Under the pieces are notes generated by a model. That model was not told where the DNA came from and made no database searches. It was given only the letters and a program-made list of their open reading frames with translations. From a virus: a stretch of DNA of 64,000 bases. The stretch lies in the IMG/VR virus record IMGVR_UViG_3300024239_000013, positions 159,142 through 223,141 of that record; one strand, 5' to 3'. Shown in pieces: positions 1-64,000 of this stretch. The position numbers and the translations under genes were made by a program. How positions within the stretch are numbered: position 1 is the first letter of the stretch; every line of letters begins with the position of its first letter.

Positions 1-187
1 CAAATAAAACAAAATTGAGCTGACCAGGTTCAGATTCGGTACTACTCCATGCCATCACTACAGGCTCGTCATCATCAAACTGAAAAACCCATTCAGCTTG
101 TTCGAATTGTTCGATTCCTAGTATTTCCTTAATTTCACCTTCTGTAGGTAAATTTCCTTCTATGATAAAGTCTTTTGATTTTTCCAT
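1..187 (-). CDS. Hypothetical acidic protein, 3' end beyond window
   Basis: The reading frame opens with ATG at 187 and stays open to the left edge, giving at least 62 residues, so the C-terminus is missing. The visible part is acidic and begins MEKSKDFIIEGNLPTEGEIK, followed by a segment rich in Glu and Asp (FQFDDDEPV). No family was recognised. The gene lies one base downstream of the end of rnhB on the same strand, so the two are probably co-transcribed. The small size and acidic character are typical of accessory phage proteins, and no function is proposed. Confidence 0.6.
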   Translation of the reverse strand, partial: MEKSKDFIIEGNLPTEGEIKEILGIEQFEQAEWVFQFDDDEPVVMAWSSTESEPGQLNFVLF

Positions 188-188
188 G

Positions 189-792
189 TTATATAAAATT
201 TTGACAAAATGATTTTCTGTGATATTTAGTAATTCCTATTTCTTTTATAGCTTTAATGTGATCTGCAGTACCATATCCAACATTTCTAATCCATAAATAA
301 TTTGGAAATTCCGAATCTAGATTTTGCATTAACTGATCCCTATGGACCTTAGCAAGAATAGAAGCTGCAGAGATTTGTAATATTTTGGAATCACCCTTTA
401 CTACACATTCATATGGAATGTTATTGTGGCCTATAAATCTGTCACCATCAACATAAAGGAAATCTGGGGTTTTTGAACATGCATCTATAGCTCTTTTCAT
501 AGCTAAGTAAGTTGCTTGTAAAATGTTAATCTGATCTATCTCCAGAGGAGAACTAGCTCCAATTCCCCAAGATATTGCATTTTCTTTAATGACATTAGCT
601 ATCTCTTCCCTTTTTTTTGCGCTTTTGATAGATTTACTATCTTTTATTCTAGGATCTGAAAATCCCTCAGGTAATATCACAGCTGCTGCAACAACCGGTC
701 CTGCTAGACATCCTCTGCCTTCAGCCCACCTCGTCCACGCCAGCAATAAATTTCAGCTCGCGAAGAAGAGGTGGATTATTTTTTTCTATCAT
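189..792 (-). CDS. rnhB: Ribonuclease HII, reading frame interrupted after codon 23
   Basis: RNase HII cleaves RNA in RNA-DNA hybrids, including single ribonucleotides and primers. From ATG at 792 the frame encodes an N-terminus ending in GVDEVG, which contains the first catalytic Asp-Glu pair, and then meets TGA (723-721). The rest of the protein, from RGCLAGPVVAAAVILP onward, including YVDGDRF and the ISAASILAKVHRD motif, is in another frame up to 189. Removing seven bases (TGAAGGC, 723-717) restores the family motif GVDEVGRGCLAGPVV exactly and gives a 198-residue protein of normal length. The gene is therefore either mutated by a 7-nt insertion or decoded by ribosome bypassing from one GGC to the next. 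A plain +1 shift would instead add Glu-Gly inside the active-site motif. The family assignment is strong; whether the gene is functional is unknown. Confidence 0.85.
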
Positions 793-874
793 TATTTATA
801 TTTTTAATTGATTTCCTTATTCTATCTATGGTTTCTTCTGAATGTTTCGTTCCATAGAATGGATTTTTTATCCT
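776..874 (-). pseudogene. NUMOD3 remnant of a homing endonuclease
   Basis: A 32-codon open stretch with no ATG start, closed by TGA upstream (877-875) and TAA downstream (778-776), reads RIKNPFYGTKHSEETIDRIR and a little more. This matches the NUMOD3 motif (NPxYGxKHSEET..I) found in the DNA-binding tails of phage GIY-YIG and HNH homing endonucleases. No nuclease domain remains. The remnant lies between the metallophosphoesterase gene and rnhB and overlaps the rnhB start by 17 bases. It suggests that a mobile endonuclease once sat here and decayed, next to the damaged rnhB frame. The motif match is visible; the history is inferred. Confidence 0.55.
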
Positions 875-919
875 TCATCTTTTTCTTTATATTCAAAACT
901 AGGATTCCTATCTGGACCC

Positions 920-2497
920 TTATTTGAGTTTTATTGTGGTGTATTCACCTTTAATAAAGTTTATATGTTGAGCCTTACCGTCATGATGTATTATAACATG
1001 AGACTGCAACCACCCGCTAGGGCCTAGGTTATAGTTAACCCTCAATTTAGTGGATGTTCCTACAGCTAAAGCTCCATCTTTTCTTCCTGGGCAGTGATAA
1101 TGACCAACTACTATCTTGGTATTTAGTTTTCTGAATTGTAATAACGAACCTCTCGATCCATTTGATCCAATATCTCCATGTTGACCTAATTCCCATCCAT
1201 TAACAACAAAACTATCACTCCTACCTAAGGTTCTGAATTCTGGATATCTTTGATTGATTAGATATGGAATAACCCCATTTGGCGCTTCTCCTTTCAGTAT
1301 CAAAGAACTATATTCCATGTATTCTATAGAATTTTTTAGTGTTGGCGCTTTTCTCCAATCGGTTCCCTTTAACCATCGGTCTAGAAAATCGTCATGATTA
1401 CTTCTAACTATGGTAACATTATACTCAGAAAATTTACCCAATCCATCTAGCATAGAATCTATTTCACCTTTTAGTGAATTAGTTCCATCCATTTCCCTTT
1501 GAAATTGTACAAACGGGTCTTTTATCTCGTGATGATTTATAGAAAGACCGTCAAAAACATCATGGAGGACTATATTATCTGGTTTTATTATCTTGAACAT
1601 GTCAAGAGTTTTTTGAATGACCCTATCGTCATGTTGTCCGTAGTGGAGATCTCCTAATATAGCTGCTGATATGCTTTCGTTTTGACTTATAACATTTTTT
1701 CCCAAATCGGGATCATATTTTACATTATAATATAAATCATTAAAATCCCCATCGTCAGTTGCTGTTACCTGTCTAGCAAAAAATGTCGAAGAATCTTTTA
1801 TTTCTACAATCACAAATCCTAGAGTATGATGAAATTCTCCTTTTTTTCCAGATTTAGAATCCGTATAATTTTTAACCGTACATGCTCCAGTTGTCATCAT
1901 CATCTTGGGTAGATTTCCCTCCAATACTGGTATAGTTTCTAAATGTACCTTAGGAGATCCAAAAACACAAGAATTAATTCCGCTCATACCTTGAAGTCCT
2001 GTCATTGGATCTACTGCTGTAGGCTGTATCTTAACATCCGACATGATCCACATATGTTTATGTACTTCATGTCTATTAGCATCCAGATATTCTTCTATTC
2101 TAGGAGACCAGGTATCATAGTTCTTGTCAGTAAAAACTGATGTTGGATTCTTATATCTACCAGCTATAATATGGATATCTGCATTTATAAAATTAGCATA
2201 AGCTTCTATATTAGAAATGAAGGTCTCGTGTACAGGTGTATCATTTTGTGCCCAAGTGATTATAAATTTCTTCTTCTTCTTATTGAATTTTCTTTCTCTG
2301 GCTTTTATTAATTGTGGGGATTCTTGGATGGCTTTTTCAGTTATGCCTAGTTTAGAGATCCAGCTTTGGACAGTTCTTTCGGATTTACCTAGATATTGGC
2401 TTAGCTGTTTCATTCTCTCGTCCCAGCTTAGTTTTCTATTCCAATAAATCCCAGAAAGGTCCGAAATATTTTCTGGAGTTAAGTCTGAAAACTTCAT
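920..2497 (-). CDS. Metallophosphoesterase with N-terminal helix-turn-helix
   Basis: This 525-residue protein has two parts. The first 70 residues look like a helix-turn-helix DNA-binding region (KSERTVQSWISKLGIT). The second half carries the full set of calcineurin-like metallophosphoesterase motifs in order: GDLHYGQHD, HDVFDG, RSNHDD, GQHGDIGSNGSRG and VGHYHCPG, which together bind two metal ions. The middle region is less conserved. Such two-part phosphoesterases occur in large phages and act on nucleic acids or nucleotides; an A1-like role in host DNA breakdown is possible but unproven. It is preceded by a hairpin terminator and a short A+T-rich leader, so it probably starts its own transcript. 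Confidence 0.75.
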   Translation of the reverse strand: MKFSDLTPENISDLSGIYWNRKLSWDERMKQLSQYLGKSERTVQSWISKLGITEKAIQESPQLIKARERKFNKKKKKFIITWAQNDTPVHETFISNIEAYANFINADIHIIAGRYKNPTSVFTDKNYDTWSPRIEEYLDANRHEVHKHMWIMSDVKIQPTAVDPMTGLQGMSGINSCVFGSPKVHLETIPVLEGNLPKMMMTTGACTVKNYTDSKSGKKGEFHHTLGFVIVEIKDSSTFFARQVTATDDGDFNDLYYNVKYDPDLGKNVISQNESISAAILGDLHYGQHDDRVIQKTLDMFKIIKPDNIVLHDVFDGLSINHHEIKDPFVQFQREMDGTNSLKGEIDSMLDGLGKFSEYNVTIVRSNHDDFLDRWLKGTDWRKAPTLKNSIEYMEYSSLILKGEAPNGVIPYLINQRYPEFRTLGRSDSFVVNGWELGQHGDIGSNGSRGSLLQFRKLNTKIVVGHYHCPGRKDGALAVGTSTKLRVNYNLGPSGWLQSHVIIHHDGKAQHINFIKGEYTTIKLK

Positions 2498-2539
2498 TTA
2501 TTGTCGTTTAAGGTTATAGTATTTTATATCTATCTAATG

Positions 2540-2574
2540 AATAAAGGTTTCAGAAAAAATCGGAAACCTTTATT
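2540..2574 (-). terminator. Hairpin terminator after the 2597-2896 gene
   Basis: A perfect 12-bp inverted repeat (AATAAAGGTTTC at 2540-2551 and its complement at 2563-2574) encloses an 11-base loop. It lies between the end of the 2597-2896 gene and the start of the phosphoesterase gene. There is no strong T tract after the stem, so termination may be partial. Confidence 0.6.
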
Positions 2575-2596
2575 ATATATTAAAAAATATTAATTT

Positions 2597-2896
2597 TTAT
2601 TTAGTTTTTACATCACTAGATTCTAAAATATTTATTGTTGATATTATATCGGAACAAACTTCATATTTTTCATCCACCTCGCACTTTTTCAAATATGAAG
2701 TTAGAAATGAACTGAACTGTGGTTTTTCCAACTTAAAAATAACCCCTTGTATAGAAGGATCTTTGTCTGTTGGAAAGGTTACAAAAATAGAAGCACTTTC
2801 CCAATTGTTTAGAATAGCGTTTTTTATTTTTTTATAAAACATATCACCTATAAATTCTGATAGGTTATTTAAGTCCATAAATTCGTCCGGTTTCAT
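2597..2896 (-). CDS. Hypothetical protein, 99 aa
   Basis: This small soluble protein of mixed charge starts MKPDEFMDLNNLSEFIGDMF and ends in a lysine-containing tail. No domain was recognised. It follows the coiled-coil membrane protein gene by 17 bases on the same strand and is closed by a hairpin terminator, so it is the last gene of a short transcript. The ATG start is preceded by an A-rich stretch without a Shine-Dalgarno sequence. It is probably a real gene because of its tight spacing and uninterrupted frame. Confidence 0.6.
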   Translation of the reverse strand: MKPDEFMDLNNLSEFIGDMFYKKIKNAILNNWESASIFVTFPTDKDPSIQGVIFKLEKPQFSSFLTSYLKKCEVDEKYEVCSDIISTINILESSDVKTK

Positions 2897-2913
2897 GTCT
2901 TTTTTAATCAGAT

Positions 2914-3297
2914 TTAACCAACACCAAATATTACTTTAAGTCCAATAGCTATTATTGCACCGAATAATATCCAAAGAGCTTTATTTACTCCATTTTGCCA
3001 AGATTGTAACTCTTTCAATGAGCTATTAAGCTCTAGATAATCTTCATATCTATCCTCCTCTTGAAGCCTAAATTTAGTATTTTCGTTAACTTTTACTATT
3101 ACTCCATCTTCTGGATCCAGTAATTTTTTCTTAATGTCAGATATATCATCTTTTAAAGACTTCTGATCTAATCTCAATCCTTCTATACCGTTTTGTAGGT
3201 GTTTTATATCACCATTTGGCATATTGGATTTAAGTCTAGACAACTCATCCAGTATTTGTTTCATTAGTAAAGTCTGCGTTACTTCTTTTTCGTCCAT
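2914..3297 (-). CDS. Coiled-coil protein with C-terminal membrane anchor
   Basis: The 127-residue product starts with an acidic helix, continues with heptad-like repeats (LRLDQKSLKDDISDIKKKL) and ends in one hydrophobic segment, ALWILFGAIIAIGLKVIFG, with almost nothing after it. A cytoplasmic coiled coil on a single C-terminal membrane segment resembles XhlA-type holin-associated proteins and other phage membrane accessory proteins. The similarity is architectural only. It shares a transcript with the following 99-residue gene, and a GATATATA box lies 54 bases upstream of its start. Confidence 0.55.
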   Translation of the reverse strand: MDEKEVTQTLLMKQILDELSRLKSNMPNGDIKHLQNGIEGLRLDQKSLKDDISDIKKKLLDPEDGVIVKVNENTKFRLQEEDRYEDYLELNSSLKELQSWQNGVNKALWILFGAIIAIGLKVIFGVG

Positions 3298-3351
3298 TTG
3301 TTACTATTCTTTTGGATTTATTGCCCAATTTCCAAAAGTGTGTTACGTTAT

Positions 3352-3359
3352 TATATATC
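3352..3359 (-). promoter_or_regulatory. Candidate GATATATA promoter box
   Basis: On the minus strand the sequence reads GATATATA, 54 bases before the ATG at 3297 and just after a terminator hairpin. The same octamer recurs upstream of many genes in this window, which is why it is listed. It is unproven. Confidence 0.4.
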
Positions 3360-3365
3360 AAAAAA

Positions 3366-3383
3366 AATCCCCTAAAGGGGATT
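3366..3383 (-). terminator. Intrinsic terminator after the 3403-3624 gene
   Basis: AATCCCC and GGGGATT form a 7-bp stem around a TAAA loop, followed on the minus strand by a run of eight T. This is a textbook intrinsic terminator. It closes the transcript that ends with the gene at 3403-3624, and the flanking A tract means it could also work in the other direction. Confidence 0.85.
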
Positions 3384-3402
3384 AAAAAAAGTCTTTATTT
3401 AA

Positions 3403-3624
3403 TTATCTTATCATTTTATTTGGAGGTATTTCCAATGTTATCTCCGGAAAATCACCAAACACTTCAAAACATTCCTCTGATGCATTTACGTGAAAGAATC
3501 CGTAGTATGAATCATCTTCATTACCAAATTCGTCTTCTAATATTTCCGCACCCATTAGAGATATTATCTCACATGCTTGTATGTGGGATTTTGGATCTGC
3601 TGTTTTGATATAAAATTCTAACAA
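3403..3624 (-). CDS. Hypothetical protein, 73 aa, TTG start
   Basis: The frame reads LEFYIKTADPKSHIQACEII and continues with an acidic centre (EDEFGNEDDSYYGFFHV). No family was recognised. There is no ATG before residue 24, and the most upstream start is TTG at 3624, three bases after the stop of the preceding gene, so translation may be coupled to it. Starting at the internal Met would remove what looks like a good first beta strand and helix. A strong terminator follows directly. Confidence 0.55.
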   Translation of the reverse strand: MLEFYIKTADPKSHIQACEIISLMGAEILEDEFGNEDDSYYGFFHVNASEECFEVFGDFPEITLEIPPNKMIR

Positions 3625-3627
3625 AGC

Positions 3628-3918
3628 TTATTTATTATTTAAAATCCGATTAGTTGGTATATCTGAATGAACCTTGTAATATTTATTATCATTAACGTCC
3701 ATAATTACCATTAGAATAGAATCCATAGACCCTATAATTTTATAAGTGTTCCCATCATATTCAAATTCTGAACCAAGATGTTCCAATTCCAATTTAGATC
3801 TTCTTATAAATTTTGTTTGATTCCTTCTGTAGAGTTTAGCATAATGCTCTTTTAAGGATTCTGAAGGTGTTCCAATACTGCTAAATTCCAAATCAAGTTT
3901 AAATGTTTTTGATTCCAT
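3628..3918 (-). CDS. Hypothetical protein, 96 aa
   Basis: The product has a basic central part (LYRRNQTKFIRRSKLELEHL) and a C-terminal half that looks like beta strands (FEYDGNTYKIIGSMDSILMV). No family was recognised. The gene is followed after three bases by the 73-residue gene, probably in the same transcript. The leader contains CATAAATAAATAATT, an A+T-rich stretch recalling T4 late promoters, but this is weak evidence. Confidence 0.55.
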   Translation of the reverse strand: MESKTFKLDLEFSSIGTPSESLKEHYAKLYRRNQTKFIRRSKLELEHLGSEFEYDGNTYKIIGSMDSILMVIMDVNDNKYYKVHSDIPTNRILNNK

Positions 3919-3968
3919 TTATCTATTTTTTTAATTATTTATTTATGCTCTCCTAAGAAGAAATTAAG

Positions 3969-4763
3969 CTAGACATTTGATTGTTTTAATATTTCTTTTT
4001 CTTTATTAAAACAGTGCAAAGAAGTTATATGCATTGCAAAATACCCTGGCTTAACTTTATTCCATCTTATAGGGTCTCTTTTCTTTAAAATGTCCAATAC
4101 CCACATTAACTTTCTACAAGCCATATAAATATCATCCCTAAAATGTCTAATATAGTCACAAGATCTAATATAATAAACCATATGTAAATTATCTCCTCTT
4201 CTCATGAAGTGGTATCCGATTGTGCAAGGAACTCTTTCTCCGTGGACCGTTCCTGTATCTTCAGGAAACCATATGGGTAAAAATGCCTGTCTAGTAAAAG
4301 GCTCTCTTTCTAAAAGATTTACAACATCACCAAAGTCCCCATATTCGTATCTAATACCTTTTAAGTTATTTCTTTGTAATCTATTAGTTTCTTCGTCCAT
4401 CGGAGCTCTTTTAGGCCAAATCCTTTCTGGGTATGTGTGGGAGAACTTATCATTCCCCCCAAACTTCTCATTATTTTTTACTGCAAATGGCCAATAACTA
4501 TGAGAAGGTGGTGGATTTACTGGTAATTTTCCTACTCTTTCCTCAAAGTGATCGTCTGCCCATGGAAGATTAGGTTTTACTTCTTTTACAAGATCGTCTA
4601 TAGTATGGGGAATAAAGAATTGGAAAGAGTGATTCATAGTTTCCCACATGTCATCAGGTGATTCTATACCTTGCCATTTCTCAGTTTTTACGACATATCC
4701 ATAATTACGAAGTCTTTCTTTAGTCCATTTAATTGCATCAGAGGGTTTATAAAATGTCTTCAT
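3969..4763 (-). CDS. Deoxycytidylate hydroxymethylase (thymidylate synthase superfamily)
   Basis: Enzymes of this family transfer a one-carbon unit from methylene-tetrahydrofolate to C5 of a pyrimidine nucleotide. The 264-residue protein shows the nucleophile loop VPC at Cys180, the phosphate-binding Arg-Ser at 200-201, Asp203, and TSLHCF near residue 248, which corresponds to the SLHVY region of T4 gp42. The base-selecting position, Asn in thymidylate synthases, is Asp here (HFRDDIY, Asp211), matching FRND of T4 dCMP hydroxymethylase and implying dCMP as substrate. If active, it would supply 5-hydroxymethyl-dCMP for modified phage DNA. Family membership is fairly sure; substrate choice is inferred from that residue. 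Confidence 0.75.
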   Translation of the reverse strand: MKTFYKPSDAIKWTKERLRNYGYVVKTEKWQGIESPDDMWETMNHSFQFFIPHTIDDLVKEVKPNLPWADDHFEERVGKLPVNPPPSHSYWPFAVKNNEKFGGNDKFSHTYPERIWPKRAPMDEETNRLQRNNLKGIRYEYGDFGDVVNLLEREPFTRQAFLPIWFPEDTGTVHGERVPCTIGYHFMRRGDNLHMVYYIRSCDYIRHFRDDIYMACRKLMWVLDILKKRDPIRWNKVKPGYFAMHITSLHCFNKEKEILKQSNV

Positions 4764-4828
4764 TTATCTTTTCTTTTATACATTTTAGTAGATTCTGATG
4801 ATATTATTTCACATTACTAGGAAAAAAA

Positions 4829-5512
4829 TTAAATGGTCAATATTATAGGAGGATTCACTGGCTCGTATTTAAAATTCAGATGGCTTGCATTTATGAAATT
4901 AACTATTCTTTCACCATCATTTCCATAGTTTATTCTACGTAATCCATATCCCTCGTGAATGTGGCCAAAAACATGAACATTTAATCCATGAATATCATAC
5001 AATTTATCTCTAAGATATTTGCATCCTACACTTTCCTGAGTTCTAATTGTTGAATCAAGAATACCATAAGGTGGTCCATGTGTAATTAGAACATTAGTAT
5101 CCACTGGGATTAAATCCCAGTGATTTTGAATATCTTCATCTCTATTAAAAGCCCAATCAAAAAATCTCGGTGTAACTGGGCTTCCCCAAAATTTTATACC
5201 ATCAATCTCAATACCACTATCGTTTAGGTACGTCACGCTTTTATATTTTTCTTTTAATAAAGATTCAACGATCTCAGGATTTTCCTCGAATATGAAATCA
5301 TGGTTCCCTGGAATGAAAATTTTCTTTCTGAATCCAATACTATCGAACCAATTTAGAAAATTCTCAACTTCGAAAAGTTCACCTCTATAAGAAATGTCCC
5401 CCGAATGAATTAATATGGCATCGGGATAATCTTCTAAAATTTGTTTCAGTTTTTCATTAAGGTACTTATTACCATGTTTAGTGTGGGTGTCTGATATAAA
5501 TACTAATTCCAT
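4829..5512 (-). CDS. Calcineurin-like metallophosphoesterase
   Basis: All metal-binding motifs of the family are present in this 227-residue protein: SDTHTKHG at the N-terminus, HSGDISYRG, PGNHD, ITHGPPYG and FGHIHEGYG. The DTHTKH variant places it near the MPPED/UPF0046 group of phosphodiesterases. The substrate cannot be read from the sequence. The stop of the upstream gene is two bases away, so it is co-transcribed with the basic protein encoded at 5514-6020. It is the second metallophosphoesterase in the first 6 kb; the two are different subfamilies and not recent duplicates. Confidence 0.85.
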   Translation of the reverse strand: MELVFISDTHTKHGNKYLNEKLKQILEDYPDAILIHSGDISYRGELFEVENFLNWFDSIGFRKKIFIPGNHDFIFEENPEIVESLLKEKYKSVTYLNDSGIEIDGIKFWGSPVTPRFFDWAFNRDEDIQNHWDLIPVDTNVLITHGPPYGILDSTIRTQESVGCKYLRDKLYDIHGLNVHVFGHIHEGYGLRRINYGNDGERIVNFINASHLNFKYEPVNPPIILTI

Positions 5513-5513
5513 A

Positions 5514-6020
5514 TTATTGTGCTAGTCTTTCTTTTATTTTTTCTATAATTAGATCTTTGGAAGATATATTTTCCAATATACTTTGTGTTTTATTTTTTAT
5601 TTTTCTTAGATCCAAATAAGCTTCTTCTAATTTTTTGTCCTCGTTAGCTTCCATTTCTTCATTAATTTTTAGAAGATCGTCATTATATCTTTTTTTTGCC
5701 ATAGATATCATTTCATCATAAACGGATTTGTTAATGTCCTCATTAAAGAAAAGCTTATGGTTACTGATTTTTATTTTTCTATCTGTAACACGAACTAAGT
5801 ATTTCCTATCTTTGGGAACTATGTAAAACGTAGATCTATCTGGAGATAAAGTAAAATAAACTCTATTCTCTTTATTACTAACCAGAGTCCTAAATATTCC
5901 CAAAATTCTTTTCTGTCTTTCCGTTCTTTGCTCTTTATTCCATGGTTTACCTGTGACTAATCTTAGACTTTTAAATAGGAAAATAGAAATCTTTTTTCGG
6001 AATCTTCTTAATATTCTCAT
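5514..6020 (-). CDS. Hypothetical basic protein with C-terminal coiled coil
   Basis: The ATG at 6020 gives 168 residues starting MRILRRFRKKISIFLF; the frame could be extended to a TTG at 6047 but the ATG is preferred. The N-terminus is very basic with a short hydrophobic patch. The middle part looks like beta strands (RVYFTLSPDRSTFYIVP). The last 70 residues are a charged helix with heptad character. No family was recognised. It is separated from the phosphoesterase gene by one base. Confidence 0.55.
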   Translation of the reverse strand: MRILRRFRKKISIFLFKSLRLVTGKPWNKEQRTERQKRILGIFRTLVSNKENRVYFTLSPDRSTFYIVPKDRKYLVRVTDRKIKISNHKLFFNEDINKSVYDEMISMAKKRYNDDLLKINEEMEANEDKKLEEAYLDLRKIKNKTQSILENISSKDLIIEKIKERLAQ

Positions 6021-6091
6021 CTTTAAGTTTATTATATTATTGAGCAAAATTAAATTAAAAACTCGGTTAAAAAAAAATTATTGCGGAAAAA

Positions 6092-6121
6092 AAAATCTTA
6101 TTCTGATAGGAATAAGATTTT
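6092..6121 (-). terminator. Intrinsic terminator after the 6145-6582 gene
   Basis: AAAATCTTATT and AATAAGATTTT form an 11-bp stem around an 8-base loop. On the minus strand it is followed by a long T run. It closes the single-gene transcript at 6145-6582. Confidence 0.8.
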
Positions 6122-6144
6122 AAAATAATATTTTTAAATTATTA

Positions 6145-6582
6145 TTAGCTCAATAACAATTCATCAGGACCGTTTCCTTTCTTGGGGTTTTTCTTAGCAG
6201 TTTTTTTAACTGGTTTCTTAGATCCTTTTTTATTTGGATATTTTTTTGTAGCTTTTTTAACTTCTCCAGCAGGGATAACATTTTCTTCAGGTTTCTCTAA
6301 TTCTTCTTCCTTGAATTCTTTTATTACATCAGGTTCAGCTTCTTCTATTAACTCCGGATCTGGAGCTTCTACAATACCTAGAGGCCTTGCTATACCAGAT
6401 CCTGAAGTCGTTGCATAACCACTTCCACCGCTGTATACATAACTAGACCCTCCTCCGTTAAAAGGTTTTACCTGGGGGTTGTCTTTTTTCGAATTTTTCG
6501 TCGATACCTGGATATAGAAATAAAGCAATCCAATAAGGGTGACCATAATTAAACATGCAATAATTGTTTCGGTAGTAATCAT
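6145..6582 (-). CDS. Membrane-anchored protein with lysine-rich tail
   Basis: Residues 5-27 form one hydrophobic segment (TIIACLIMVTLIGLLYFYI). A Gly/Ser-rich linker follows, then an acidic stretch (PDPELIEEAEPDVIKEFKEEE) of about 30 residues, and then a tail with Lys-Lys repeats (KKGSKKPVKKTAKKNPKKG) like the tails of H1 histones. The layout suggests a protein anchored in the inner membrane with a cytoplasmic tail able to bind nucleic acid, which is an inference. It is monocistronic, with a GATATATA box 18 bases before the start and a strong terminator behind. Confidence 0.6.
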   Translation of the reverse strand: MITTETIIACLIMVTLIGLLYFYIQVSTKNSKKDNPQVKPFNGGGSSYVYSGGSGYATTSGSGIARPLGIVEAPDPELIEEAEPDVIKEFKEEELEKPEENVIPAGEVKKATKKYPNKKGSKKPVKKTAKKNPKKGNGPDELLLS

Positions 6583-6600
6583 AATTTATATTTTTTAAAT

Positions 6601-6608
6601 TATATATC
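6601..6608 (-). promoter_or_regulatory. Candidate GATATATA promoter box
   Basis: GATATATA followed by ATTTAAAAAATATAAATT leads to the ATG at 6582. It is one of the recurrent octamers and serves a single-gene unit. Confidence 0.4.
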
Positions 6609-6647
6609 GCTAAAAAATAAAGTTTCGGTAAAATATCATATTATGTT

Positions 6648-7490
6648 CTAATCTGACTTGTTTAAAATGACATGTGTCCAAGCATCACCCCGACCTATTT
6701 TTCTGATACTTGTTATAGAGGTTTGAAAAATTTTAGCTATTTCGGTCACTTTAACATTTTCAAATAACATAGTTTTTATTTCAACGATTTGTGATTCAGT
6801 CAGTTTAACAGAAGATCCTCCTGAATCTGGAAATCTTCCACCTTCCCAACCTAAGCTTACATACTTTTCATACTCGGAGGAGTTTATTTTTATACATTCT
6901 CCCGTTTCTAGATTTCTTATCCATTTCTTTCCGAACTGTGAGTTTTTATTCCCCTTACCATGGGATTTTTTTGATTCCTTCATCTTTAAAATCGCTTCCG
7001 GTGTATGCTTTCGGTCTTTAAACATGTCCAGTCTATATGCACCCTTTTCATAGAGTTCTTTGGCTTTATTAACAGCCCTTTCTCTTCCTCCCCTTGTGCT
7101 CTCGATAAATCTATTTCTATAGTCATCGTCTTTTAATTTCTCGACTAATGCTTTATTTCCGGCCCGACAAAAATCTCTCAGATGAGTCTCGTTTATTATC
7201 CCACCGCCACCTCCCGGTTGTAAATTCATACACATCGGATCATTCAATAGATCCTCGTTAACTAATAAAATCTCTCTGTTTCTTAATGATTCTCTGTCGT
7301 CGAAATATTCCAAAATCTCCTTGGTGTGTGCTTCCTTACCATGCCTTCTTATCGAATTTCTTATTCTTTTTCCCCCACCCATATAACCATCATTTAGTTT
7401 ATCTGTTGAGTGCATTCCAATATAATATCTTTTGGTTTTGGTGCAAGTTATTTTGTAGATGTAGTGGTATTTATGTTCTTTTCTTGCCAT
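6648..7490 (-). CDS. GIY-YIG homing endonuclease
   Basis: This 280-residue protein starts with a GIY-YIG nuclease domain (HYIYKITCTKTKRYYIGMHS, then the Arg-containing helix and an ENxxxD-like Glu region). The second half contains a NUMOD-like segment (GNKNSQFGKKW) and ends in a helix-turn-helix (VTEIAKIFQTSITSIRKIG). This is the usual layout of a freestanding phage homing endonuclease, which cuts a specific site and spreads its own gene by recombination. It lies directly downstream of the tmRNA gene on the same strand, so the tmRNA locus may be its target. It is probably expressed from the GATATATA box at 7511-7518. Confidence 0.85.
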   Translation of the reverse strand: MARKEHKYHYIYKITCTKTKRYYIGMHSTDKLNDGYMGGGKRIRNSIRRHGKEAHTKEILEYFDDRESLRNREILLVNEDLLNDPMCMNLQPGGGGGIINETHLRDFCRAGNKALVEKLKDDDYRNRFIESTRGGRERAVNKAKELYEKGAYRLDMFKDRKHTPEAILKMKESKKSHGKGNKNSQFGKKWIRNLETGECIKINSSEYEKYVSLGWEGGRFPDSGGSSVKLTESQIVEIKTMLFENVKVTEIAKIFQTSITSIRKIGRGDAWTHVILNKSD

Positions 7491-7495
7491 TTCTA

Positions 7496-7530
7496 TACTT
7501 TAGTTTAGATTATATATCCAAACTAAAGTA
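7496..7530 (-). repeat. 11-bp inverted repeat enclosing a GATATATA box
   Basis: TACTTTAGTTT (7496-7506) and AAACTAAAGTA (7520-7530) are perfect complements around a 13-base loop that contains GATATATA (7511-7518 on the minus strand). It lies between the 3' end of the tmRNA and the ATG of the GIY-YIG gene. It could stop or process the tmRNA transcript, act as an operator around a promoter, or both. Confidence 0.5.
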
Positions 7531-7544
7531 CGAAATCGCGTCAG

Positions 7545-8017
7545 TGGAGACGGAGGGAATCGAACCCTCGTCTTGATCAAATGTCCAATGGAATCATTCA
7601 CAGGCTTAGATAATTTTTCTAAATTAACAAAATATGAAGTTTGATGTACGTGGGAAACAAAACTTCCAAAAAACCTGGTCGGCAACTAGTTATTTTATAC
7701 AGGTCTGCCCCTGCCACCCGCACTCTTTCGCCCCCTGTATAGATCGACTACGATCAGATGCTCAAGGTCAGCCTTGACTATTAAGGGAGCCATCTGGATT
7801 TTATTTTTCGTTTTTCTGTTTCTAGGTAAACGAATAACCACATGCTTAAGCAGCTACTGTGTAACTTACTTTAGAACTAGGAGTACCAAACGAGTTGATT
7901 ACATCCCAAACATTTTTTTCGCCATTTAAAGCTTGTATAGGTTATTATAGAGTTTCCGATACTAACTCTGCCTGCATCTCAAAGAACTGAATCTGTCAAT
8001 CGAAACCGATCGTCCCC
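7545..8017 (-). ncRNA. ssrA: Transfer-messenger RNA (tmRNA)
   Basis: tmRNA frees stalled ribosomes and adds a degradation tag. The 5' end GGGGACG (from 8017) pairs with CGTCTCC before the discriminator A at 7545, and CCA is not encoded. The 5' part shows the tmRNA D-loop-like CGGTTTCGATTGACAG and the GATGCAGGCAGAG element. The 3' part has a T arm, GAGGGTTCGATTCCCTC. The tag frame resumes at GGC (7923-7921) and ends at TAA (7848-7846). It begins GEKNVWDVIN and ends KVSYTVAA, 25 residues in total. Gly-Glu at the start and Ala-Ala at the end fit Bacteroidetes tags, but these are usually about nine residues. The RNA is 473 nt, longer than the roughly 360 nt of Escherichia coli. Confidence 0.9.
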
Positions 8018-8064
8018 TTTAAATATTAAACTATCAAATATGGATTTTGTTTCAATCCTTATCC

Positions 8065-8991
8065 TTATTTATCTGAATAAAGGTTGAAATTTTTAGATAC
8101 TGAATTTACTATATCGTCTCTTAATATTAGTCTAGAAGACATTAACGATCCAAAGAATTCGTCCTCTGTCTCTTTATTTCTTGACATTTCATTCTTAAAT
8201 CCCCAAACGTGTAAAAATCCTTTCTCAGCTATTTCTTCTAAATTGGATTCTATAAAAGGAGATATCCCATTTTTAGCCCCAGTCGGTATATATTTTCCCT
8301 CAATTAAAAATTTAGCTTTTAGTTCTTTACTCTTAGCATATTCGTACAAAAATCTTTGCTCAGCTAAAAGTATATAGGCAACACCTTCGAATGACGGATT
8401 TATATCATTTATATTTCTGATGTATTCTAAAGCTGAAGCTGAATATTCCTTAGCATCGTTTATGTCTCTAAAGTAAACTATAGATGTGTTATACGCAAGA
8501 TCTCCCCAATTAATATGATATTTATTAGAAAGGTATTTTTTAGTGTCCAAATATTCAGGATTAGGATAGAACCAAAGGTCTCCTTCAGAAACTTCTTCTT
8601 TATGAGCGCAGAAAACATCACAGTCACTCAAATCTAATTTAAATCTAATTTCAGCATCTAAATCAATCATAATGAAATTTTCTTGACAGTGCTGCATAGC
8701 AAAGAATTTTCCAGCAGCCCAAAATATAGATGGATTAAATTCATTAAAAGATATTTCGTTTGGTAATATTGGGTAAACTTCATCAAAATGTTTCAGTAGA
8801 TCTATAGATTCATAGTAGTCATATGTGTCTTTATCACAATATAAAACTGGAGATAGTTTATTTATTTCTCTTGAAAAAAATGTTGTTCTTATTGTCATTG
8901 CAATTTCCCATGGTCTTTTTGATGGTCTATTTCTGCCCTGGAACTTTCTTGGTAAATGCCAATCAACATAAAGAGCTTTAGATGGATTCAT
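8065..8991 (-). CDS. Glycosyltransferase-like protein (GT-A fold)
   Basis: The 308-residue protein has an FIMIDLDAEI segment near residue 107, which has the form of the DxD motif that binds the metal and sugar nucleotide in GT-A glycosyltransferases. Further on are the features of the acceptor half: WGDLAYNTSIVYF and a late HVWGFK. There is no signal peptide or membrane segment. It might glucosylate hydroxymethylated DNA, a phage protein or a surface sugar, and the sequence does not decide. It does not look like T4 alpha- or beta-glucosyltransferase. It lies 47 bases upstream of the tmRNA 5' end on the same strand. Confidence 0.5.
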   Translation of the reverse strand: MNPSKALYVDWHLPRKFQGRNRPSKRPWEIAMTIRTTFFSREINKLSPVLYCDKDTYDYYESIDLLKHFDEVYPILPNEISFNEFNPSIFWAAGKFFAMQHCQENFIMIDLDAEIRFKLDLSDCDVFCAHKEEVSEGDLWFYPNPEYLDTKKYLSNKYHINWGDLAYNTSIVYFRDINDAKEYSASALEYIRNINDINPSFEGVAYILLAEQRFLYEYAKSKELKAKFLIEGKYIPTGAKNGISPFIESNLEEIAEKGFLHVWGFKNEMSRNKETEDEFFGSLMSSRLILRDDIVNSVSKNFNLYSDK

Positions 8992-9075
8992 TCTTATTAT
9001 TTTTTAGATAATTTCTACATATTTATAGTACATTTTTTTAAAAAAAATTCATCATTACATATAAAAATTAATAAA

Positions 9076-9108
9076 AAAACCCTCTACTAAAATATAGTAG
9101 AGGGTTTT
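9076..9108 (-). terminator. Strong intrinsic terminator
   Basis: CCCTCTACTA and TAGTAGAGGG form a 10-bp stem, extended by four A-T pairs, around AAATA, with a T tract after it on the minus strand. It ends transcripts coming from the Ro60-like gene and the noncoding stretch beside it. Confidence 0.85.
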
Positions 9109-9286
9109 ATTTTACAGGATTGTTTTTGTGTGATATGTATAATATTTCTTAATTTGCTGTAACAATCCTTTAATTTACGGAATCCTTTTTTTATATTTGA
9201 TCAATTTAAGAAATTGAACCTATGTCAGTATTAATTACTAATTTATTTTGCGGTAAAGATTCCTTTATTTATATATTATATGTTTT
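9109..9286 (-). other. Noncoding gap with imperfect repeats, possible small RNA
   Basis: No start codon for a minus-strand gene occurs in these 178 bases. On the minus strand three related units occur: AAAGGAATCTTTACCGCAAA (9266-9246), AAAGGATTCCGTAAATTA (9188-9171) and AAAGGATTGTTACAGCAAAT (9172-9151). AGGATTGTT (9116-9124) and AACAATCCT (9161-9169) can pair as a perfect 9-bp stem. The stretch lies between the end of the Ro60-like operon and a strong terminator, so it would be transcribed as a 3' RNA. Ro60-type proteins often sit beside Y-like RNAs, which makes a structured RNA worth testing. This is speculative. Confidence 0.35.
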
Positions 9287-9547
9287 TTATTCAGAAATGT
9301 TTCGATAATATTCGACATATTTATTTCTTATTTCTAAAGCTTTTCTAAAATAGCTAAAGTTTACTTTAGATGTAGAGAATATAGCATTGTGAAAATACTC
9401 TATTTCTTTATCTGTTGCTTTATTGCAGATAGTATCATATTCATTCAAAGTTACGTTATAATAATGCAATATAGCATTATCTATAGCAGCATCTATATAG
9501 TCTTCCTTTCTTAGTGATTCTTTAACCTCAGGCCTTAATTTCTTCAT
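9287..9547 (-). CDS. Hypothetical protein, 86 aa
   Basis: A small, mostly helical protein that begins MKKLRPEVKESLRKEDYIDA and has many Tyr and Asn residues. No family was recognised. Its start overlaps the end of the Ro60-like gene by 20 bases, which points to translational coupling and a linked role. It is the last gene before the noncoding stretch and terminator. Confidence 0.6.
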   Translation of the reverse strand: MKKLRPEVKESLRKEDYIDAAIDNAILHYYNVTLNEYDTICNKATDKEIEYFHNAIFSTSKVNFSYFRKALEIRNKYVEYYRNISE

Positions 9548-10949
9548 ATCTTGGAGAGTTTATTATTTCATACATAATACTCAAAGGTGTTATTTCTTTA
9601 CCTCCTAATACAGATTTCATAATAGATGGGGAAAAACCAGATATTAAAGCGGTTCCAAGTTCATTAAATCTAACAGGAACGTTTCCTTCCCTACTTCTAA
9701 CATTCCAAAATATGATGGAAGGAAGCTTATATCCGCTTTCCTCGTATTTAGACCTAATCATCTCCATAGCAGAAAGACTTTTACCTTTAGATATTGCAAT
9801 GTCAAATTCCATATCCGAAACGATAAGAATTTTAGAAGGCATAGCTTCATCAGGAACTTCATTTTTATTAGCTTGATCTAATATAACTGTAAAAACTTTC
9901 TCTAAGTTAGTATTCATACCCCACTCAGAATAGATCATCTGTTCATACCTTTCTTTTAAAGAACCTGAAACTTTTTCCAATTTAGGACTTTCAGAAAAAG
10001 TGATAAAACAATCTTTGAATGGTCCATTATTTCTTTCAGAGATATAAAGACCTAAAGAAACCGCAACGTCCATGCACGTTAAATTACCACTTCCATTAAT
10101 CTTAGCTTCCATTGAACCCGAAACATCTACTAAAGGAAGTATCATATCATTAGATCCCTCTAAATAATTAGGAAGTGATTTCCATTGTTCATTAGCTACC
10201 TCGAATACACCTTTACTTAATGATTTTATAACATCATATGGGTACACTGCACCAGCATTAATCTTAACAGTTCTTTCCTCTGGTGATTTTGTTAACTCAG
10301 CAATATATTCATCATACCTTTCACTATCATTTTTCTTAAAAGAAGCTTGATATCTAGCAGCTGCGACTGAAGGTATCTTAGAATATTCTATTTCGTTGAA
10401 TTTTTTAGAACACATTTTTTGTTCAACAACTTCGGTATTTTCTACTAGAAGTTTTCTATATTCTTTTGGAGTTAATTTTAAATGTTTTCTTAATGAATTT
10501 GCAACCTTTCCTTTTCTTGGCATCCATTTAGCACAAAGTTTATTTCCCGAATAAAGAGCATCTTTAATTAAGTCGAATGCCTTAACTTCAACTTTTGTTC
10601 CTTCGAAATTAAGTAAATCGTCCCATCTACCATATTCAGGAATGAATTTTAGATTCTTAGATATTGTAACCGGATGATTATCTGCAAGATAAGAAGTGCA
10701 TAATCTAAAAACTCTTCTTTCTCCAGCACCTTCTCTTATATCTCTAGCCCAGAACAATATCTTAAGTGCCTCTTCCGGAGATTCATTGAATGCTAAAGAG
10801 AATTCTCTAACTACTGAACTCTCGTCACTAGATCTCATAGAACCGATAGAGAAGAAAAGATCTACTACTCTCTTAAGCGATGATGAGTTTGTCACCATAC
10901 CATTTAAAGTTAAAGAGTTTTTTTGCTGTAAAGAAGAAATTAAATCCAT
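9528..10949 (-). CDS. DUF2828 / Ro60-like protein with vWA domain
   Basis: The 473-residue protein starts with a helical repeat region that shows FWARDIREGAGERRVFR near residue 66, a signature of the DUF2828 family, which is related to the RNA-binding TROVE (Ro60) domain. From about residue 270 there is a von Willebrand A domain with the metal-ion adhesion motif DVSGSM (275-280) and a later VSDMEFD strand. Ro60-like proteins bind misfolded and Y-type RNAs and take part in RNA quality control. Here the role is unknown. It is preceded by a TATAAATA-like leader and overlaps the 86-residue gene. The family call is strong; RNA binding is inferred. Confidence 0.75.
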   Translation of the reverse strand: MDLISSLQQKNSLTLNGMVTNSSSLKRVVDLFFSIGSMRSSDESSVVREFSLAFNESPEEALKILFWARDIREGAGERRVFRLCTSYLADNHPVTISKNLKFIPEYGRWDDLLNFEGTKVEVKAFDLIKDALYSGNKLCAKWMPRKGKVANSLRKHLKLTPKEYRKLLVENTEVVEQKMCSKKFNEIEYSKIPSVAAARYQASFKKNDSERYDEYIAELTKSPEERTVKINAGAVYPYDVIKSLSKGVFEVANEQWKSLPNYLEGSNDMILPLVDVSGSMEAKINGSGNLTCMDVAVSLGLYISERNNGPFKDCFITFSESPKLEKVSGSLKERYEQMIYSEWGMNTNLEKVFTVILDQANKNEVPDEAMPSKILIVSDMEFDIAISKGKSLSAMEMIRSKYEESGYKLPSIIFWNVRSREGNVPVRFNELGTALISGFSPSIMKSVLGGKEITPLSIMYEIINSPRYEEIKA

Positions 10950-11018
10950 AAAATAATTAGAAATTTAATATTTATAGAAAAAATTGAAAAAAAGTTCCAA
11001 AAAAAATATTAAAAAAAA

Positions 11019-11333
11019 CTAATACTGGAATCTTTGGACTTGGTCTATACCATTTTGGACTATTTCTGGTCCAGGTGCCATTATAACTGAAAGTCCATCA
11101 GAAAGCTCATATAGATCTTTTAAATATTCCTCTATTGAACTAATTTTATTCTTATCGATATTAAGTTTAATCAAAATATCATTCACAATATTTTTCAATT
11201 CAGTATTGAAGTTTTCGGTATCGTGAAAATTAAAATACTTTTCATATTTTTTAACTAAATCAATAATCTCTGATTTTTCAACATCAGTTAAATTATCTGC
11301 GGAATATGATTCAAATTCTAATATTTTTTTCAT
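11019..11333 (-). CDS. Small protein with N-terminal LEFESYS motif
   Basis: The 104-residue product starts MKKILEFESYSADNL. Nearly the same opening, MKHLLEFESYS, begins the unrelated 182-residue protein at 24166-24714, so the segment looks like a transferable tag. The rest is acidic and helical and has no recognised family. The start is only 39 bases from the start of the divergent plus-strand gene at 11373, so both promoters lie in a very small space. Confidence 0.6.
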   Translation of the reverse strand: MKKILEFESYSADNLTDVEKSEIIDLVKKYEKYFNFHDTENFNTELKNIVNDILIKLNIDKNKISSIEEYLKDLYELSDGLSVIMAPGPEIVQNGIDQVQRFQY

Positions 11334-11335
11334 AA

Positions 11336-11343
11336 GATATATA
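11336..11343 (+). promoter_or_regulatory. Candidate GATATATA promoter box, plus strand
   Basis: This octamer is on the plus strand, 29 bases before the plus-strand ATG at 11373. That the box changes strand together with the gene supports a promoter role. Confidence 0.4.
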
Positions 11344-11372
11344 TTTCAATAACTTTTAAATTTTTTTAATGT

Positions 11373-11717
11373 ATGAAAAACATTTACGAGAATGATGAAT
11401 TAGGACATTCTGAAAATCAATTAATTGACGACGGTGCTAGAGAAGAAGGTTCTGCATCTTGGGACGGAGAAGAAGAATCTATAGAGGATTTTAGCTCCGA
11501 AGAAGGTATTGATAATAATCAATTAGAAGAAACCCCAGATTCCGATAATCTTCCAGATCAAGAAGAAGAAAATGCTGATGTTTCCTTTGTAGAAGATGAG
11601 GATGTGGATGAGGATGATTACGAGGACTCAGACGAAGAAGAAAGTAAAAATACCCTACCGGATAATTCCAGAAGGGTACTTAGCTATTCAGATTATATTT
11701 CTTCTCTTAATCAGTAG
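11373..11717 (+). CDS. Highly acidic protein with C-terminal SYSDYISSL motif
   Basis: This is one of only four plus-strand genes. The 114-residue product is dominated by Asp, Glu and Ser and looks disordered (EDEDVDEDDYEDSDEEE). The only hydrophobic part is the very end, RRVLSYSDYISSLNQ, preceded by basic residues. This resembles the C-terminus of the protein at 39082-39537 and the N-terminal head-targeting-like motifs elsewhere in the window. Highly acidic small proteins are known in T4 prohead cores, so a head-interior role is possible. Its end overlaps the end of the convergent minus-strand gene by 11 bases. The strong amino-acid bias argues that it is a real gene. Confidence 0.65.
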   Translation: MKNIYENDELGHSENQLIDDGAREEGSASWDGEEESIEDFSSEEGIDNNQLEETPDSDNLPDQEEENADVSFVEDEDVDEDDYEDSDEEESKNTLPDNSRRVLSYSDYISSLNQ

Positions 11718-11958
11718 TAGTTTTACCTAGATTTTTTCTAATCAATTTTCTTACATAGTGAGAAACAGAAACTGGTGCTTCACCTTTAGCAAGAGCCTCT
11801 TTAGAGATTTTTCTACCTAAGTCGGTTAAATCTTCCTTAGATAGAAGCACCTGTATTTTTTCAGTTTTTTCAGATTGTTCAGACTCTGATATAGGATTCT
11901 CTTGATCTTCAAAAGAATCAGATCCTATAACTTGGTTGAATGTTTTTAAGTTGTCCAT
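11707..11958 (-). CDS. Small ribbon-helix-helix-like protein
   Basis: From ATG at 11958 the product has 83 residues; a TTG at 11979 would extend it into the upstream gene. The first part (MDNLKTFNQVIGSDSFEDQ) is acidic and resembles the short F-containing N-termini found on other proteins here. The C-terminal half, VLLSKEDLTDLGRKI then SVSHYVRKLIRKNL, looks like a ribbon-helix-helix DNA-binding fold, which is common in small repressors. It follows the ATP-grasp gene by 10 bases and overlaps the acidic plus-strand gene at its end. Confidence 0.55.
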   Translation of the reverse strand: MDNLKTFNQVIGSDSFEDQENPISESEQSEKTEKIQVLLSKEDLTDLGRKISKEALAKGEAPVSVSHYVRKLIRKNLGKTTTD

Positions 11959-11968
11959 ATTTTTTATA

Positions 11969-13426
11969 TTATTTTTCAAATTCTATTCCTGCATGAGGTT
12001 CACCTTTAGCTTTAGCTACCTGGTATTTATTTGTTGGCTCCTCACTTATAACAAAAGCTTTATGTGGATTAACTATTAAACCTGCTTTTCTCATAAAAGC
12101 TCTGTTTGCTAAGAATGGTGTACTTTTATCTGTTCTGTCATTCGGAGAAACCCTAACTTTGGGTATGGTTACACCATCTATAGTAACATTCAATTCTATC
12201 ATTGGCCTTGTGTGAATGTGTTTACCTACTTCTGCATCAGAATAACCAACTATATCATTTACAAATTTTTTATCCCCAACCCTCCATATCAGTTTATTTC
12301 CTTTTTCTTCTACCTCGTCTGCATGAATAGTGCAAGATTTTGCACCATTACCAGTATCAAATTTAGCTACCATCTTACCAATTCCAGGAAGACTTATACT
12401 TTCTAGGTATCCTATTTCTAGAGATGAATAAGCCCAATTTTCTTTGTCTAAGATATAATCTAATACATCATCAACTATCGGTTTACCTATTGCTTTAGAT
12501 ATACCTTCAGTTCCTGGAGAAGAGTTGACTTCTAGAATATATGGTTTTTTGGTTTTTTCGTCAATCATTATATCAACCCCACACCAGTGACATCCAACTG
12601 CGTTAGCTGCTTTACAAGCTATATCAACTAGTTCTTCTGGAATTTCAAAATTAGAAACCTTTCCACCTAAAGAATAGTTTGTTCTGAAGTCTTTTTCCAC
12701 CGCTTCTCTTTTCATAGAACCTAGTATTATGCAATTGTCATCAGATTGTTTAAGCGGGTCAAATTTCTTAACTATAACTTGTATTCTAAGATCAGATTTT
12801 GAATTGATTTTTTCTTGTATTAATATCTCGTTAGTTTCGTCCAGTTTTCTGATTGTTTGATAAACTGATTTTAGAGATGCGTAAGAATCAACTATAGAAA
12901 CTCCAATTCCTTGTGTTCCTGAAAGAAGTTTCATAATGATAGGGAATTTTCCTCCTACTGCTTCTAGTGCCTTATCTAGATAATCCTCATTAGGGACTAA
13001 TGAATATTTAGGAACAGGTAGACCATTTTCTTCCATTATCTGAGAAGTTATAAATTTATTTTCACAAACTTCCATGGATTCTAACGTATTTACAGTGAAG
13101 TATCTAGCTTCTTCTAGAGAAAGCAAGATCTGTTTAGTGTGAGAATTTTCTAAAACTCCTCTTCTTGGAACTATTACTGTTGAATTAGGTTCTATTAGAA
13201 TCTGCTCTTCTTCAGTTTTTATGAGGTGTCCATTATAAACCTTTTCTAATGTTGCATCATTAACATCTACAATGTGACATTCTACTCCTCTTTTTTTACA
13301 CTCTTCCATAAAAGAGGCAGACGTTTTACTCCCCTTAACATTTCCTGTTAATACTATAACCTTGGTAGTTTCAGATTTAGCTTCGTTTAAAAAGGAGAAA
13401 AAATTAAGTATCTTCTTATTTGACAT
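11969..13426 (-). CDS. RimK-like ATP-grasp ligase fused to aspartic-protease-like domain
   Basis: The 485-residue protein has three parts. Residues 1-16 (MSNKKILNFFSFLNEAKS) resemble a T4 capsid-targeting sequence with an L-N-E site. Residues up to about 330 form a RimK-type ATP-grasp ligase: PVPKYSLV, IMKLLSGTQGIGVSIV and ILEVNSSPGTEGI provide nucleotide and metal binding. Such enzymes add amino acids to proteins or small molecules. The last 150 residues match the RimK-associated protease-like domain (PF05618 type), with KFDTGNGAKSCTIHA carrying Asp-Thr-Gly. In bacteria this domain is usually a separate gene or linked to RimK. ATG at 13426 was chosen over TTG three bases upstream. The substrate is unknown. 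Confidence 0.8.
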   Translation of the reverse strand: MSNKKILNFFSFLNEAKSETTKVIVLTGNVKGSKTSASFMEECKKRGVECHIVDVNDATLEKVYNGHLIKTEEEQILIEPNSTVIVPRRGVLENSHTKQILLSLEEARYFTVNTLESMEVCENKFITSQIMEENGLPVPKYSLVPNEDYLDKALEAVGGKFPIIMKLLSGTQGIGVSIVDSYASLKSVYQTIRKLDETNEILIQEKINSKSDLRIQVIVKKFDPLKQSDDNCIILGSMKREAVEKDFRTNYSLGGKVSNFEIPEELVDIACKAANAVGCHWCGVDIMIDEKTKKPYILEVNSSPGTEGISKAIGKPIVDDVLDYILDKENWAYSSLEIGYLESISLPGIGKMVAKFDTGNGAKSCTIHADEVEEKGNKLIWRVGDKKFVNDIVGYSDAEVGKHIHTRPMIELNVTIDGVTIPKVRVSPNDRTDKSTPFLANRAFMRKAGLIVNPHKAFVISEEPTNKYQVAKAKGEPHAGIEFEK

Positions 13427-13451
13427 CAAATTTCTTATTATTTTATCAGTG

Positions 13452-13459
13452 TATATATC
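13452..13459 (-). promoter_or_regulatory. Candidate GATATATA promoter box
   Basis: The minus strand reads TTGATATATACACTG 25 bases before the ATG of the ATP-grasp gene, inside the 66-base gap upstream of it. It is one of the recurrent boxes. Confidence 0.4.
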
Positions 13460-13492
13460 AATATCGCTTTAAGTGTTTGTGTGAAATTAATA

Positions 13493-13801
13493 TTAAATAT
13501 ACCCAATAATAGAACCACCAGATAGTATTCTTTTAAGAATTAAAGCATTCTTTATTGACACCAAATCGTATACAATAGCATCTTCTTCCTCTAATATAAA
13601 GAAATCTATTAGATCGTCTAATTTCATCGACTTAATGTCATACGGTAAATCTGATTTTATATAACTGCATCGATCATTCAGGATGTAATCTGCTTCCTCT
13701 ATCATTAATAGAGAATATTCCCTATATTCATCAAAAGAGTTTAAAGCAAAATTTATAATAGGGCTAATAGTCACTGGATTATTTTCTATTAATAACTTCA
13801 T
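13493..13801 (-). CDS. Hypothetical acidic protein, 102 aa
   Basis: The product begins MKLLIENNPVTISPIINFAL and is rich in Asp, Glu and Ile. No family was recognised. It overlaps the end of the 66-residue gene by 23 bases and is followed by a 66-base gap, so it is the last gene of the cluster that starts with the polymerase fragment. Confidence 0.55.
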   Translation of the reverse strand: MKLLIENNPVTISPIINFALNSFDEYREYSLLMIEEADYILNDRCSYIKSDLPYDIKSMKLDDLIDFFILEEEDAIVYDLVSIKNALILKRILSGGSIIGYI

Positions 13802-13979
13802 TTTTTATTTCTCTTATTTTTAAGTATAATGATGTTATGTATTCCACAGATTCATAGGAACCTGATAGTGAATCTGACTTACCTATCACATCATTTAAAA
13901 ATTCTTCGTCACTTTTGTATTTTTTTCTTCTCTCTAGAAGAACTTTCAATTCCGGTAAATATCTATTATTAAATCCCAT
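13779..13979 (-). CDS. Hypothetical protein, 66 aa
   Basis: A small charged helical protein that starts MGFNNRYLPELKVLLERRKK. Its ATG overlaps the stop of the polymerase C-terminal gene (TAATG), so it is translationally coupled to that gene. No family was recognised. A role linked to the polymerase is possible only by position. Confidence 0.55.
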   Translation of the reverse strand: MGFNNRYLPELKVLLERRKKYKSDEEFLNDVIGKSDSLSGSYESVEYITSLYLKIREIKNEVINRK

Positions 13980-15127
13980 TAGAATAAAGCATTAATCATG
14001 AAAAGATTTGGACTTATTTTATTATATCCCATAACTTCAATAAATCTATTAATAGGATCCAAAATAGTCTTTGTGAATTGTTCATCATAATCTATAGGAG
14101 GAGCAAACTCATATGGGAATGTTCCTTGTGGATATGCAAATACATTATTATCAGTAGCTGATTTGACCTTAACAAAATAATAATTAACCTTCTCCCCGCT
14201 TCTAATTAAAGAATACTTACTCTTATATTTAGAAGAGTTCAATAGATAGTTGTGATACCCCGATGCTCTAACATGTATTGGGCAAGCTTTTGCAACCTCA
14301 AATCCTGTAGTATCATTTAATATGAATTTTTCGTAATTATTGATATTAACAGAAGCTGATATATTTTTAGGTTCTTGTACCTTGAATTCTTTTTTAATTG
14401 TCTTTAGCTCTCTAACAAATTCCCTGATATCAAAATTTCTACCTTTTGAGAAGATAAACTTTGTTAAATAAACTAGTTTTTCTCTAACAAAAGGTGGAGT
14501 ACCTCCTTTTATCATTTCAACTCCAGTAAACTTTAACTGAGAAAGAGGTTCTGTATGTATACCGGAATCGTAAGATAAATTGGCAACGTATTTCTTTTTA
14601 CCCAGGAATATTGCATTAAATGACAAAGTCTCTAATTCGAAATCTTGGTAATTGTCAGTGTTCCATTTCTTGGAATATATTTCGAAGCATTTCTTTAGAT
14701 ATTCATTGAGTCTATATTTATTAATATCTAGGATTAAATCTTTTGCTTCCCCTGGATAGTCACAAGAATCTACAACTTCCTGGAATGTAACATAATTAGA
14801 ATCCGTATCTCCATAGATAACTAAAGGATTATTAACCTTTTTGACTTTAGTGATACCTAGCTTTTCGTGTAATTCTGTATCAAGATGCCAATGGTCATGG
14901 AAATACTTATGTAATATTTTTTCTGAGTATTTTATAAGGTCTTGACCCTGGAGTGTAACTGCTTCAGCAACGTCGGGATTGAAACATACAAACCAGTTAT
15001 TACCAATCGCACCATAGATAGAGTTCATAGTTAATTTTATAGCTTGCTCCTCGTTTTTAAGCTCGTTTTTCAGTGAAGTAAGCTGCTCTATCTTATTCTC
15101 AATCTCTATTCTTTCTTCTTCTGTCAT
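13979..15127 (-). CDS. 43B: DNA polymerase family B, C-terminal part (split gene)
   Basis: This 382-residue protein is the C-terminal half of a T4 gp43-type replicative polymerase. It starts with about 30 residues of charged helix (EIENKIEQLTSLKNELKNEE), then shows motif B KLTMNSIYGAIGNN, motif C YGDTDSNYV and the KKKYVANL segment of the thumb/palm. Exonuclease and motif A are missing; they are in the separate gene at 32090-33496. The break falls at the fingers, where the intact protein has two antiparallel helices, so the two products could reassemble there. T4-like phages of Aeromonas also have split gene 43. The ATG at 15127 is preceded by a leader facing a divergent homing endonuclease gene. 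No intein motif is present. Confidence 0.9.
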   Translation of the reverse strand: MTEEERIEIENKIEQLTSLKNELKNEEQAIKLTMNSIYGAIGNNWFVCFNPDVAEAVTLQGQDLIKYSEKILHKYFHDHWHLDTELHEKLGITKVKKVNNPLVIYGDTDSNYVTFQEVVDSCDYPGEAKDLILDINKYRLNEYLKKCFEIYSKKWNTDNYQDFELETLSFNAIFLGKKKYVANLSYDSGIHTEPLSQLKFTGVEMIKGGTPPFVREKLVYLTKFIFSKGRNFDIREFVRELKTIKKEFKVQEPKNISASVNINNYEKFILNDTTGFEVAKACPIHVRASGYHNYLLNSSKYKSKYSLIRSGEKVNYYFVKVKSATDNNVFAYPQGTFPYEFAPPIDYDEQFTKTILDPINRFIEVMGYNKISPNLFMINALF

Positions 15128-15236
15128 GTTAATTAGAAATTATGTAATTTATATGAAGTAAAAAATATTTGTTCCGAAATTTTTATATATTTTCCAACTA
15201 TATATATGGTGTTATTAACTACGAAAATATACTTAA

Positions 15237-16811
15237 ATGACAATAAATGATTTTATAAATAGCTCCGGAAGAGTTTCTTCTACCAAAAGTAATGAAAAAT
15301 GGGTATCTAAGAATTTTCCTGAAGATTTTGAAAAAATTAAGAACCATACGAAAAAAATAGGACTTATTCCAATTTCATTTTCAGAAGAAATATACCATTA
15401 TATAAATAATTTAAAAAAACCATACGTTTGTAAAGAATGCGGAATAAATAAACCTAAATTTAATGGTCTATTGAATGGTTATCAAGAATATTGCTCTTCT
15501 AAATGTTCCAATTCTTCAAAGGACGTTAAAAATAAAAAGAAGATCTCCTATGTAAAAAAATATGGAGTTGATAATCCTTCGAAATCAAAAGTAGTCATAG
15601 AAAAAATTCAAGAAACTTTCAATTCAAAATATGGAGGTAATCCATTAAAATTAGAATCATTTAGAAAAAAAATAGAAGAGACAAATATTGAAAGATATGG
15701 CGAAAAATCTCCAATGAAAAGGGGAAGCTTAATAAGAGAGAAAATAGAAGAAAGAAAAATTTCTGATTTTTTGAAAAAATATGAGCATCTAGAAATAATA
15801 GATTTCGAAAACAATAAAAATGGGGAAGTTATAATAAAATGTCAAAAATGTCAAAATGAATTCTCAATAAGTAAGTGGAATTTACATCAAAGAAATAAAT
15901 TTAACGTAAAAGGTGATATATGTACAATCTGTAATCCTATAGGAAACATAACGGAATCCAAAATAGAATTATTCATAGAGGATTTTCTAATTGAATCTAA
16001 TCTAAAATACGATAAGAATAACAGAAAGATAATCTCAGGAAAAGAAATAGACTTCTATGTGCCAGAAGCTAAAATTGGTATAGAGGTAAATGGATTATTT
16101 TGGCATTCTGATAAATTTAAGGAAAGCTATTATCATCTAAATAAAACCAAGGAAGCAGAAAGTAAGGGTATTCTATTAATTCACATTTTTGAAGACGAGA
16201 TCTTATATAAACCAGAAACGGTTAAATCTAGACTCAGATCCATATTTGGATTAAATGAAAATAGAATATTTGCAAGAAATTGTAAAATAAAAGAAATATC
16301 AAAAAAGGAATCAGGTAAGTTCATGAAGGAGAATCATTTACAGGGGAACGCAGGATGCAACGTTTCTTTTGGATTATATTATAATGAAAATCTAGTTTCA
16401 GTAATGACCTTCGGAGGTCTTAGAAAAAGTTTAGGATCTAATAATAAGAATGGACATTGGGAACTTATAAGATTTTGTAATAAGTCTAATACTAGTGTGA
16501 TCGGAGGTGCGTCCAAGTTATTTAATAAATTCATAGAAAAATACAAACCAGAAAATGTAATATCATACTGCGACAGAAGATGGTCAAATGGAGATTTTTA
16601 TACAAAAATAGGATTTACGCTTGATTCTGAAACAAAACCCAACTATTACTACTTTAAAAACGGTATAAGAGAATCCAGATTTAAATATAGAAAGGACGTT
16701 TTAGTTAAAATGGGATTTTCTCCAGATAAAAGTGAATCTGAAATTATGCTAGATAGAGGATATATGAGAATATATGATTGTGGTAGTTATAAGTTCAAAT
16801 GGATTTTTTAA
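15237..16811 (+). CDS. Homing endonuclease with Vsr-like (EDxHD) nuclease fold
   Basis: This plus-strand gene encodes 524 residues. The first half has zinc-ribbon-like Cys pairs (CKECGINKPKF, YCSSKC; later CQKCQNEF and CTIC) and repeated segments of the type YGVDNPSKSK, YGGNPLK and YGEKSPMKRG, which suggest DNA binding. The middle contains the nuclease core EIDFYVPEAKIGIEVNGLFW followed by HSD and IHIFEDE, as in the I-Bth0305I group related to very-short-patch repair endonucleases. The last part resembles the C-terminal domain often found in this family. It lies 109 bases from the 5' end of the polymerase fragment in opposite orientation and may have caused the polymerase split. It has its own bidirectional terminator. 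Confidence 0.75.
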   Translation: MTINDFINSSGRVSSTKSNEKWVSKNFPEDFEKIKNHTKKIGLIPISFSEEIYHYINNLKKPYVCKECGINKPKFNGLLNGYQEYCSSKCSNSSKDVKNKKKISYVKKYGVDNPSKSKVVIEKIQETFNSKYGGNPLKLESFRKKIEETNIERYGEKSPMKRGSLIREKIEERKISDFLKKYEHLEIIDFENNKNGEVIIKCQKCQNEFSISKWNLHQRNKFNVKGDICTICNPIGNITESKIELFIEDFLIESNLKYDKNNRKIISGKEIDFYVPEAKIGIEVNGLFWHSDKFKESYYHLNKTKEAESKGILLIHIFEDEILYKPETVKSRLRSIFGLNENRIFARNCKIKEISKKESGKFMKENHLQGNAGCNVSFGLYYNENLVSVMTFGGLRKSLGSNNKNGHWELIRFCNKSNTSVIGGASKLFNKFIEKYKPENVISYCDRRWSNGDFYTKIGFTLDSETKPNYYYFKNGIRESRFKYRKDVLVKMGFSPDKSESEIMLDRGYMRIYDCGSYKFKWIF

Positions 16812-16824
16812 TATGAAATTTAAT

Positions 16825-16862
16825 AAAAAAACCCAATCTACTTTTTTAGATTGGGTTTTTTT
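16825..16862. terminator. Bidirectional intrinsic terminator
   Basis: A perfect 16-bp stem (seven A, ACCCAATCTA core, and its complement) around CTTTTT lies between two convergent genes, the endonuclease at 15237-16811 and the clamp-like gene at 16880. A and T tracts on both sides allow it to stop transcription from either direction. Confidence 0.9.
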
Positions 16863-16879
16863 TATTTATATAGAGTTTT

Positions 16880-17650
16880 TTATTTTTCAACTAATCCTAT
16901 AGCAATCGAAGTAGAAGACTGTTCAGAAACTAAAACTAGTCTGTTTTCGTGAACATAAACCTGACATGTCTCTTGCTCCATATGTGATAATTGATTTTTG
17001 TAGATATTAGGTGAAGATGTAGAATTAGAATTCTCAAAAAGAATTTCAGAAGAACCTATATTCAATTTATAGTTGAAAGAATCACCAATGGCATGTACAC
17101 TTTTGTCGTTTACCTCAAAACAAAGAATCTCTTCCGAATTTGTTTCAAGTCCACATAAAGAAGTAACTGTACTAAAATCCGATTGATAAATTCTGAAATT
17201 CACATCATAATCTTCCTTAGAGTGAACTATATTTAAGATGCTATCTTCTACATAAGAAAGTAAGGAAAGATCAGCACATCTTAATTTAATGCTAAGTGAA
17301 GCTGAAACCAATTTGAGTTCATTAGCAACGCAAGATCCGTCCGATTTCGTCAGTGAAAATTCAATGAAAACCTCCTCTTCCGGTCTAAAGTGCTTAAATG
17401 CTTCTATTAGTCGGGTAACATCAACTATACCAATTTTTATACGATCGTCTTCTACTTCTTTCCAATCGATAACACCTTCTAATACATCATTTCTGACAAC
17501 GCTTGAAAATTTCATTACTGATTTATCAGGGGTGTGTACTTTAGAGAATAGACTTTCTTCAGTTAATTCCAAGATGACACTTCGATCAACTGCCTTCAGT
17601 CTTTTTAGAAACGTGATCAAATTTGGAATGCTTGTAATTCTTAATTTCAT
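16880..17650 (-). CDS. Probable sliding-clamp-like protein
   Basis: The ATG at 17650 gives 256 residues beginning MKLRITSIPNLITFLKRL; an upstream TTG at 17680 is less likely. The pattern of short helices and many amphipathic beta strands, and the length, fit the two-domain repeat of phage sliding clamps such as T4 gp45 (228 residues). No diagnostic motif exists for this family, so the call is tentative. It follows the topoisomerase subunit gene by 39 bases in the same transcript, and a replication role would fit. Clamps hold the polymerase on DNA and, in T4, activate late transcription. Confidence 0.4.
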   Translation of the reverse strand: MKLRITSIPNLITFLKRLKAVDRSVILELTEESLFSKVHTPDKSVMKFSSVVRNDVLEGVIDWKEVEDDRIKIGIVDVTRLIEAFKHFRPEEEVFIEFSLTKSDGSCVANELKLVSASLSIKLRCADLSLLSYVEDSILNIVHSKEDYDVNFRIYQSDFSTVTSLCGLETNSEEILCFEVNDKSVHAIGDSFNYKLNIGSSEILFENSNSTSSPNIYKNQLSHMEQETCQVYVHENRLVLVSEQSSTSIAIGLVEK

Positions 17651-17689
17651 TTTTTTTAAATTGTTTAATATTCTAGTCAATTTTTCTTT

Positions 17690-19096
17690 TTAAATTTCAT
17701 CTTCTTCTGAATTTTCCTCAACAATTTCATCTTCCTCAACAACTTGGAAAATCTCTATTCCATCGGATTGGGTCGGCTCAAATAATGCAGTGTTTGTAAA
17801 TTTGGTATTTTTCCCCTTAGGCATTTTTTGGATTTCCTTCATTTTGCTCTTATAGAGTCTTTCTTGTTCTTTTATTTCCTTCTTAACTTTAGCAATTTTT
17901 TTCTTTAACTCTTGTATATCAATTTGAGTTTGCTTAATGTGCTCTATGCTAAGTTTTACTGCTTCTATTCTTTGAAGTCTAGAGGATATCCACGATTCAT
18001 ATTCTCCTAAGAATTCTAAGATCTCGTCATTTTTCCTTTTCTTAGCAACCATAAAATTTAAAAATTTCAATTTAGCCTCTAAGAAAGCAAGTTCTCTCGA
18101 ATAGTCTAATTCGTCTCTAATTAGTCTTTTTAGCTTGACATATTCTAAATGACCTCTAAAATGATCTAGATACTCCTTGACAGAACTGAATTCCATAACA
18201 TTCCCATCCTTTACAAAAATAACGTCTTCCTTTACTATTATTTTTGATAATTTAGAAATTATATTACACATATCTCTAAATGCATCAGGACTCGATATTC
18301 CTCTAAGAGAAACTAGCAAATCACACTTACTCTGTGATCTATTTTCTATTCTGTAATCATGACCGCTTCTCTCTAGCTTATCTTCTAACTTATTAATAAA
18401 ACTATCGTATCTCATAACAGGAGGAAGATCAAAAATTCGAATTATTTTTTTATTTTGATCTATTTCCATACCACTTTCTATTAACCAGGTATTTTCCTCG
18501 TTCATGTATTTAGTGATTTTTCCTGAAAAGTCCTTAAAATATGGTTTTAATAACTTTGGAGTTCCTTTTAAATATTCCACTACATCTTCATATTTCCTAG
18601 GAAGTATATTACTTCTATATCCAACTGCTATACCAACAACATGTGTCAGAAGTCCAAGTGGAAATTCTACATGAATCCAATCGTGACCACCCTCACTATT
18701 TTTTTCATTAAGATCGTAATTTTTAGATATAATCTCTTTGATTTTTTGGTTAATCTTAACAGACGTATATCTAGGTGCTGAAGGACTCGGATTAACCGGG
18801 GATCCAAAAAATCCATCACCTTCTAATATACCATACGAACACCCAAAAGGTCTGGCAAGTTTAGATATTGCTCCAGCTAGAGAGGAATCTCCATGGTGAT
18901 ATAACCCTGTTTTTATAACCTCACCAACCAAACCAACTGTTTTATTAAATTTACTTGGAGAATTTTCTAATATTAATCTTTGAACCGGGGTTAAAGCATC
19001 ATAAAAATTTGGAATTCCCCTACTTTGTAAAACGTACAGAGCATATGTTCTGTATTGCGTGTTTATCTGATCTGATATGTTTAATTGATTATTCAT
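17690..19096 (-). CDS. 52: DNA topoisomerase II medium subunit (gp52-like)
   Basis: This 468-residue protein is the DNA-cleaving subunit of a type IIA topoisomerase. It shows IPNFYDALTPVQRLIL, then GLYHHGDSSLAGAI, the GDGFFGSP segment and SAPRYTSVKI with the catalytic Tyr110 that forms the covalent link to DNA. A long coiled coil follows between about residues 310 and 430 (the gate arm), and the tail is acidic (EEDEIVEENSEEDE). The length is close to T4 gp52 (about 440). It works with the ATPase subunit encoded at 22031-23818. Confidence 0.93.
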   Translation of the reverse strand: MNNQLNISDQINTQYRTYALYVLQSRGIPNFYDALTPVQRLILENSPSKFNKTVGLVGEVIKTGLYHHGDSSLAGAISKLARPFGCSYGILEGDGFFGSPVNPSPSAPRYTSVKINQKIKEIISKNYDLNEKNSEGGHDWIHVEFPLGLLTHVVGIAVGYRSNILPRKYEDVVEYLKGTPKLLKPYFKDFSGKITKYMNEENTWLIESGMEIDQNKKIIRIFDLPPVMRYDSFINKLEDKLERSGHDYRIENRSQSKCDLLVSLRGISSPDAFRDMCNIISKLSKIIVKEDVIFVKDGNVMEFSSVKEYLDHFRGHLEYVKLKRLIRDELDYSRELAFLEAKLKFLNFMVAKKRKNDEILEFLGEYESWISSRLQRIEAVKLSIEHIKQTQIDIQELKKKIAKVKKEIKEQERLYKSKMKEIQKMPKGKNTKFTNTALFEPTQSDGIEIFQVVEEDEIVEENSEEDEI

Positions 19097-19111
19097 TATT
19101 TTATGTTACCT

Positions 19112-19423
19112 TTATTTTCTTAGAAAAATAATCACTGATTCTATAATTACCCCGACACTACTTTGAAGAAATGGAAATATTAAATAATTAATAAAAGGAT
19201 CAGATGTTACCCAAGGTAAGATAGATCCAAGAACACCATCATGTGTAAGGTATCCAAAAATTAAAAATCCAGCCCAGAATCCTAGACATCTTATACAACT
19301 TAATAAATTCCCAAGAATCGGGAATTTTACCAATGTCCACCTTCTAGGTTTATCTAATATAGACCCGTTCACAATACCGGAAGTTATTGTCCATCCGATA
19401 AATAATAAAAATAATATTTCCAT
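19112..19423 (-). CDS. Small membrane protein, DUF1360-like
   Basis: The ATG at 19423 gives 103 residues with three hydrophobic segments: an N-terminal one (ILFLLFIGWTITSGIV), one around CIRCLGFWAGFLIFGYL and one at the C-terminus (VGVIIESVIIFL). The C-x-R-C-x-G-F-W-x-G signature is that of DUF1360-type phage and bacterial membrane proteins of unknown function. The start lies one base after the dnaJ stop, so translation is coupled. A TTG at 19432 is an alternative start inside dnaJ. Confidence 0.65.
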   Translation of the reverse strand: MEILFLLFIGWTITSGIVNGSILDKPRRWTLVKFPILGNLLSCIRCLGFWAGFLIFGYLTHDGVLGSILPWVTSDPFINYLIFPFLQSSVGVIIESVIIFLRK

Positions 19424-19424
19424 A

Positions 19425-20462
19425 TTAATCAAAATAATCTAATGCTTTAATTTGTTCTTCTGTTAAATTTTCTGGTATCATTATGTGGATTTTTACCAGG
19501 ATGTCACCAGTACCAAATCCATTGAATTCCGGTAGACCCTTTGAATGAAGTCTTAATGTTTTACCTGGAGAAGTTCCAGGAGGTATTCTTATCCTCAATA
19601 GAGATCCCTTTAAATCTGGTAATTCTAGATCTGATCCAAGACAAGCTTCTTTAAATGTAAGAAATTTATTATGGATTAGATTTATTCCATCTCTAACATA
19701 AACGGGATGCACATATTCTTCTATAATTACAACTAAATCCCCAGGGTTGGATGGCATTTTTGCCCAATCTCCCTTACCTACAACTAGATACGAAACCCCA
19801 CTAATGGATCCTTTAGGAATACTAACATCTATTTCCTCTTCTTTTTTAACCGTACCTGTCCCAGAACAATGTCTACAATGAACCTTTGGTATGCTTCCTG
19901 CTCCTTTACAAGTTCCACAAACTTCTTGCATTACAACCTCGCCAAAAGAATGATGTACTGTTTTATTAACTCTTCCAAGACCACCACAATTTGGACAATT
20001 GGAGATTTCTGCATTGTGAGCACCAGTACCTTTGCACGGATCGCATATAACTCTACGATTAACCTTAATTCTCTTAACCGCCCCCTTCATCATCTCTTCC
20101 AGAGTTATGCTAACATAGGCATTTATATTTCTTCCTTTGTTTATCATCGGTTCGTATGCTTCTCTTTTTCCATTAAAGAAGGATGAAAAGTCCCCACTTT
20201 GAAAAGGATTGGCTCCTCTGAAAGCATCTCTGAATAGATCCTCAAAAGGATTAGATCCACCAGAGAAAGTGTTTGGATTGTCATATTTAGATTTTTTTGC
20301 AGGATCTGATAGAATTTCATAAGCCTCAGCAATCTCTTTAAATTTATCCTCGCTTCCACTTTTGTCCGGATGGTGTTTTACAGCTAATTTCCTGTATGCT
20401 TTTTTAATCTCCTCAGGAGAAGAGTTTCTAGAAACTCCTAATATTTTGTAGTAATCTTTCAT
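19425..20462 (-). CDS. dnaJ: Chaperone DnaJ (Hsp40)
   Basis: The 345-residue protein has the full type I Hsp40 layout. The J domain at residues 1-65 contains VKHHPDKSG, which stimulates Hsp70 ATPase. A Gly/Phe region ([15 protein letters not shown]) follows, and then four CxxCxGxG-type zinc repeats between about 135 and 205 ([32 protein letters not shown]). The C-terminal substrate-binding domains complete it. It presumably partners the phage DnaK encoded at 36661-38538. A complete phage-encoded DnaJ is uncommon; T4 relies on its own gp31 and host chaperones. Confidence 0.95.
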
Positions 20463-20818
20463 TGTTCAAAATTGATTCCAAATATATCCTTTATTCTTAT
20501 TACACCCTCGGAAGGGTCAAGTTTATCTCTATCCCTCCATCTTTCCTTGAGCTTCTGAGATAGATCCAATACTTCTTTACAGATTTCATATTTCTCTAAA
20601 TCCTCCCAGTATGAAAGAGTTCTTTTAACAAAACTGTCGATTTGATTCTCACTATCGAAAATATAGAGGAAATCTATAGTTTGTTCTCTCAGAGAATCTA
20701 GGAAAATGTCCTGTATGGCTCTTTCTATATGTTTTTTTAGAATATTATACTGTGGATGCTTTTCTGGTTCTTCGTAACCCCCACTAAAAAAATACTCGCT
20801 GTTATTAAAGCTTTCCAT
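20459..20818 (-). CDS. Hypothetical protein, 119 aa
   Basis: A charged, mostly helical protein beginning [20 protein letters not shown]. No family was recognised. Its stop overlaps the dnaJ start (ATGA-type overlap of four bases), so it is translationally coupled to dnaJ. The next gene upstream ends one base before its start. The three genes between 19425 and 21047 form one tight unit. Confidence 0.6.
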
Positions 20819-20819
20819 A

Positions 20820-21047
20820 CTATTTTATTTCCTCTAGTTTAGATTTTATAGAATAAAAATATTTTGTATCAAATAACTCCAAAAAATCACCTACAAGAGA
20901 ATCTACAGTTTCCTTTCCATAATTCTCTACCAAATAGTCATATCTAACAGAAGCTTCTATTCCTCTATCTATATTGTATTTAATCTGAGTATTTTCTGGA
21001 CCATTTAACGATTTTTCAAAATCTTCTATTTCTTTACTATTTTCCAT
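20820..21047 (-). CDS. Hypothetical acidic protein, 75 aa
   Basis: A short acidic protein beginning MENSKEIEDFEKSLNGPENT with a helical C-terminal half. No family was recognised. It is packed between uvdE and the 119-residue gene, with one-digit spacing on both sides. The two small proteins have similar helical and acidic character but no clear common motif. Confidence 0.55.
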   Translation of the reverse strand: MENSKEIEDFEKSLNGPENTQIKYNIDRGIEASVRYDYLVENYGKETVDSLVGDFLELFDTKYFYSIKSKLEEIK

Positions 21048-21056
21048 ATTAAAAAA

Positions 21057-21971
21057 TTATTTTTTTTCTAAAAATTTCAAAAGAGCTTTGTCTTTCATTT
21101 TTACTTCGAATTCTATATCGTGATTTAGTCCATAAGTTTCAACACTTTCCCATATCCAATCAGTATGAGCAACCTCTTTTGCTGAACTGTCCTCGTAAAT
21201 TTTTTTAGATTCTGAATAATGAGTTATAGCTGGTATGTCTTCTGGCCAAGTAGAAAGACAAAGTTCTAGAGCTTGTCTTTCGTCAAGATGTGATGGGTTG
21301 CATTGATTATGTAAATAATCAAAAGTGACAGGGATTCCAATTTTATTATATATCAAATGGTATAAATCATAGGCTGTGTACTGGGACTTTTTATCATCAA
21401 CTTCAACAACCAGTCTTTTTTTAGCTGATTCTGAAAGTCTTTCAAAATTCAAACAGAATCTTTCCGCAGCTTCTTCTTTTGTTGGTTTGGTTGTATTTAC
21501 GTGAATGTTTATTGGATAAAATGTGGTTTTGTCAAGATCCATTAAATCGAATATTTCTGCATGTTGATTTAATTCCTTTATGGCTTTTTCAACGACGTCT
21601 GGATTATTAGAAGCTAAAACGCTATATGGCGAAGGGTGAAATGTGATTCTTTGATTTGTTCTTTTTACAAAGTCTCCGCAAGATTTTAAAATTAAGGAAA
21701 TCTGATTATAGTCGGGTAGATCACTTATCTCGTATTCTGAAGACCAAGGAAATATATCACTTGACATTCTATACATTCTTATATTGTTATCATCATTCCA
21801 CTCTAAAACTCTTCTGAGATCGGTAACATTCTTTAAAGCAAGTTCGGATGCATATTCCAGACCTCTTTCCAGAAATGTTTTTTTAACCATTCCTCTATTA
21901 GTAGTTACTTTATCTTTACCTTCCGAAAGAGTCAGATTTATACAGCAATAACCGTATCTTCTATCCATCAT
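21057..21971 (-). CDS. uvdE: UV damage endonuclease (UvdE)
   Basis: The 304-residue protein is a TIM-barrel endonuclease that nicks DNA 5' to UV photoproducts. Family features visible are RYGYCCINLTLS at the start, RMYRMSSDIFPWSSEYE, TFHPSPYSVL with metal-binding His, HVNTTKPTKEEAAERF, VVEVDDKKSQY, FDYLHNQCNPS and the C-terminal THYSES. All line up in the expected order and the length is normal. The phage could use it to repair its own DNA in sunlit water. It begins a transcript that leads into dnaJ and topoisomerase genes. Confidence 0.9.
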   Translation of the reverse strand: MMDRRYGYCCINLTLSEGKDKVTTNRGMVKKTFLERGLEYASELALKNVTDLRRVLEWNDDNNIRMYRMSSDIFPWSSEYEISDLPDYNQISLILKSCGDFVKRTNQRITFHPSPYSVLASNNPDVVEKAIKELNQHAEIFDLMDLDKTTFYPINIHVNTTKPTKEEAAERFCLNFERLSESAKKRLVVEVDDKKSQYTAYDLYHLIYNKIGIPVTFDYLHNQCNPSHLDERQALELCLSTWPEDIPAITHYSESKKIYEDSSAKEVAHTDWIWESVETYGLNHDIEFEVKMKDKALLKFLEKK

Positions 21972-22030
21972 TAATTTTTTAATTATTATATTCTACAAAT
22001 ATAAATAAAAATTTCGATATTAAAAAAAAA

Positions 22031-23818
22031 TTATTTCCCAGAACTTAACCATTTCTTTCTCTCATTAGCAGACTTACCAAAAGCCATCTCTAGATGTTTT
22101 TTAGTTTCATTGTCCTCCTTAAGAACTGTTATTTTTTTATTTTTCATAACATAATCCCAGTCCTCAAGAGAAAGAGAACCAAGTCCTTTAAGGTATCTAA
22201 CGTTTGATTTTTCACCCTTCCCTGAATTCTTTTTAAAATCTTCTAATGAATAATAATATTTTTTAACCCTGTCCCCTACTGTAACCAATGGGGTTTCTAG
22301 AAAATGGATTCTTCCTTGTTTAATCATCCAAGGAAACCACATATAAAAAAGATTTATTAATAGCGATGTAATGTGTGCACCGTCTGGGTCTTGATCAGTT
22401 GCTATAACGACTCTCTCAAAAGGACAAGCTAGATTCTGCCCTTCAGGGTCTAGATTTAAAATCTGCATAAGCTCTAAGATCTCTCTGTTTTCCGATAGAT
22501 CGGAAAGACTTCTTGCATTTTTAATTTTTCCCTTTAAAGCATATACACCATCTTTCTTGGGGTCTCTTTTTTGTAAAATAGATCCCATTGCACTTAGACC
22601 CTCTACTATAAATAGATTCTCAGCTTTTGTCGAAGTTGCAGGGAAGTATTTATTAGAATGCTTGATTCTGATAGATTTCTTCTCCCTTCTAATTTTTTTA
22701 AGCTCCGTGTCCTTTCTCCTATCATCTACTGATTTTTTTATTCTTTTAAATACGTCGCTCTTGAAAAATTTATTTAATGCAGAATCAAAGTTCCTCACTA
22801 TTGTAGGCTCTACTTCCTCCCTCTTAGAAACGAATTTAGTCTTATTTTGGTCACCAAATCTAACTATCTTAGGTGAGAGATTCAGAATGATTAAAGTGTC
22901 GTAAAAGTGGTGTCCTAGCGTGTCATCTAGCTGAATGTTTATCCTGTCTTGAATTATTTTTTGGTGGATTCCTGTACAAAGAGCACTATTCACAAAAGAG
23001 AAAGTTCCAGAATCTGGTTTTTTTTCCCAGATGAGAATTTCACCTATTGATGTTTTACTAGACCAATCTGGCTTTAGTTCAGATGATATATTTTCAGTCT
23101 TTCCGTCCCAAGTAAATTCAATCTTTAAAGAAGCTGTTTTTTCCTCAGTTTCTAAAACTCTTTTTTTCAAACAGAGATATGATTTAATTGTTGAATAATC
23201 CCATTTGGTATTATCAAAAACACTTGAATTTGGTATGAATGTAACGGTAGTACCTGTTTGTTTTGATTTTGGTTTATTTGTAATAATCGGTTTTTCTGAA
23301 ATGAATTTATTCCATGACTGTCTATAAATTTCTTTTGAATTAATGGTCTCGATTTGGAAGAATACTGAAAGTGCATTAACTAGGCTCACCCCCATTCCAT
23401 TAGTACCTACTATAGATTCACTTATATTATCGTTATCGAAATTCGAACCAGCTCTTAGCATAGATACTGCAGTTTCTATGTTACTCAATTTACTTTTTTT
23501 GTTTATGGCTGATCCATTAGTAAACCCATCTCCAGTATCAGTTATGCTTATTGAATTATGTTTAGAGTCAACTATAACAGAGATCTTTTTCATCGGAGTG
23601 GACATTCTCTTTGCTTCATCAACTGAATTAGCAAATACCTCATCAAATAATTTATACATTCCTATTGAATGTTCTCTTAAAACAGATTTAATAAAGCCGT
23701 CTCCGATTATAGGTAACGTTTCTTCTGATCTTTTTACTGAACCAACATACATGGTTGGTCTTTTTATAATGTGTTCAAAATCCGTAAGTACTTCAATGGT
23801 CTTATTAACTTTACTCAT
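22031..23818 (-). CDS. 39: DNA topoisomerase II large subunit (gp39/GyrB-like)
   Basis: This 595-residue protein is the ATPase subunit of the phage topoisomerase. GHKL ATPase motifs are RPTMYVGS, DEVFANSVDEA, DTGDGF and GTNGMGVSLVNALS. The TOPRIM domain shows FIVEGLSAMG with the metal-binding Glu and DQDPDGAHITSLL. In T4 the same functions are divided between gp39 and gp60, and the gp60 mRNA contains the classic 50-nt ribosomal bypass. Here a single gene encodes both parts without interruption. The partner subunit is encoded at 17690-19096. Confidence 0.93.
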   Translation of the reverse strand: MSKVNKTIEVLTDFEHIIKRPTMYVGSVKRSEETLPIIGDGFIKSVLREHSIGMYKLFDEVFANSVDEAKRMSTPMKKISVIVDSKHNSISITDTGDGFTNGSAINKKSKLSNIETAVSMLRAGSNFDNDNISESIVGTNGMGVSLVNALSVFFQIETINSKEIYRQSWNKFISEKPIITNKPKSKQTGTTVTFIPNSSVFDNTKWDYSTIKSYLCLKKRVLETEEKTASLKIEFTWDGKTENISSELKPDWSSKTSIGEILIWEKKPDSGTFSFVNSALCTGIHQKIIQDRINIQLDDTLGHHFYDTLIILNLSPKIVRFGDQNKTKFVSKREEVEPTIVRNFDSALNKFFKSDVFKRIKKSVDDRRKDTELKKIRREKKSIRIKHSNKYFPATSTKAENLFIVEGLSAMGSILQKRDPKKDGVYALKGKIKNARSLSDLSENREILELMQILNLDPEGQNLACPFERVVIATDQDPDGAHITSLLINLFYMWFPWMIKQGRIHFLETPLVTVGDRVKKYYYSLEDFKKNSGKGEKSNVRYLKGLGSLSLEDWDYVMKNKKITVLKEDNETKKHLEMAFGKSANERKKWLSSGK

Positions 23819-23872
23819 TCTTTAATATTATGTTTATTATTATATACAGATATTTTTAATTTGTTCTCAATA

Positions 23873-23898
23873 AAAAACCTCCAATATAGGAGGTTTTT
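23873..23898 (-). terminator. Intrinsic terminator
   Basis: AAAAACCTCC and GGAGGTTTTT form a 10-bp stem around AATATA, with T-rich sequence on both sides. It closes the transcript of the 23922-24137 gene just upstream of the topoisomerase gene. Confidence 0.85.
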
Positions 23899-23921
23899 AT
23901 ATATTTGGTATTTTTTTTTGG

Positions 23922-24137
23922 TTATTTATTAAAAACACTCGAAATAATTTCATCAACAAGATTAACATCATGTAATTCTTTCATCGTGTTATACAGGTCT
24001 AATCCAACTGTTTTATTTTCCACCTCAATATCATCTTTAATAATTGAGATCATAATCTTTGTATTACCATACAATTCTTTTAATTCTATTTCTCTAGACA
24101 ACAGTTCCTGTTTCTTTTTTTCTAAATTATTTTCCAT
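23922..24137 (-). CDS. Hypothetical coiled-coil protein, 71 aa
   Basis: The product starts MENNLEKKKQELLSREIELK, a charged amphipathic helix likely to form a coiled coil, and ends in a short mixed region. No family was recognised. It follows the 182-residue gene at 24166 by 28 bases and is closed by a strong terminator. Confidence 0.5.
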   Translation of the reverse strand: MENNLEKKKQELLSREIELKELYGNTKIMISIIKDDIEVENKTVGLDLYNTMKELHDVNLVDEIISSVFNK

Positions 24138-24165
24138 ATTTCCCTTAAATTTTATTATTTTTTAA

Positions 24166-24714
24166 TTAGTTTTTCGGGGTAAAATAGATCTCGAAAATTT
24201 GTTTAGGCTCAATGTAAGTCATATAATATTCTTCCATTTCTTTACTAGATTCAGCTTTTTTCTTATGAGAAACAGGTATACACATCACATAATCAACTCC
24301 GGTTTTATTGATTATTCCCTTAACTATAAATTCAGAATCTACGAAAATATTAATTTCGTCAGTGTATTCCTCGTCTTCTGGTCTGTCAGCTCTTTCTATT
24401 CTGCTTCCATAAATAGCATTTTTTCTAGCGGCCATTCTTTTTCTTTCCTTAGCAACTTCGTCTGCAACATAAGCTGGAGTTCTTTTTCCTTGAGAAGGTA
24501 TATCAGCCATAACTGTAATGGTTTCGATTTTTCCATTTTCTTGGTCATCTATAAATTTATCGATAACCGATATGATCTCAGGAACTTTTATCACCATAGC
24601 TGGTTTCATTCCAGGGTTTTTTACAAATTCAGGCTCATTATAAACTGGTATTCCCGCCTTTATTTCAAACTCATTAACCGGTGAATAGCTTTCAAATTCT
24701 AAAAGATGTTTCAT
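24166..24714 (-). CDS. Hypothetical protein with N-terminal LEFESYS motif
   Basis: The 182-residue product starts MKHLLEFESYSPVNEFEIK. The first eleven residues are almost the same as those of the otherwise different 104-residue protein at 11019-11333, so they look like a portable leader. The remaining part has a beta-rich C-terminal half (INIFVDSEFIVKGIINKTG). No family was recognised. A GATATATA box lies 23 bases upstream of the start. Confidence 0.6.
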   Translation of the reverse strand: MKHLLEFESYSPVNEFEIKAGIPVYNEPEFVKNPGMKPAMVIKVPEIISVIDKFIDDQENGKIETITVMADIPSQGKRTPAYVADEVAKERKRMAARKNAIYGSRIERADRPEDEEYTDEINIFVDSEFIVKGIINKTGVDYVMCIPVSHKKKAESSKEMEEYYMTYIEPKQIFEIYFTPKN

Positions 24715-24737
24715 TATTTAAAATATATTTTTTTTAC

Positions 24738-24745
24738 TATATATC
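24738..24745 (-). promoter_or_regulatory. Candidate GATATATA promoter box
   Basis: The minus strand reads TTTGGATATATAGTAAAA before the gene starting at 24714. It resembles the box before the GIY-YIG gene (TTTGGATATATAATC). Confidence 0.4.
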
Positions 24746-24761
24746 CAAATTAAGGATATTT

Positions 24762-26006
24762 TTATTTAGATTGTAATGCTCTCATTCTACGTGCTTTTTC
24801 TTGAGCACCCTTTTGATAAAATGCGAGATTTGCTCTTAGTCTATTTTGTTCCTCTTTAGATATATCTTTAAAAAAGGGAGCATTTATTATTGCATTAGTT
24901 TTTTCAACGGCTATTTCTGGATTTCCTATATAATATGCTGCTAAAGAGTATTCATCTAGTAATCTCCATTGCCATATCTCAGGTTCTATAAATAGAATAT
25001 CTGATGTTCCTTTAGTTTTTATTGCTAAGTCACCATAGGCAAATGCAATTAAATATCTTTTTTGATCCCTTAGTTTTCTCATAACATGGAAAACAGATTC
25101 CAATCTAGTTGGTCTATATTCCCATGCTTTAGAATATAAATTAGTTACAGTTTCGTCATCCACCCCCATTTTTTCACTAATCTTAGCTATCATGTAAAGA
25201 GAATAGTAAACTTCCTCTTCCCATTCGCCCATTTGGACTCTCTTTTTATAAGCTTCTATTGATTTTTCTAACTGATTTGAATCTCTATAACTTTGAGCAA
25301 GATAGAACATATACCTAGAATTATCTGGCTCTTTAATTAATGCTTCTTCCAATATCTTTGCATCATTAGCATATTTTTCTTCTAATGAAGATGCTCTTTT
25401 TAGTGGTGATATATCAGCTAAAACATAGCAATTTTTTACTTGCCCTTGAAGTGGATTTGCAGATTCTTCATCTAAAAACAGATATTCGTGTAATACACCT
25501 TTATAAATCCAGTTCTGATCTGATTTAACTATTTGTGCTCTATAATATTGAAGTCCACTAAGTTTATATGAGATTTGATAACAGTCTGGTTTATTGTCCA
25601 ATCCTGCAAAAGGATTTACCCCCGGTTCTGTATAAAATGTATCGTCGGCATCGATTATCCATCTATAATCACATTTACCTTTTGCTAAATTCAAGCTCTC
25701 TGTTCTATTAACTTCAAAATTAACCCAAGGTCTTTCATACAATTCCCCAGGTATATTGAGTTCTTTCATGGTCTCATTGATGACATCTATTGTCTTATCT
25801 GTAGATCCAGTATCTACTATTACCCAATACTTTATAAAGGGAGCTACTGCAGTCAAACATCTTTTTATCGTGTCTTCTTCATCTTTAACGATCATAACCA
25901 AACATAAACTGATTGTTTGATCTTTGGAATTTGATAAAGGTTTAATGATTGGACTGGTCATCTTAACTGAATTAAATCTCTTATTAGATTTTTTATTTTT
26001 GCTCAT
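24762..26006 (-). CDS. Glycosyltransferase family 2 with TPR-like repeats
   Basis: The 414-residue protein begins with a short basic stretch and then a GT2 domain: SLCLVMIVKDEEDTIKRCL, VIVDTGSTDKTIDVI, and the metal/sugar-binding WIIDADD near residue 120. The C-terminal 200 residues are helical repeats of TPR type (DNSRYMFYLAQSYRDSNQLE). This combination occurs in many bacteria and phages in enzymes that glycosylate proteins or build surface polysaccharide. There is no signal peptide or membrane segment. With the hydroxymethylase it could hint at DNA glycosylation, but protein or surface targets are equally possible. Confidence 0.8.
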   Translation of the reverse strand: MSKNKKSNKRFNSVKMTSPIIKPLSNSKDQTISLCLVMIVKDEEDTIKRCLTAVAPFIKYWVIVDTGSTDKTIDVINETMKELNIPGELYERPWVNFEVNRTESLNLAKGKCDYRWIIDADDTFYTEPGVNPFAGLDNKPDCYQISYKLSGLQYYRAQIVKSDQNWIYKGVLHEYLFLDEESANPLQGQVKNCYVLADISPLKRASSLEEKYANDAKILEEALIKEPDNSRYMFYLAQSYRDSNQLEKSIEAYKKRVQMGEWEEEVYYSLYMIAKISEKMGVDDETVTNLYSKAWEYRPTRLESVFHVMRKLRDQKRYLIAFAYGDLAIKTKGTSDILFIEPEIWQWRLLDEYSLAAYYIGNPEIAVEKTNAIINAPFFKDISKEEQNRLRANLAFYQKGAQEKARRMRALQSK

Positions 26007-26024
26007 TTTAATTTGATTTAGATA

Positions 26025-26678
26025 TTATAGCGTATCTTTTTGTTTTTTTCCTCTTTTTCTTGAAATATTTATTTTCTCAACCTCTCCTATTGGACCTAAA
26101 TTTAGAGTAATGTTATATTTTTCATCAAGATCCTCCTTTATTTTTTGTTTATTTCTATTCAAGTTCTTTATAGGGAAATCGTGGACTGATATATTGAAAT
26201 TGTCAAATAACCAAAATTTAAGATGATAATATTTTTTATCGAATATCGAATATTCCAATTTTTTATTTTTAGCTCTCATTTTAGTCTCAAATAAATGCTT
26301 ACTTTTAAAATAAAATTCTATAAAAAACCAGTTATTTGACTTACCAGAGATCTTTAAATTTTTACCAAAATCTAATAGGTACAGAACTCTTTTATGATCA
26401 AGTTCCATTTTATAATATTTTAGACTGTTTATATTTAATATAGAATCTATCGAATCTGGTATATTTTCAGATTCACAATATAAGTTTAGAAAACAGGTTA
26501 TTTCGTTAGTTTCGAAATTTTTAATAGATCTTACATCTATATCATTTGAACCTTTTAATATAGATATAAAATATTCCAGAGATTCATTTAATAGATTTCT
26601 CTGGAATATTTCTTTTTCTTTATTCTCACTAAGAGTTTCCTTTAAGGATTTAACGAAATCCCTAGTGGCTTTTTTCAT
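26025..26678 (-). CDS. Hypothetical protein, 217 aa
   Basis: The product is rich in Lys, Asn, Phe and Tyr. It starts with a basic helix (MKKATRDFVKSLKETLSEN) and has alternating strand and helix segments and a basic tail (ISRKRGKKQKDTL). No family was recognised. It lies between adenylate kinase and the glycosyltransferase with short gaps on both sides, so it belongs to the same transcript. Confidence 0.55.
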   Translation of the reverse strand: MKKATRDFVKSLKETLSENKEKEIFQRNLLNESLEYFISILKGSNDIDVRSIKNFETNEITCFLNLYCESENIPDSIDSILNINSLKYYKMELDHKRVLYLLDFGKNLKISGKSNNWFFIEFYFKSKHLFETKMRAKNKKLEYSIFDKKYYHLKFWLFDNFNISVHDFPIKNLNRNKQKIKEDLDEKYNITLNLGPIGEVEKINISRKRGKKQKDTL

Positions 26679-26690
26679 CCGTAAAGGTGT

Positions 26691-27311
26691 TTATTTATTA
26701 AAACCTAATTTTTTTGACACTGATTTTAAAACTCCTTCTCTTCCTGAAGTTGCATCTATTTTTACTAGCTTTCTACTTCTTTCGTAAAAATCGATAAGAG
26801 GGAAGGTTTTTTCGTGATATTCGTCAAATCTTTTATCGATAATTTTATCGCTAGTATCATCTTTCCTATTTTCTTTCTTAGCTCTTTCCTTGATTCTTTC
26901 TTTAGCTACATCCTCGGGTAGATCTAGAAATAGTGCATGATTTAATCCTAGACCCATTTTACCTAACATCGAATCAAGTCTCTTCGCTTGTTTAATTGTT
27001 CTTGGAAACCCATCAAATATAATACCCTTCTCGATATCAATATTTTTAAGCTCCTTTCTTAAAATTTTAATCATCATATCATCAGGTAAAAAATTACCTG
27101 CCTCAATTATCTTTTTAAGCTCAGGGTCATCAGATTTTCTTATCAGGTCTCCAGTTGATATGTGATTTATTCCATATTTGTCCATCAATTGTTTGGACAA
27201 AGTTCCCTTTCCTGATCCAGGAGCACCCAAGATAACAAGGATTTTTCCTTGTTTATCTGGGAGTTCCCTTTCATTTAAGAATCCACTAAAACTCTTAATT
27301 ATATTTTCCAT
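26691..27311 (-). CDS. adk: Adenylate kinase with capsid-targeting-like N-terminus
   Basis: Adenylate kinase interconverts ATP, ADP and AMP. The catalytic core starts at about residue 22 with the P-loop LGAPGSGKGTLSKQL, followed by ISTGDLIR, the AMP-binding DGFPRTIKQAKRL and the LID region with RIKERAKKENRKDD and RFDEYHEKTFPL. The LID is short and lacks zinc Cys residues. In front of the core there are about 20 extra residues (MENIIKSFSGFLNERELPDK) resembling a T4 capsid-targeting sequence with an L-N-E site. This suggests the enzyme is packaged or cleaved, which is an inference. The gene follows nrdA by 19 bases. Confidence 0.9.
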   Translation of the reverse strand: MENIIKSFSGFLNERELPDKQGKILVILGAPGSGKGTLSKQLMDKYGINHISTGDLIRKSDDPELKKIIEAGNFLPDDMMIKILRKELKNIDIEKGIIFDGFPRTIKQAKRLDSMLGKMGLGLNHALFLDLPEDVAKERIKERAKKENRKDDTSDKIIDKRFDEYHEKTFPLIDFYERSRKLVKIDATSGREGVLKSVSKKLGFNK

Positions 27312-27330
27312 TTTTTATTTATATATATTC

Positions 27331-29832
27331 TTAAGATCCACAAGAGATACAATCTTCAGGATTATCTAAACTACAAGTTATTCCAGAAGCAACCTCATTA
27401 GCTGCTTTACTTAACTCCTCACTTGTCATTCCATCTAAATCAATTTTATTTTCAGATTTAATATTATCAGGTTCAGATTTGGTTGAGCTTTCTTCTGTTA
27501 TTCTCTGAGCTTTTTTCAACTTCTCTGCGTCTATACCCAGACCTGCTAATGCATCCACTGCAGATTTAGTTCTTAGATAATACATTCCGGTTTTAAGACC
27601 TAGCTGCCAAGAATGGAAGTGTGCTGCTGTAAGTTTAGCCGAATTAACATTCTCTATAAATAGATTTAGAGATTGAGATTGACAAATAAACTTACCTCTT
27701 TCTGCTGACATTTCAATAAGATCCTTTTGTTTAAGCTCCCAAACTGTTTTATAGATTTCTCTAATGTTTTCAGGAATCTGTTGAATATTTTGGATCGAAC
27801 CTTTGTTGAATATGATTAAGTTTTTCATATCTTCATTCCAAAGATCTAATGCAATTAAATCTCTAACTAGATGTTTATTAACCAAAATAAATTCTCCACT
27901 TAAAGTTCTTCTAGTGTAAATATTAGAAGTGAAAGGCTCAAAAGCTTCATTATTACCCATGATCTGTGCAGTAGAAGCAGTTGGCATAGGTGCTAATAAT
28001 AATGAATTTCTGGTTCCATGTTTCATCACGTCTTTTCTAAGTTTCTCCCAGTCCCATCTTCCTGAAAGATCGCTATCATTAAATCCCCATAAGTTGAATT
28101 GGAATTCTCCTCTGCTTAAAGGAGATCCATCAAAGGTTTCATATTTACCATCTTTTTTAGCAAGATCCATCGAAGCGGTCATTGCTGCAAAATAGATAGT
28201 TTCAAAAATTTCCTCGTTGGTCTTCCTAGCTTCTTGTGAAGTGAAAGGAAGTTTCATAATAGCAAAAAGGTCTGCTAATCCCTGAATACCGATACCGATA
28301 GGTCTGTGTCTTAAATTAGATTTTCTAGTTTCTGGTGTTGGGTAATAATTAACGTCGATAACTTTATTAAGGTTTAAAGTTATCTGATAAACAACATCAT
28401 AAAGAGCATTATGGTCAACTTCACATTTACCCTTAGATATCTTTGTAGTTCTTGCGTCGGTTGATTTTAGGAACCTGTTAACCGGAATAGAAGCAAGATT
28501 ACAAACAGCTTGCTCGTCCTTGTCCGTGTATTCTAAAATCTCAGTACAAAGATTTGAACTCTTAATAGTACCCAGATTTTTTTGATTTGATTTTTTATTA
28601 GCAGCATCTTTATAAAGCATAAATGGATTACCTGTCTCAATTTGAGCTTCTATAATCTTTGACCAAAGATCTCTTGCTCTCATTACTTTTTTAGCTTTAC
28701 CAGCTTTTTCTGCTTCTTCATAAGCTCTTTCAAATTCGTCCCCGTATTTTTCCCATAATCCAGGAACCTCAGAAGGTGAGAACAAGCTCCATTCTTCGTC
28801 ATTTTTTACTCTCTTCATGAAAAGATCTGGTGTCCATAAAGCAAGGAATAAATCTCTAGCTCTAAGCTCCTCCTTACCAGTATTCTTTCTTAAATCAATA
28901 AAATCTTCAATGTCAGAATGCCAAGGTTCCAGATAGATTGCAAAACTTCCTTTCCTTTTACCTCCACCCTGATCTACATATCTTGCAGTCTCGTTAAATA
29001 CTTTTAGCATCGGTATAATACCATTAGATACTCCATTGGTTCCTTTTATATAAGATCCTGTACTTCTGATATTATGAATCGATATACCAATTCCCCCTGC
29101 ATTCTGTGAAATAACAGCAACGTCAGAAAGGGTTTTGTAAATTCCTGGTATAGAATCATCGGACATCATTAAAAGAAAACACGAAGATAACTGAGGTCTT
29201 TTAGTACCTGAGTTAAATAAAGTTGGGGTAGCGTGTGTTGCTAAATGGTTAGATAAAAGTTCGTAAGTTTTAATTACATTCTTAATATCATCTCCCCAAA
29301 TACCAACAGCAACTCTCATGTACATGTGCTGAGGGCTTTCGCAAACATTTCCGTTAGTTTTTAGAAGATAACTTTTTTCTAATGTCTTAAATCCGAAATA
29401 CTCAAAATCAAAATCTCTTTCATGAATTATAGCACCGTCCAATTTTTGCTTGTATTTCATAACGGTCTTATAAGTTTCATCGTTAATCAAACCTGCAGGT
29501 AAATTTGTTTCAGGATCTACGTAATCATAAAGAGTTTGTATAGTTTCTGAGAATTTTTTCTTTGTTGTCTTGTGCAATCTCGAAACTGCAATTCTAGAAG
29601 CTAATATTGAATAATCTGGATGTCTTGGTATAAGTGAAGCTGCAGTTTCTGCTGCCAAATTATCTAATTCTTGTGTGGTTATTCCGTCATAAATCCCGGC
29701 AATAACCTTTTGTGCTATTTCCATAGCATCAACAAAATCAGTATTTAGACCATATGTCATTTTTCTGATTCTATTAGAAATTTTTTCAAATCTTACTGGC
29801 TCTTTTGAACCGTCTCTCTTTGTAACTTGCAT
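27331..29832 (-). CDS. nrdA: Ribonucleoside-diphosphate reductase alpha subunit (class I)
   Basis: The 833-residue protein reduces ribonucleotides to deoxyribonucleotides. An ATP-cone regulatory domain opens the protein ([16 protein letters not shown]). Catalytic segments include [47 protein letters not shown] and the radical-path Tyr pair in GMYYLRT. The C-terminus ends in CISCGS, the redox Cys pair that recharges the active site. It forms a nucleotide cluster with nrdB and dUTPase, interrupted by a methyltransferase gene. Confidence 0.95.
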
Positions 29833-29851
29833 TCTTTACTTTTGTTTTTTT

Positions 29852-30490
29852 TTATTGGTTACCATTTAAGGCAAATATGACGTTGTCGTCATTTCTGTGG
29901 ATTTCATTCATATTATAATCTTTACAATAATTTCTAAATTCTTCCAACATTTCCAGGTTTCTGTTGTATTCGATGCATAACATCTTACATTCAACTTTAG
30001 CCAGATCTATTTGTTTTAGAACGACAAGATCATGTCCCTCGACATCAATTGATATAAAATCAAATCTTTTTATAGGACTCTCGTCGATAAAATTTTTAAA
30101 TGTTACAAATCTACATTCAGTTTCCACCCAATGCATTCCATAAAAATTATTTTTATGAGATTGATGAAGACTTGAAAGTATCGCTGGAGGTGTGTCGTCT
30201 CGGTCTAACCAATTTCTACTCTCATAAAAAGTAAAAATTCCCTCTTTGTCTGATATACCATAATTAAAAAGATTTATATTATTAGAACCTTTATAATTTT
30301 CAGAAAGGAGGGAAAAAGCTTCGACTGAAGGCTCTACACAACATCCATTCCAACCTAATATATATAGGTCCCAGGTGTTACTAAAAGAAACACCATCATT
30401 GGCACCTATATCTAAAAAATTAAGGGTTTTTGGATCTATATCATCGAAGAATGGTATTATGATCTCGTGTTCTTTATGTTGTGAGTGCAT
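29852..30490 (-). CDS. FkbM-family methyltransferase
   Basis: The 212-residue product is an S-adenosylmethionine-dependent methyltransferase: NFLDIGANDGVSFSNTW is the cofactor-binding motif I, NINLFNYGISDKEGIFTF and FDFISIDVEGHDLVVLKQI are the other conserved FkbM segments. The ATG at 30490 was chosen; a TTG lies directly before it. FkbM enzymes methylate sugars, lipids or peptides. It sits between nrdB (11 bases upstream) and nrdA (19 bases downstream), an unusual place because these two are normally adjacent, so it looks like an insertion into the operon. Confidence 0.8.
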   Translation of the reverse strand: MHSQHKEHEIIIPFFDDIDPKTLNFLDIGANDGVSFSNTWDLYILGWNGCCVEPSVEAFSLLSENYKGSNNINLFNYGISDKEGIFTFYESRNWLDRDDTPPAILSSLHQSHKNNFYGMHWVETECRFVTFKNFIDESPIKRFDFISIDVEGHDLVVLKQIDLAKVECKMLCIEYNRNLEMLEEFRNYCKDYNMNEIHRNDDNVIFALNGNQ

Positions 30491-30501
30491 CAATCATTCA
30501 A

Positions 30502-31485
30502 TTAAAAATCACCATCATAATCAAAGGTATCCTCTGATTTATTCATTACACCAGACTTTTGATATTCTCCAACTCTTTTTTCAAAGAAGTTAGTTTTACC
30601 TTGTAAAGCGATGTTAGTCATGAAATCAAAAGGATTTTCGGAATTGAAAACTTTTGAGCATCCAAGATCAAAAAGTAATCTATCAGTAACAAATTCCAGA
30701 TATTGTTTCATCAAATCTGCATTCATACCTATCAATCTAACTGGTAATGACTCGGTAATAAATTCTTTCTCAATTTCTAAAGCACCTAGAATAATTTCTT
30801 TAATTCTTTCTTCTGGTACTTTATTTGCTAGGTGATTATTATGTAACATTACAGCAAAATCTGTATGCATACCTTCATCTCTTGAAATAAGCTCATTCGA
30901 GAAAGTTAAACCCGGCATCAGTCCTCTTTTCTTTAACCAGAAAATTGAACAGAAAGATCCACTAAAGAAAATACCTTCAACAGCAGCAAACGCTATTAAT
31001 CTTTCTTGATAATGTGGAGAACCTATCCACTTTAATGCCCATTGAGCTTTTTTCTTAACTGCATCAATAGTTTCAATAGCTCGGAAAAGTCTATCCTTTT
31101 CTGCATTGTCCTGAATATAGGTATCAATTAGAAGTGAATATGTTTCAGAATGGATATTCTCCATCATTAATTGGAATCCATAGAAAAATTTAGCTTCTGT
31201 GTACTGAACCTCAGCTACAAAATTTTCTCCTAAATTTTCATTAACTATACCATCAGAAGCGGCAAAGAATGCTAAGACATTTTTTATAAAGTATCTTTCA
31301 TCATCATTTAATTTATTTCTCCAGTCATTAAGGTCTTGTGCCAGATCGATTTCTTCTGCTGTCCAGATACATGCTTCCTGCTGCTTGTACATTTGCCAAA
31401 TGTCTTCATGTTCAATTGGGAATAAAACAAATCTATTTGGATTTTCTTGAAGAATCGGTTCAGGTAAAGGATATAAATTTTCCAT
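30502..31485 (-). CDS. nrdB: Ribonucleoside-diphosphate reductase beta subunit (class I)
   Basis: The 327-residue protein houses the di-iron tyrosyl-radical centre that starts the NrdA reaction. [20 protein letters not shown] contains the radical Tyr and iron ligands, as in eukaryotic-type R2 proteins. [14 protein letters not shown] and [13 protein letters not shown] hold further iron-binding Glu and His residues. The C-terminus ([13 protein letters not shown]) ends in the acidic aromatic tail that docks to the alpha subunit. It belongs to the nucleotide cluster between dUTPase and the methyltransferase. Confidence 0.95.
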
Positions 31486-31504
31486 ATTTATTTAATTTAT
31501 TTTA

Positions 31505-31984
31505 TTAATAATTATTTTCTTGTCTCCTAATATTTTCTTTGTTTTTTGAACAATAATAATTATAAAGTTCCTCTGCTGTCATCCCAACAGAGATCATCAT
31601 ATTAAACAGAAAGTGTTGAATATCAACAAGTTCCATTTTAAGTTCTTTCAGATCACCTTCTGAAAGATCCGATATTTTCATACTATAAGCTTTCTTGTGA
31701 TTACTCTTCCAAGGTTTCCATACTGCATTTCCGATAGAGGTTTCTCCATTGTTCGAAACTCCTCCCAATGCATCATATGCTTCCGAAATTTCATCTTCGA
31801 TTGCTCTGGTGTTCCATAACCAGAAATCTTTAATTTCACCTAAAGAAAGGTTTTTAAAATCATACCCATAAACACTTTCCTGTGTGTTTTTTTGTAGATT
31901 CATCAGTTTTTCCAGGTGGTTTGTGGACTTTACGTAGTCATTCTCAACGAGAAGATCTTTGCATTGATTGTCTGTGTTTGCCAT
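31505..31984 (-). CDS. Dimeric all-alpha dUTPase-like NTP pyrophosphatase
   Basis: dUTPases of this fold hydrolyse dUTP to dUMP, lowering uracil in DNA and supplying precursor. From ATG at 31984 the product has 159 residues. The helical core shows WLWNTRAIEDEISEAYDAL and KMELVDIQHFLFNMMISVG, which carry the ExxE and ExxD metal ligands, and the end NKENIRRQENNY matches the K...N..RQ..Y signature. A longer frame starting at TTG (32047) was not chosen because the family begins near the chosen Met. It is followed by nrdB after 19 bases. Confidence 0.75.
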   Translation of the reverse strand: MANTDNQCKDLLVENDYVKSTNHLEKLMNLQKNTQESVYGYDFKNLSLGEIKDFWLWNTRAIEDEISEAYDALGGVSNNGETSIGNAVWKPWKSNHKKAYSMKISDLSEGDLKELKMELVDIQHFLFNMMISVGMTAEELYNYYCSKNKENIRRQENNY

Positions 31985-32037
31985 ATTTTTATGATTTTGA
32001 CTAGGTTTGTTGTCTATGCTAAATCCACCGGGTTTTT

Positions 32038-32045
32038 TATATATC
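32038..32045 (-). promoter_or_regulatory. Candidate GATATATA promoter box
   Basis: GGTTGATATATAAAAAACC lies in the 105-base gap between the polymerase N-terminal gene and dUTPase, 53 bases before the ATG. It may start the nrd transcript. Confidence 0.4.
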
Positions 32046-32089
32046 AACCTGATATCTGGATCTTTGCTCTAGAGAACGTTAATTTTTTT

Positions 32090-33496
32090 TTAATTTTTAT
32101 CTTTTTGTAATTTTTTCTCTAAGTTGTCTATTTCTATCTGCAATTCTAACATTTTGTCCTTTGTTTTTCTTCTTCTTGAATAAAGATCCTTAATGATAGT
32201 TCTTAATATAGGATTTTCCTCAGCTGGACCAAAAAAAGCACCGGATGCAGTTTTTACCCAATTTTCTTTAGGATTTAGTAGATTTTTACCCTTATAAATT
32301 TCTGGTGATATTCCCCATTGAACCATCGTGTTAGGATACAGAGAAGCAAAGTCATAACAAGCAACCCACTCATGTAATCCCTTAAGTGGATCTTTAACAT
32401 ATCCTCCCGCAAATTTTACATGAACTTCTTCTCTCTTCTCTGATGTGAAAATTTGTTTTCTTTCCAGAAACTTTCTAAGCATCATAATTTCTGTGGACCA
32501 AACCGGGGATAGACATCTATTAATTTCAACTCCAGAAATCATTGCAATCTTGAAGAAGGTTTGCATTGTTTTTAGTTTCTGATCTATGTAATGTACTAAG
32601 GCACAGTCAACTGCGTTATAGTAAATAAAGTCTTCGAAGTTAGATTGGTATAGATCTTTTAGTGTTCCGTTATATTCTATTTTTTTGAACCCAACAGCTT
32701 TATCCGCAACATAATCCAATCGATTACTTTCTTTAATCTTAATTACTCTATCCCACTTTTTATAAATTTCCAAGTAGTCAAACATTAGTAAATGCATAGG
32801 TAATTGTCCTTTACCCAGAAGAACTCCGCTTGGTGAGATTATCTTAGGGTCTATTCCGAGTCTTTTTGCTCTATTTATTAGATAAGGCCAGTCATATCCA
32901 AGCCAGTTCCATCCGGTAATAACAGGCATTTTAGGGCCAAGCTCTCTGAAAAAAGTGTACATCATATCATACTCTGTTTCAAATTGCTTATATCTAAAAG
33001 TCCATTCGTCACCAGTTTTCTTGAAATAATCGTTTATTTTTTTATGAATATTAGCTTGCTGCTGAGGAGTAAGAGGATCTAATCCAAGAACGATAAGTTT
33101 TCTTTTGTCTGTTGCAATCCCTATAGAAATTACTCTATTTTTAGCATTCTCTGTATCCAAAGCTGCACCCATATCCTCGGTTATTTCAACCTCAATATCG
33201 ACAAAATATTTCTTAGGATTCTGGAATTCCCATAATGGTTTTGTTAATTCCTCTGGCGCTTCTATTAGGATCTGTGCCATTCTATACTTGTCATATCTTT
33301 CGGTTTTTACTTTCTTGACGGGTTTTCCTGTCCAATCAGTCCATTCCTTATCTCTCTTTGGATCATTAGGATTGCAAACCTCCCAATTAAATCTTTGATC
33401 TTCTGAGATTGGAACTTCCAAAAAAGTTAAATCTCCTTCAGGGCCAAAGTGAGAAACCCTTAAATAGGATCCCTTATTTTCAATGTCTATTATCAT
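32090..33496 (-). CDS. 43A: DNA polymerase family B, N-terminal part (split gene)
   Basis: The 468-residue protein has the N-terminal domain, the 3'-5' exonuclease and the first part of the palm of a T4 gp43-type polymerase. Exonuclease motifs are YFVDIEVEI, ITGWNWLGYDWPYL and YYNAVDCALVHYID; motif A is YDFASLYPNTMVQWGISPE near residue 390. It ends in a charged helix (KMLELQIEIDNLEKKL) and stops before motif B. The remaining catalytic motifs are in the gene at 13979-15127, about 17 kb away. The ends of both proteins are helices that correspond to the two arms of the fingers. The gene starts opposite the divergent gene at 33576. Confidence 0.92.
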   Translation of the reverse strand: MIIDIENKGSYLRVSHFGPEGDLTFLEVPISEDQRFNWEVCNPNDPKRDKEWTDWTGKPVKKVKTERYDKYRMAQILIEAPEELTKPLWEFQNPKKYFVDIEVEITEDMGAALDTENAKNRVISIGIATDKRKLIVLGLDPLTPQQQANIHKKINDYFKKTGDEWTFRYKQFETEYDMMYTFFRELGPKMPVITGWNWLGYDWPYLINRAKRLGIDPKIISPSGVLLGKGQLPMHLLMFDYLEIYKKWDRVIKIKESNRLDYVADKAVGFKKIEYNGTLKDLYQSNFEDFIYYNAVDCALVHYIDQKLKTMQTFFKIAMISGVEINRCLSPVWSTEIMMLRKFLERKQIFTSEKREEVHVKFAGGYVKDPLKGLHEWVACYDFASLYPNTMVQWGISPEIYKGKNLLNPKENWVKTASGAFFGPAEENPILRTIIKDLYSRRRKTKDKMLELQIEIDNLEKKLQKDKN

Positions 33497-33575
33497 CTAC
33501 TAATTCTGATTTATTATTGATGTAGATATTCTACTAATGATTCTAATTTAAGTTCCGAATGAATATATACTTTAT

Positions 33576-33887
33576 ATGAAAAATGTTAAGAATTTTAGTA
33601 ACTTTATTTCTATAGAAGTTAATGAGTGGCTAGATGCACCAGGAAGCGTTGACGTTCCTAGCGATTCTTATGAAAATAAGGTGAGATCAAGAAATTATCA
33701 TTCAACTGATCCAACAATGCCACAAGTATATGATTCAATGTTTGAAGCTTCTGAGATTTATGATTTTTTAGACGAACATGGGAAATCAGAAGATTTCAAC
33801 AAATTTCTGGAAAAAAAAAGGTCAGGAAAGGAGATTACTGATCACATTAAGGAATACATAAAAGAGAGAAAGAATAAAACCAGATAA
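33576..33887 (+). CDS. Small protein with capsid-targeting-like N-terminus
   Basis: One of four plus-strand genes, encoding 103 residues. The N-terminus MKNVKNFSNFISIEVNEW resembles the short head-targeting-like leaders of other proteins in this window, although the cleavage-site match is weaker. The rest is charged and helical at the C-terminal side (FLEKKRSGKEITDHIKEYI). No family was recognised. It lies 79 bases from the divergent polymerase start and four bases before the next plus-strand gene. Confidence 0.6.
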   Translation: MKNVKNFSNFISIEVNEWLDAPGSVDVPSDSYENKVRSRNYHSTDPTMPQVYDSMFEASEIYDFLDEHGKSEDFNKFLEKKRSGKEITDHIKEYIKERKNKTR

Positions 33888-33891
33888 GTCC

Positions 33892-34341
33892 ATGAAACAC
33901 CTAATATTATACGAAAATTTTAATCAGCAAGAAATGGAACTGGACGAGGAAACCAGAGAAGAATACATCAAAAAGTTAGAGAAACTTGTATCCTTTCCAG
34001 AATTGTATATGGATGATTTTGATACATGGATGGATATTATAAGCAGAGTTCCTGTAAAATACTCGGAAACCGATTCTATAACAAAAAAGGAGTATATAGA
34101 ATATGCAAGAAAATATGAAGAAATATTATCAAAAAATCCGAGTCAAAATGTTTTAGATGGATTTTTAATATTTATAAGTGGAAAGGTACCCGATACTGAT
34201 TATGCAGAATTCTTGGAAGAAAATCCAATAGAATGGTGGGAAAAAGAATTAAATGGATTTGCACCAGAAATTCCATATATGGCTAAATCTATATGCGACG
34301 ATTCACTAATTTTAAAAATAGATTGGGATAAAGTTAAATAA
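33892..34341 (+). CDS. Small acidic protein, MKHLILYENF start
   Basis: This 149-residue product is acidic, with many Glu, Asp and Tyr residues, and mostly helical. It begins MKHLILYENFNQQEMELDEE, which is like the MKHLLEFESYS opening of the protein at 24166-24714. No family was recognised. It shares a plus-strand transcript with the 103-residue gene and ends four bases before the end of the convergent endolysin gene. Confidence 0.6.
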   Translation: MKHLILYENFNQQEMELDEETREEYIKKLEKLVSFPELYMDDFDTWMDIISRVPVKYSETDSITKKEYIEYARKYEEILSKNPSQNVLDGFLIFISGKVPDTDYAEFLEENPIEWWEKELNGFAPEIPYMAKSICDDSLILKIDWDKVK

Positions 34342-34345
34342 TCGA

Positions 34346-35176
34346 TCAAATACTCTTAAGAAGATTTATTAATTCGGGCTGAGGAAAAACGTCACTCTTA
34401 TCCATTCTAACATTACTATGAGACCATATACCAGGGTATCCGTCCAAAGCATTTTGGTTAAGTTCAAATGGATTGAATCCAATTTTACTTTCGGCCTCTT
34501 TTGTTTTAATCCCATAAATACCATCTTCAACTAACATTTTACCTGATTTATCGGTGAATCCGTTTTTATTCAACCAAGATTGTCTCTGTTTTAAGGTAAG
34601 GTCCTCTGGAATCAATAGTTCAGATCTTTCAAGCTCTTTCTTTAAACCTTTTTTCAGGTCTATGTCAAATTTTTTAGAAAGATCTAATATTAGCAATCCT
34701 AATGCTTCTATTTGTTCTGGAGTATATGAATGGTAATATAAACTTCCTCTGAAAGGCTTATCTAATTTAGTTACATATTTCTCTGGGATCTCACTCTTAA
34801 CATAGGTAAAAAATCTACCATCCGAAGTTTTCGTTAGCGGACCATAATTACATATTTCTATCGCTATACTTTTTTGATTAAGAAAAGTATTATTTTTTGT
34901 TTTAAGACCAAGATGATGTGCCCAGTATATTGGTTCAAATGCCTGGTAAATTTTTCCATTAAAATCACGATTACCGTCTCTGGTGCTAATACCACCTATA
35001 ACATAGGATGTAGCAACTTTTACTTTATTCCCAGAAGAGGTTCGATCCCTATTCCAAGCATCTATAGTCCAGTCAGGTCTATGTGATCCTGCTGTATGAT
35101 GAAGATATATTGTATCTTTTATAGTTTTACTCTGAAAATATTCAGTATTTGACAGTTGATTAATATTTAGTTCCAT
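34346..35176 (-). CDS. N-acetylmuramoyl-L-alanine amidase (endolysin)
   Basis: The 276-residue enzyme cuts the bond between muramic acid and the stem peptide of peptidoglycan and would release phage progeny. Amidase_2 features are TIYLHHTAGSHR with the first zinc His, WAHHLG, SIAIEICNYG and YHSYTPEQIEALGLLI. The second zinc His is likely in IWSHSNVRMDKSDVFPQP near the end. Between these lies a segment of about 60 residues (KQRQSWLNKNGFTDKSGK, DGIYGIKTKEA) resembling a peptidoglycan-binding repeat, an unusual place for it. There is no signal peptide, so a holin is needed. A GATATATA box lies only six bases before the ATG. Confidence 0.85.
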   Translation of the reverse strand: MELNINQLSNTEYFQSKTIKDTIYLHHTAGSHRPDWTIDAWNRDRTSSGNKVKVATSYVIGGISTRDGNRDFNGKIYQAFEPIYWAHHLGLKTKNNTFLNQKSIAIEICNYGPLTKTSDGRFFTYVKSEIPEKYVTKLDKPFRGSLYYHSYTPEQIEALGLLILDLSKKFDIDLKKGLKKELERSELLIPEDLTLKQRQSWLNKNGFTDKSGKMLVEDGIYGIKTKEAESKIGFNPFELNQNALDGYPGIWSHSNVRMDKSDVFPQPELINLLKSI

Positions 35177-35274
35177 AGATACTATATATCTATGTAATTC
35201 ACGCTAAACTATTTATTAGATTAGATTTTTACATTCTAGATAGTATCTTAATTTCTTGTCGGTAGGGTATATTG

Positions 35275-36592
35275 GTGAACTACCACTTGCCTAAAGGCGA
35301 AGGGGTTTCTGACTTCACTGACTTATGCTTCTTTACAGAAGTCTTATTTGAGTCTCCATCAGTGTTATCGACCGTCCCAGCCGATATATTTTTTAATCCT
35401 TCTTTCAGGATATTTTTACTTGCATTCCAATCACGGTCATGCACTACACCGCAGGAATTACAAGTCCATTCTCTGTCTGAAAGTTTTAATTCTTGATTTA
35501 TCCAACCACAGTCTGAACAAGTCTTCGAGCTGGGATAGAAACGATTAACTTTCACAAGTTCTTTTCCATACCAATCACATTTATATTGAAGGAGTGTAAC
35601 AAAATTACCCCAACTTGCATCCGAAATATGTTTGGATAGTTTGTGGTTTTTAATCATACCTTTTACATTCAAGTCCTCAACTACGATTAAATCAAATTGG
35701 CTAACTAATCTGTATGAAACTTTATGTAAGGTATCTAATCTACAACTTGCAATTTTCTCGTGAATTTTAGCAACTTTGAGTTTTTGTTTTTCAAACCCGT
35801 TGCTACATTTAAGTTTACGAGACAAATGCTGTTGTGCTTTCTTTAATTGTTTGGCATACGTTTTTGTATATCTATTATTTTTGAATTTAGTTCCTTCCGA
35901 TGTTATTACAAAGTCTTTAATTCCCAAATCACAACCAACTTGTTTGCCAGTTTTAGTAAGTTCATCAATAATCTGTTCTGTGGAAATTGAAACATAATAT
36001 TTCCCTGTTGGTGTTTTTGAAATACTCATTTTCCCAACTTTACCAACTATTTCCCTATGGAGTTTAATTTTAATACCGTCTTTGAATTTAGGTATATGTA
36101 GCATTCCATTTGAAACTGTACCAAATTGGGGAATAGTAAAAGTATTCTTATGCTTTCTTGATTTGAATTTTGGAAATTGAGCATTACATCTAAAAAAGTT
36201 CAGAAACGCAGCATCCAATGAACGTAAAGCAAACTGAAGTGTTTGTGAATTTACTTCTTTCAACCACTTGGTTTCCTCTTCTTTTTTTAGTTTTGTCAGT
36301 GTTGCAGCCTGTTTGTAGTAATTGTCAGATTTTTTGTTAGCTTGATATTGCTCTTTACGTTCATTCAGAAAATGATTATAGACAAAACGAGTACATCCAA
36401 AGTGCTTAGTCAGAAGAATTTCCTGCTCGGCTGTTGGATATATCCTGAATTTGTATGTTTTGTTTATAATCATTTATTCGAAACTGAAGCTTTTTGTAAA
36501 TATACAAATATTATTCCATATTACCAAATATCTAATAGAATTTTTTATCTTAGCCTTACATCCCACTACACTAAATGGTTAGGGGGTTTCGG
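35275..36592 (-). mobile_element. TnpB-only IS200/IS605-type element
   Basis: The element carries only tnpB and no tnpA transposase. The left end (about 36592-36560, minus strand) reads GAAACCCCCTAACCATTTAG then TGTAGTGGG. The right end (about 35310-35275) reads GAAACCCCTTCGCCTTTAGG then CAAGTGGTAGTTCAC. Both share GAAACCCC, a small TTTAG hairpin and GTGG, as expected of the imperfect subterminal palindromes of IS605 elements. The right end overlaps the tnpB stop, where the guide (omega) RNA scaffold normally lies, so the bases just below 35275 would be its guide. The exact ends are estimates. Confidence 0.75.
35280..36473 (-). CDS. tnpB: TnpB RNA-guided endonuclease
   Basis: TnpB is the RNA-guided nuclease ancestral to Cas12 that helps IS elements persist at their sites. 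This 397-residue copy looks intact. The N-terminal region shows KFRIYPTAEQEILLTKHFGC. The RuvC active site is formed by GCDLGIKDF, VVEDLNVKGM and DRDWNASKNI, giving Asp, Glu and Asp. Between them is a zinc finger, CSDCGWINQ and CNSCG. The C-terminus is basic and Ser-rich. Its right end overlaps the putative omega RNA. The associated transposase is missing, so movement would need TnpA from elsewhere. Confidence 0.93.
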   Translation of the reverse strand: MIINKTYKFRIYPTAEQEILLTKHFGCTRFVYNHFLNERKEQYQANKKSDNYYKQAATLTKLKKEEETKWLKEVNSQTLQFALRSLDAAFLNFFRCNAQFPKFKSRKHKNTFTIPQFGTVSNGMLHIPKFKDGIKIKLHREIVGKVGKMSISKTPTGKYYVSISTEQIIDELTKTGKQVGCDLGIKDFVITSEGTKFKNNRYTKTYAKQLKKAQQHLSRKLKCSNGFEKQKLKVAKIHEKIASCRLDTLHKVSYRLVSQFDLIVVEDLNVKGMIKNHKLSKHISDASWGNFVTLLQYKCDWYGKELVKVNRFYPSSKTCSDCGWINQELKLSDREWTCNSCGVVHDRDWNASKNILKEGLKNISAGTVDNTDGDSNKTSVKKHKSVKSETPSPLGKW

Positions 36593-36609
36593 TTATTAAT
36601 TATAAAACA

Positions 36610-36635
36610 AAAAGTCGGGAATATTCCCGACTTTT
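36610..36635 (-). terminator. Intrinsic terminator after dnaK
   Basis: AAAAGTCGGGA and TCCCGACTTTT form an 11-bp stem around ATAT, followed on the minus strand by T-rich sequence. It closes the hsp20-dnaK transcript and separates it from the TnpB element. Confidence 0.9.
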
Positions 36636-36660
36636 ATATTTTTTATAGAATTATTTAAAA

Positions 36661-38538
36661 TTATTTGCTATCTTCTCCTTTTACTTCTTCAAAATCTGCT
36701 TCTTCATGTGTTGAATTTTCAGAGCCAGAGTTATTCTCTACATTTTGTTTAGAGTATACCTCAGCAGAGATTTTACTAATTTCTTCAGATAGAACTTTCA
36801 TCTTAGATTCAATTTCTTCTAAGTTATCTGATTCCTTAGATTTGTTAAGGTCATCTATAAGATCCTCTATTTTTTTAACATCGTTTTCATCAATATTGTC
36901 ACCAAAATCTTTCATTGCTTTTTCGACTTGGAAAACTAAAGATTCAGCATCATTTAGGATTTGTACTTTCTTTAACCTTTCTCTATCTGCAGATTCATTG
37001 GCTTGTGCTTCTTTCTTCATTTTTTCAATTTCTTCTTCCGTTAATTTAGAACCAGATTCAATCTTGATGTTTTGATGCTTACCTGTTCCTTTGTCAGTTG
37101 CGGAAACACTAATTATTCCATTTACATCTATATCGAAAGTAACTTCAATTTGTGGAATCCCTCTCTGTGCTGGCGGAATATCAGTCAGTTGAAATCTACC
37201 TAGAGTTCTATTATCAGAAGCCATTGGTCTTTCCCCCTGTAAAACATGGATATCTACTGAAGGCTGGTTATCAACTGCAGTGGAAAAAACTTGACTTTTT
37301 TTGATTGGGATGGTTGAATTTGCATCAATTAGCTTTGTAAATACTCCTCCCATTGTTTCTATACCCAAAGAAAGTGGGGTAACATCTAATAAAAGAACCC
37401 CATTTATATCCCCGGTCAAAACCCCTCCTTGTATAGAAGCACCTATAGCAACAACTTCATCTGGATTTACACTTTTAGATGGTTTTTTATTGAACATCCT
37501 TTCAACTTCCTCTTGAACCTTGGGGATTCTTGTAGATCCGCCAACTAATATAACCTCGTCTATTTCAGATGCACTAAGACCAGCATCATCTAAAGCCTTT
37601 CTACAAGGATCAAGTGTTCTTTTTATGAGATCTTCACACATCAATTCAAATTGAGATCTAGTAAGTTTCTTAACAAAATGTTTAGGTCCTGTGTTATCAG
37701 CGCTAAGATACGGTAAATTAATTTCGGTTTCTAGTGATGCCGAAAGTTCAACTTTAGCTTTTTCTGCAGCTTCCCTAATTCTTTGATATGCCATAGGATC
37801 TGAAGAAGTATCGATACCTGATTCAGACTTAAACTCCTGAACTATCCAGTCAATAATTTTTTCATCAAAATTATCACCTCCTAAATGAGTGTCTCCATTT
37901 GTTGAAAGAACCTCAAAAACTCCAGATCCAATTTCAAGAACAGAGACATCAAAAGTACCTCCTCCTAAGTCATACACTATAACTTTTAAGTCTTTTTCTT
38001 CTTTATCCAATCCATATGCTAATGCAGCAGCTGTAGGTTCATTTATAATTCTTAAAACCTCCAATCCCGCAATTTCACCAGCTTCTTTTGTTGCTTGTCT
38101 TTGACTATCGTTGAAATATGCAGGTACAGTAATCACTGCCTGTTTAACCTCCTCTCCCAAATAATCCTCTGCAGTTTTCTTTAAATTTTGTAAAACCATA
38201 GCAGAGATTTCTTGTGGAATATATTCTTTTTCTGAGGTTTCTATAACAATTTTATCTTTTTTAGATTTTACCCTATAAGGCATTTTTTTAGACTCCTTCT
38301 CGATCTCATTAAAATTAGATCCGATAAATCTTTTTATAGAATATATCGTATTAGTTGGATTAGTTACTGCTTGTCTTTTAGCGGGGTCACCTACTTTAAT
38401 CTCTCCGTTATTAAAAGCAACTACACTTGGAGTAGTTCTTTTGCCTTCTCTATTAACTATAACTACGGGGGAATTTCCCTCTATAACAGAAACACAAGAG
38501 TTTGTAGTACCTAAATCAATTCCAATTACTTTTGCCAT
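36661..38538 (-). CDS. dnaK: Chaperone DnaK (Hsp70)
   Basis: The 625-residue protein is a complete Hsp70. The ATPase domain shows [64 protein letters not shown] and the [13 protein letters not shown]-like segment [12 protein letters not shown]. The linker [15 protein letters not shown] leads to the substrate-binding domain. The C-terminal lid is acidic and ends [13 protein letters not shown]. It is very similar in style to bacterial DnaK, so it was probably acquired from a host. It would work with the phage DnaJ (19425-20462). The hsp20 gene lies five bases upstream in the same transcript. No GrpE was found in the window. Confidence 0.96.
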
Positions 38539-38543
38539 ATTTT

Positions 38544-38924
38544 TTAATTTATTTTTATAGATTTATTTTTTTCTTTCTTCCTTGTAGACAAGTTTAGTGA
38601 TAATATTCCATCCTTCATTTCAGCAGAGATAGAATTAAAATCAACAGATTTTGGGATTCTGAATATTTTCTGTGATTTTTTTTCCCATCCATTTTCAGAA
38701 TCAATATTAATATAAATTCGATCGTCAGAAGTTGTTAATTCTATCTCTTCTTTCACTACACCCGGAAGGGATAACTTTAAGATCCAGCCGGATTCTGACT
38801 CTTCTACCTTATAAGAGTCATCTAATGACATATTGCTAAGAGGTCTAAAGAAATTATCAAATAGATAATCCCTGCTGTTTAATAATGAATTTAATAATAA
38901 TCTGTTATTTTTTGTTGTCATCAT
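38544..38924 (-). CDS. Small heat shock protein (Hsp20)
   Basis: Hsp20 proteins hold unfolded proteins until Hsp70 can refold them. From the ATG at 38924 the product has 126 residues. The alpha-crystallin domain is clear: [19 protein letters not shown], then [19 protein letters not shown] and the end motif [14 protein letters not shown] longer frame from 38993 would add a hydrophobic stretch that is mostly leader sequence and was not chosen. The gene directly precedes dnaK, giving a two-gene heat-shock operon. Confidence 0.88.
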
Positions 38925-39026
38925 AATTTTATTTTTTTTTATTATGAATATTGCAAAATGTGAACCAAATGAAATTATAAGACAAATTGTCATAAAAATA
39001 ATTATCCATATGACAAATTACCACAA

Positions 39027-39060
39027 AAAACCCTATCCGATAATAACGAATAGGGGTTTT
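39027..39060 (-). terminator. Intrinsic terminator after the 39082-39537 gene
   Basis: AAAACCCTAT and ATAGGGGTTTT form a stem with one bulged G around a 12-14-base loop. T-rich sequence follows on the minus strand. It separates the small-gene cluster from the hsp20-dnaK operon. Confidence 0.7.
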
Positions 39061-39081
39061 GGTTTTTTTTATATAGGAAAA

Positions 39082-39537
39082 TTATCTTTTTTTACTCTTT
39101 ATAAAATCCAAATATGATAGAAGTGTTTTTTTGCCTTTCTTCCTCTTATTTGCTGCAGAAGTTCCAACGGGGAGGGTGGTAAATTTATCTCCCGACCCCA
39201 CTTTAGAAGCATCATAAAAACCTACATTTGTTCCATCATTAGAAGGAGCTGTAGGATTTCCCATCCCTCCAACGTTTCCGAGATTGGATAATCCCGAAGC
39301 AGGAGCTACAGGAGCTCCTCCACCCATATCATCTTCGTGTAGTTTTTTTACTATTCCTTTGTCTGCTAAATATTCTTCGAGCTGACGTTTTTCTAAACAG
39401 TATGATTTTTCATCTAACCATTTTTTTATGGATTCTAGAATGTCGGAATCTTTATATTTATTAATTGCTTCTTCTATCTCCTTAGCTTCGTCTTTCATAC
39501 AAACTAAGCATCTATTTTCTAATGTTGGATAAAACAT
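39082..39537 (-). CDS. Hypothetical protein with C-terminal LLSYLDFI motif
   Basis: The 151-residue product has an N-terminal helical part with three Cys residues (ENRCLVCMKDEAKEIEEAI), a flexible Gly/Pro/Ala-rich middle (GGGAPVAPASGLSNLGNVGG) and a basic end, KKGKKTLLSYLDFIKSKKR. The end resembles that of the acidic protein at 11373-11717 (RRVLSYSDYISSL), which differs everywhere else, so the tail may be a shared sorting signal. No family was recognised. It lies one base after the next upstream gene. Confidence 0.6.
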   Translation of the reverse strand: MFYPTLENRCLVCMKDEAKEIEEAINKYKDSDILESIKKWLDEKSYCLEKRQLEEYLADKGIVKKLHEDDMGGGAPVAPASGLSNLGNVGGMGNPTAPSNDGTNVGFYDASKVGSGDKFTTLPVGTSAANKRKKGKKTLLSYLDFIKSKKR

Positions 39538-39538
39538 G

Positions 39539-39778
39539 TTAATCTAATATTTCTTTTATATTGGTTGAAAAAATCCTAATGGTATTACCTTCCTGATTTT
39601 TTGTGATATAACCAACAATATCATTGTATATATCATAAATGGGAGACTGTATAAGAAGTTTTCTTCCTAGATTGTCTATTACCCACTTATTTAAGATCTG
39701 ACTAACTTCTTTATTGTTTCTTCTTTCCGTACGATCAAACGTATCTGATGCTCCTCCGCATCCGCAATCTCCACTCAT
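39539..39778 (-). CDS. Hypothetical protein, 79 aa, Cys-rich start
   Basis: The product begins MSGDCGCGGASDTFDRTERR, with two Cys close together, and continues with strands and helices (KWVIDNLGRKLLIQSPIYD). No family was recognised. It sits between two small genes with gaps of one and 17 bases, so it belongs to one transcript of small phage proteins. Confidence 0.55.
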   Translation of the reverse strand: MSGDCGCGGASDTFDRTERRNNKEVSQILNKWVIDNLGRKLLIQSPIYDIYNDIVGYITKNQEGNTIRIFSTNIKEILD

Positions 39779-39795
39779 ATTAATAACATTTTTAA

Positions 39796-40209
39796 TTATC
39801 TATAATCCTCTCTATCTTCCTTCCTTTTTAAATATTGCCATAAATAATTCAATCCCTTTATATAATCCTTTGGCTTTTCGAAAGGTTCTATAAATTTTTT
39901 AATATCATTTCCATTCCCCTCGGGAACGTCATCGGATTTTACCGGATTATATCTTCTGACAGTTCCAGTTGGATGTATAGTATAGAAAACATCATCATGC
40001 CCCCTTTCTCTCTGTTTGTGTTTTCTTCTAACAAATTTTAGAGTGTTGTTAATCTCTTGTTGATGTGATGTTTCCTCGTCAAATCCAAGTTTTATTATCC
40101 TCTTATATTCCTTAGATTTTCTAACTATGTCCAAATTTAGAGACCTTCTAGAATCAGATTTATATTCTTCAGAAGGATCATAGTCTTTAAATTTAAGTAA
40201 GTTATTCAT
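39796..40209 (-). CDS. Hypothetical basic protein, MNNLLKFKDYD start
   Basis: The 137-residue product is charged (FVRRKHKQRERGHDDVFY) and has no recognised family. Its first residues, MNNLLKFKDYDPSEEYKSD, resemble the LEFESYS-type openings of other proteins here: a Lys or Asn, two Leu, then F-x-x-Y. The gene is preceded by a 109-base gap without a clear gene. Confidence 0.55.
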   Translation of the reverse strand: MNNLLKFKDYDPSEEYKSDSRRSLNLDIVRKSKEYKRIIKLGFDEETSHQQEINNTLKFVRRKHKQRERGHDDVFYTIHPTGTVRRYNPVKSDDVPEGNGNDIKKFIEPFEKPKDYIKGLNYLWQYLKRKEDREDYR

Positions 40210-40318
40210 ACATCTATATATTTAAAGTTCTTTCGTTTTATTAATAATATCGGAATTTTTAGTATTCGACTCGTCAGCATCTTTTTAGTTCTTTAATGAC
40301 TATTTTAGATAGAGAATT

Positions 40319-40687
40319 CTAATCATCATTTAACCAATCTCTATAATCTTTAAGGTTCTGGAGATTTTTATTTCCCTTAGATTTTTGTTTAGCGTCAGTG
40401 TCTAAAAAAGGAACTATTTTACCAGGTCCTTTTGGGTAGAACTTAGGAATGGATGCAGAATTAACAGGATCCATCGAAACATCCATGCCCGATTCATTTA
40501 CGTGATCGGGTAATCCCTTATGTTTTGTAGATGCAAATTTTTCCAATTGTTTTTTAGTCATACTCTTTGCAAGGGATAGAATTTCTTCTTTATATTTTGG
40601 ATTTAAATCAGATGGCTTAATGTCACCTATTTTTATAGCATAGGCTTGGCCCATTAACGCTTGTTGTGCTTTGCTTACTGATGGCAT
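40319..40687 (-). CDS. DUF3008 family protein
   Basis: The 122-residue product opens MPSVSKAQQALMGQAYAIK and contains SMTKKQLEKFASTKHKGLP, both signatures of DUF3008, a family of small proteins in T4-like and other large phages whose role is not established. The C-terminal third (KFYPKGPGKIVPFLDTDAK) is flexible and specific to this copy. A GATATATA box lies 16 bases before the ATG. Confidence 0.75.
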   Translation of the reverse strand: MPSVSKAQQALMGQAYAIKIGDIKPSDLNPKYKEEILSLAKSMTKKQLEKFASTKHKGLPDHVNESGMDVSMDPVNSASIPKFYPKGPGKIVPFLDTDAKQKSKGNKNLQNLKDYRDWLNDD

Positions 40688-40703
40688 ATTTATATTTTTT
40701 TAA

Positions 40704-40711
40704 TATATATC
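40704..40711 (-). promoter_or_regulatory. Candidate GATATATA promoter box
   Basis: TTAGATATATATTAAAA lies between a terminator hairpin and the ATG of the DUF3008 gene, the arrangement expected of a promoter that starts a new unit. Confidence 0.45.
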
Positions 40712-40717
40712 TAATAG

Positions 40718-40747
40718 AAAAAGGACTTATAAATATAAGTCCTTTTT
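40718..40747 (-). terminator. Intrinsic terminator overlapping the end of the 40727-40990 gene
   Basis: AAAAAGGACTTATA and TATAAGTCCTTTTT are a perfect 14-bp inverted repeat with an AA loop. The last codons of the upstream gene lie inside the stem. It is directly followed by the candidate promoter of the next unit. Confidence 0.85.
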
Positions 40748-40990
40748 CTTTTTTTCCCATTCATCTTCAGTCATTGGCTTGGAATTTAATCCCCAATTCT
40801 GATCTGGATTGATTATCTTTTTTTTCACTTTCTCCCAATCTTTAAAATTCCAAACGAACCTATTATATGCCTTTCCGACAGTGATAAATCCTTTATCACC
40901 AGGTTGTATAGCTATTGGAGATTGAGGTGGAACGTATGAACTGGTTTCCGAATGATTTTTAGATAATATCTTCGTACTTTTCTTTGTCAT
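40727..40990 (-). CDS. Hypothetical protein, 87 aa
   Basis: The product has a Ser/Thr-rich start (MTKKSTKILSKNHSETSS), then SPIAIQPGDKGFITVGKAYN and a Lys/Trp-rich C-terminal part (EDEWEKKKKDLYL). No family was recognised. Its start overlaps the end of the DUF4494-like gene by 32 bases, so they are coupled. Its stop lies inside the terminator stem. Confidence 0.55.
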   Translation of the reverse strand: MTKKSTKILSKNHSETSSYVPPQSPIAIQPGDKGFITVGKAYNRFVWNFKDWEKVKKKIINPDQNWGLNSKPMTEDEWEKKKKDLYL

Positions 40991-41192
40991 AAATGACCGA
41001 TTCTATTTTTGTTTTTGTGATTTGAAAAGTTTCAAATCCTCCTACTGTTCCGTCCATATATTCTGCTACTTTTTTTTCACATTCAAATACAGAATCTGCA
41101 GCAACTAAAAATTCAGATTTTTTGTAAATCGGGTCTCCTGCTTTGTTAACGTCACCAGATTCAAAATTAACTTTTACTAAATAATATGCCAT
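40959..41192 (-). CDS. DUF4494-like protein
   Basis: The ATG at 41192 gives 77 residues beginning MAYYLVKVNFESGDVNKAGD, with KKSEFLVAADSVFECEKKVA in the middle. Strand order and the conserved (V/L)xAxSxxEAE-like segment resemble DUF4494, a small family of Bacteroidetes and their phages, known from many prophages, with no known function. The frame can be extended upstream to 41258, but that would overlap the histone-like gene and lacks a good start. Confidence 0.6.
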   Translation of the reverse strand: MAYYLVKVNFESGDVNKAGDPIYKKSEFLVAADSVFECEKKVAEYMDGTVGGFETFQITKTKIESVIYDKEKYEDII

Positions 41193-41223
41193 TTCTAATT
41201 TTTTTAATAGGTTGATAAAATGA

Positions 41224-41403
41224 TTAGTCTTTCTTTTTTTTGTTTTCTTGCACTTCAACTCTTAGATCTTGAGCAAGCTTTTTTAATTCCTGCATAGCTT
41301 GTCTAACTCTAGTTCCTGCTGCTCCGTTTCCCTTAGCAAAAAACTTATCAACGTCACCTTGTGTTTGCTCGATAAGAGCCTTAATTTGTTCAAATTTTTC
41401 CAT
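41224..41403 (-). CDS. Histone H1-like protein (Hc1 family)
   Basis: This 59-residue gene starts MEKFEQIKALIEQTQGDVDK, continues FFAKGNGAAGTRVRQAMQEL and ends KKLAQDLRVEVQENKKKKD. It matches the Hc1 family (PF07432 type) found in Bacteroidetes, including KGNxAAGTRxRxxxQE and a Lys-rich tail. These small basic proteins bind DNA and may compact it. In a phage it could coat phage or host DNA or help packaging. It is monocistronic or leads the DUF4494-like gene after 31 bases. It is a strong Bacteroidetes signal. Confidence 0.8.
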   Translation of the reverse strand: MEKFEQIKALIEQTQGDVDKFFAKGNGAAGTRVRQAMQELKKLAQDLRVEVQENKKKKD

Positions 41404-41457
41404 GATATTTATATTTAAAATTCTCTATTTATATATTAAAAAAATTACTTTGTTTCG

Positions 41458-42003
41458 TTATCTACTGATAATAATTGATTTTTTATCAGAACCTTGCTGT
41501 ACCGACCAATTTTCTCCAATTTGAGAAATAGCTACGGATTTCATATATTCGACATATTCACCTCTTCCTTCTAATTCCAGATTATCTTGAATTTCGTCAT
41601 AGATTCTAGTTATCTTAGGATTTGATTCTAAATACGAGTTAACACAAACAAATACAGTTTCCATTAGTCTAGATACTTCATTTCCTCCCATTTTAAACAT
41701 CACCTTGTTTAATTGAGGAATGTCCTCTTTTTTAATAGCTACGTCTTCTATTAATTCTGGTGATATTTCATTTAGTGTCAAAACACAATATGAATTTTTC
41801 GGTCCTTCTATAACAGACTTGTCTGAATATTTGCCAATTATTAAATGAAATCCCTTAGTTTTTTCACCGTCTTCTAATGGTTCTAAATTAAAGAAGTAGT
41901 GATATACGTCACTAACTTTCTCTAGTAGAAATGGGGAAGTTCCAAATCCATCTGCTTCGTTTATTCTATTTATGAATTGACCAAATGATTCTATTTTTGT
42001 CAT
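41458..42003 (-). CDS. Protein with capsid-targeting-like N-terminus, 181 aa
   Basis: The product starts MTKIESFGQFINRINEADGF, which fits the pattern K-x-x-S-F-x-x-F-I followed by I-N-E/A, as in the leaders of T4 head proteins that gp21 cleaves after (L/I)-x-E. The remainder is a mixed alpha/beta protein with many acidic residues and no recognised family. A cleavage after Glu17 would release the leader. Its role inside the head is inferred from the leader only. Confidence 0.6.
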   Translation of the reverse strand: MTKIESFGQFINRINEADGFGTSPFLLEKVSDVYHYFFNLEPLEDGEKTKGFHLIIGKYSDKSVIEGPKNSYCVLTLNEISPELIEDVAIKKEDIPQLNKVMFKMGGNEVSRLMETVFVCVNSYLESNPKITRIYDEIQDNLELEGRGEYVEYMKSVAISQIGENWSVQQGSDKKSIIISR

Positions 42004-42039
42004 TTTATTTTTTAATTATTTTTTTTCTTATTTATCACG

Positions 42040-44016
42040 CTATTCCGGATCAAAATCTTCAGATTCCTTAATACCTCTTCCTTTTTGAGCAGAAACTAGC
42101 TGTTCATAAAAGTTTGATATTGCATGAGGTACTAATTTTTTAAACTCTATATAATCCTCGCTTTCTATTTTTTCTCTAACATCTGTTCCGCTTCCTGATC
42201 TTTTGGTCTGGAATATTTCTATGTCTTCCGGAAAATCCCCGCCAGCTTTTTTTAAATAGTCGCTTTGCTTTTTGTAATCATCTATTCTATCATCACCTGC
42301 TCCTATTGATTTAACAAGATAGCCTAGTTCTTTAGCTCTTCCATAGATTATACCAAGAAGTCCTCTATTGACTATAAAATATCCTAATATTTTGCCAGGA
42401 TTTTCTTTTACTAGGATTTCCATATATTTAGAAACCAATTCTATATCAAATGGACTTTTTCCTGATTTATTATGTCCGGGATGAACAACAGCTATTATTG
42501 CAGGTAATTCGTTATGCTTTTCCATTTCTTTTACCATTTTCATATGTCCATTATGGAATGGTTGAAATCTTCCTACTAACAAATTAACCGGCTGTAGTTC
42601 TTTATCTCCAGATTTTTCAATATTCTCTGAAACTACATCATTAGGTTTTTCTTGAGTATCGATAGTTTCTAAAGCTGATATAAAATCATTATACGAGTAG
42701 AATTGATCGTAATCATCACTTGACTTGTCTTCATAATCCTCATTTTCTGAAGTTGTATAATCAACAGATTTAGATTGAAGATTATTTTTTCTAAAGTCTA
42801 AGAATGAAGGAACCTCTGATTCTTGTATTTTAGGAGTGGATTTATTAGAAACAACCGATTGAATATCTCTAACTAATATATTGAACTGATCTATTATACC
42901 ATTTGTAATAATACCACCTGCTCTCTTTTTTATTTTTCTAAACGAATTGAGAATTAATTTGAATAGGGATTCATAAGAATCGTCAATATTCAAATAATTT
43001 AAAACTCTTCTATCTTTTATTAAAGGTTTATTTAATCTGAATTCTTCCTTTTTAAGATATTCTGGTTCTTGGAAATCAGCTCCTTTATACTTATAACCAT
43101 ATTCATCTAAAAATTTAGAAAAAACGTCAGATATAAAAGAAATGTATCTTTCGTCTTCACTCTCTCCCTTAACAATGAAACTCTCAACTCCTCTTTCAAG
43201 TATAAAATTCATTACATCCAGAATTGTTATACCTAAAAAGTCACTAGGTTTATCTGATATTCTATTTTTAGCCTTTTCCTTAGCCATAGCAGTAAAAACA
43301 GGATCCACCATTTTGGAAAGGATCGGTTCTGATGTTGACTCATCGTCGCCAAATCTAAAAACTATTCCTTCTATTGCTTTATCCAAATCGTCATTCAAAG
43401 CACTTTTTTCAGCCTCTGGATTTAAAACTCCAATAATATACCTAACAAAACTTCTAGTTTTATATTCAGAAACAAGATCTTCGAAAGGGGTTCTTAAAAA
43501 ATCCAATATCTTATCTTTTTGATCCTCGCTTAAATATCCCTGGAATACTATAGGTGGTCTTTCAACTCCTAGAAGATCTGCCCATGAATCTAATTTTTCC
43601 TTATCTTGTATAGTTCCACTTCCTTTACCGTTATCGGATTTTGTGTGGACATAAGATAGGATAAGATTATTTTTAGGTAATCTATCATAAGCTATCTCTA
43701 CTGGTTTCAGATTGGAAAAATATTCCAATCCAAATTTCCATCCTTTTGGAATTTCTTTTATTATGTGAGGTGGTAATGACTCAATATATTGTATCGGTTT
43801 TTCATAGTATTTCATCAAAGTTCTATCAACTAAAGTTATAGGATTTCTTTGATCCCTCTTATAGAAATTGAATCCTCCAGTATCAGGATCCCTGTCAAAC
43901 ACAAAAGCTGACCCGTCCATTTTTTCATTGACAGTAACATAGGAATTAAATAGATTATCTATAAATTCTTTCCCTTTCTTATTGTAAATATCATATAAAT
44001 GACTTATTCCTGACAT
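42040..44016 (-). CDS. RNA ligase-like nucleotidyltransferase fused to NMNAT-like adenylyltransferase
   Basis: This 658-residue protein joins two nucleotidyl-transfer domains. The N-terminal part has the covalent nucleotidyltransferase motifs: VNEKMDGSAF with Lys32 as the AMP-accepting residue, FGLEYFSN and EGIVFRF, as in RNA ligases. The C-terminal 180 residues form a cytidylyltransferase fold: LLVGRFQPFHNGHMK (from 479; the HxGH motif) and the later RSGSGTDVREKI, as in nicotinamide-nucleotide adenylyltransferases of phages. A linker between them contains VPSFLDFRKNN and FYSYNDFISALET, which look like internal copies of the head-targeting motif. The fusion suggests linked RNA end repair and NAD chemistry, which is an inference. 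Confidence 0.75.
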   Translation of the reverse strand: MSGISHLYDIYNKKGKEFIDNLFNSYVTVNEKMDGSAFVFDRDPDTGGFNFYKRDQRNPITLVDRTLMKYYEKPIQYIESLPPHIIKEIPKGWKFGLEYFSNLKPVEIAYDRLPKNNLILSYVHTKSDNGKGSGTIQDKEKLDSWADLLGVERPPIVFQGYLSEDQKDKILDFLRTPFEDLVSEYKTRSFVRYIIGVLNPEAEKSALNDDLDKAIEGIVFRFGDDESTSEPILSKMVDPVFTAMAKEKAKNRISDKPSDFLGITILDVMNFILERGVESFIVKGESEDERYISFISDVFSKFLDEYGYKYKGADFQEPEYLKKEEFRLNKPLIKDRRVLNYLNIDDSYESLFKLILNSFRKIKKRAGGIITNGIIDQFNILVRDIQSVVSNKSTPKIQESEVPSFLDFRKNNLQSKSVDYTTSENEDYEDKSSDDYDQFYSYNDFISALETIDTQEKPNDVVSENIEKSGDKELQPVNLLVGRFQPFHNGHMKMVKEMEKHNELPAIIAVVHPGHNKSGKSPFDIELVSKYMEILVKENPGKILGYFIVNRGLLGIIYGRAKELGYLVKSIGAGDDRIDDYKKQSDYLKKAGGDFPEDIEIFQTKRSGSGTDVREKIESEDYIEFKKLVPHAISNFYEQLVSAQKGRGIKESEDFDPE

Positions 44017-44041
44017 ATTCTATTTCTTTAATGTTTTATAG

Positions 44042-44977
44042 CTAAATTATTTGATTTATTTCAGAAGGTATATCCAAATCAGCTCTTTTTAGATATTCTA
44101 TAAATCTCTCTTCTATTTCTGGTAACCTCTCCTTAAGTTCAAAGTCTGGTGACTTTACTATCTTTAATAAATCTTCAAAAGTTTTTACATCACTAGGTTT
44201 ATATCCTCTACCTAAAGCAAAATCTATAAATTCCTGGGGATCCAGAGTAACGAATCTTTCGCTTCCTTCTATTTTTTTAGAATGTTTTAATCTAGCTTTT
44301 AATTTACCTTTATATGATTTCGTGTGCCAATATAAACCATCGCTAAGTATCAATACAGGAGAATTATAATCCATAACCTCGTCATTTTCATCCTTAGATA
44401 AAATCTCTCTTCTTGCAGATAATATCGCTGCTAGAAGCCAATTTCTATGCGCAGATTTATATTTACTTTCCCCTATTTTATAATCTGGTGAATAATATAT
44501 AAATTCAGCCCATTCCATATTGGATACAGATATTAAATCTAATTGAACTATTCCTCTTTCGGGATCTCCTTCAATTGGCCACCCGACACTAACTATCTTT
44601 AATCCCTTCATCAATTTTAATTCGGGGTCAAATCCAAGTGCTTCTGGTAACTTTTCCGAAAGAAGCTCGTAGATTTTAGTAGAGGTTTCTTTAATATCTA
44701 CGTTATGTTTTCTGGCAAACCATGAACTATCATATCCTAGATCCAAATCTCCCGAGGTATCTTCCGGATTTTTTTTCTTACCTATGCTTCCGATTATAAT
44801 ATATTCCTCTTTATTTTTATTCGGATCTATTGATAATATAGGGAAAAGGATTTTTTTAATGCTTTCTAAAGTCTTTGGAAATTCATCTTCTCTAATCCTT
44901 CTAGATGTTTTTATTGCAGCACCTCCTTCATTTAGAATAATAAATTTACTAAAGCTTAAAACTCTATCTTGTCTCAT
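44042..44977 (-). CDS. Polymerase-beta-fold nucleotidyltransferase with capsid-targeting-like leader
   Basis: After the leader MRQDRVLSFSKFIILNEGG (L-N-E site at its end) this 311-residue protein shows the nucleotidyltransferase signature GSIGKKKNPEDTSGDLDLGY, the GS...DxD pattern that binds two metals, and a third Asp in IVQLDLISV. The C-terminal half is helical. Enzymes of this fold add nucleotides to RNA or proteins; which one cannot be read. The stop of the upstream gene overlaps the start (TAATG). Together with the ligase fusion directly downstream it suggests an RNA-modifying group. Confidence 0.7.
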   Translation of the reverse strand: MRQDRVLSFSKFIILNEGGAAIKTSRRIREDEFPKTLESIKKILFPILSIDPNKNKEEYIIIGSIGKKKNPEDTSGDLDLGYDSSWFARKHNVDIKETSTKIYELLSEKLPEALGFDPELKLMKGLKIVSVGWPIEGDPERGIVQLDLISVSNMEWAEFIYYSPDYKIGESKYKSAHRNWLLAAILSARREILSKDENDEVMDYNSPVLILSDGLYWHTKSYKGKLKARLKHSKKIEGSERFVTLDPQEFIDFALGRGYKPSDVKTFEDLLKIVKSPDFELKERLPEIEERFIEYLKRADLDIPSEINQII

Positions 44978-45522
44978 TATACCGTTAGATTTTTATAATA
45001 TCTCTCCATAACATCATTTAAATAATCGCTATAAATCTCTTCTTCTTTATTTTTAGGGTTTGTTGGGTCAAAATTTGAACCGAAATATTTTTTACCTCTC
45101 AAAACACCAGACTTGTAAAATTTTTCAGCATCCTCGCGAGAAACTTTTTTATTAGAGATGTTCTTCGATTCCCAGTAATCCACCATTTCTTTCTTTTTAG
45201 ACTTTACCTCTTTTTTAGATAATCCAGACATATCATGGTCCTTATTCTTACCTCCAAAGAAAAAATCAGTTAATGCAGCTCCAGCACCAGCTATTAATCT
45301 AACAGCACCAGGTATTAAAGAAGCAGATACTCTCGAGCTTTTTGTAATATCATTAGCACCTCCATAATATCTAGAATAGTAAGAATCACCATCCCCAATT
45401 TCTTTTGCTCTGTCACTAATACCTTTTAACCATCTACTAAAAGAAGTTTTTCCTTCTGCTTCCGATAGATAGTTTTCAGATAGATTTTCATTGATGAATT
45501 TATCAAAAGATTTAATAGTCAT
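44977..45522 (-). CDS. Protein with capsid-targeting-like N-terminus, 181 aa
   Basis: The product begins MTIKSFDKFINENLSENYLS followed by EAEG. The pattern K-S-F-x-K-F-I-N-E and the L-S-E/A site match the T4 head-targeting leaders. The middle part contains a hydrophobic Ala/Gly-rich stretch (ASLIPGAVRLIAGAGAALTD), perhaps a membrane-active helix, and the C-terminal part is charged. No family was recognised. It is translationally coupled to the nucleotidyltransferase gene. A GATATATA box lies 19 bases before the ATG. Confidence 0.6.
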   Translation of the reverse strand: MTIKSFDKFINENLSENYLSEAEGKTSFSRWLKGISDRAKEIGDGDSYYSRYYGGANDITKSSRVSASLIPGAVRLIAGAGAALTDFFFGGKNKDHDMSGLSKKEVKSKKKEMVDYWESKNISNKKVSREDAEKFYKSGVLRGKKYFGSNFDPTNPKNKEEEIYSDYLNDVMERYYKNLTV

Positions 45523-45541
45523 AAATAAAATATATTTTTTC

Positions 45542-45549
45542 TATATATC
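45542..45549 (-). promoter_or_regulatory. Candidate GATATATA promoter box
   Basis: TAAGATATATAGAAAAAAT lies before the ATG at 45522. It could drive the tagged-protein group between 41458 and 45522. Confidence 0.4.
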
Positions 45550-45558
45550 TTAAAATAT

Positions 45559-47112
45559 TTAAAGTTTAACTCTAAATATTTTATAATCAAAAGATTCCCT
45601 TTTATAGATCTCTATTCTAGCCTCCCCGTGTTTAATTAAATAATTCTGATATCCCTTAGAACTGAAATCATCAACGAAATCTATAACATTAACTCTTTCC
45701 TTGCCTTCCATTTTACGCATACCTCTACCTAAACTCTGCTTGATTAAAACTTCGCTCTTATAAGATTCTACGAGGAAGATATTATGCAAATTATTAATGG
45801 ATATACCAGTAGAAAAGGTACCATATGTTGCTATAAGAACTTTATTTTCTCCACTGGACATTCTAGTTTTATATTCTTCTCTTAATGACTCAGAAGTTTC
45901 ACCATCAACATAGAAAACTTCCTTTTCTGCACTTTTTTCTCTCAGTGCATTAAATATTTGTTTACCATATTCATCCTTAACTGACTGAAAAAGAACCAAT
46001 GAATTTTTAGAAGTTTTGTTTATAAAATCAACAACATAATTAAGTCTTTTTTTGCTTTCTATTACAAGCTTTCTTTCAATGTTATAGAATTCATTTCCCT
46101 CTATTTTAGAATCCCCTGATTTGCTATTATTTTGTTTTATCTCAGCTAGTTTTTGTTTATATTCTTCCTCTAGCCAGTCCATAATAACAACTTTTATCGA
46201 AACCGGGGTTGCATAATTATTTTCAAAAAGGAAACTAGGAGGGATTTCAACAACAAGAGGTCCTAAAAATTGTTGAATTGTTAAGTAATCTGCTGTACCT
46301 TTCTTCGTTAAAGTTCCGGTTAATCCAAATCTCCACTTGGAGTGCATACAATGTGAAACTATCTTCTTTATTGACATGCTATTGGTATGGTGAGCTTCAT
46401 CAACAAAAACACAATCAACTTCTTCAAAAAATTCCGGTCCTTGTTTAACAAGAGATTGGAATGTACCCATTATGATATCACATCCCTCTCTAAGTTTACT
46501 TCCGCCCCCTATTTGCTGAATCCTAACATCTAGCTTATCTAAACCATAATCAACAAAATCATCGCTACCTTGGAATACTAAATTTGTGTTTGGTACAATC
46601 ATTAAGAACTTCCTAATAAGTCCTTTAGATTTTAGATATGCAAATATCATGAAAGATATTAGGGTTTTACCCGATGATGTTGCTACCTCTGAAACAGAAT
46701 ATCTGTACTTTATCAGTTTCCATGCAGTTTCTATCTGGTAATCTCTTGGTTTTTTATTCGGATCTCCTAATATACCATCTTTAAAAAATTCATTAACCCA
46801 TTCTGTGAATTCTTCCAATGTTGGATATTTGAGAACTATCTCGTCTAGTCCATTTATTTCAATGTCAATTTTATACTCCTCACCAATCTCCATTAACTCT
46901 CTCCACAATCCAATTGGGACTTTCCAAAATCCCCCTTTTTTCTCTATGAAACATATACTTCCGTCCCATATTTTTTTCTTAACCAGTGGATGAAAATAGA
47001 AATTATGAATCTTCTTCGTTAAAGAAATTTCTATTTGTTTTTTCTCCACCTCATCAAGTGATTCAACTAAGATCATCCACTGATGATCTTCAGAAACTTT
47101 AAATCTTAACAT
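45559..47112 (-). CDS. uvsW: DNA helicase UvsW-like (SF2)
   Basis: T4 UvsW is a superfamily 2 helicase that processes branched DNA and R-loops and helps switch from origin to recombination-driven replication. This 517-residue protein shows PRDYQIETAWKLIKY (Q-like motif), Walker A ATSSGKT, motif II VDEAHH, motif III GLTGTL, and motifs V and VI ATYGTFSTGI and QSLGRGMRK. The first 110 residues form the additional N-terminal domain of UvsW. The ATG at 47112 was chosen because the TTG at 47142 would overlap the preceding endonuclease gene. Confidence 0.88.
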   Translation of the reverse strand: MLRFKVSEDHQWMILVESLDEVEKKQIEISLTKKIHNFYFHPLVKKKIWDGSICFIEKKGGFWKVPIGLWRELMEIGEEYKIDIEINGLDEIVLKYPTLEEFTEWVNEFFKDGILGDPNKKPRDYQIETAWKLIKYRYSVSEVATSSGKTLISFMIFAYLKSKGLIRKFLMIVPNTNLVFQGSDDFVDYGLDKLDVRIQQIGGGSKLREGCDIIMGTFQSLVKQGPEFFEEVDCVFVDEAHHTNSMSIKKIVSHCMHSKWRFGLTGTLTKKGTADYLTIQQFLGPLVVEIPPSFLFENNYATPVSIKVVIMDWLEEEYKQKLAEIKQNNSKSGDSKIEGNEFYNIERKLVIESKKRLNYVVDFINKTSKNSLVLFQSVKDEYGKQIFNALREKSAEKEVFYVDGETSESLREEYKTRMSSGENKVLIATYGTFSTGISINNLHNIFLVESYKSEVLIKQSLGRGMRKMEGKERVNVIDFVDDFSSKGYQNYLIKHGEARIEIYKRESFDYKIFRVKL

Positions 47113-47117
47113 ATAAA

Positions 47118-47801
47118 TTAGTTGTTTTCCCAATATTCCCAAATAAATCCACCAGCTGTATGTCCTTTACCGCTTAGTGCCTTAGTTGGGTTTATTCCTG
47201 TCATTTCTTTTGCTTGTTTTATTGAGTCAAATTTTTCTATAAAATTTCCGCTCGTATCTTTTTTTACTATTGGCTTCATATGAGACTTTATCAATTTTTC
47301 TATGCTCTCACTACTAAATTTAAAACCCAATGTCCTCTTATTCCCAATCATTCTATTATGAATCTTAGCTAGATGTACTCTTAGGTTTTCTGTACTCTTA
47401 CCTTTTTTAGATATGCTTATATTTTTCCTATGTTCATCAGTAAATATTCTATTTCCATTTCCTTCCCCACCATCAGTAAGATTTCTAAGTGGACCAAGAT
47501 TCATATTCTTTCTACCTATATCTCTTATCATATTCATCTCCAGCGTAAATGCGTCGGACTCCAGCATATTTTCCATATATTTTAATATTACAGGTTCATA
47601 GCCACAGTCCAATATATCCTTTATGGTATGATATTTGGGAAGATTCGAATATTTACCGCCCTTTACTTTCAATAGATGTATTCTACTTCTTGATTTTCTA
47701 CCCTTCCCTATATAGAATGGTTCACAATCAAAGGAATAATCACCATACACAAAATTACCGGTCTTTCTAGGATCCAGATATACATAAACATAATAATCCA
47801 T
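47118..47801 (-). CDS. GIY-YIG homing endonuclease
   Basis: The 227-residue protein begins with a variant GIY-YIG domain (YYVYVYLDPRK, PFYIGKGRKSRSR). It continues with NLTDGGEG, a NUMOD3-type repeat (NRIFTDEHRKNISISKKG) and a NUMOD1-like part near the C-terminus (FDSIKQAKEMTG). This is the layout of a freestanding phage homing endonuclease. It ends five bases before the uvsW start, inside an otherwise conserved recombination neighbourhood, so it is an insertion there. It seems to have its own promoter box. Confidence 0.82.
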   Translation of the reverse strand: MDYYVYVYLDPRKTGNFVYGDYSFDCEPFYIGKGRKSRSRIHLLKVKGGKYSNLPKYHTIKDILDCGYEPVILKYMENMLESDAFTLEMNMIRDIGRKNMNLGPLRNLTDGGEGNGNRIFTDEHRKNISISKKGKSTENLRVHLAKIHNRMIGNKRTLGFKFSSESIEKLIKSHMKPIVKKDTSGNFIEKFDSIKQAKEMTGINPTKALSGKGHTAGGFIWEYWENN

Positions 47802-47819
47802 AATAAAAATTTTTATAAT

Positions 47820-47827
47820 TATATATC
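47820..47827 (-). promoter_or_regulatory. Candidate GATATATA promoter box
   Basis: AAAGATATATAATTATAAAA lies 18 bases before the ATG of the GIY-YIG gene, in the 50-base gap after the UvsY-like gene. Confidence 0.4.
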
Positions 47828-47851
47828 TTTTGTATGGTATTAAAAAGAGAA

Positions 47852-48298
47852 TTACTTTACAGTAGATCCTCTTAGATAATCCTCCAACGATATTCTTTGG
47901 CGAACCCCGTATAGCATGTGATCTATAGTCTGTATAGTTTGATCTATGAATTTTCTATGACCTTCCACTAGTTCTATCTTTTCTGTTATATCGGTTAAGT
48001 CACCCTCTATTAAAACAGTTTTTTCGTTAGCCCCGTACCTAAAGTCATTATTCTCTGAATAATCCCTTAATTTTTTAGATTTTTCGGTTCTGTACTTTGA
48101 GCCCAACTTAGATATAATGGTGGCCAATTTATAGCTATATTCCAATAGAACTTGTCTTTGACTAAATAAATCAACCTGTGCTTTAGCGAGAGTTTTAATA
48201 TCCTTCATTTGTAGTGAAAGAACTTGTACCTTTTCTTTCCATTCACTTCTTTCATTTTCGAAAATTTTAGTGAAGTCTAGTTTTTCTTCTTTTGACAT
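47852..48298 (-). CDS. uvsY: UvsY-like recombination mediator
   Basis: T4 UvsY loads the recombinase UvsX onto ssDNA covered by gp32. This 148-residue helical protein contains RYGANEKTVLIEGDLTDITE, which resembles the RYEKSEMKTVLSADKDVL segment of T4 UvsY, followed by a similar long C-terminal helix. The size is close (T4 137). It lies next to uvsW, gp61 and gp32 genes, which supports the call. The similarity is visible but modest. No UvsX gene is present in the window. Confidence 0.55.
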   Translation of the reverse strand: MSKEEKLDFTKIFENERSEWKEKVQVLSLQMKDIKTLAKAQVDLFSQRQVLLEYSYKLATIISKLGSKYRTEKSKKLRDYSENNDFRYGANEKTVLIEGDLTDITEKIELVEGHRKFIDQTIQTIDHMLYGVRQRISLEDYLRGSTVK

Positions 48299-48538
48299 CT
48301 AAAATAATTTTGATTTTCTTTTTTTGTTTTTATTCTGAAGATCTACTACTTTTATTTTTTGTTGATCTTTATTCGACTTTTTCATTTCCGGTTCTTTTAT
48401 TTCGGGTTCACTGAAAGAAACATCCATTTCTATTAGATCTGGTTCAATCACTTTTATTGGAAACTTTAATTTTATCCTGCTGTGTTTATCCAGTTGGTCT
48501 TCCCATTCATCAGTTATATCAAATCCATTATTAATCAT
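48299..48538 (-). CDS. Hypothetical protein, 79 aa
   Basis: The product starts MINNGFDITDEWEDQLDKHS, has an acidic centre (VSFSEPEIKEPEMKK) and a basic end (KNKKRKSKLF). No family was recognised. Its start overlaps the primase stop by eight bases and its stop touches the start of the UvsY-like gene, so the three are translated in series. A helper role in replication is possible from position only. Confidence 0.55.
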   Translation of the reverse strand: MINNGFDITDEWEDQLDKHSRIKLKFPIKVIEPDLIEMDVSFSEPEIKEPEMKKSNKDQQKIKVVDLQNKNKKRKSKLF

Positions 48539-49598
48539 TTATAAAATATCTGAGATCTAATATATCATCAGTAAAATAATTATCAAATCTTTTTATCTTT
48601 TTACCGGTTTTTCTTAAGTGTACAACAAGATCATTTAGATCCCATTTTCTGTTTTTTGTTATGTCATTTTCTTCCAGAAACTTTCCCCAGTTAAATACGA
48701 TTTCTCCTTTACTGAGTAAATCCATACTTTTTTCTATACCTGATTTATCCCAGTCGTACCAATATCTTAGATTTTCAACTTCAAATGGAAATTTATTCTC
48801 TATGGAGCATAAACCAACAGAATTCTTCCAGAACCAAGAATCCATAGGACCTTCAAATACTGTTATATTACTAGTAAAATCCAAAGTTCCTATTCCAAAA
48901 ACATGTGATATTGGATCTACGCTTTTTGCTTTTTCTAAAAATTCTTGGTCAGTTACCTTAAATAACTTTTCATAAATAGTACTTAATCTATAAGTCAAAT
49001 ACTTAGAAGAGCCCTTTATGGAATTCATATTTCTTACCTGGAGTCCTATTATCTTATCCTCTGGGATTAGATTAAATAAAAATAGCCTTTCGGTCTTTTT
49101 GTCCCATGCAAATTTTTTATCTGGTTTTTGGTTTCTTCTTGCTAGATACCTTTGGATAGAAGATCCATATACTTCTTGTAGCCCCATTTTTTCCATGAAT
49201 TCCTTTCTATCTATAACCAGTTCACTTATATCATTATCAAAGAAATATGATATGTCAACATTACCATAAACAGATCTTCTTTTACTTCTATTCTCATCAA
49301 GAATTCCTCTTATCTCCGCTCTTTCGTCGCCGTTTAATTTAGATTGGACAGAGAAATCTTTAAATAAAGTAAGAATATCTTTAAATATACCACATCCTCC
49401 GTTATAACATTTATAAGATAAAGTGTCAAGATAAAAATTACCCCTTTTCTTATTTGGATCTTTTCTAGAATCTCCGCAATAAGGACAGGAAAAATTCAAT
49501 CGATTCCCTCCTCTATAAATTATTTGTTTTACAGGATTGTCGTAAAATTCTTTTTCAAGAATTAACTTTATAGTTTCCTCTATTTTATCTATTTGCAT
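48531..49598 (-). CDS. 61: DNA primase (gp61-like)
   Basis: The enzyme makes RNA primers for lagging-strand synthesis. The 355-residue protein has an N-terminal zinc-binding domain (FSCPYCGDSRKD, YKCYNGGCG) and a TOPRIM-type catalytic part with ITVFEGPMDSWFW (metal-binding Glu) and YDWDKSG. Size matches T4 gp61 (342). The partner helicase gp41 is not seen here. The gene is preceded by the gp32 gene and its terminator. Confidence 0.9.
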   Translation of the reverse strand: MQIDKIEETIKLILEKEFYDNPVKQIIYRGGNRLNFSCPYCGDSRKDPNKKRGNFYLDTLSYKCYNGGCGIFKDILTLFKDFSVQSKLNGDERAEIRGILDENRSKRRSVYGNVDISYFFDNDISELVIDRKEFMEKMGLQEVYGSSIQRYLARRNQKPDKKFAWDKKTERLFLFNLIPEDKIIGLQVRNMNSIKGSSKYLTYRLSTIYEKLFKVTDQEFLEKAKSVDPISHVFGIGTLDFTSNITVFEGPMDSWFWKNSVGLCSIENKFPFEVENLRYWYDWDKSGIEKSMDLLSKGEIVFNWGKFLEENDITKNRKWDLNDLVVHLRKTGKKIKRFDNYFTDDILDLRYFIND

Positions 49599-49607
49599 AA
49601 TAAAAAA

Positions 49608-49633
49608 AGGGCAGCTATAATCAAAGCCGCCCT
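49608..49633 (-). terminator. Intrinsic terminator after gp32
   Basis: AGGGCAGC and GCCGCCCT form a G+C-rich stem with one mismatch around a 10-base loop, and seven T follow on the minus strand. A terminator directly after gp32 fits its need for high, separate expression. Confidence 0.8.
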
Positions 49634-49649
49634 ATTGTTTTTATATTTA

Positions 49650-50603
49650 TTAAAGATCGGCGTATAAATCCTCTAAAGAATTCGTCGAATTATCAGTATA
49701 TGTGTTTGAAACAGGCTCTGATTTTTCCTGTACTCCAGCAACCTTAGTTTGTGTAACGTCTTCATAAATATTAGAGGATGAAGAAACTCTAGGTTCAGGT
49801 GTTGATTTAGATGCTGCTACTCCTCCTACAATTTCGTTAATCACTCTTTGTTCTGGGACTGTATTTCTGATAACATTCATAACTTTTTCGGTTAATTCTT
49901 CGTCCCAATCCTTATAATCAAAACTAGATAAGTTTTTAGGCCCCTCGTTAAGATAAGATAATATGGTTTCCATATCTTCTTTGGTTTTCTTCATACTAAC
50001 ACCATTAACTCTAATAGGTGTTCTTTCTCCTACAAAAGAGCAAAGGTCATAGTTGTTCCATTCTCCAACCTTTCTTACACTTACTGCGAATTCTCTACCT
50101 TCGAAAAGATCGTAAGGGTTACAAGGATCACCATATTCAGGTTGCAATTGTGCCTCAATCATATCATTCAATTTCTTACCGAATTTGAAGATCATAATTT
50201 TCCCCTCAAGTTCAGGCTTGTTTTTATCCTGTACCACTTGGATTAACGAATAGAAATCCTCTTTTCTTGAAAATTTCTTAGATAACTCCTGGTCAGCTGC
50301 AGAATGAGAATTTTTCAATTTCCAGAATAGATCTTTTAGAATTGATTTTTTACCAACTGTCGAAGGACAGTCTACAGAAAAACCATTTCCGCTAACTGGA
50401 TCATTTAAATACACGTAGTATTTATGAATTTTTGATTTGGATGGATCTACTGGGTTTGGCACAAATCTGATTAATGATTTGTAAACTCCATCTTTACCGT
50501 CTTCCGGATAAGGTTTGTAGAATTCAAGATCTTTCTCCCCTTGTTGTGCTGGTTTCGTTACGAAAGCTTCTGCGTCTAAGTTAAAAATGTCTAAGTTACT
50601 CAT
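49650..50603 (-). CDS. 32: Single-stranded DNA-binding protein (gp32-like)
   Basis: The 317-residue protein has the gp32 layout. A short basic and hydrophobic N-terminus is followed by a core with YKSLIRFVPNPVDPSKSKIH, NGFSVDCPSTVGKKSILKD and VGEWNNYDLCSF. The flexible Ser/Thr-rich linker leads to an acidic end, NSLEDLYADL, which in T4 recruits partner proteins. The length is close to T4 gp32 (301). The Cys/His zinc ligands of T4 are not clearly conserved. It protects ssDNA and coordinates polymerase, primase and recombinase. Confidence 0.88.
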   Translation of the reverse strand: MSNLDIFNLDAEAFVTKPAQQGEKDLEFYKPYPEDGKDGVYKSLIRFVPNPVDPSKSKIHKYYVYLNDPVSGNGFSVDCPSTVGKKSILKDLFWKLKNSHSAADQELSKKFSRKEDFYSLIQVVQDKNKPELEGKIMIFKFGKKLNDMIEAQLQPEYGDPCNPYDLFEGREFAVSVRKVGEWNNYDLCSFVGERTPIRVNGVSMKKTKEDMETILSYLNEGPKNLSSFDYKDWDEELTEKVMNVIRNTVPEQRVINEIVGGVAASKSTPEPRVSSSSNIYEDVTQTKVAGVQEKSEPVSNTYTDNSTNSLEDLYADL

Positions 50604-50657
50604 AATTTCTTTTTTTTAATTTCTTTTTTTTACTTTTATTTTATTGTTTGTTTCTTT

Positions 50658-51272
50658 TTATTTTCGATTATTTTCATCTAATTCCAAATTTCTTTCAATC
50701 ATATCAATCATAGAATGTATTATTTTAATATGCAATTCCTGTATACGGTCAGCATATTGATTTGCTGGAGTTAATATAATATGATCTACAAACTCTCTAA
50801 AAAGGACTCTTATATCACTATTAGGACGATCTGATGTTAGTATAACAACCATCATTCCGCAATTTTTAGCGCTTACTGCTGCTCTAGTAATATTATCAGA
50901 ATTTCCGGACGTAGTTATACCGAAAAAAATATCTCCTGATTTTCCTATTGCTTCTATGTATCTTGAAAAAATCTGATCAAATCCATAGTCGTTACCCACA
51001 CAAGTTATGTGGCTAGGATCAGATATAGAAATGGCAGCTAGAGGTTTTCTATTTTCCCTCCATCTGCCAGATAGTTCTTCCGCAAAGTGCATGGCATCAG
51101 ACATAGATCCACCATTGCCTGCAGTTATTATTTTATTTCCGTTTTTAAGTGCTGTGATTATAGTATTAGCAGCCTCTTCTACCGAGTTTAGATACTCGTC
51201 GTTGTTAATGAAGTCATTTAAAATTTCAGAGGCCTGATTTAGATGTTCCTTCAAAATTCCCTTTAGTTTCAT
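50658..51272 (-). CDS. gmhA: Phosphoheptose isomerase (GmhA, SIS domain)
   Basis: GmhA converts sedoheptulose 7-phosphate to D-glycero-D-manno-heptose 7-phosphate, the first step to heptose in surface sugars. The 204-residue protein has the SIS motifs AGNGGSMSDAMHFAEELSGR and GITTSGNSDNIT, and the C-terminal ELHIKIIHSMIDMIE that includes the active-site His region. The start overlaps the end of the RuvC-like gene by 47 bases. No other heptose gene was seen. With the glycosyltransferases it may serve phage-directed sugar synthesis. Confidence 0.88.
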   Translation of the reverse strand: MKLKGILKEHLNQASEILNDFINNDEYLNSVEEAANTIITALKNGNKIITAGNGGSMSDAMHFAEELSGRWRENRKPLAAISISDPSHITCVGNDYGFDQIFSRYIEAIGKSGDIFFGITTSGNSDNITRAAVSAKNCGMMVVILTSDRPNSDIRVLFREFVDHIILTPANQYADRIQELHIKIIHSMIDMIERNLELDENNRK

Positions 51273-51933
51273 AAATTTCCTCTAATTCTTTCTTTAAATA
51301 TAAATTAATCCAAGTTGCATCCACAATATCATCTATTGGTTTATTCACCACCTTTTTAGGTGTTATCCACTCTTCTTTATTTTCCTTTAATATTCTACTA
51401 AAATCTTCTAAATTTGTTTCACTTTCTTCGAAATCACACAAAGCGTGATATAATTCATCTTTTTTTGCAGTACCTTTAACTGCATATTTTTTAATTGTAG
51501 TTGGAGAAAAAACATAAAATGAATCCTCACCAACTTCCGAAATTATTCTTTCTCTAAGTATTCCAGTAGCCATGGAAATATCAATTAAAGCATTCCCTTT
51601 AGAAGAAAAACTAAGTCCCTCAATAGCAACATAAAATCGGTCATGCCCCATTACACTAATTATAGAATCCCAAAGGGAATCTACTATTTCTAGAAAATGC
51701 ACAATTTTAGATCTTTCTCTTCCTGTATAATCCTCGGGGAGTTCTCTTTTTCCTATGAAATTGAGAATGAAATTATCATTTTGGTCTAATACAGAATAAG
51801 GTTTTTTCTTATTTTTTAAAAGTGATTCCGGAGATCTTTCAGATCTAGTGACAGATCCCCAGGTATATTTTCCATCTTTAAGACAACAAAATGCTGGAGA
51901 GTTTATAGAGAAGTCAATTCCGACTAAATTCAT
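51226..51933 (-). CDS. RuvC-like Holliday junction nuclease (RNase H fold)
   Basis: The 235-residue protein shows the four acidic positions of RuvC: Asp in VGIDFS, Glu in VAIEGLSFSSKGNALID, and the pair in PIDDIVDATWINLYL. YVFSPTTIKKYAVKGTAKKD resembles the RuvC region that contacts DNA. It probably resolves branched recombination intermediates; T4 uses the unrelated gp49. The order of motifs supports the call. The gene has a long overlap with gmhA. Confidence 0.75.
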   Translation of the reverse strand: MNLVGIDFSINSPAFCCLKDGKYTWGSVTRSERSPESLLKNKKKPYSVLDQNDNFILNFIGKRELPEDYTGRERSKIVHFLEIVDSLWDSIISVMGHDRFYVAIEGLSFSSKGNALIDISMATGILRERIISEVGEDSFYVFSPTTIKKYAVKGTAKKDELYHALCDFEESETNLEDFSRILKENKEEWITPKKVVNKPIDDIVDATWINLYLKKELEEIYETKGNFEGTSKSGL

Positions 51934-51951
51934 AAAAATTGGATTGGTTAA

Positions 51952-52182
51952 TTAGACACTAGTTTTTTGTCCAGTACTACCAGTGTAACCATAAACCTTT
52001 GATAGTTTTTCGAAACACTTTTTCATCTGTTCCTCAGATAAGCATTCTATTATATCATTCAGAACTCTTTGATCGTTACCTGATGCAGCAATCAAAAGAT
52101 TTTTCATGTGGTCTTTTTCACTATATAGCGGTTGACCGTATTTCATTTCATTTACTTTTTTTAAATCACTGAATGTCTTCAT
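51952..52182 (-). CDS. Hypothetical protein, 76 aa
   Basis: The product starts MKTFSDLKKVNEMKYGQPLY, a short F-containing opening that is a weak match to the head-targeting motif, and continues as a helical region with a Gly/Thr end (YGYTGSTGQKTSV). No family was recognised. It has a GATATATA box 23 bases upstream and heads a transcript that runs into the RuvC-like and gmhA genes. Confidence 0.55.
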   Translation of the reverse strand: MKTFSDLKKVNEMKYGQPLYSEKDHMKNLLIAASGNDQRVLNDIIECLSEEQMKKCFEKLSKVYGYTGSTGQKTSV

Positions 52183-52205
52183 TCTATTTGTTTTTTTATT
52201 TGTTC

Positions 52206-52213
52206 TATATATC
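52206..52213 (-). promoter_or_regulatory. Candidate GATATATA promoter box
   Basis: AGGATATATAGAACAAAT lies directly before the end of the structural gene at 52214 and 23 bases before the ATG at 52182. Confidence 0.4.
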
Positions 52214-52762
52214 CTATTTAACTTCTAAAACTATATCTATATAGTTACATTTAAATCCCACATTAAAGCTAGTTGGCTGAGGTGAATTTGATGTGTAAGT
52301 CAATTCAAGTTCAGAAAAAGAAGTTAACGTAACTTCCTGGAAAGTTATTGACGTAACAATATTACCCTCATTATCCATAATTCTTAGTGGTAAGTTTTGT
52401 ATAAATAGGTTAGGATTTTTAAAATCCATAAAATGTAAAATTGTATCTAGCATTATAAAATAGTTTATAAAACCGTCGACATTTTTAAATTGTATATTAA
52501 AATCTCGGCTAAAAAGATCTTGTATAGGTGTTCCACTTTTATAAGTTATTCTTTTACCTAGATTTCTAGTTTGTTCAACAGAATCTATAGTCATTGAAGG
52601 GAATCCGATAGATCTAATAGTACTATTCATGTAACTAGAAACATCATCGAAGGGAATCGGTTGTTTCTTTAAGTATGGCAAATATTTATCAGTAACAACA
52701 GAAGGGAAAAATCCCTTTGGAAATACAAAATAAAAACTATTTGATTTAGGATTTAATATCAT
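52214..52762 (-). CDS. Probable tail tube-like or baseplate protein
   Basis: The 182-residue beta-rich product has a SIGFPSMTIDSVEQTRNLGK segment and a C-terminal LTSFSELELTYTSNSPQPTS then NVGFKCNYIDI. This pattern is common in gp19-type tail tube and related baseplate proteins. No diagnostic residue is visible, so the assignment rests on general pattern and on the neighbouring structural genes. It is separated by 14 bases from the large Hint-ended structural gene. Confidence 0.4.
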   Translation of the reverse strand: MILNPKSNSFYFVFPKGFFPSVVTDKYLPYLKKQPIPFDDVSSYMNSTIRSIGFPSMTIDSVEQTRNLGKRITYKSGTPIQDLFSRDFNIQFKNVDGFINYFIMLDTILHFMDFKNPNLFIQNLPLRIMDNEGNIVTSITFQEVTLTSFSELELTYTSNSPQPTSFNVGFKCNYIDIVLEVK

Positions 52763-52776
52763 CTCTATTTATATTT

Positions 52777-55512
52777 TTATTCGGAGGTTAAAAATTCTAC
52801 AGCTTTTATATTATGAGAGATTAATCCTTCTACAACATAAGTGTGAGCTTCTTCTACCTCTATTTTAACAACTGGTCCTTCACCTATTCTTTCCTTATAT
52901 TCAAGAATAGCTAACCCGTCAACAGTTTGTATTCGATCGCCTATTTGGATATCTGATACTGTAACATATCTTCCATCTTCAACCAAGAATTTATGTGATT
53001 CTGATACCTTTATAATTTTTCCAGCTACAGAAATTGATAGTATAGGTTGATTTACTATTTCGAAATAAGAAACTCTATATGAATCCCATTTTCCTGTATT
53101 TTCATGGACTGTAAAAATATAATCACCAACTTTTAAATCTCCTGCGTTTATCCATTTATCATCACCCAATAGAATTTTCATATCTGGTGTTGGACATCCT
53201 CCGCCTCCGCTATTTCTTCCAGCGAGAGTGCTTAGTGAAGAAGGAGATAATAGACCGTTAGCTGCTTCTATGAATTGTTCTTTAGTCAGGTTCGGGTATT
53301 TTATATAACCTGCCTTTCCTGGGGTAAGAAAATAACCTATTACAGTTTGATCTTGCCATCCAGTAGCCTTGTATCCAGCTATTTCTGCACTTAATGCAGA
53401 TATTAGTTGACTTCCGGAAAGAGTAGAATTAGTATTACCAGAAGGTGTTCCTATACTAAATGTACCTGAAGTTGATGTTGCAGGTTGTATATTTTTAATA
53501 ACTGGGGAAGGAGCTGGTTGTTCGACTGATCCCACTATGTTACTTCCACTTCCTGAGGATTGAATAGGATTAGATGGTGTCTCTGTTACAACATCACTTT
53601 CACCTTGTTTTTTCCAATATCCCCAGTACATAACAGAATTAGAGTTATTTACAGGAGTTATTACATTAGAAGAAGGAATATTAACGTAATTATTTACCCC
53701 ATTAATAGACATCATATCATTTCTTCTATTAGATATTACAGTTTCTACTCTTTTTTCTATAATATTATTAGTTGTTCCAGGATCAACAGAAATAGTTTCT
53801 TTACTAATAACACTAGACTGTGCTGGATTAATTGATATTCCATTAGTTATAAAAAATCTTCTATCTGTAAGTTGTAATATTTTTGTAGAAATAGACTCAT
53901 CAAGTTTAAAAGCCAATTCACCATTTGATGGATTAGCTATATTTCTATCATCTAAAGCTGGGACCTGAATTTTATTCCCCGAAGGATCTATAAAAGAGAT
54001 ATTGAAGTTTCCAGAAGAACTTAAGTCTATTGCAACTGGATCTGAGGACGGTCCACTTTTAATAAATTTAAACTTATAATAGTTATCAAAAGGAGATATT
54101 GATATTGTCATTTTTCCGGTTCCGTAAGCAATACTTTGTTCTGCTCCGGTATTTACACTTAGACTATTATCAGAAAAAACTAAATTATTTACCGTAGAAG
54201 TAACATAATTCTGATTTATGAAAACGTTTGTGTACTTAACAATTTCCTTTGGCGCAATACTTCTTCCTCCTCCCATAGTTATACCTGCCTGAGAATAAAC
54301 TCTATTATAGATTTTTTGTATTTGTGGAGATGTATTTAATTTGATAGGAGTTATATTAGTTCCCCATTGTTTTGGATTGTTTGAAGTATATGTAGATATT
54401 CTAGTAACTCTGCTTTGATCCGAATTATTTATCAAGGACATGGTGTATCTTAAAATAAAACTTGAAGATACAGCAGCATTTCTAACAATCGGTCTGTAAT
54501 AGTTAGGTAAATCATATGCGCTTGTTTGTATTGACTGAAAGCTGGAGGTTTGAATAAAAGCAGATCCAATTTGCTCCAGGACTTCTATCTGATGACTTAT
54601 ATAATAAGAATTCCCTATAGAATTCTGAAATAATATAAAGTCTTCTATAAATCCTTCATTATCTGTAGCATAATATTCAAAAAATTGTCCCTTATCAGAC
54701 TCTTTTATCATTGAGCCAATATTAGAAAAAGGATCTTCTTGTTCCAGAGAAAGAGTAGCTATACTAGCACAGTTATATCTTTCATATCCATTAAAATCAA
54801 CAGTATTTTGAACTTGCCAAGCAGTCAATCGAATAGGTGCACTATAAACGAACCCATCACCACTTGAACTAGTTAAAGAAGCTAAAGTTTCTGGTTTAAA
54901 AGACTGAGAAGAAGCAAGATACTTATCATTCATGTCTTTTAAATTTGGAACCTTTATTTCGAAATATTTGTCATATATGTTAGCTCCTATTGTTACTGGA
55001 TTTGGATTTAGATAATATTCCTGCTCAGTACCTTTTTTTATTAATATTTGTGAAACGGTAACAAATTCTAGATTTTGATCTTGATACTCGATTGACAATA
55101 TTAGACCATCTATGTTATTTAGATTATAGCCTGCTCTTATATGGTATCTTACGCTATCATAAACAACTGAAAGATTATATGGGAAATTAATAGTCAAATC
55201 TGACGTATTGGTAAGTTCATCAGAATAATCATTAAAAGGAACTATTAAATTGGAGTCCAATGTAACGAAAGAACTTTCTCCTATTCTAACTACGTTATTT
55301 TCTGTGGTGTTATGCGTAGTTTCATAATCTGAATTTTTATTAAATATCTGGACACTATTACTTCTATATCCATTTATCAATTTATTATACCCCACAGTAA
55401 CGCCACCATTATTAACAAAATGCGTTTCTGGTGTTGGTTCATCAGCATACATATACTCCATTAATAAATATGGAGTTATTTGAACGAATTTAGATGTAGT
55501 AGTAAAATCCAT
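52777..55512 (-). CDS. Large structural protein with C-terminal Hint domain
   Basis: The 911-residue protein is beta-rich for the first 760 residues, with Ser, Thr and Asn repeats typical of tail fibre or baseplate proteins. From Cys773 it has an intein-like Hint domain: block A CPTPDMKILLGDDKW, block B KVSESHKF, and the end HTYVVEGLISHN with His900-Asn901, followed by IKAVEFLTSE. The +1 residue is Ile, so normal splicing is not expected. Cleavage or transfer to a nucleophile, as in bacterial intein-like and Hedgehog domains, is more likely. A Gly-rich stretch (NSGGGG) precedes Cys773. Confidence 0.8.
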   Translation of the reverse strand: MDFTTTSKFVQITPYLLMEYMYADEPTPETHFVNNGGVTVGYNKLINGYRSNSVQIFNKNSDYETTHNTTENNVVRIGESSFVTLDSNLIVPFNDYSDELTNTSDLTINFPYNLSVVYDSVRYHIRAGYNLNNIDGLILSIEYQDQNLEFVTVSQILIKKGTEQEYYLNPNPVTIGANIYDKYFEIKVPNLKDMNDKYLASSQSFKPETLASLTSSSGDGFVYSAPIRLTAWQVQNTVDFNGYERYNCASIATLSLEQEDPFSNIGSMIKESDKGQFFEYYATDNEGFIEDFILFQNSIGNSYYISHQIEVLEQIGSAFIQTSSFQSIQTSAYDLPNYYRPIVRNAAVSSSFILRYTMSLINNSDQSRVTRISTYTSNNPKQWGTNITPIKLNTSPQIQKIYNRVYSQAGITMGGGRSIAPKEIVKYTNVFINQNYVTSTVNNLVFSDNSLSVNTGAEQSIAYGTGKMTISISPFDNYYKFKFIKSGPSSDPVAIDLSSSGNFNISFIDPSGNKIQVPALDDRNIANPSNGELAFKLDESISTKILQLTDRRFFITNGISINPAQSSVISKETISVDPGTTNNIIEKRVETVISNRRNDMMSINGVNNYVNIPSSNVITPVNNSNSVMYWGYWKKQGESDVVTETPSNPIQSSGSGSNIVGSVEQPAPSPVIKNIQPATSTSGTFSIGTPSGNTNSTLSGSQLISALSAEIAGYKATGWQDQTVIGYFLTPGKAGYIKYPNLTKEQFIEAANGLLSPSSLSTLAGRNSGGGGCPTPDMKILLGDDKWINAGDLKVGDYIFTVHENTGKWDSYRVSYFEIVNQPILSISVAGKIIKVSESHKFLVEDGRYVTVSDIQIGDRIQTVDGLAILEYKERIGEGPVVKIEVEEAHTYVVEGLISHNIKAVEFLTSE

Positions 55513-55521
55513 TTTTATATT

Positions 55522-56370
55522 TTATTTTCCAAATTGTAAAAATCTTGGTGAATAGTGAACACCTACACCAATGTAAAATCCATTATCTATACCTTTAGAA
55601 TTCCCAATTATACCATATCCAAAATTTACACCAAATCCAAATTCTTTTCTAGCAGATTTTAGTGCCTTTCTGGTTTCTGGATTGTCGGTTATATCAAAAG
55701 AATTAATTTCATTAAATCTTAGGTTCGGATAGTCAGTTGTTATTCTAGTCATTATTCTTTTTGACTTAGGGTCCTGATATATTCCAGTAACGATATCTAT
55801 ATTTTGTTCTATGTTTAGTGACGTCCCTCTAGGTATTATGTTTGCTATATATTTTGTAGAATCTCTAGAGTCTCTTTTAAGATCTATCTGATAAGGAACT
55901 TTACCTGATATTTTTAATCTATTTTTTCCGGGGAGTGAAGGTTCATGAGTAAAAACAATAGATTCTGAACCATTAGGATCTTTTATTACTTCGGAAGGTA
56001 TATTAACGATACTATCCTTATATTTGGTTACAATCTGAACTACCGTTTTTGGAGTGGTTTTCTTTCCGTTAGATTTTAATTCAAGTCTCTTTATTAGATC
56101 AATTTGATCTTTTTCTAATTGTGAAACTTTTTTCTGATATGATGATTTCTCAACTATTATTTTTCCAATCTCTTCCTTGATTACTCTTACAGAATCTCTG
56201 GCTGCTAAGTAGTTATTATGTTCTAAAGAAACATCAGATTTAGTTGTTTTTATCATTTCACATTGTTTAAATACAAGAAAGATTAAAATAACTATTACCC
56301 CGGCTAAGAATAACTTATTGGTTAATATATTATAAACTCTATTCACAATTTCTTTATTTATATACTTCAT
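55522..56370 (-). CDS. Membrane-anchored protein with coiled coil
   Basis: The 282-residue product has one N-terminal hydrophobic segment (LFLAGVIVILIFLVF, residues 21-35), a coiled coil (EEIGKIIVEKSSYQKKVSQL), a beta-rich part and a Gly/Phe-rich end (FGFGVNFGYGIIG, GFYIGVGVHYSPRF). It resembles DUF6808-type proteins of Bacteroidetes phages. The membrane anchor with an extended periplasmic part could suit a spanin, but this is only a suggestion. It overlaps the 88-residue gene by 17 bases. Confidence 0.5.
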   Translation of the reverse strand: MKYINKEIVNRVYNILTNKLFLAGVIVILIFLVFKQCEMIKTTKSDVSLEHNNYLAARDSVRVIKEEIGKIIVEKSSYQKKVSQLEKDQIDLIKRLELKSNGKKTTPKTVVQIVTKYKDSIVNIPSEVIKDPNGSESIVFTHEPSLPGKNRLKISGKVPYQIDLKRDSRDSTKYIANIIPRGTSLNIEQNIDIVTGIYQDPKSKRIMTRITTDYPNLRFNEINSFDITDNPETRKALKSARKEFGFGVNFGYGIIGNSKGIDNGFYIGVGVHYSPRFLQFGK

Positions 56371-56620
56371 TTTCTATATCTTCTTTTTTCCAAACTAGAT
56401 TTATAGGATCTAGTGTTCCATGTCCATATTTTTTCTCCAATTCCAATATGTACATTCTTTCAGCTTCCCTACATTCTTCTAACATAAGAATGAGTTCTGC
56501 TGATCTTTCCTCCATATCTTTAATAGTTCTCTCGACACTTAAGATCTCTTTGTGTATGCCTACAAAATCCTTTGATAGGTTAAGCATATTTTCTCTTTCC
56601 TCTTTATTTAAATCTATCAT
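56354..56620 (-). CDS. Hypothetical coiled-coil protein, 88 aa
   Basis: The product is a single long amphipathic helix (KDMEERSAELILMLEECREA) with a short C-terminal tail (GTLDPINLVWKKEDIENE). No family was recognised. The end overlaps the start of the membrane-anchored protein gene, so the pair may act together. Confidence 0.5.
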   Translation of the reverse strand: MIDLNKEERENMLNLSKDFVGIHKEILSVERTIKDMEERSAELILMLEECREAERMYILELEKKYGHGTLDPINLVWKKEDIENEVYK

Positions 56621-56646
56621 ATTATATATATTTTTATTTTAAACTG

Positions 56647-59193
56647 TCAAAAACTATTATATCCATTATAATCAGGATCTAAATAATCTGGTGGTTTTAT
56701 ATTATGAGAAACTGCTCCTTCTAATACGTATGTGTGAGCATTCTCTACTTCTATTTTAACTACCTCCATCAAACCTATATTTTTCTTGGATTCTATATGG
56801 GATATACCATCTAAAGTTACTACTGAACTTCCTATATTAAGATCTATCAATGGTATATAATCACCCTCAGGGGTTAAGAATCTATGCATTTCAGATACTT
56901 TAATTTCTTTACCTCCGATAACAACCAAAATTACATCTTGGAATGCTCTTTGAGTATATTTTACTTTATAATAATCCCAAATATTAGTTATTTCATGAGG
57001 AGTATAAACTAAATCACCAATAACCAATTCACCAGCAGATTTCCATTTATCTTCTCCCATATAAATAAGCATATCAGGTGTAGGACAATATGGAATCTCT
57101 CTAGATGAACTAGATGAACTAGAGGTACCATCACCATTATAACTTGAAGATGCTGGCGATGACCCTCCTGAAGTTATAGGTTGACTAGAACCTATACTAT
57201 TAAGATTAGTCAAATCTACAAATCCTCCTATTCCATTGGATGCTTTATAAAAGAGTCTAGGATTAAGATTTGTCGTGTTTGCTATACCTAACCAATGTAA
57301 ATCAATATATTGACAAAATCTATTTGTATTTGTTGGATTTGTTGGAATTATTGGAGCTATAGTAGTAGTTGTCGTGGTCCCCCCTGTATACTGTTTAGCT
57401 TTAATATATATTACATTCTCGTTTGTGCCGATAAAAGTATATGATTTACTAGAGCTATAATTACTACCATTGTCTGGACACATAGACGTTTCTATTGCTA
57501 TCTGCTCACCATTGTTCCCTATAAACGTTACCACATCTCCAGACTTTAGGCCATAAATTCTTGTAAGAGTTTGACAAGATGACCAGCTAGTCGGTGGTAA
57601 AAAATTAAATGGTCCCCCATTTATACTATATTTTAATAATGTCGAGGATCCGTCTGTTGCTGAATTAATTAAAATGATTCCACTTGGAAAAATTGTAGAT
57701 GTTAAATCTAAATAACTTAGGATATTATTTGAAGTCAATCCTCCTGATCCGTAACTAGTATAATTAAAAACTAGTCCCTGAATATATCTTGAATTTGGGT
57801 TAGAATCTAAATTATTAAGCAATATCCTATATGTATTACTTTTTCCCGTACTATAAACAGGATCAAAAACATTTAAGTATGACGAAGGTATTCTAAGATA
57901 TATTCCTGATTGATTCCCCGATGTATAAAAAGTTGGTGTAATAACTATAACATTAGAATTCCATAATGAAACGTCACTTAAATCAAAAACATTATTTAAA
58001 ACTGTAGATCCTAAAGTATTAGAAGGATATTTTGCAACAGAGGAAACAGAACTTGTATTTTTAGTGACGTATGATGCTTTCTTAACATGATAAGAAAAAG
58101 GTCCTCCTGTTCCTCCTGTAGCTCCTCCAGTAGATCCAAATATCGTCTGAGCATGTTTCCCACTATCTACGGTACCCGATGGTTTACCCGATAAAATAGG
58201 ATTTCCTGTAAGATCATCTATTCTAAAAGAATCGTCTGCTGAAGATGTAGTTGCTATAACTATTCCGGAGTTTAAACCCCCTGATTGTGGAACGTCATTC
58301 ATCACATAACTTCCGGTTTCAGAGTATATCACAGTTGGATCAGAGTGAACTAGATAAAGAGAAGATAATAGTAGATTTTTTGAAGTAACTCCAAAGATAC
58401 CTCCACTTCCTATGGTTACATTAGAAGAAAGATAAAAATTACCATCACCTTTAATAACAAAATCTGAAGAATTCGAGCTAAAATTATTACCGAATAATAT
58501 ATTTCTAGCAGCTCCCGAATCTATGGATAATATTAAATTTGATTTTATTTCAAGATTTCCGGAAGATTTATAAATTAAATTTCTATTACTTCCTATGTTT
58601 TCCCAATAAAATGAAGGAATTCCATTAGAAGTAGAAGAAGATTTAGAAAAACTTAATATCGGATAACTCGTTTGATCTTTTGTTGCTATTACCAATTTGG
58701 ATTTATTCGGATTTGAATAAGAAGGATCTATTGATCCATCGCTTAAAACTAAACTTGTTTTTTCTAAATCCCCATTATTTTTTAAACCGATAACATACTT
58801 ATCAGTTGATGAAGCAGGTCCTTGTATCCAAGAATAATTAGAAAAGTATGAAGAACTGAAAAAAGAATACCCTGAATATATCCAATCTCCATTAGAATCT
58901 AAAAAGTTAACAGATCCCTCGCCGGTTGAATTGTCGATCCAAATATCATATTCACGGGATAATCCAATTTCTGGGGTTGAAGATTGTTTAAAGAAAATTG
59001 TACCTCTATCTCCAGTTACTCCACTTTCTCCCTTATATCCAGCAGGACCGGGTAACCCGGTAGCACCTCTAGGACCTTGGTGTCCATCAGGACCTACAGA
59101 AAAAGACAATATTTGGTTGAAATTATAGTTTATTTTATCTACTATTTCCTTCCTATCGTCTCCCTTAAAAATATATTTAGTATTAAATTTCAT
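56647..59193 (-). CDS. Collagen-like fibre protein with C-terminal Hint domain
   Basis: This 848-residue protein begins like its two neighbours: DRKEIVDKINYNFNQIL, a Gly-x-y collagen-like stretch of about 30 residues (GPDGHQGPRGATGLPGPAGY and more), then EYDIWIDNSTGEGSV with a W-x-x-x-G-Y-S end. A long beta-rich region follows. The last 146 residues are a Hint domain: CPTPDMLIYMGEDKW from Cys703, KVSEMHRF, and HTYVLEGAVSHN ending at His830-Asn831, followed by IKPPDYLD. The +1 residue is again not Cys, Ser or Thr. It is probably a tail fibre or head decoration fibre. It resembles the 52777-55512 Hint domain closely. Confidence 0.82.
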   Translation of the reverse strand: MKFNTKYIFKGDDRKEIVDKINYNFNQILSFSVGPDGHQGPRGATGLPGPAGYKGESGVTGDRGTIFFKQSSTPEIGLSREYDIWIDNSTGEGSVNFLDSNGDWIYSGYSFFSSSYFSNYSWIQGPASSTDKYVIGLKNNGDLEKTSLVLSDGSIDPSYSNPNKSKLVIATKDQTSYPILSFSKSSSTSNGIPSFYWENIGSNRNLIYKSSGNLEIKSNLILSIDSGAARNILFGNNFSSNSSDFVIKGDGNFYLSSNVTIGSGGIFGVTSKNLLLSSLYLVHSDPTVIYSETGSYVMNDVPQSGGLNSGIVIATTSSADDSFRIDDLTGNPILSGKPSGTVDSGKHAQTIFGSTGGATGGTGGPFSYHVKKASYVTKNTSSVSSVAKYPSNTLGSTVLNNVFDLSDVSLWNSNVIVITPTFYTSGNQSGIYLRIPSSYLNVFDPVYSTGKSNTYRILLNNLDSNPNSRYIQGLVFNYTSYGSGGLTSNNILSYLDLTSTIFPSGIILINSATDGSSTLLKYSINGGPFNFLPPTSWSSCQTLTRIYGLKSGDVVTFIGNNGEQIAIETSMCPDNGSNYSSSKSYTFIGTNENVIYIKAKQYTGGTTTTTTIAPIIPTNPTNTNRFCQYIDLHWLGIANTTNLNPRLFYKASNGIGGFVDLTNLNSIGSSQPITSGGSSPASSSYNGDGTSSSSSSSREIPYCPTPDMLIYMGEDKWKSAGELVIGDLVYTPHEITNIWDYYKVKYTQRAFQDVILVVIGGKEIKVSEMHRFLTPEGDYIPLIDLNIGSSVVTLDGISHIESKKNIGLMEVVKIEVENAHTYVLEGAVSHNIKPPDYLDPDYNGYNSF

Positions 59194-59194
59194 A

Positions 59195-60880
59195 TTAAAC
59201 TATTGAATTACTTGTTGTTAAAACTCCACAGTATATATTAGCTAAATTTCCACCCCATGCAGAATAAAAAACTTTATACCATCTTCTATTTCCTCCAGTA
59301 GAGCCAATTCCTCCACTAGCACCATTTATATTAACAATAGTGAACTCTACGCTTGATGCGTATTCTCCCAAAGGGAAAAATGCAACTTCTTCGTTTGTCC
59401 CCATATTATATGTACTAGGTAATCCTCCGGGTGATTCTGACGTATTCAGTCCAACAAATCTAAAACAATCTGATGTAGACGATGGATTGCTACTGTGTAC
59501 TTTAAATGATATCGATTCCTGAGTATCTAGTAAATTTAACCACCCTTTATTAAATCCTGTTGTACCTCCTGTAGCAGGTGTCCATATACATATTCCTCTT
59601 TCTCCTGAAGATGCTGAAGGAGATTTTTCTATAACAAAATCAGATCCGTTGTTAACGTAATAATAATTACCGCTATTTGTATTTACCGATATCGAAGGAA
59701 TTATATTAGTCCAATTAACAACAGTTGAAGCATAAGTTCCCTGTCCGGTTTCAGCTAGTTTCTGTGAAGGTTGTGCTGAATTTACTTTCTTGTCCACATA
59801 AACATACCCTGCCCCAAAAACTGTAAATAAAGATCCACTTCCTTGTGTAACTTTTAACAGGAAAGCATTATTGTTAGATGTAGATTTATATAAATATCTT
59901 AGGTTACCAGTAGTCGGAGATCCTGATATCAAATGTAAAGGTGGTTTGTCATCACTTGATTCTGAATATCCATTAAAACTAGTAGTTATATTAAATCCAT
60001 CTACTGAGTATGTTATATTCTTAGTTGAAAACAGTGCAGATCCTGAATTAAAATCCAGATAAAGATCATTAGTAGCATTAACACTAAATAGCTGTGAACT
60101 ATCAAAATAAAAATTAAATCCTAATGAATTTAAAGAAACTGAAGAAGTACTAGATTCTAATAGTAGGTTTGATGTGGGTATATTTATCGTAAATCTATCA
60201 GAAGTACTAAATCTCAGACCATAATCACCTCTATTTGCAGTAGCTCCCTGATCCCAATAGAATCTAGGGGTTCCTGAAGTAAAACTTAAATCCTTATAGT
60301 CAGATTTGGTAAACTCTAATATATTTTTATTTGGATCAGATCCATTTACTGATAATACGAATTTAGAATATTGAGGATTAAATATAGTATTTGGTGAGGA
60401 TTCAGTTCCACTTTCCATTGAAGGATTGTCACTAATAACAACAGTATAATTTATAGGGGTATTTTGTGACAAAAAATACCCATATTTACCAGAATTTCCT
60501 AATGAATTTGAAATAGGTCCAGATATTCTAAATAGATCTTCAGATTTAAGGTTTATCCCATAATAAGACCAGGACCCAGTGGAACCTAATTGATAAATAG
60601 AGTTTGACAAATCTGTATTTAACCAAAAATCGCCTATTCTTGATGTAATGGGTGTAGGTTGGCATGGACCAACAGACCATATACTTCCTCTAGGACCTTG
60701 ATCTCCGTATGATCCTATAGGTCCGGTCTCCCCCTTATTACCCTCTGGACCTTTGGATCCGATTCTTCCATACGGCCCACCTTTAAGTGTTAACAGATTT
60801 GAGAAATTTTGATTTACTTTATCTGTTAAATTCTTCTGAGAATCTCCTTCTTTAATTCTTAATAAATTTAATTCTGACAT
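59195..60880 (-). CDS. Collagen-like fibre protein
   Basis: The 561-residue product has the same plan as its neighbours: GDSQKNLTDKVNQNFSNLL, a Gly-x-y stretch (GPYGRIGSKGPEGNKGETGP and more), then IGDFWLNTDLSNSIYQLG followed by a W-x-x-Y-G segment. A long beta-rich Ser/Asn/Gly region completes it. There is no Hint domain. The ATG lies two bases upstream of the neighbouring gene's start region and the gene is co-transcribed with it. It probably forms a trimeric fibre, inferred from the collagen-like part. Confidence 0.75.
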   Translation of the reverse strand: MSELNLLRIKEGDSQKNLTDKVNQNFSNLLTLKGGPYGRIGSKGPEGNKGETGPIGSYGDQGPRGSIWSVGPCQPTPITSRIGDFWLNTDLSNSIYQLGSTGSWSYYGINLKSEDLFRISGPISNSLGNSGKYGYFLSQNTPINYTVVISDNPSMESGTESSPNTIFNPQYSKFVLSVNGSDPNKNILEFTKSDYKDLSFTSGTPRFYWDQGATANRGDYGLRFSTSDRFTINIPTSNLLLESSTSSVSLNSLGFNFYFDSSQLFSVNATNDLYLDFNSGSALFSTKNITYSVDGFNITTSFNGYSESSDDKPPLHLISGSPTTGNLRYLYKSTSNNNAFLLKVTQGSGSLFTVFGAGYVYVDKKVNSAQPSQKLAETGQGTYASTVVNWTNIIPSISVNTNSGNYYYVNNGSDFVIEKSPSASSGERGICIWTPATGGTTGFNKGWLNLLDTQESISFKVHSSNPSSTSDCFRFVGLNTSESPGGLPSTYNMGTNEEVAFFPLGEYASSVEFTIVNINGASGGIGSTGGNRRWYKVFYSAWGGNLANIYCGVLTTSNSIV

Positions 60881-60907
60881 TTGATATTCTGATAGAAATA
60901 ATTATTG

Positions 60908-60915
60908 TATATATC
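60908..60915 (-). promoter_or_regulatory. Candidate GATATATA promoter box
   Basis: TTTGATATATACAATAATT overlaps the stop of the upstream fibre gene and lies 27 bases before the ATG at 60880. Confidence 0.35.
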
Positions 60916-62455
60916 AAATATTAAAAGATCCTCCATATCCTCCTGTCGGACCGTATGCTCTATAAAAAACCGTTATGTTATTATCTCCAGTAACTCCTCT
61001 AGATATAGTAAAGTCTATATTACTAGCAGAAAAAGGCAAAGATATAACATTAGAAACATCTCCACTAGTTGCTCCTTTACCGATATATTTAATACCGTCA
61101 GTAAAACCACTCTGTACACTTGTTGGACTATAATGAACATTTATATCTATAGATTGTCCTGGGTCTAATCCCCCTGTGGTACCCCAAGAATAATTGGATG
61201 CACTATAGATTCCAATTCCTATGTAGCTACTACTAGGAACTGTTGGATTTATGACAATAGTGTTTCCAGTTTGTAAAACTGCAGAAGATACCGGAGTTGA
61301 TGAACGAGAGATTAAATACCAATTAACAAAATTCGAAGAAACTGAGCTAGTTGCTCCTGGTGTAGCTGAAGCATAAGATATTCCAGTTTCGATTTTTTTT
61401 GTTTTTATTTTACCTTTTGTGTTTATGTAGAATTCTCTTTCAGAAGAAGATTCTAAAGAAACAGCATAAACCGAATTTGAAAGTGTCTGGAAAGTATCAG
61501 CAGATCTGGATGTTCTAAATCCATATTTACCCCCATTATACGTGTATATGGAAGGAGCTGTTGATGTAAGAGAAGCTGTTAAATTAACAGGTGCATTGAT
61601 GTATCCAGACCCCCCTGTTATGTTCATAAAAGCACTTCTGATCTTGAATTCATTCGTTGAATTCATAGAAAATCCGCCGGTGGAGAAAATTCCAGAATTG
61701 GAATCGATACCATAATTTATTTCAACACCTCTTGGAGACTGTATGGATAAATTATTGAATCTAGATTGAAACCCTCCAGATACTCCGGTAACAAAAGATC
61801 CTCCGGGTATTTCTAAAACTAAAGAATTATCATTTAAAGAAAAGTTTTTCCATCTAAAAATTGGATGCTTTGAATAATCAGAAACGGATCCTGATTCTAT
61901 ATTACTTTTAGAAAATTCTAATATAGGAGAATCGTTTACTGAGACATTGGTAGATATAACAAATTTTGAAAGATCTTCATTCAATATACCCGACTCTGGG
62001 ACATCGTCTGCTACTATAAATAAATAATTCTGAGGAGAATTTTGATCGAATGTTATAACAAATCCAGTTCCTCCTGAAACATAATCAACCTCATCTTTTC
62101 TAAATATAGATCCTTCGGATGATAAACTATACCCAGTAGAAGTCCATCCACTTTCATTAAAAACATAAATTTTTCCGTCGTTTGAATCTATCCAGAAATC
62201 GCCTTCCATCACCGTATTATATGGACCTGAAGGTTGAGCTAAATTAACAAACCATCTATTCCCTCTTATTCCAGTAGCACCAGTATTTCCAGCAGGTCCT
62301 TTGCTTCCAGCAGGTCCTGTGTCTCCTACAGGTCCGGTTATACCCTGAGTTCCACCATTAGCTTCTATAATTTCATCAAAATTATAGTTTAGTTTGTCTA
62401 TTGCATCAGATTGAGAATCGTTATAATCTAAATACTGTATATTAGTAATTGGCAT
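60914..62455 (-). CDS. Collagen-like fibre protein
   Basis: The 513-residue product is the third member of the group: NDSQSDAIDKLNYNFDEII, a Gly-x-y stretch (GITGPVGDTGPAGSKGPAGN and more), then EGDFWIDSNDGKIYVFNESG with a W-x-x-x-G-Y-S end, and a beta-rich distal part that ends GPTGGYGGSFNI. No Hint domain is present. Similar N-termini with different distal parts suggest that these proteins share an attachment point and differ in what they bind. Confidence 0.75.
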   Translation of the reverse strand: MPITNIQYLDYNDSQSDAIDKLNYNFDEIIEANGGTQGITGPVGDTGPAGSKGPAGNTGATGIRGNRWFVNLAQPSGPYNTVMEGDFWIDSNDGKIYVFNESGWTSTGYSLSSEGSIFRKDEVDYVSGGTGFVITFDQNSPQNYLFIVADDVPESGILNEDLSKFVISTNVSVNDSPILEFSKSNIESGSVSDYSKHPIFRWKNFSLNDNSLVLEIPGGSFVTGVSGGFQSRFNNLSIQSPRGVEINYGIDSNSGIFSTGGFSMNSTNEFKIRSAFMNITGGSGYINAPVNLTASLTSTAPSIYTYNGGKYGFRTSRSADTFQTLSNSVYAVSLESSSEREFYINTKGKIKTKKIETGISYASATPGATSSVSSNFVNWYLISRSSTPVSSAVLQTGNTIVINPTVPSSSYIGIGIYSASNYSWGTTGGLDPGQSIDINVHYSPTSVQSGFTDGIKYIGKGATSGDVSNVISLPFSASNIDFTISRGVTGDNNITVFYRAYGPTGGYGGSFNI

Positions 62456-62458
62456 TTT

Positions 62459-64000
62459 TTATATTTTATTTATTCCTAAATTAAATAATATAGAGCAATT
62501 ATAATTTGCTTCTACATTATACTCAAAATTATAAATTAAATCCTTATTTTTGATTAATTTATAATTGGGTTCATTAAAATATTCCATCTTATATTTATCA
62601 GAATTAAAAATATCCCCTCTTACCATTAGATTAGGATCTATGTATTCCGAAGACTTTTTAACATACATGTCAAATAAATTTCCCTGATACAACGGAGAAA
62701 CGTTTAAATCTATATAATTATTAATATCGTCATTTATAGAATCAGGATTACCTACTCCAAAATCAGAAATTATATTATCAATAAAAGTCTGTTTTATACC
62801 AGAATTTAGTAAATATCTTCTTAGCATTCTATCCAATCTGATTATACCCTTTATAATTCTCATTTCTGGAAAATATTGCCATATTATTTCTGCGTCAGGA
62901 AATATTGCAATATCTAATTTATTATAATCAACACCAGAAAGGTATGGGCCTACTACTCCAATACCGGTAGCAGAGTTATTCTGCTGTATATTCTGGATTG
63001 ATGAGATATAAGATTCTATATTATTATTTATAGTGGAAACGTCGCTGTTTCCGGTAGTTCTTGAGATTTGAAGAGTTATGTAGTTATCAAACTTAACAGG
63101 GTCTGGTGTTTTCATTATTTTAGAACCAAAGAAGGTTTTAAATTCCTTCATAGATCTGGTTCCTGCAACATCAATATAAGTTTCTGCTCCAGTAAATTTT
63201 TGATAATAACCAGGATCCCAAGAAGAAGAAAATACATTAAAATCTTTTTTCCATATAGGAGACTGACCAACCAAAGGATAAACAGGACCTTCTGGTAAAT
63301 TTTGACTCTGTGAAAGTATATTATTATCAAGTGAAACTTTAGTAAATTCCAGGTTTCTAGATATTCCGAAATAATATTTACCAGGGGAAAAATTACAGTT
63401 TCTGAATGAAAGATCTAAATCATATCCATAGACAGAATCGGTTTTATCATTATCAAAATGTAATATTTTTCTAAATAAAGGCTCGTATCCTCCAGAATAC
63501 CTCAGTAAAGTTGAAGGTAAGTTTTGTCCTGATTGTATAACATAACCAGTAGGAATAGATTCTCCTATTGTTTGAGGTCCTCCGTAAAATTTAGAAGGTC
63601 TAGATCCCTTAGCTTTAACAAGTCTAGTAGGTTTTTCTATATAAAGTTCAAAATCATTAACTCTTTCTATGCTAATTAAATTTACAGGATCCCAAAAATA
63701 ACTATTATATTTAATGTAAGGTGAACTCGAATTTATTCTTCTTGCAATGTCAGCAACAGAAGTTCTCTGTAATATTGAATCGTAATAACTCTCACCACCT
63801 TGAATCTGGAATACCGGTTTATTTCTATAAACAGACGAAGGTCCAACAGGAACTGTGATTGGGTCTTCAGAAGAAAAAGATATATTAAATGTATATGGAG
63901 CAGATCCTGTTGCCACTTTACCAAATTCAATATATGTAGGTCCTACACCAATAGGCCAAGGATATGTTGGTTCCCCAACTATCCCCGGAACTTTAAAACT
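62459..64000 (-). CDS. Large structural protein, 5' end beyond window
   Basis: The frame is open from the right window edge to the stop at 62459, so at least 513 residues belong to it and the start lies outside; a GTG at 63916 is an internal codon and not needed as a start. The visible part opens FKVPGIVGEPTYPWPIGVGP and is rich in aromatic residues, Ser and Asn. It includes PDAEIIWQYFPEMRIIKGII and ends NCSILFNLGINKI. No family was recognised. Its position directly upstream of the fibre genes suggests a baseplate or fibre attachment protein. Confidence 0.65.
   Translation of the reverse strand, partial: SFKVPGIVGEPTYPWPIGVGPTYIEFGKVATGSAPYTFNISFSSEDPITVPVGPSSVYRNKPVFQIQGGESYYDSILQRTSVADIARRINSSSPYIKYNSYFWDPVNLISIERVNDFELYIEKPTRLVKAKGSRPSKFYGGPQTIGESIPTGYVIQSGQNLPSTLLRYSGGYEPLFRKILHFDNDKTDSVYGYDLDLSFRNCNFSPGKYYFGISRNLEFTKVSLDNNILSQSQNLPEGPVYPLVGQSPIWKKDFNVFSSSWDPGYYQKFTGAETYIDVAGTRSMKEFKTFFGSKIMKTPDPVKFDNYITLQISRTTGNSDVSTINNNIESYISSIQNIQQNNSATGIGVVGPYLSGVDYNKLDIAIFPDAEIIWQYFPEMRIIKGIIRLDRMLRRYLLNSGIKQTFIDNIISDFGVGNPDSINDDINNYIDLNVSPLYQGNLFDMYVKKSSEYIDPNLMVRGDIFNSDKYKMEYFNEPNYKLIKNKDLIYNFEYNVEANYNCSILFNLGINKI

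Follow-up and report, generated by a model that had tools for sequence, protein, structure and literature searches.

Two structural proteins encoded close together in a phage genome each end in a Hint domain without a splicing nucleophile, which raises the question of what such a domain does at the tip of a fibre. The window, the 64,000-nucleotide stretch analyzed here, is part of a virus record of 319,334 bases. The original prediction placed the starts of the two Hint domains at Cys773 and Cys703 and described an SHNIK end, a short tail, and Ile at the +1 position. Both open reading frames, both starts, and the +1 Ile were confirmed, and the tails, counted from the Ile, comprise 10 and 17 residues. 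The features, all on the minus strand, are as follows.

52777–55512, minus strand: ORF A, a 911-residue tail or virion protein; the core is residues 1–768, followed by a GGGG linker and the Hint domain
53197–53208, minus strand: GGGG linker of ORF A, abutting Cys773, as seen in the translation; orthologues without a Hint end just upstream
52810–53196, minus strand: Hint domain of ORF A, resembling an A-type bacterial intein-like (BIL) domain, Cys773 to Asn901, 129 residues
52780–52809, minus strand: tail of ORF A, IKAVEFLTSE, 10 residues after His-Asn; the +1 residue is Ile, and the tail is disordered in the model
56647–59193, minus strand: ORF B, an 848-residue collagen-repeat fibre protein with the Hint at its end; matches to Collagen and tail-fibre families
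59002–59094, minus strand: collagen-like Gly-x-y repeats of ORF B, residues 34–64 (Pfam PF01391; PHROG tail fibre)
57088–57162, minus strand: Gly/Ser-rich linker of ORF B ahead of Cys703; the orthologue L025, without a Hint, ends within a similar linker
56701–57087, minus strand: Hint domain of ORF B, also A-type-BIL-like, Cys703 to Asn831, 129 residues
56650–56700, minus strand: tail of ORF B, IKPPDYLDPDYNGYNSF, 17 residues after His-Asn; the +1 residue is Ile

Across these junctions, the C-terminus of ORF A reads GRNSGGGG / C773PTPDM … VVEGLISHN901 / IKAVEFLTSE, and that of ORF B reads SSREIPY / C703PTPDM … VLEGAVSHN831 / IKPPDYLDPDYNGYNSF. Both genes sit within a run of tail-type genes: collagen repeats and phage tail-fibre family matches were found in ORF B and in the next two ORFs upstream (59195–60880 and 60914–62455), and the ORF following ORF A (52214–52762) matches tail-tube proteins. 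For ORF A itself, the predicted model was mostly beta (pLDDT 61) and gave scattered beta-sandwich matches only (TM about 0.1). Between the two fibre genes, positions 55522–56370 (minus strand) encode a 282-residue protein with an N-terminal hydrophobic segment and a weak DUF6808 match, and this gene is kept in orthologous loci both with and without Hints.

The C-terminal domains of ORFs A and B are genuine Hint domains and not chance resemblances. Family profiles recognized them below threshold: Pfam PT-HINT scored 24.2 bits for ORF A (cut-off 27.7) and did not match ORF B, Pfam Intein_splicing scored 21.5/17.2 bits (cut-off 35.8), and the NCBIfam matches to both domains were likewise weak and under the cut-off. 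A phmmer search of PDB sequences returned the BIL of Clostridium thermocellum (2LWY) as the top match (1.4e-6). In the AlphaFold model, built from 18 relatives, the domain had a pLDDT of about 95, with disordered linker and tail, and Foldseek matched it to BIL and intein structures at E-values of about 1e-10. The top structural neighbour was BIL2 of Tetrahymena BUBL1 (6Y75; E 4e-10, TM 0.80); 2LWY aligned with a TM of 0.78/0.85, mini-inteins ranked close behind these two, and Hedgehog appeared further down.

Conservation was evaluated in 18 relatives, 39–64% identical to the ORF A segment. Cys1, Ser65, His68, block-F His118, His128, and Asn129 (Hint numbering) were invariant, as were Thr29 and His31, and Glu32 was nearly so. 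Of the claim that blocks A, B, and G are complete, the part concerning Cys1 and His-Asn stood, whereas block B departs from the usual T-x-x-H: its His is invariant and its Thr is replaced by an invariant Ser. Most relatives of the CF type, a second subfamily described below, keep the Thr. The +1 residue is Ile in ORFs A and B and Ile, Val, Leu, or Lys in relatives. Everything that the predicted N-to-S acyl shift and Asn cyclisation would need is present, the +1 nucleophile alone being missing. Gly before Cys1 does not appear to be required, because Tyr (ORF B) and Phe or Ser (relatives) occupy that position. The tail is scarcely conserved in sequence or length past its first two residues. The two Hints had been described as near-identical; in fact, they share just 49% identity, and in the domain tree the ORF B Hint clusters with the B Hints of other phages (98/99), apart from that of ORF A, which rules out a recent duplication between the two genes. 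No further match to this Hint subfamily was found in the 319-kb genome beyond ORFs A and B.

Among known systems, the A-type BILs (e.g., that of C. thermocellum, 2LWY) offer the broadest likeness: a Hint fold of about 130 residues, Cys1, a terminal His-Asn, a +1 residue other than Cys, Ser, or Thr, no endonuclease, and occurrence in variable rather than conserved proteins. The 129 residues from Cys to Asn agree with the A-type size of about 130–155 residues, and the Hints would fit the A-type definition at the sequence level, except for the Ser in place of Thr in block B. They differ from A-type BILs in residing on phage virion-type proteins, usually Gly/Ser-linked and nearly always last, and in forming a subfamily with a block-B Ser-x-x-His, a nearly invariant CPTP..M, and an invariant T-x-H. 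The prediction of BIL-like domains that lack a splicing nucleophile and sit on fibre-type proteins is supported: the putative thioester and Asn-cyclisation residues are conserved, and the modelled fold matches. BIL2 of the Tetrahymena BUBL1 polyubiquitin locus (6Y75/6TMM) is the closest structure and a self-processing Hint able to pass its upstream part on; it joins a ubiquitin-like domain to Lys, and the likeness of the window's Hints to it is a structure match. Like the Hedgehog Hog domain, the window's Hints are C-terminal, have Cys as their first residue, and might free or modify what lies upstream of them, but they have no sterol-recognition region and carry a His-Asn that Hog leaves unused. 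Hog identity was rejected since ORFs A and B stop 10 or 17 residues past the Hint, and the suggested adducts with cholesterol-like nucleophiles are unsupported because the protein ends right past the Hint and lacks the sterol-recognition region. The PT-HINT domains of polymorphic toxins (PF07591) likewise occur toward the C-terminal end of long, surface-facing proteins; unlike them, the window's Hints precede no toxin or other domain, only a tail of 10–17 residues. PT-HINT identity was dismissed on this ground and on the Pfam scores given above, and toxin release was ruled out, the Hint being the last domain. Conventional and split inteins of phages (terminase, DnaB, RNA ligase) share the fold and most active-site positions, whereas the window's Hints lack a +1 nucleophile, a worthwhile C-extein, and an endonuclease and are not at conserved enzyme sites. 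Intein identity was discarded given the +1 Ile, the divergent 10- and 17-residue tails, the location at variable fibre ends, and the absence from most orthologues.

We compared the C-termini of 64 loci orthologous to ORF A. Most ORF A orthologues end after a conserved segment finishing in AADGILSPASISSISGQ, without a Hint; a linker (mostly Gly-rich) plus Hint was found in the window, L015, L016, L035, L045, L046, and L052. Fibre B carries a CPTPDM Hint in the window, L015, L016, L018, L020, L021, L035, and L063, and a Hint belonging to another subfamily (CFxxGT) in L045, L046, L052, and L029. The fibre B of L025, without a Hint, ends in TSPPASTTGSGGSSSS, within a linker of the kind that precedes the Hint elsewhere (TGSGGSSSS, then stop), and that of L048 has an unrelated module starting GKIICNLLYRQG at the Hint position. 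In the dereplicated sets, Hints were carried by 5 of 33 orthologues of A and by 7 of 30 of B, and all 5 Hint-bearing A proteins came from genomes whose B protein bears a Hint too. In the A-core tree, in which some deep forks are weakly supported, the Hint-bearing proteins formed two separated groups amid Hint-less ones. The Hint is optional, a C-terminal module carried on a Gly/Ser-rich linker, and the orthologues that lack it end at a common point. Because two Hint subfamilies occur at this fibre position, the Hint there appears to be kept rather than to be one inherited insertion.

This distribution conflicts with the proposal that the Hint cuts off a C-terminal chaperone-like part. Only 10 or 17 residues lie downstream, no domain follows the Hint, and orthologues lacking it are complete, which rules out chaperone release; since these orthologues simply end at the linker, fibre folding is probably independent of the Hint. 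Most sequence pairs were saturated at synonymous sites, and dN/dS was therefore taken from the least saturated ones: 0.064 for the Hint versus 0.034 for the core in L015/L016, and 0.127 versus 0.091 in L021/L019. These values are low yet above those of the core; the Hint is therefore maintained by purifying selection, less strictly than the core. As A and B are complete without it and a non-Hint module can fill the same position, the Hint fold might be a folded cap or binding module whose chemistry is unused. We regard this as very unlikely, given that Cys1, S-x-x-H, the block-F His, and His-Asn do not vary among the relatives, even on unrelated host proteins. The non-Hint module (last about 113 residues of fibre B in L048/L232; KIIC[DN]xLYxQG...KPWSEHM...GK.IH) also ends several other phage proteins (L233–L251) and had no match in Pfam or NCBIfam.

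Hints of the second subfamily were surveyed with the pattern GGGG-C-F-x-x-G-T alone, which gave at least 72 complete matches in at least 41 clusters. Among the matches listed, the Hint was the last domain in 37 of 41 clusters; in 24 of these 37, all with [TS]xxH, the terminal His-Asn is followed by 3–18 further residues, never 0, and the other 13 have no terminal His-Asn. Proteins with a C-terminal CF-type Hint include the central tail fibre J in L110, L117, and L143, a tail protein that resembles a baseplate hub at its N-terminus in L113, and an Ig-decorated tail protein in L154. The C-terminal parts of J and Ig-decorated tail proteins are usually outward-facing or host-touching. Trichodesmium phage NCTB (LT598654), the nearest annotated genome, encodes a 1305-residue 'large intein domain protein' of like layout beside collagen fibres. 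In several Gly-rich phage proteins (L109, L115, L118, L133, and others), a Gly-linked C-terminal CF-type Hint lacks His-Asn and mostly ends in ILNA or INAS. Internal or tandem Hints form a minority in both subfamilies and are flanked by Gly-rich stretches. In L100, L101, and L102, CPTPDM Hints lie inside one phage protein, as tandem copies in the first two; the +1 residue is Lys, and a long poly-Gly stretch and another domain come after. In L123, an N-terminal Hint on a lambda-J-like tail protein is directly followed by GGGGGKG after its His-Asn. A first scan for close bacterial relatives found none, and a cyanobacterial MAG with a distantly related, internal Hint was all that a second one found. 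Among cultured phages, no Hint-bearing ORF A orthologue was found; Flavobacterium phage MaF61 encodes an ORF A relative (27% identity) that matches only outside the Hint.

Judging from BIL precedents (PMC7765530, PMC5874633, PMC9185962, PMC8616854), a thioester formed at Cys1 could have three outcomes, namely hydrolysis or thiolysis, attack by an outside amine, and attack by the tail amino group. We favour the first with roughly even confidence: from their conserved residues and predicted fold, the window's Hints may be A-type-BIL-like self-processing caps that are cleaved before Cys and shed, with Asn trimming the tail. In an N-to-S acyl shift, Cys1 would attack the peptide bond ahead of it; the resulting thioester would then be resolved by water or a thiol of the cell, and the Hint would be shed. 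The mature fibre would then end in the Gly/Ser linker, as natural Hint-less orthologues do, and Asn cyclisation would separately clip the short tail; A-type BILs are able to cleave at either end (PMC5874633, PMC7765530). The Hint would cap the outward-facing fibre end temporarily, while the fibre is made and assembled, although this role is guesswork. Shedding is ranked over the other two outcomes because Hint-less orthologues resemble the shed product and no partner is known. Conversely, His-Asn and the tail would be unneeded were shedding the whole purpose, and the terminal His-Asn is indeed missing from the 13 CF-type clusters noted above.

With an outside amine, the Lys side chain or N-terminal amine of a virion subunit or host surface would attack the Cys1 thioester and leave the fibre end amide- or isopeptide-bonded to its target, comparable to Tetrahymena BIL2, which makes isopeptide bonds to Lys without ATP (PMC8616854). 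BIL2 is the top structural match, the Hints lie on outward-facing ends (collagen fibres, J, Ig-decorated, and baseplate-hub-like tail proteins), and Gly-rich linkers could provide reach. However, the BIL2 match does not establish the chemistry, because ordinary inteins come nearly as high in the Foldseek ranking; neither a partner nor a trigger is known, the thioester would first meet thiols in the producing cell, and transfer alone leaves the conserved His-Asn and tail unexplained. We consider transfer unlikely. That thioester modules at fibre tips bond the fibre covalently to adjacent virion proteins or the surface of the host, as an ATP-free, irreversible adhesive in a slot shared with exchangeable Cys-containing modules, is likewise doubtful, if anything more so. 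The remaining outcome is splicing without a nucleophile: Asn would cyclise, the freed tail amino group would attack the thioester, and the tail would be ligated to the linker as the Hint is excised. A-type BILs are capable of splicing (PMC5874633), and a tail is always present, with a minimum of 3 residues among the listed CF-type matches ending in His-Asn. Yet a ligated tail would be of little purpose because its sequence and length are barely conserved, and Hint-less orthologues manage without it, making this outcome quite improbable.

The novelty lies in the setting, in which phage fibre and tail proteins carry exchangeable Hint modules on linkers at their C-termini. We found no description of C-terminal Hint domains of phage fibres in the open-access literature searched or in a jumbo-phage review. 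BIL chemistry is well studied and few biological jobs are known for it; as exchangeable ends of fibres and J, in more than one subfamily, BILs gain a role that experiments can address, either in maturing the virion or in attaching it to the host. Passage of the thioester to an outside amine would represent a new way for viruses to attach covalently and a natural tool for ligating proteins; were the Hint only shed, this would be a new protease-free type of fibre maturation.

The least likely of the explanations considered is that the Hints are selfish or decaying mini-inteins at harmless sites. Their sporadic distribution, their location in Gly-rich low-complexity stretches, and the internal or tandem copies suit such elements. 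Against this, the endonuclease is absent, the Hint is under purifying selection, one orthologous position holds two Hint subfamilies, and the domains are nearly always C-terminal, where host function needs no splicing. The true intein of this genome, outside the window (L231; G000:C1 78858–81441), is a conventional split one with +1 Cys. It resides in an RNA-ligase-like gene divided into two ORFs, each with half of a canonical intein, the C half ending in VHN before the Cys, and a 322-residue endonuclease-like ORF lies between the halves, a 'fractured gene' arrangement.
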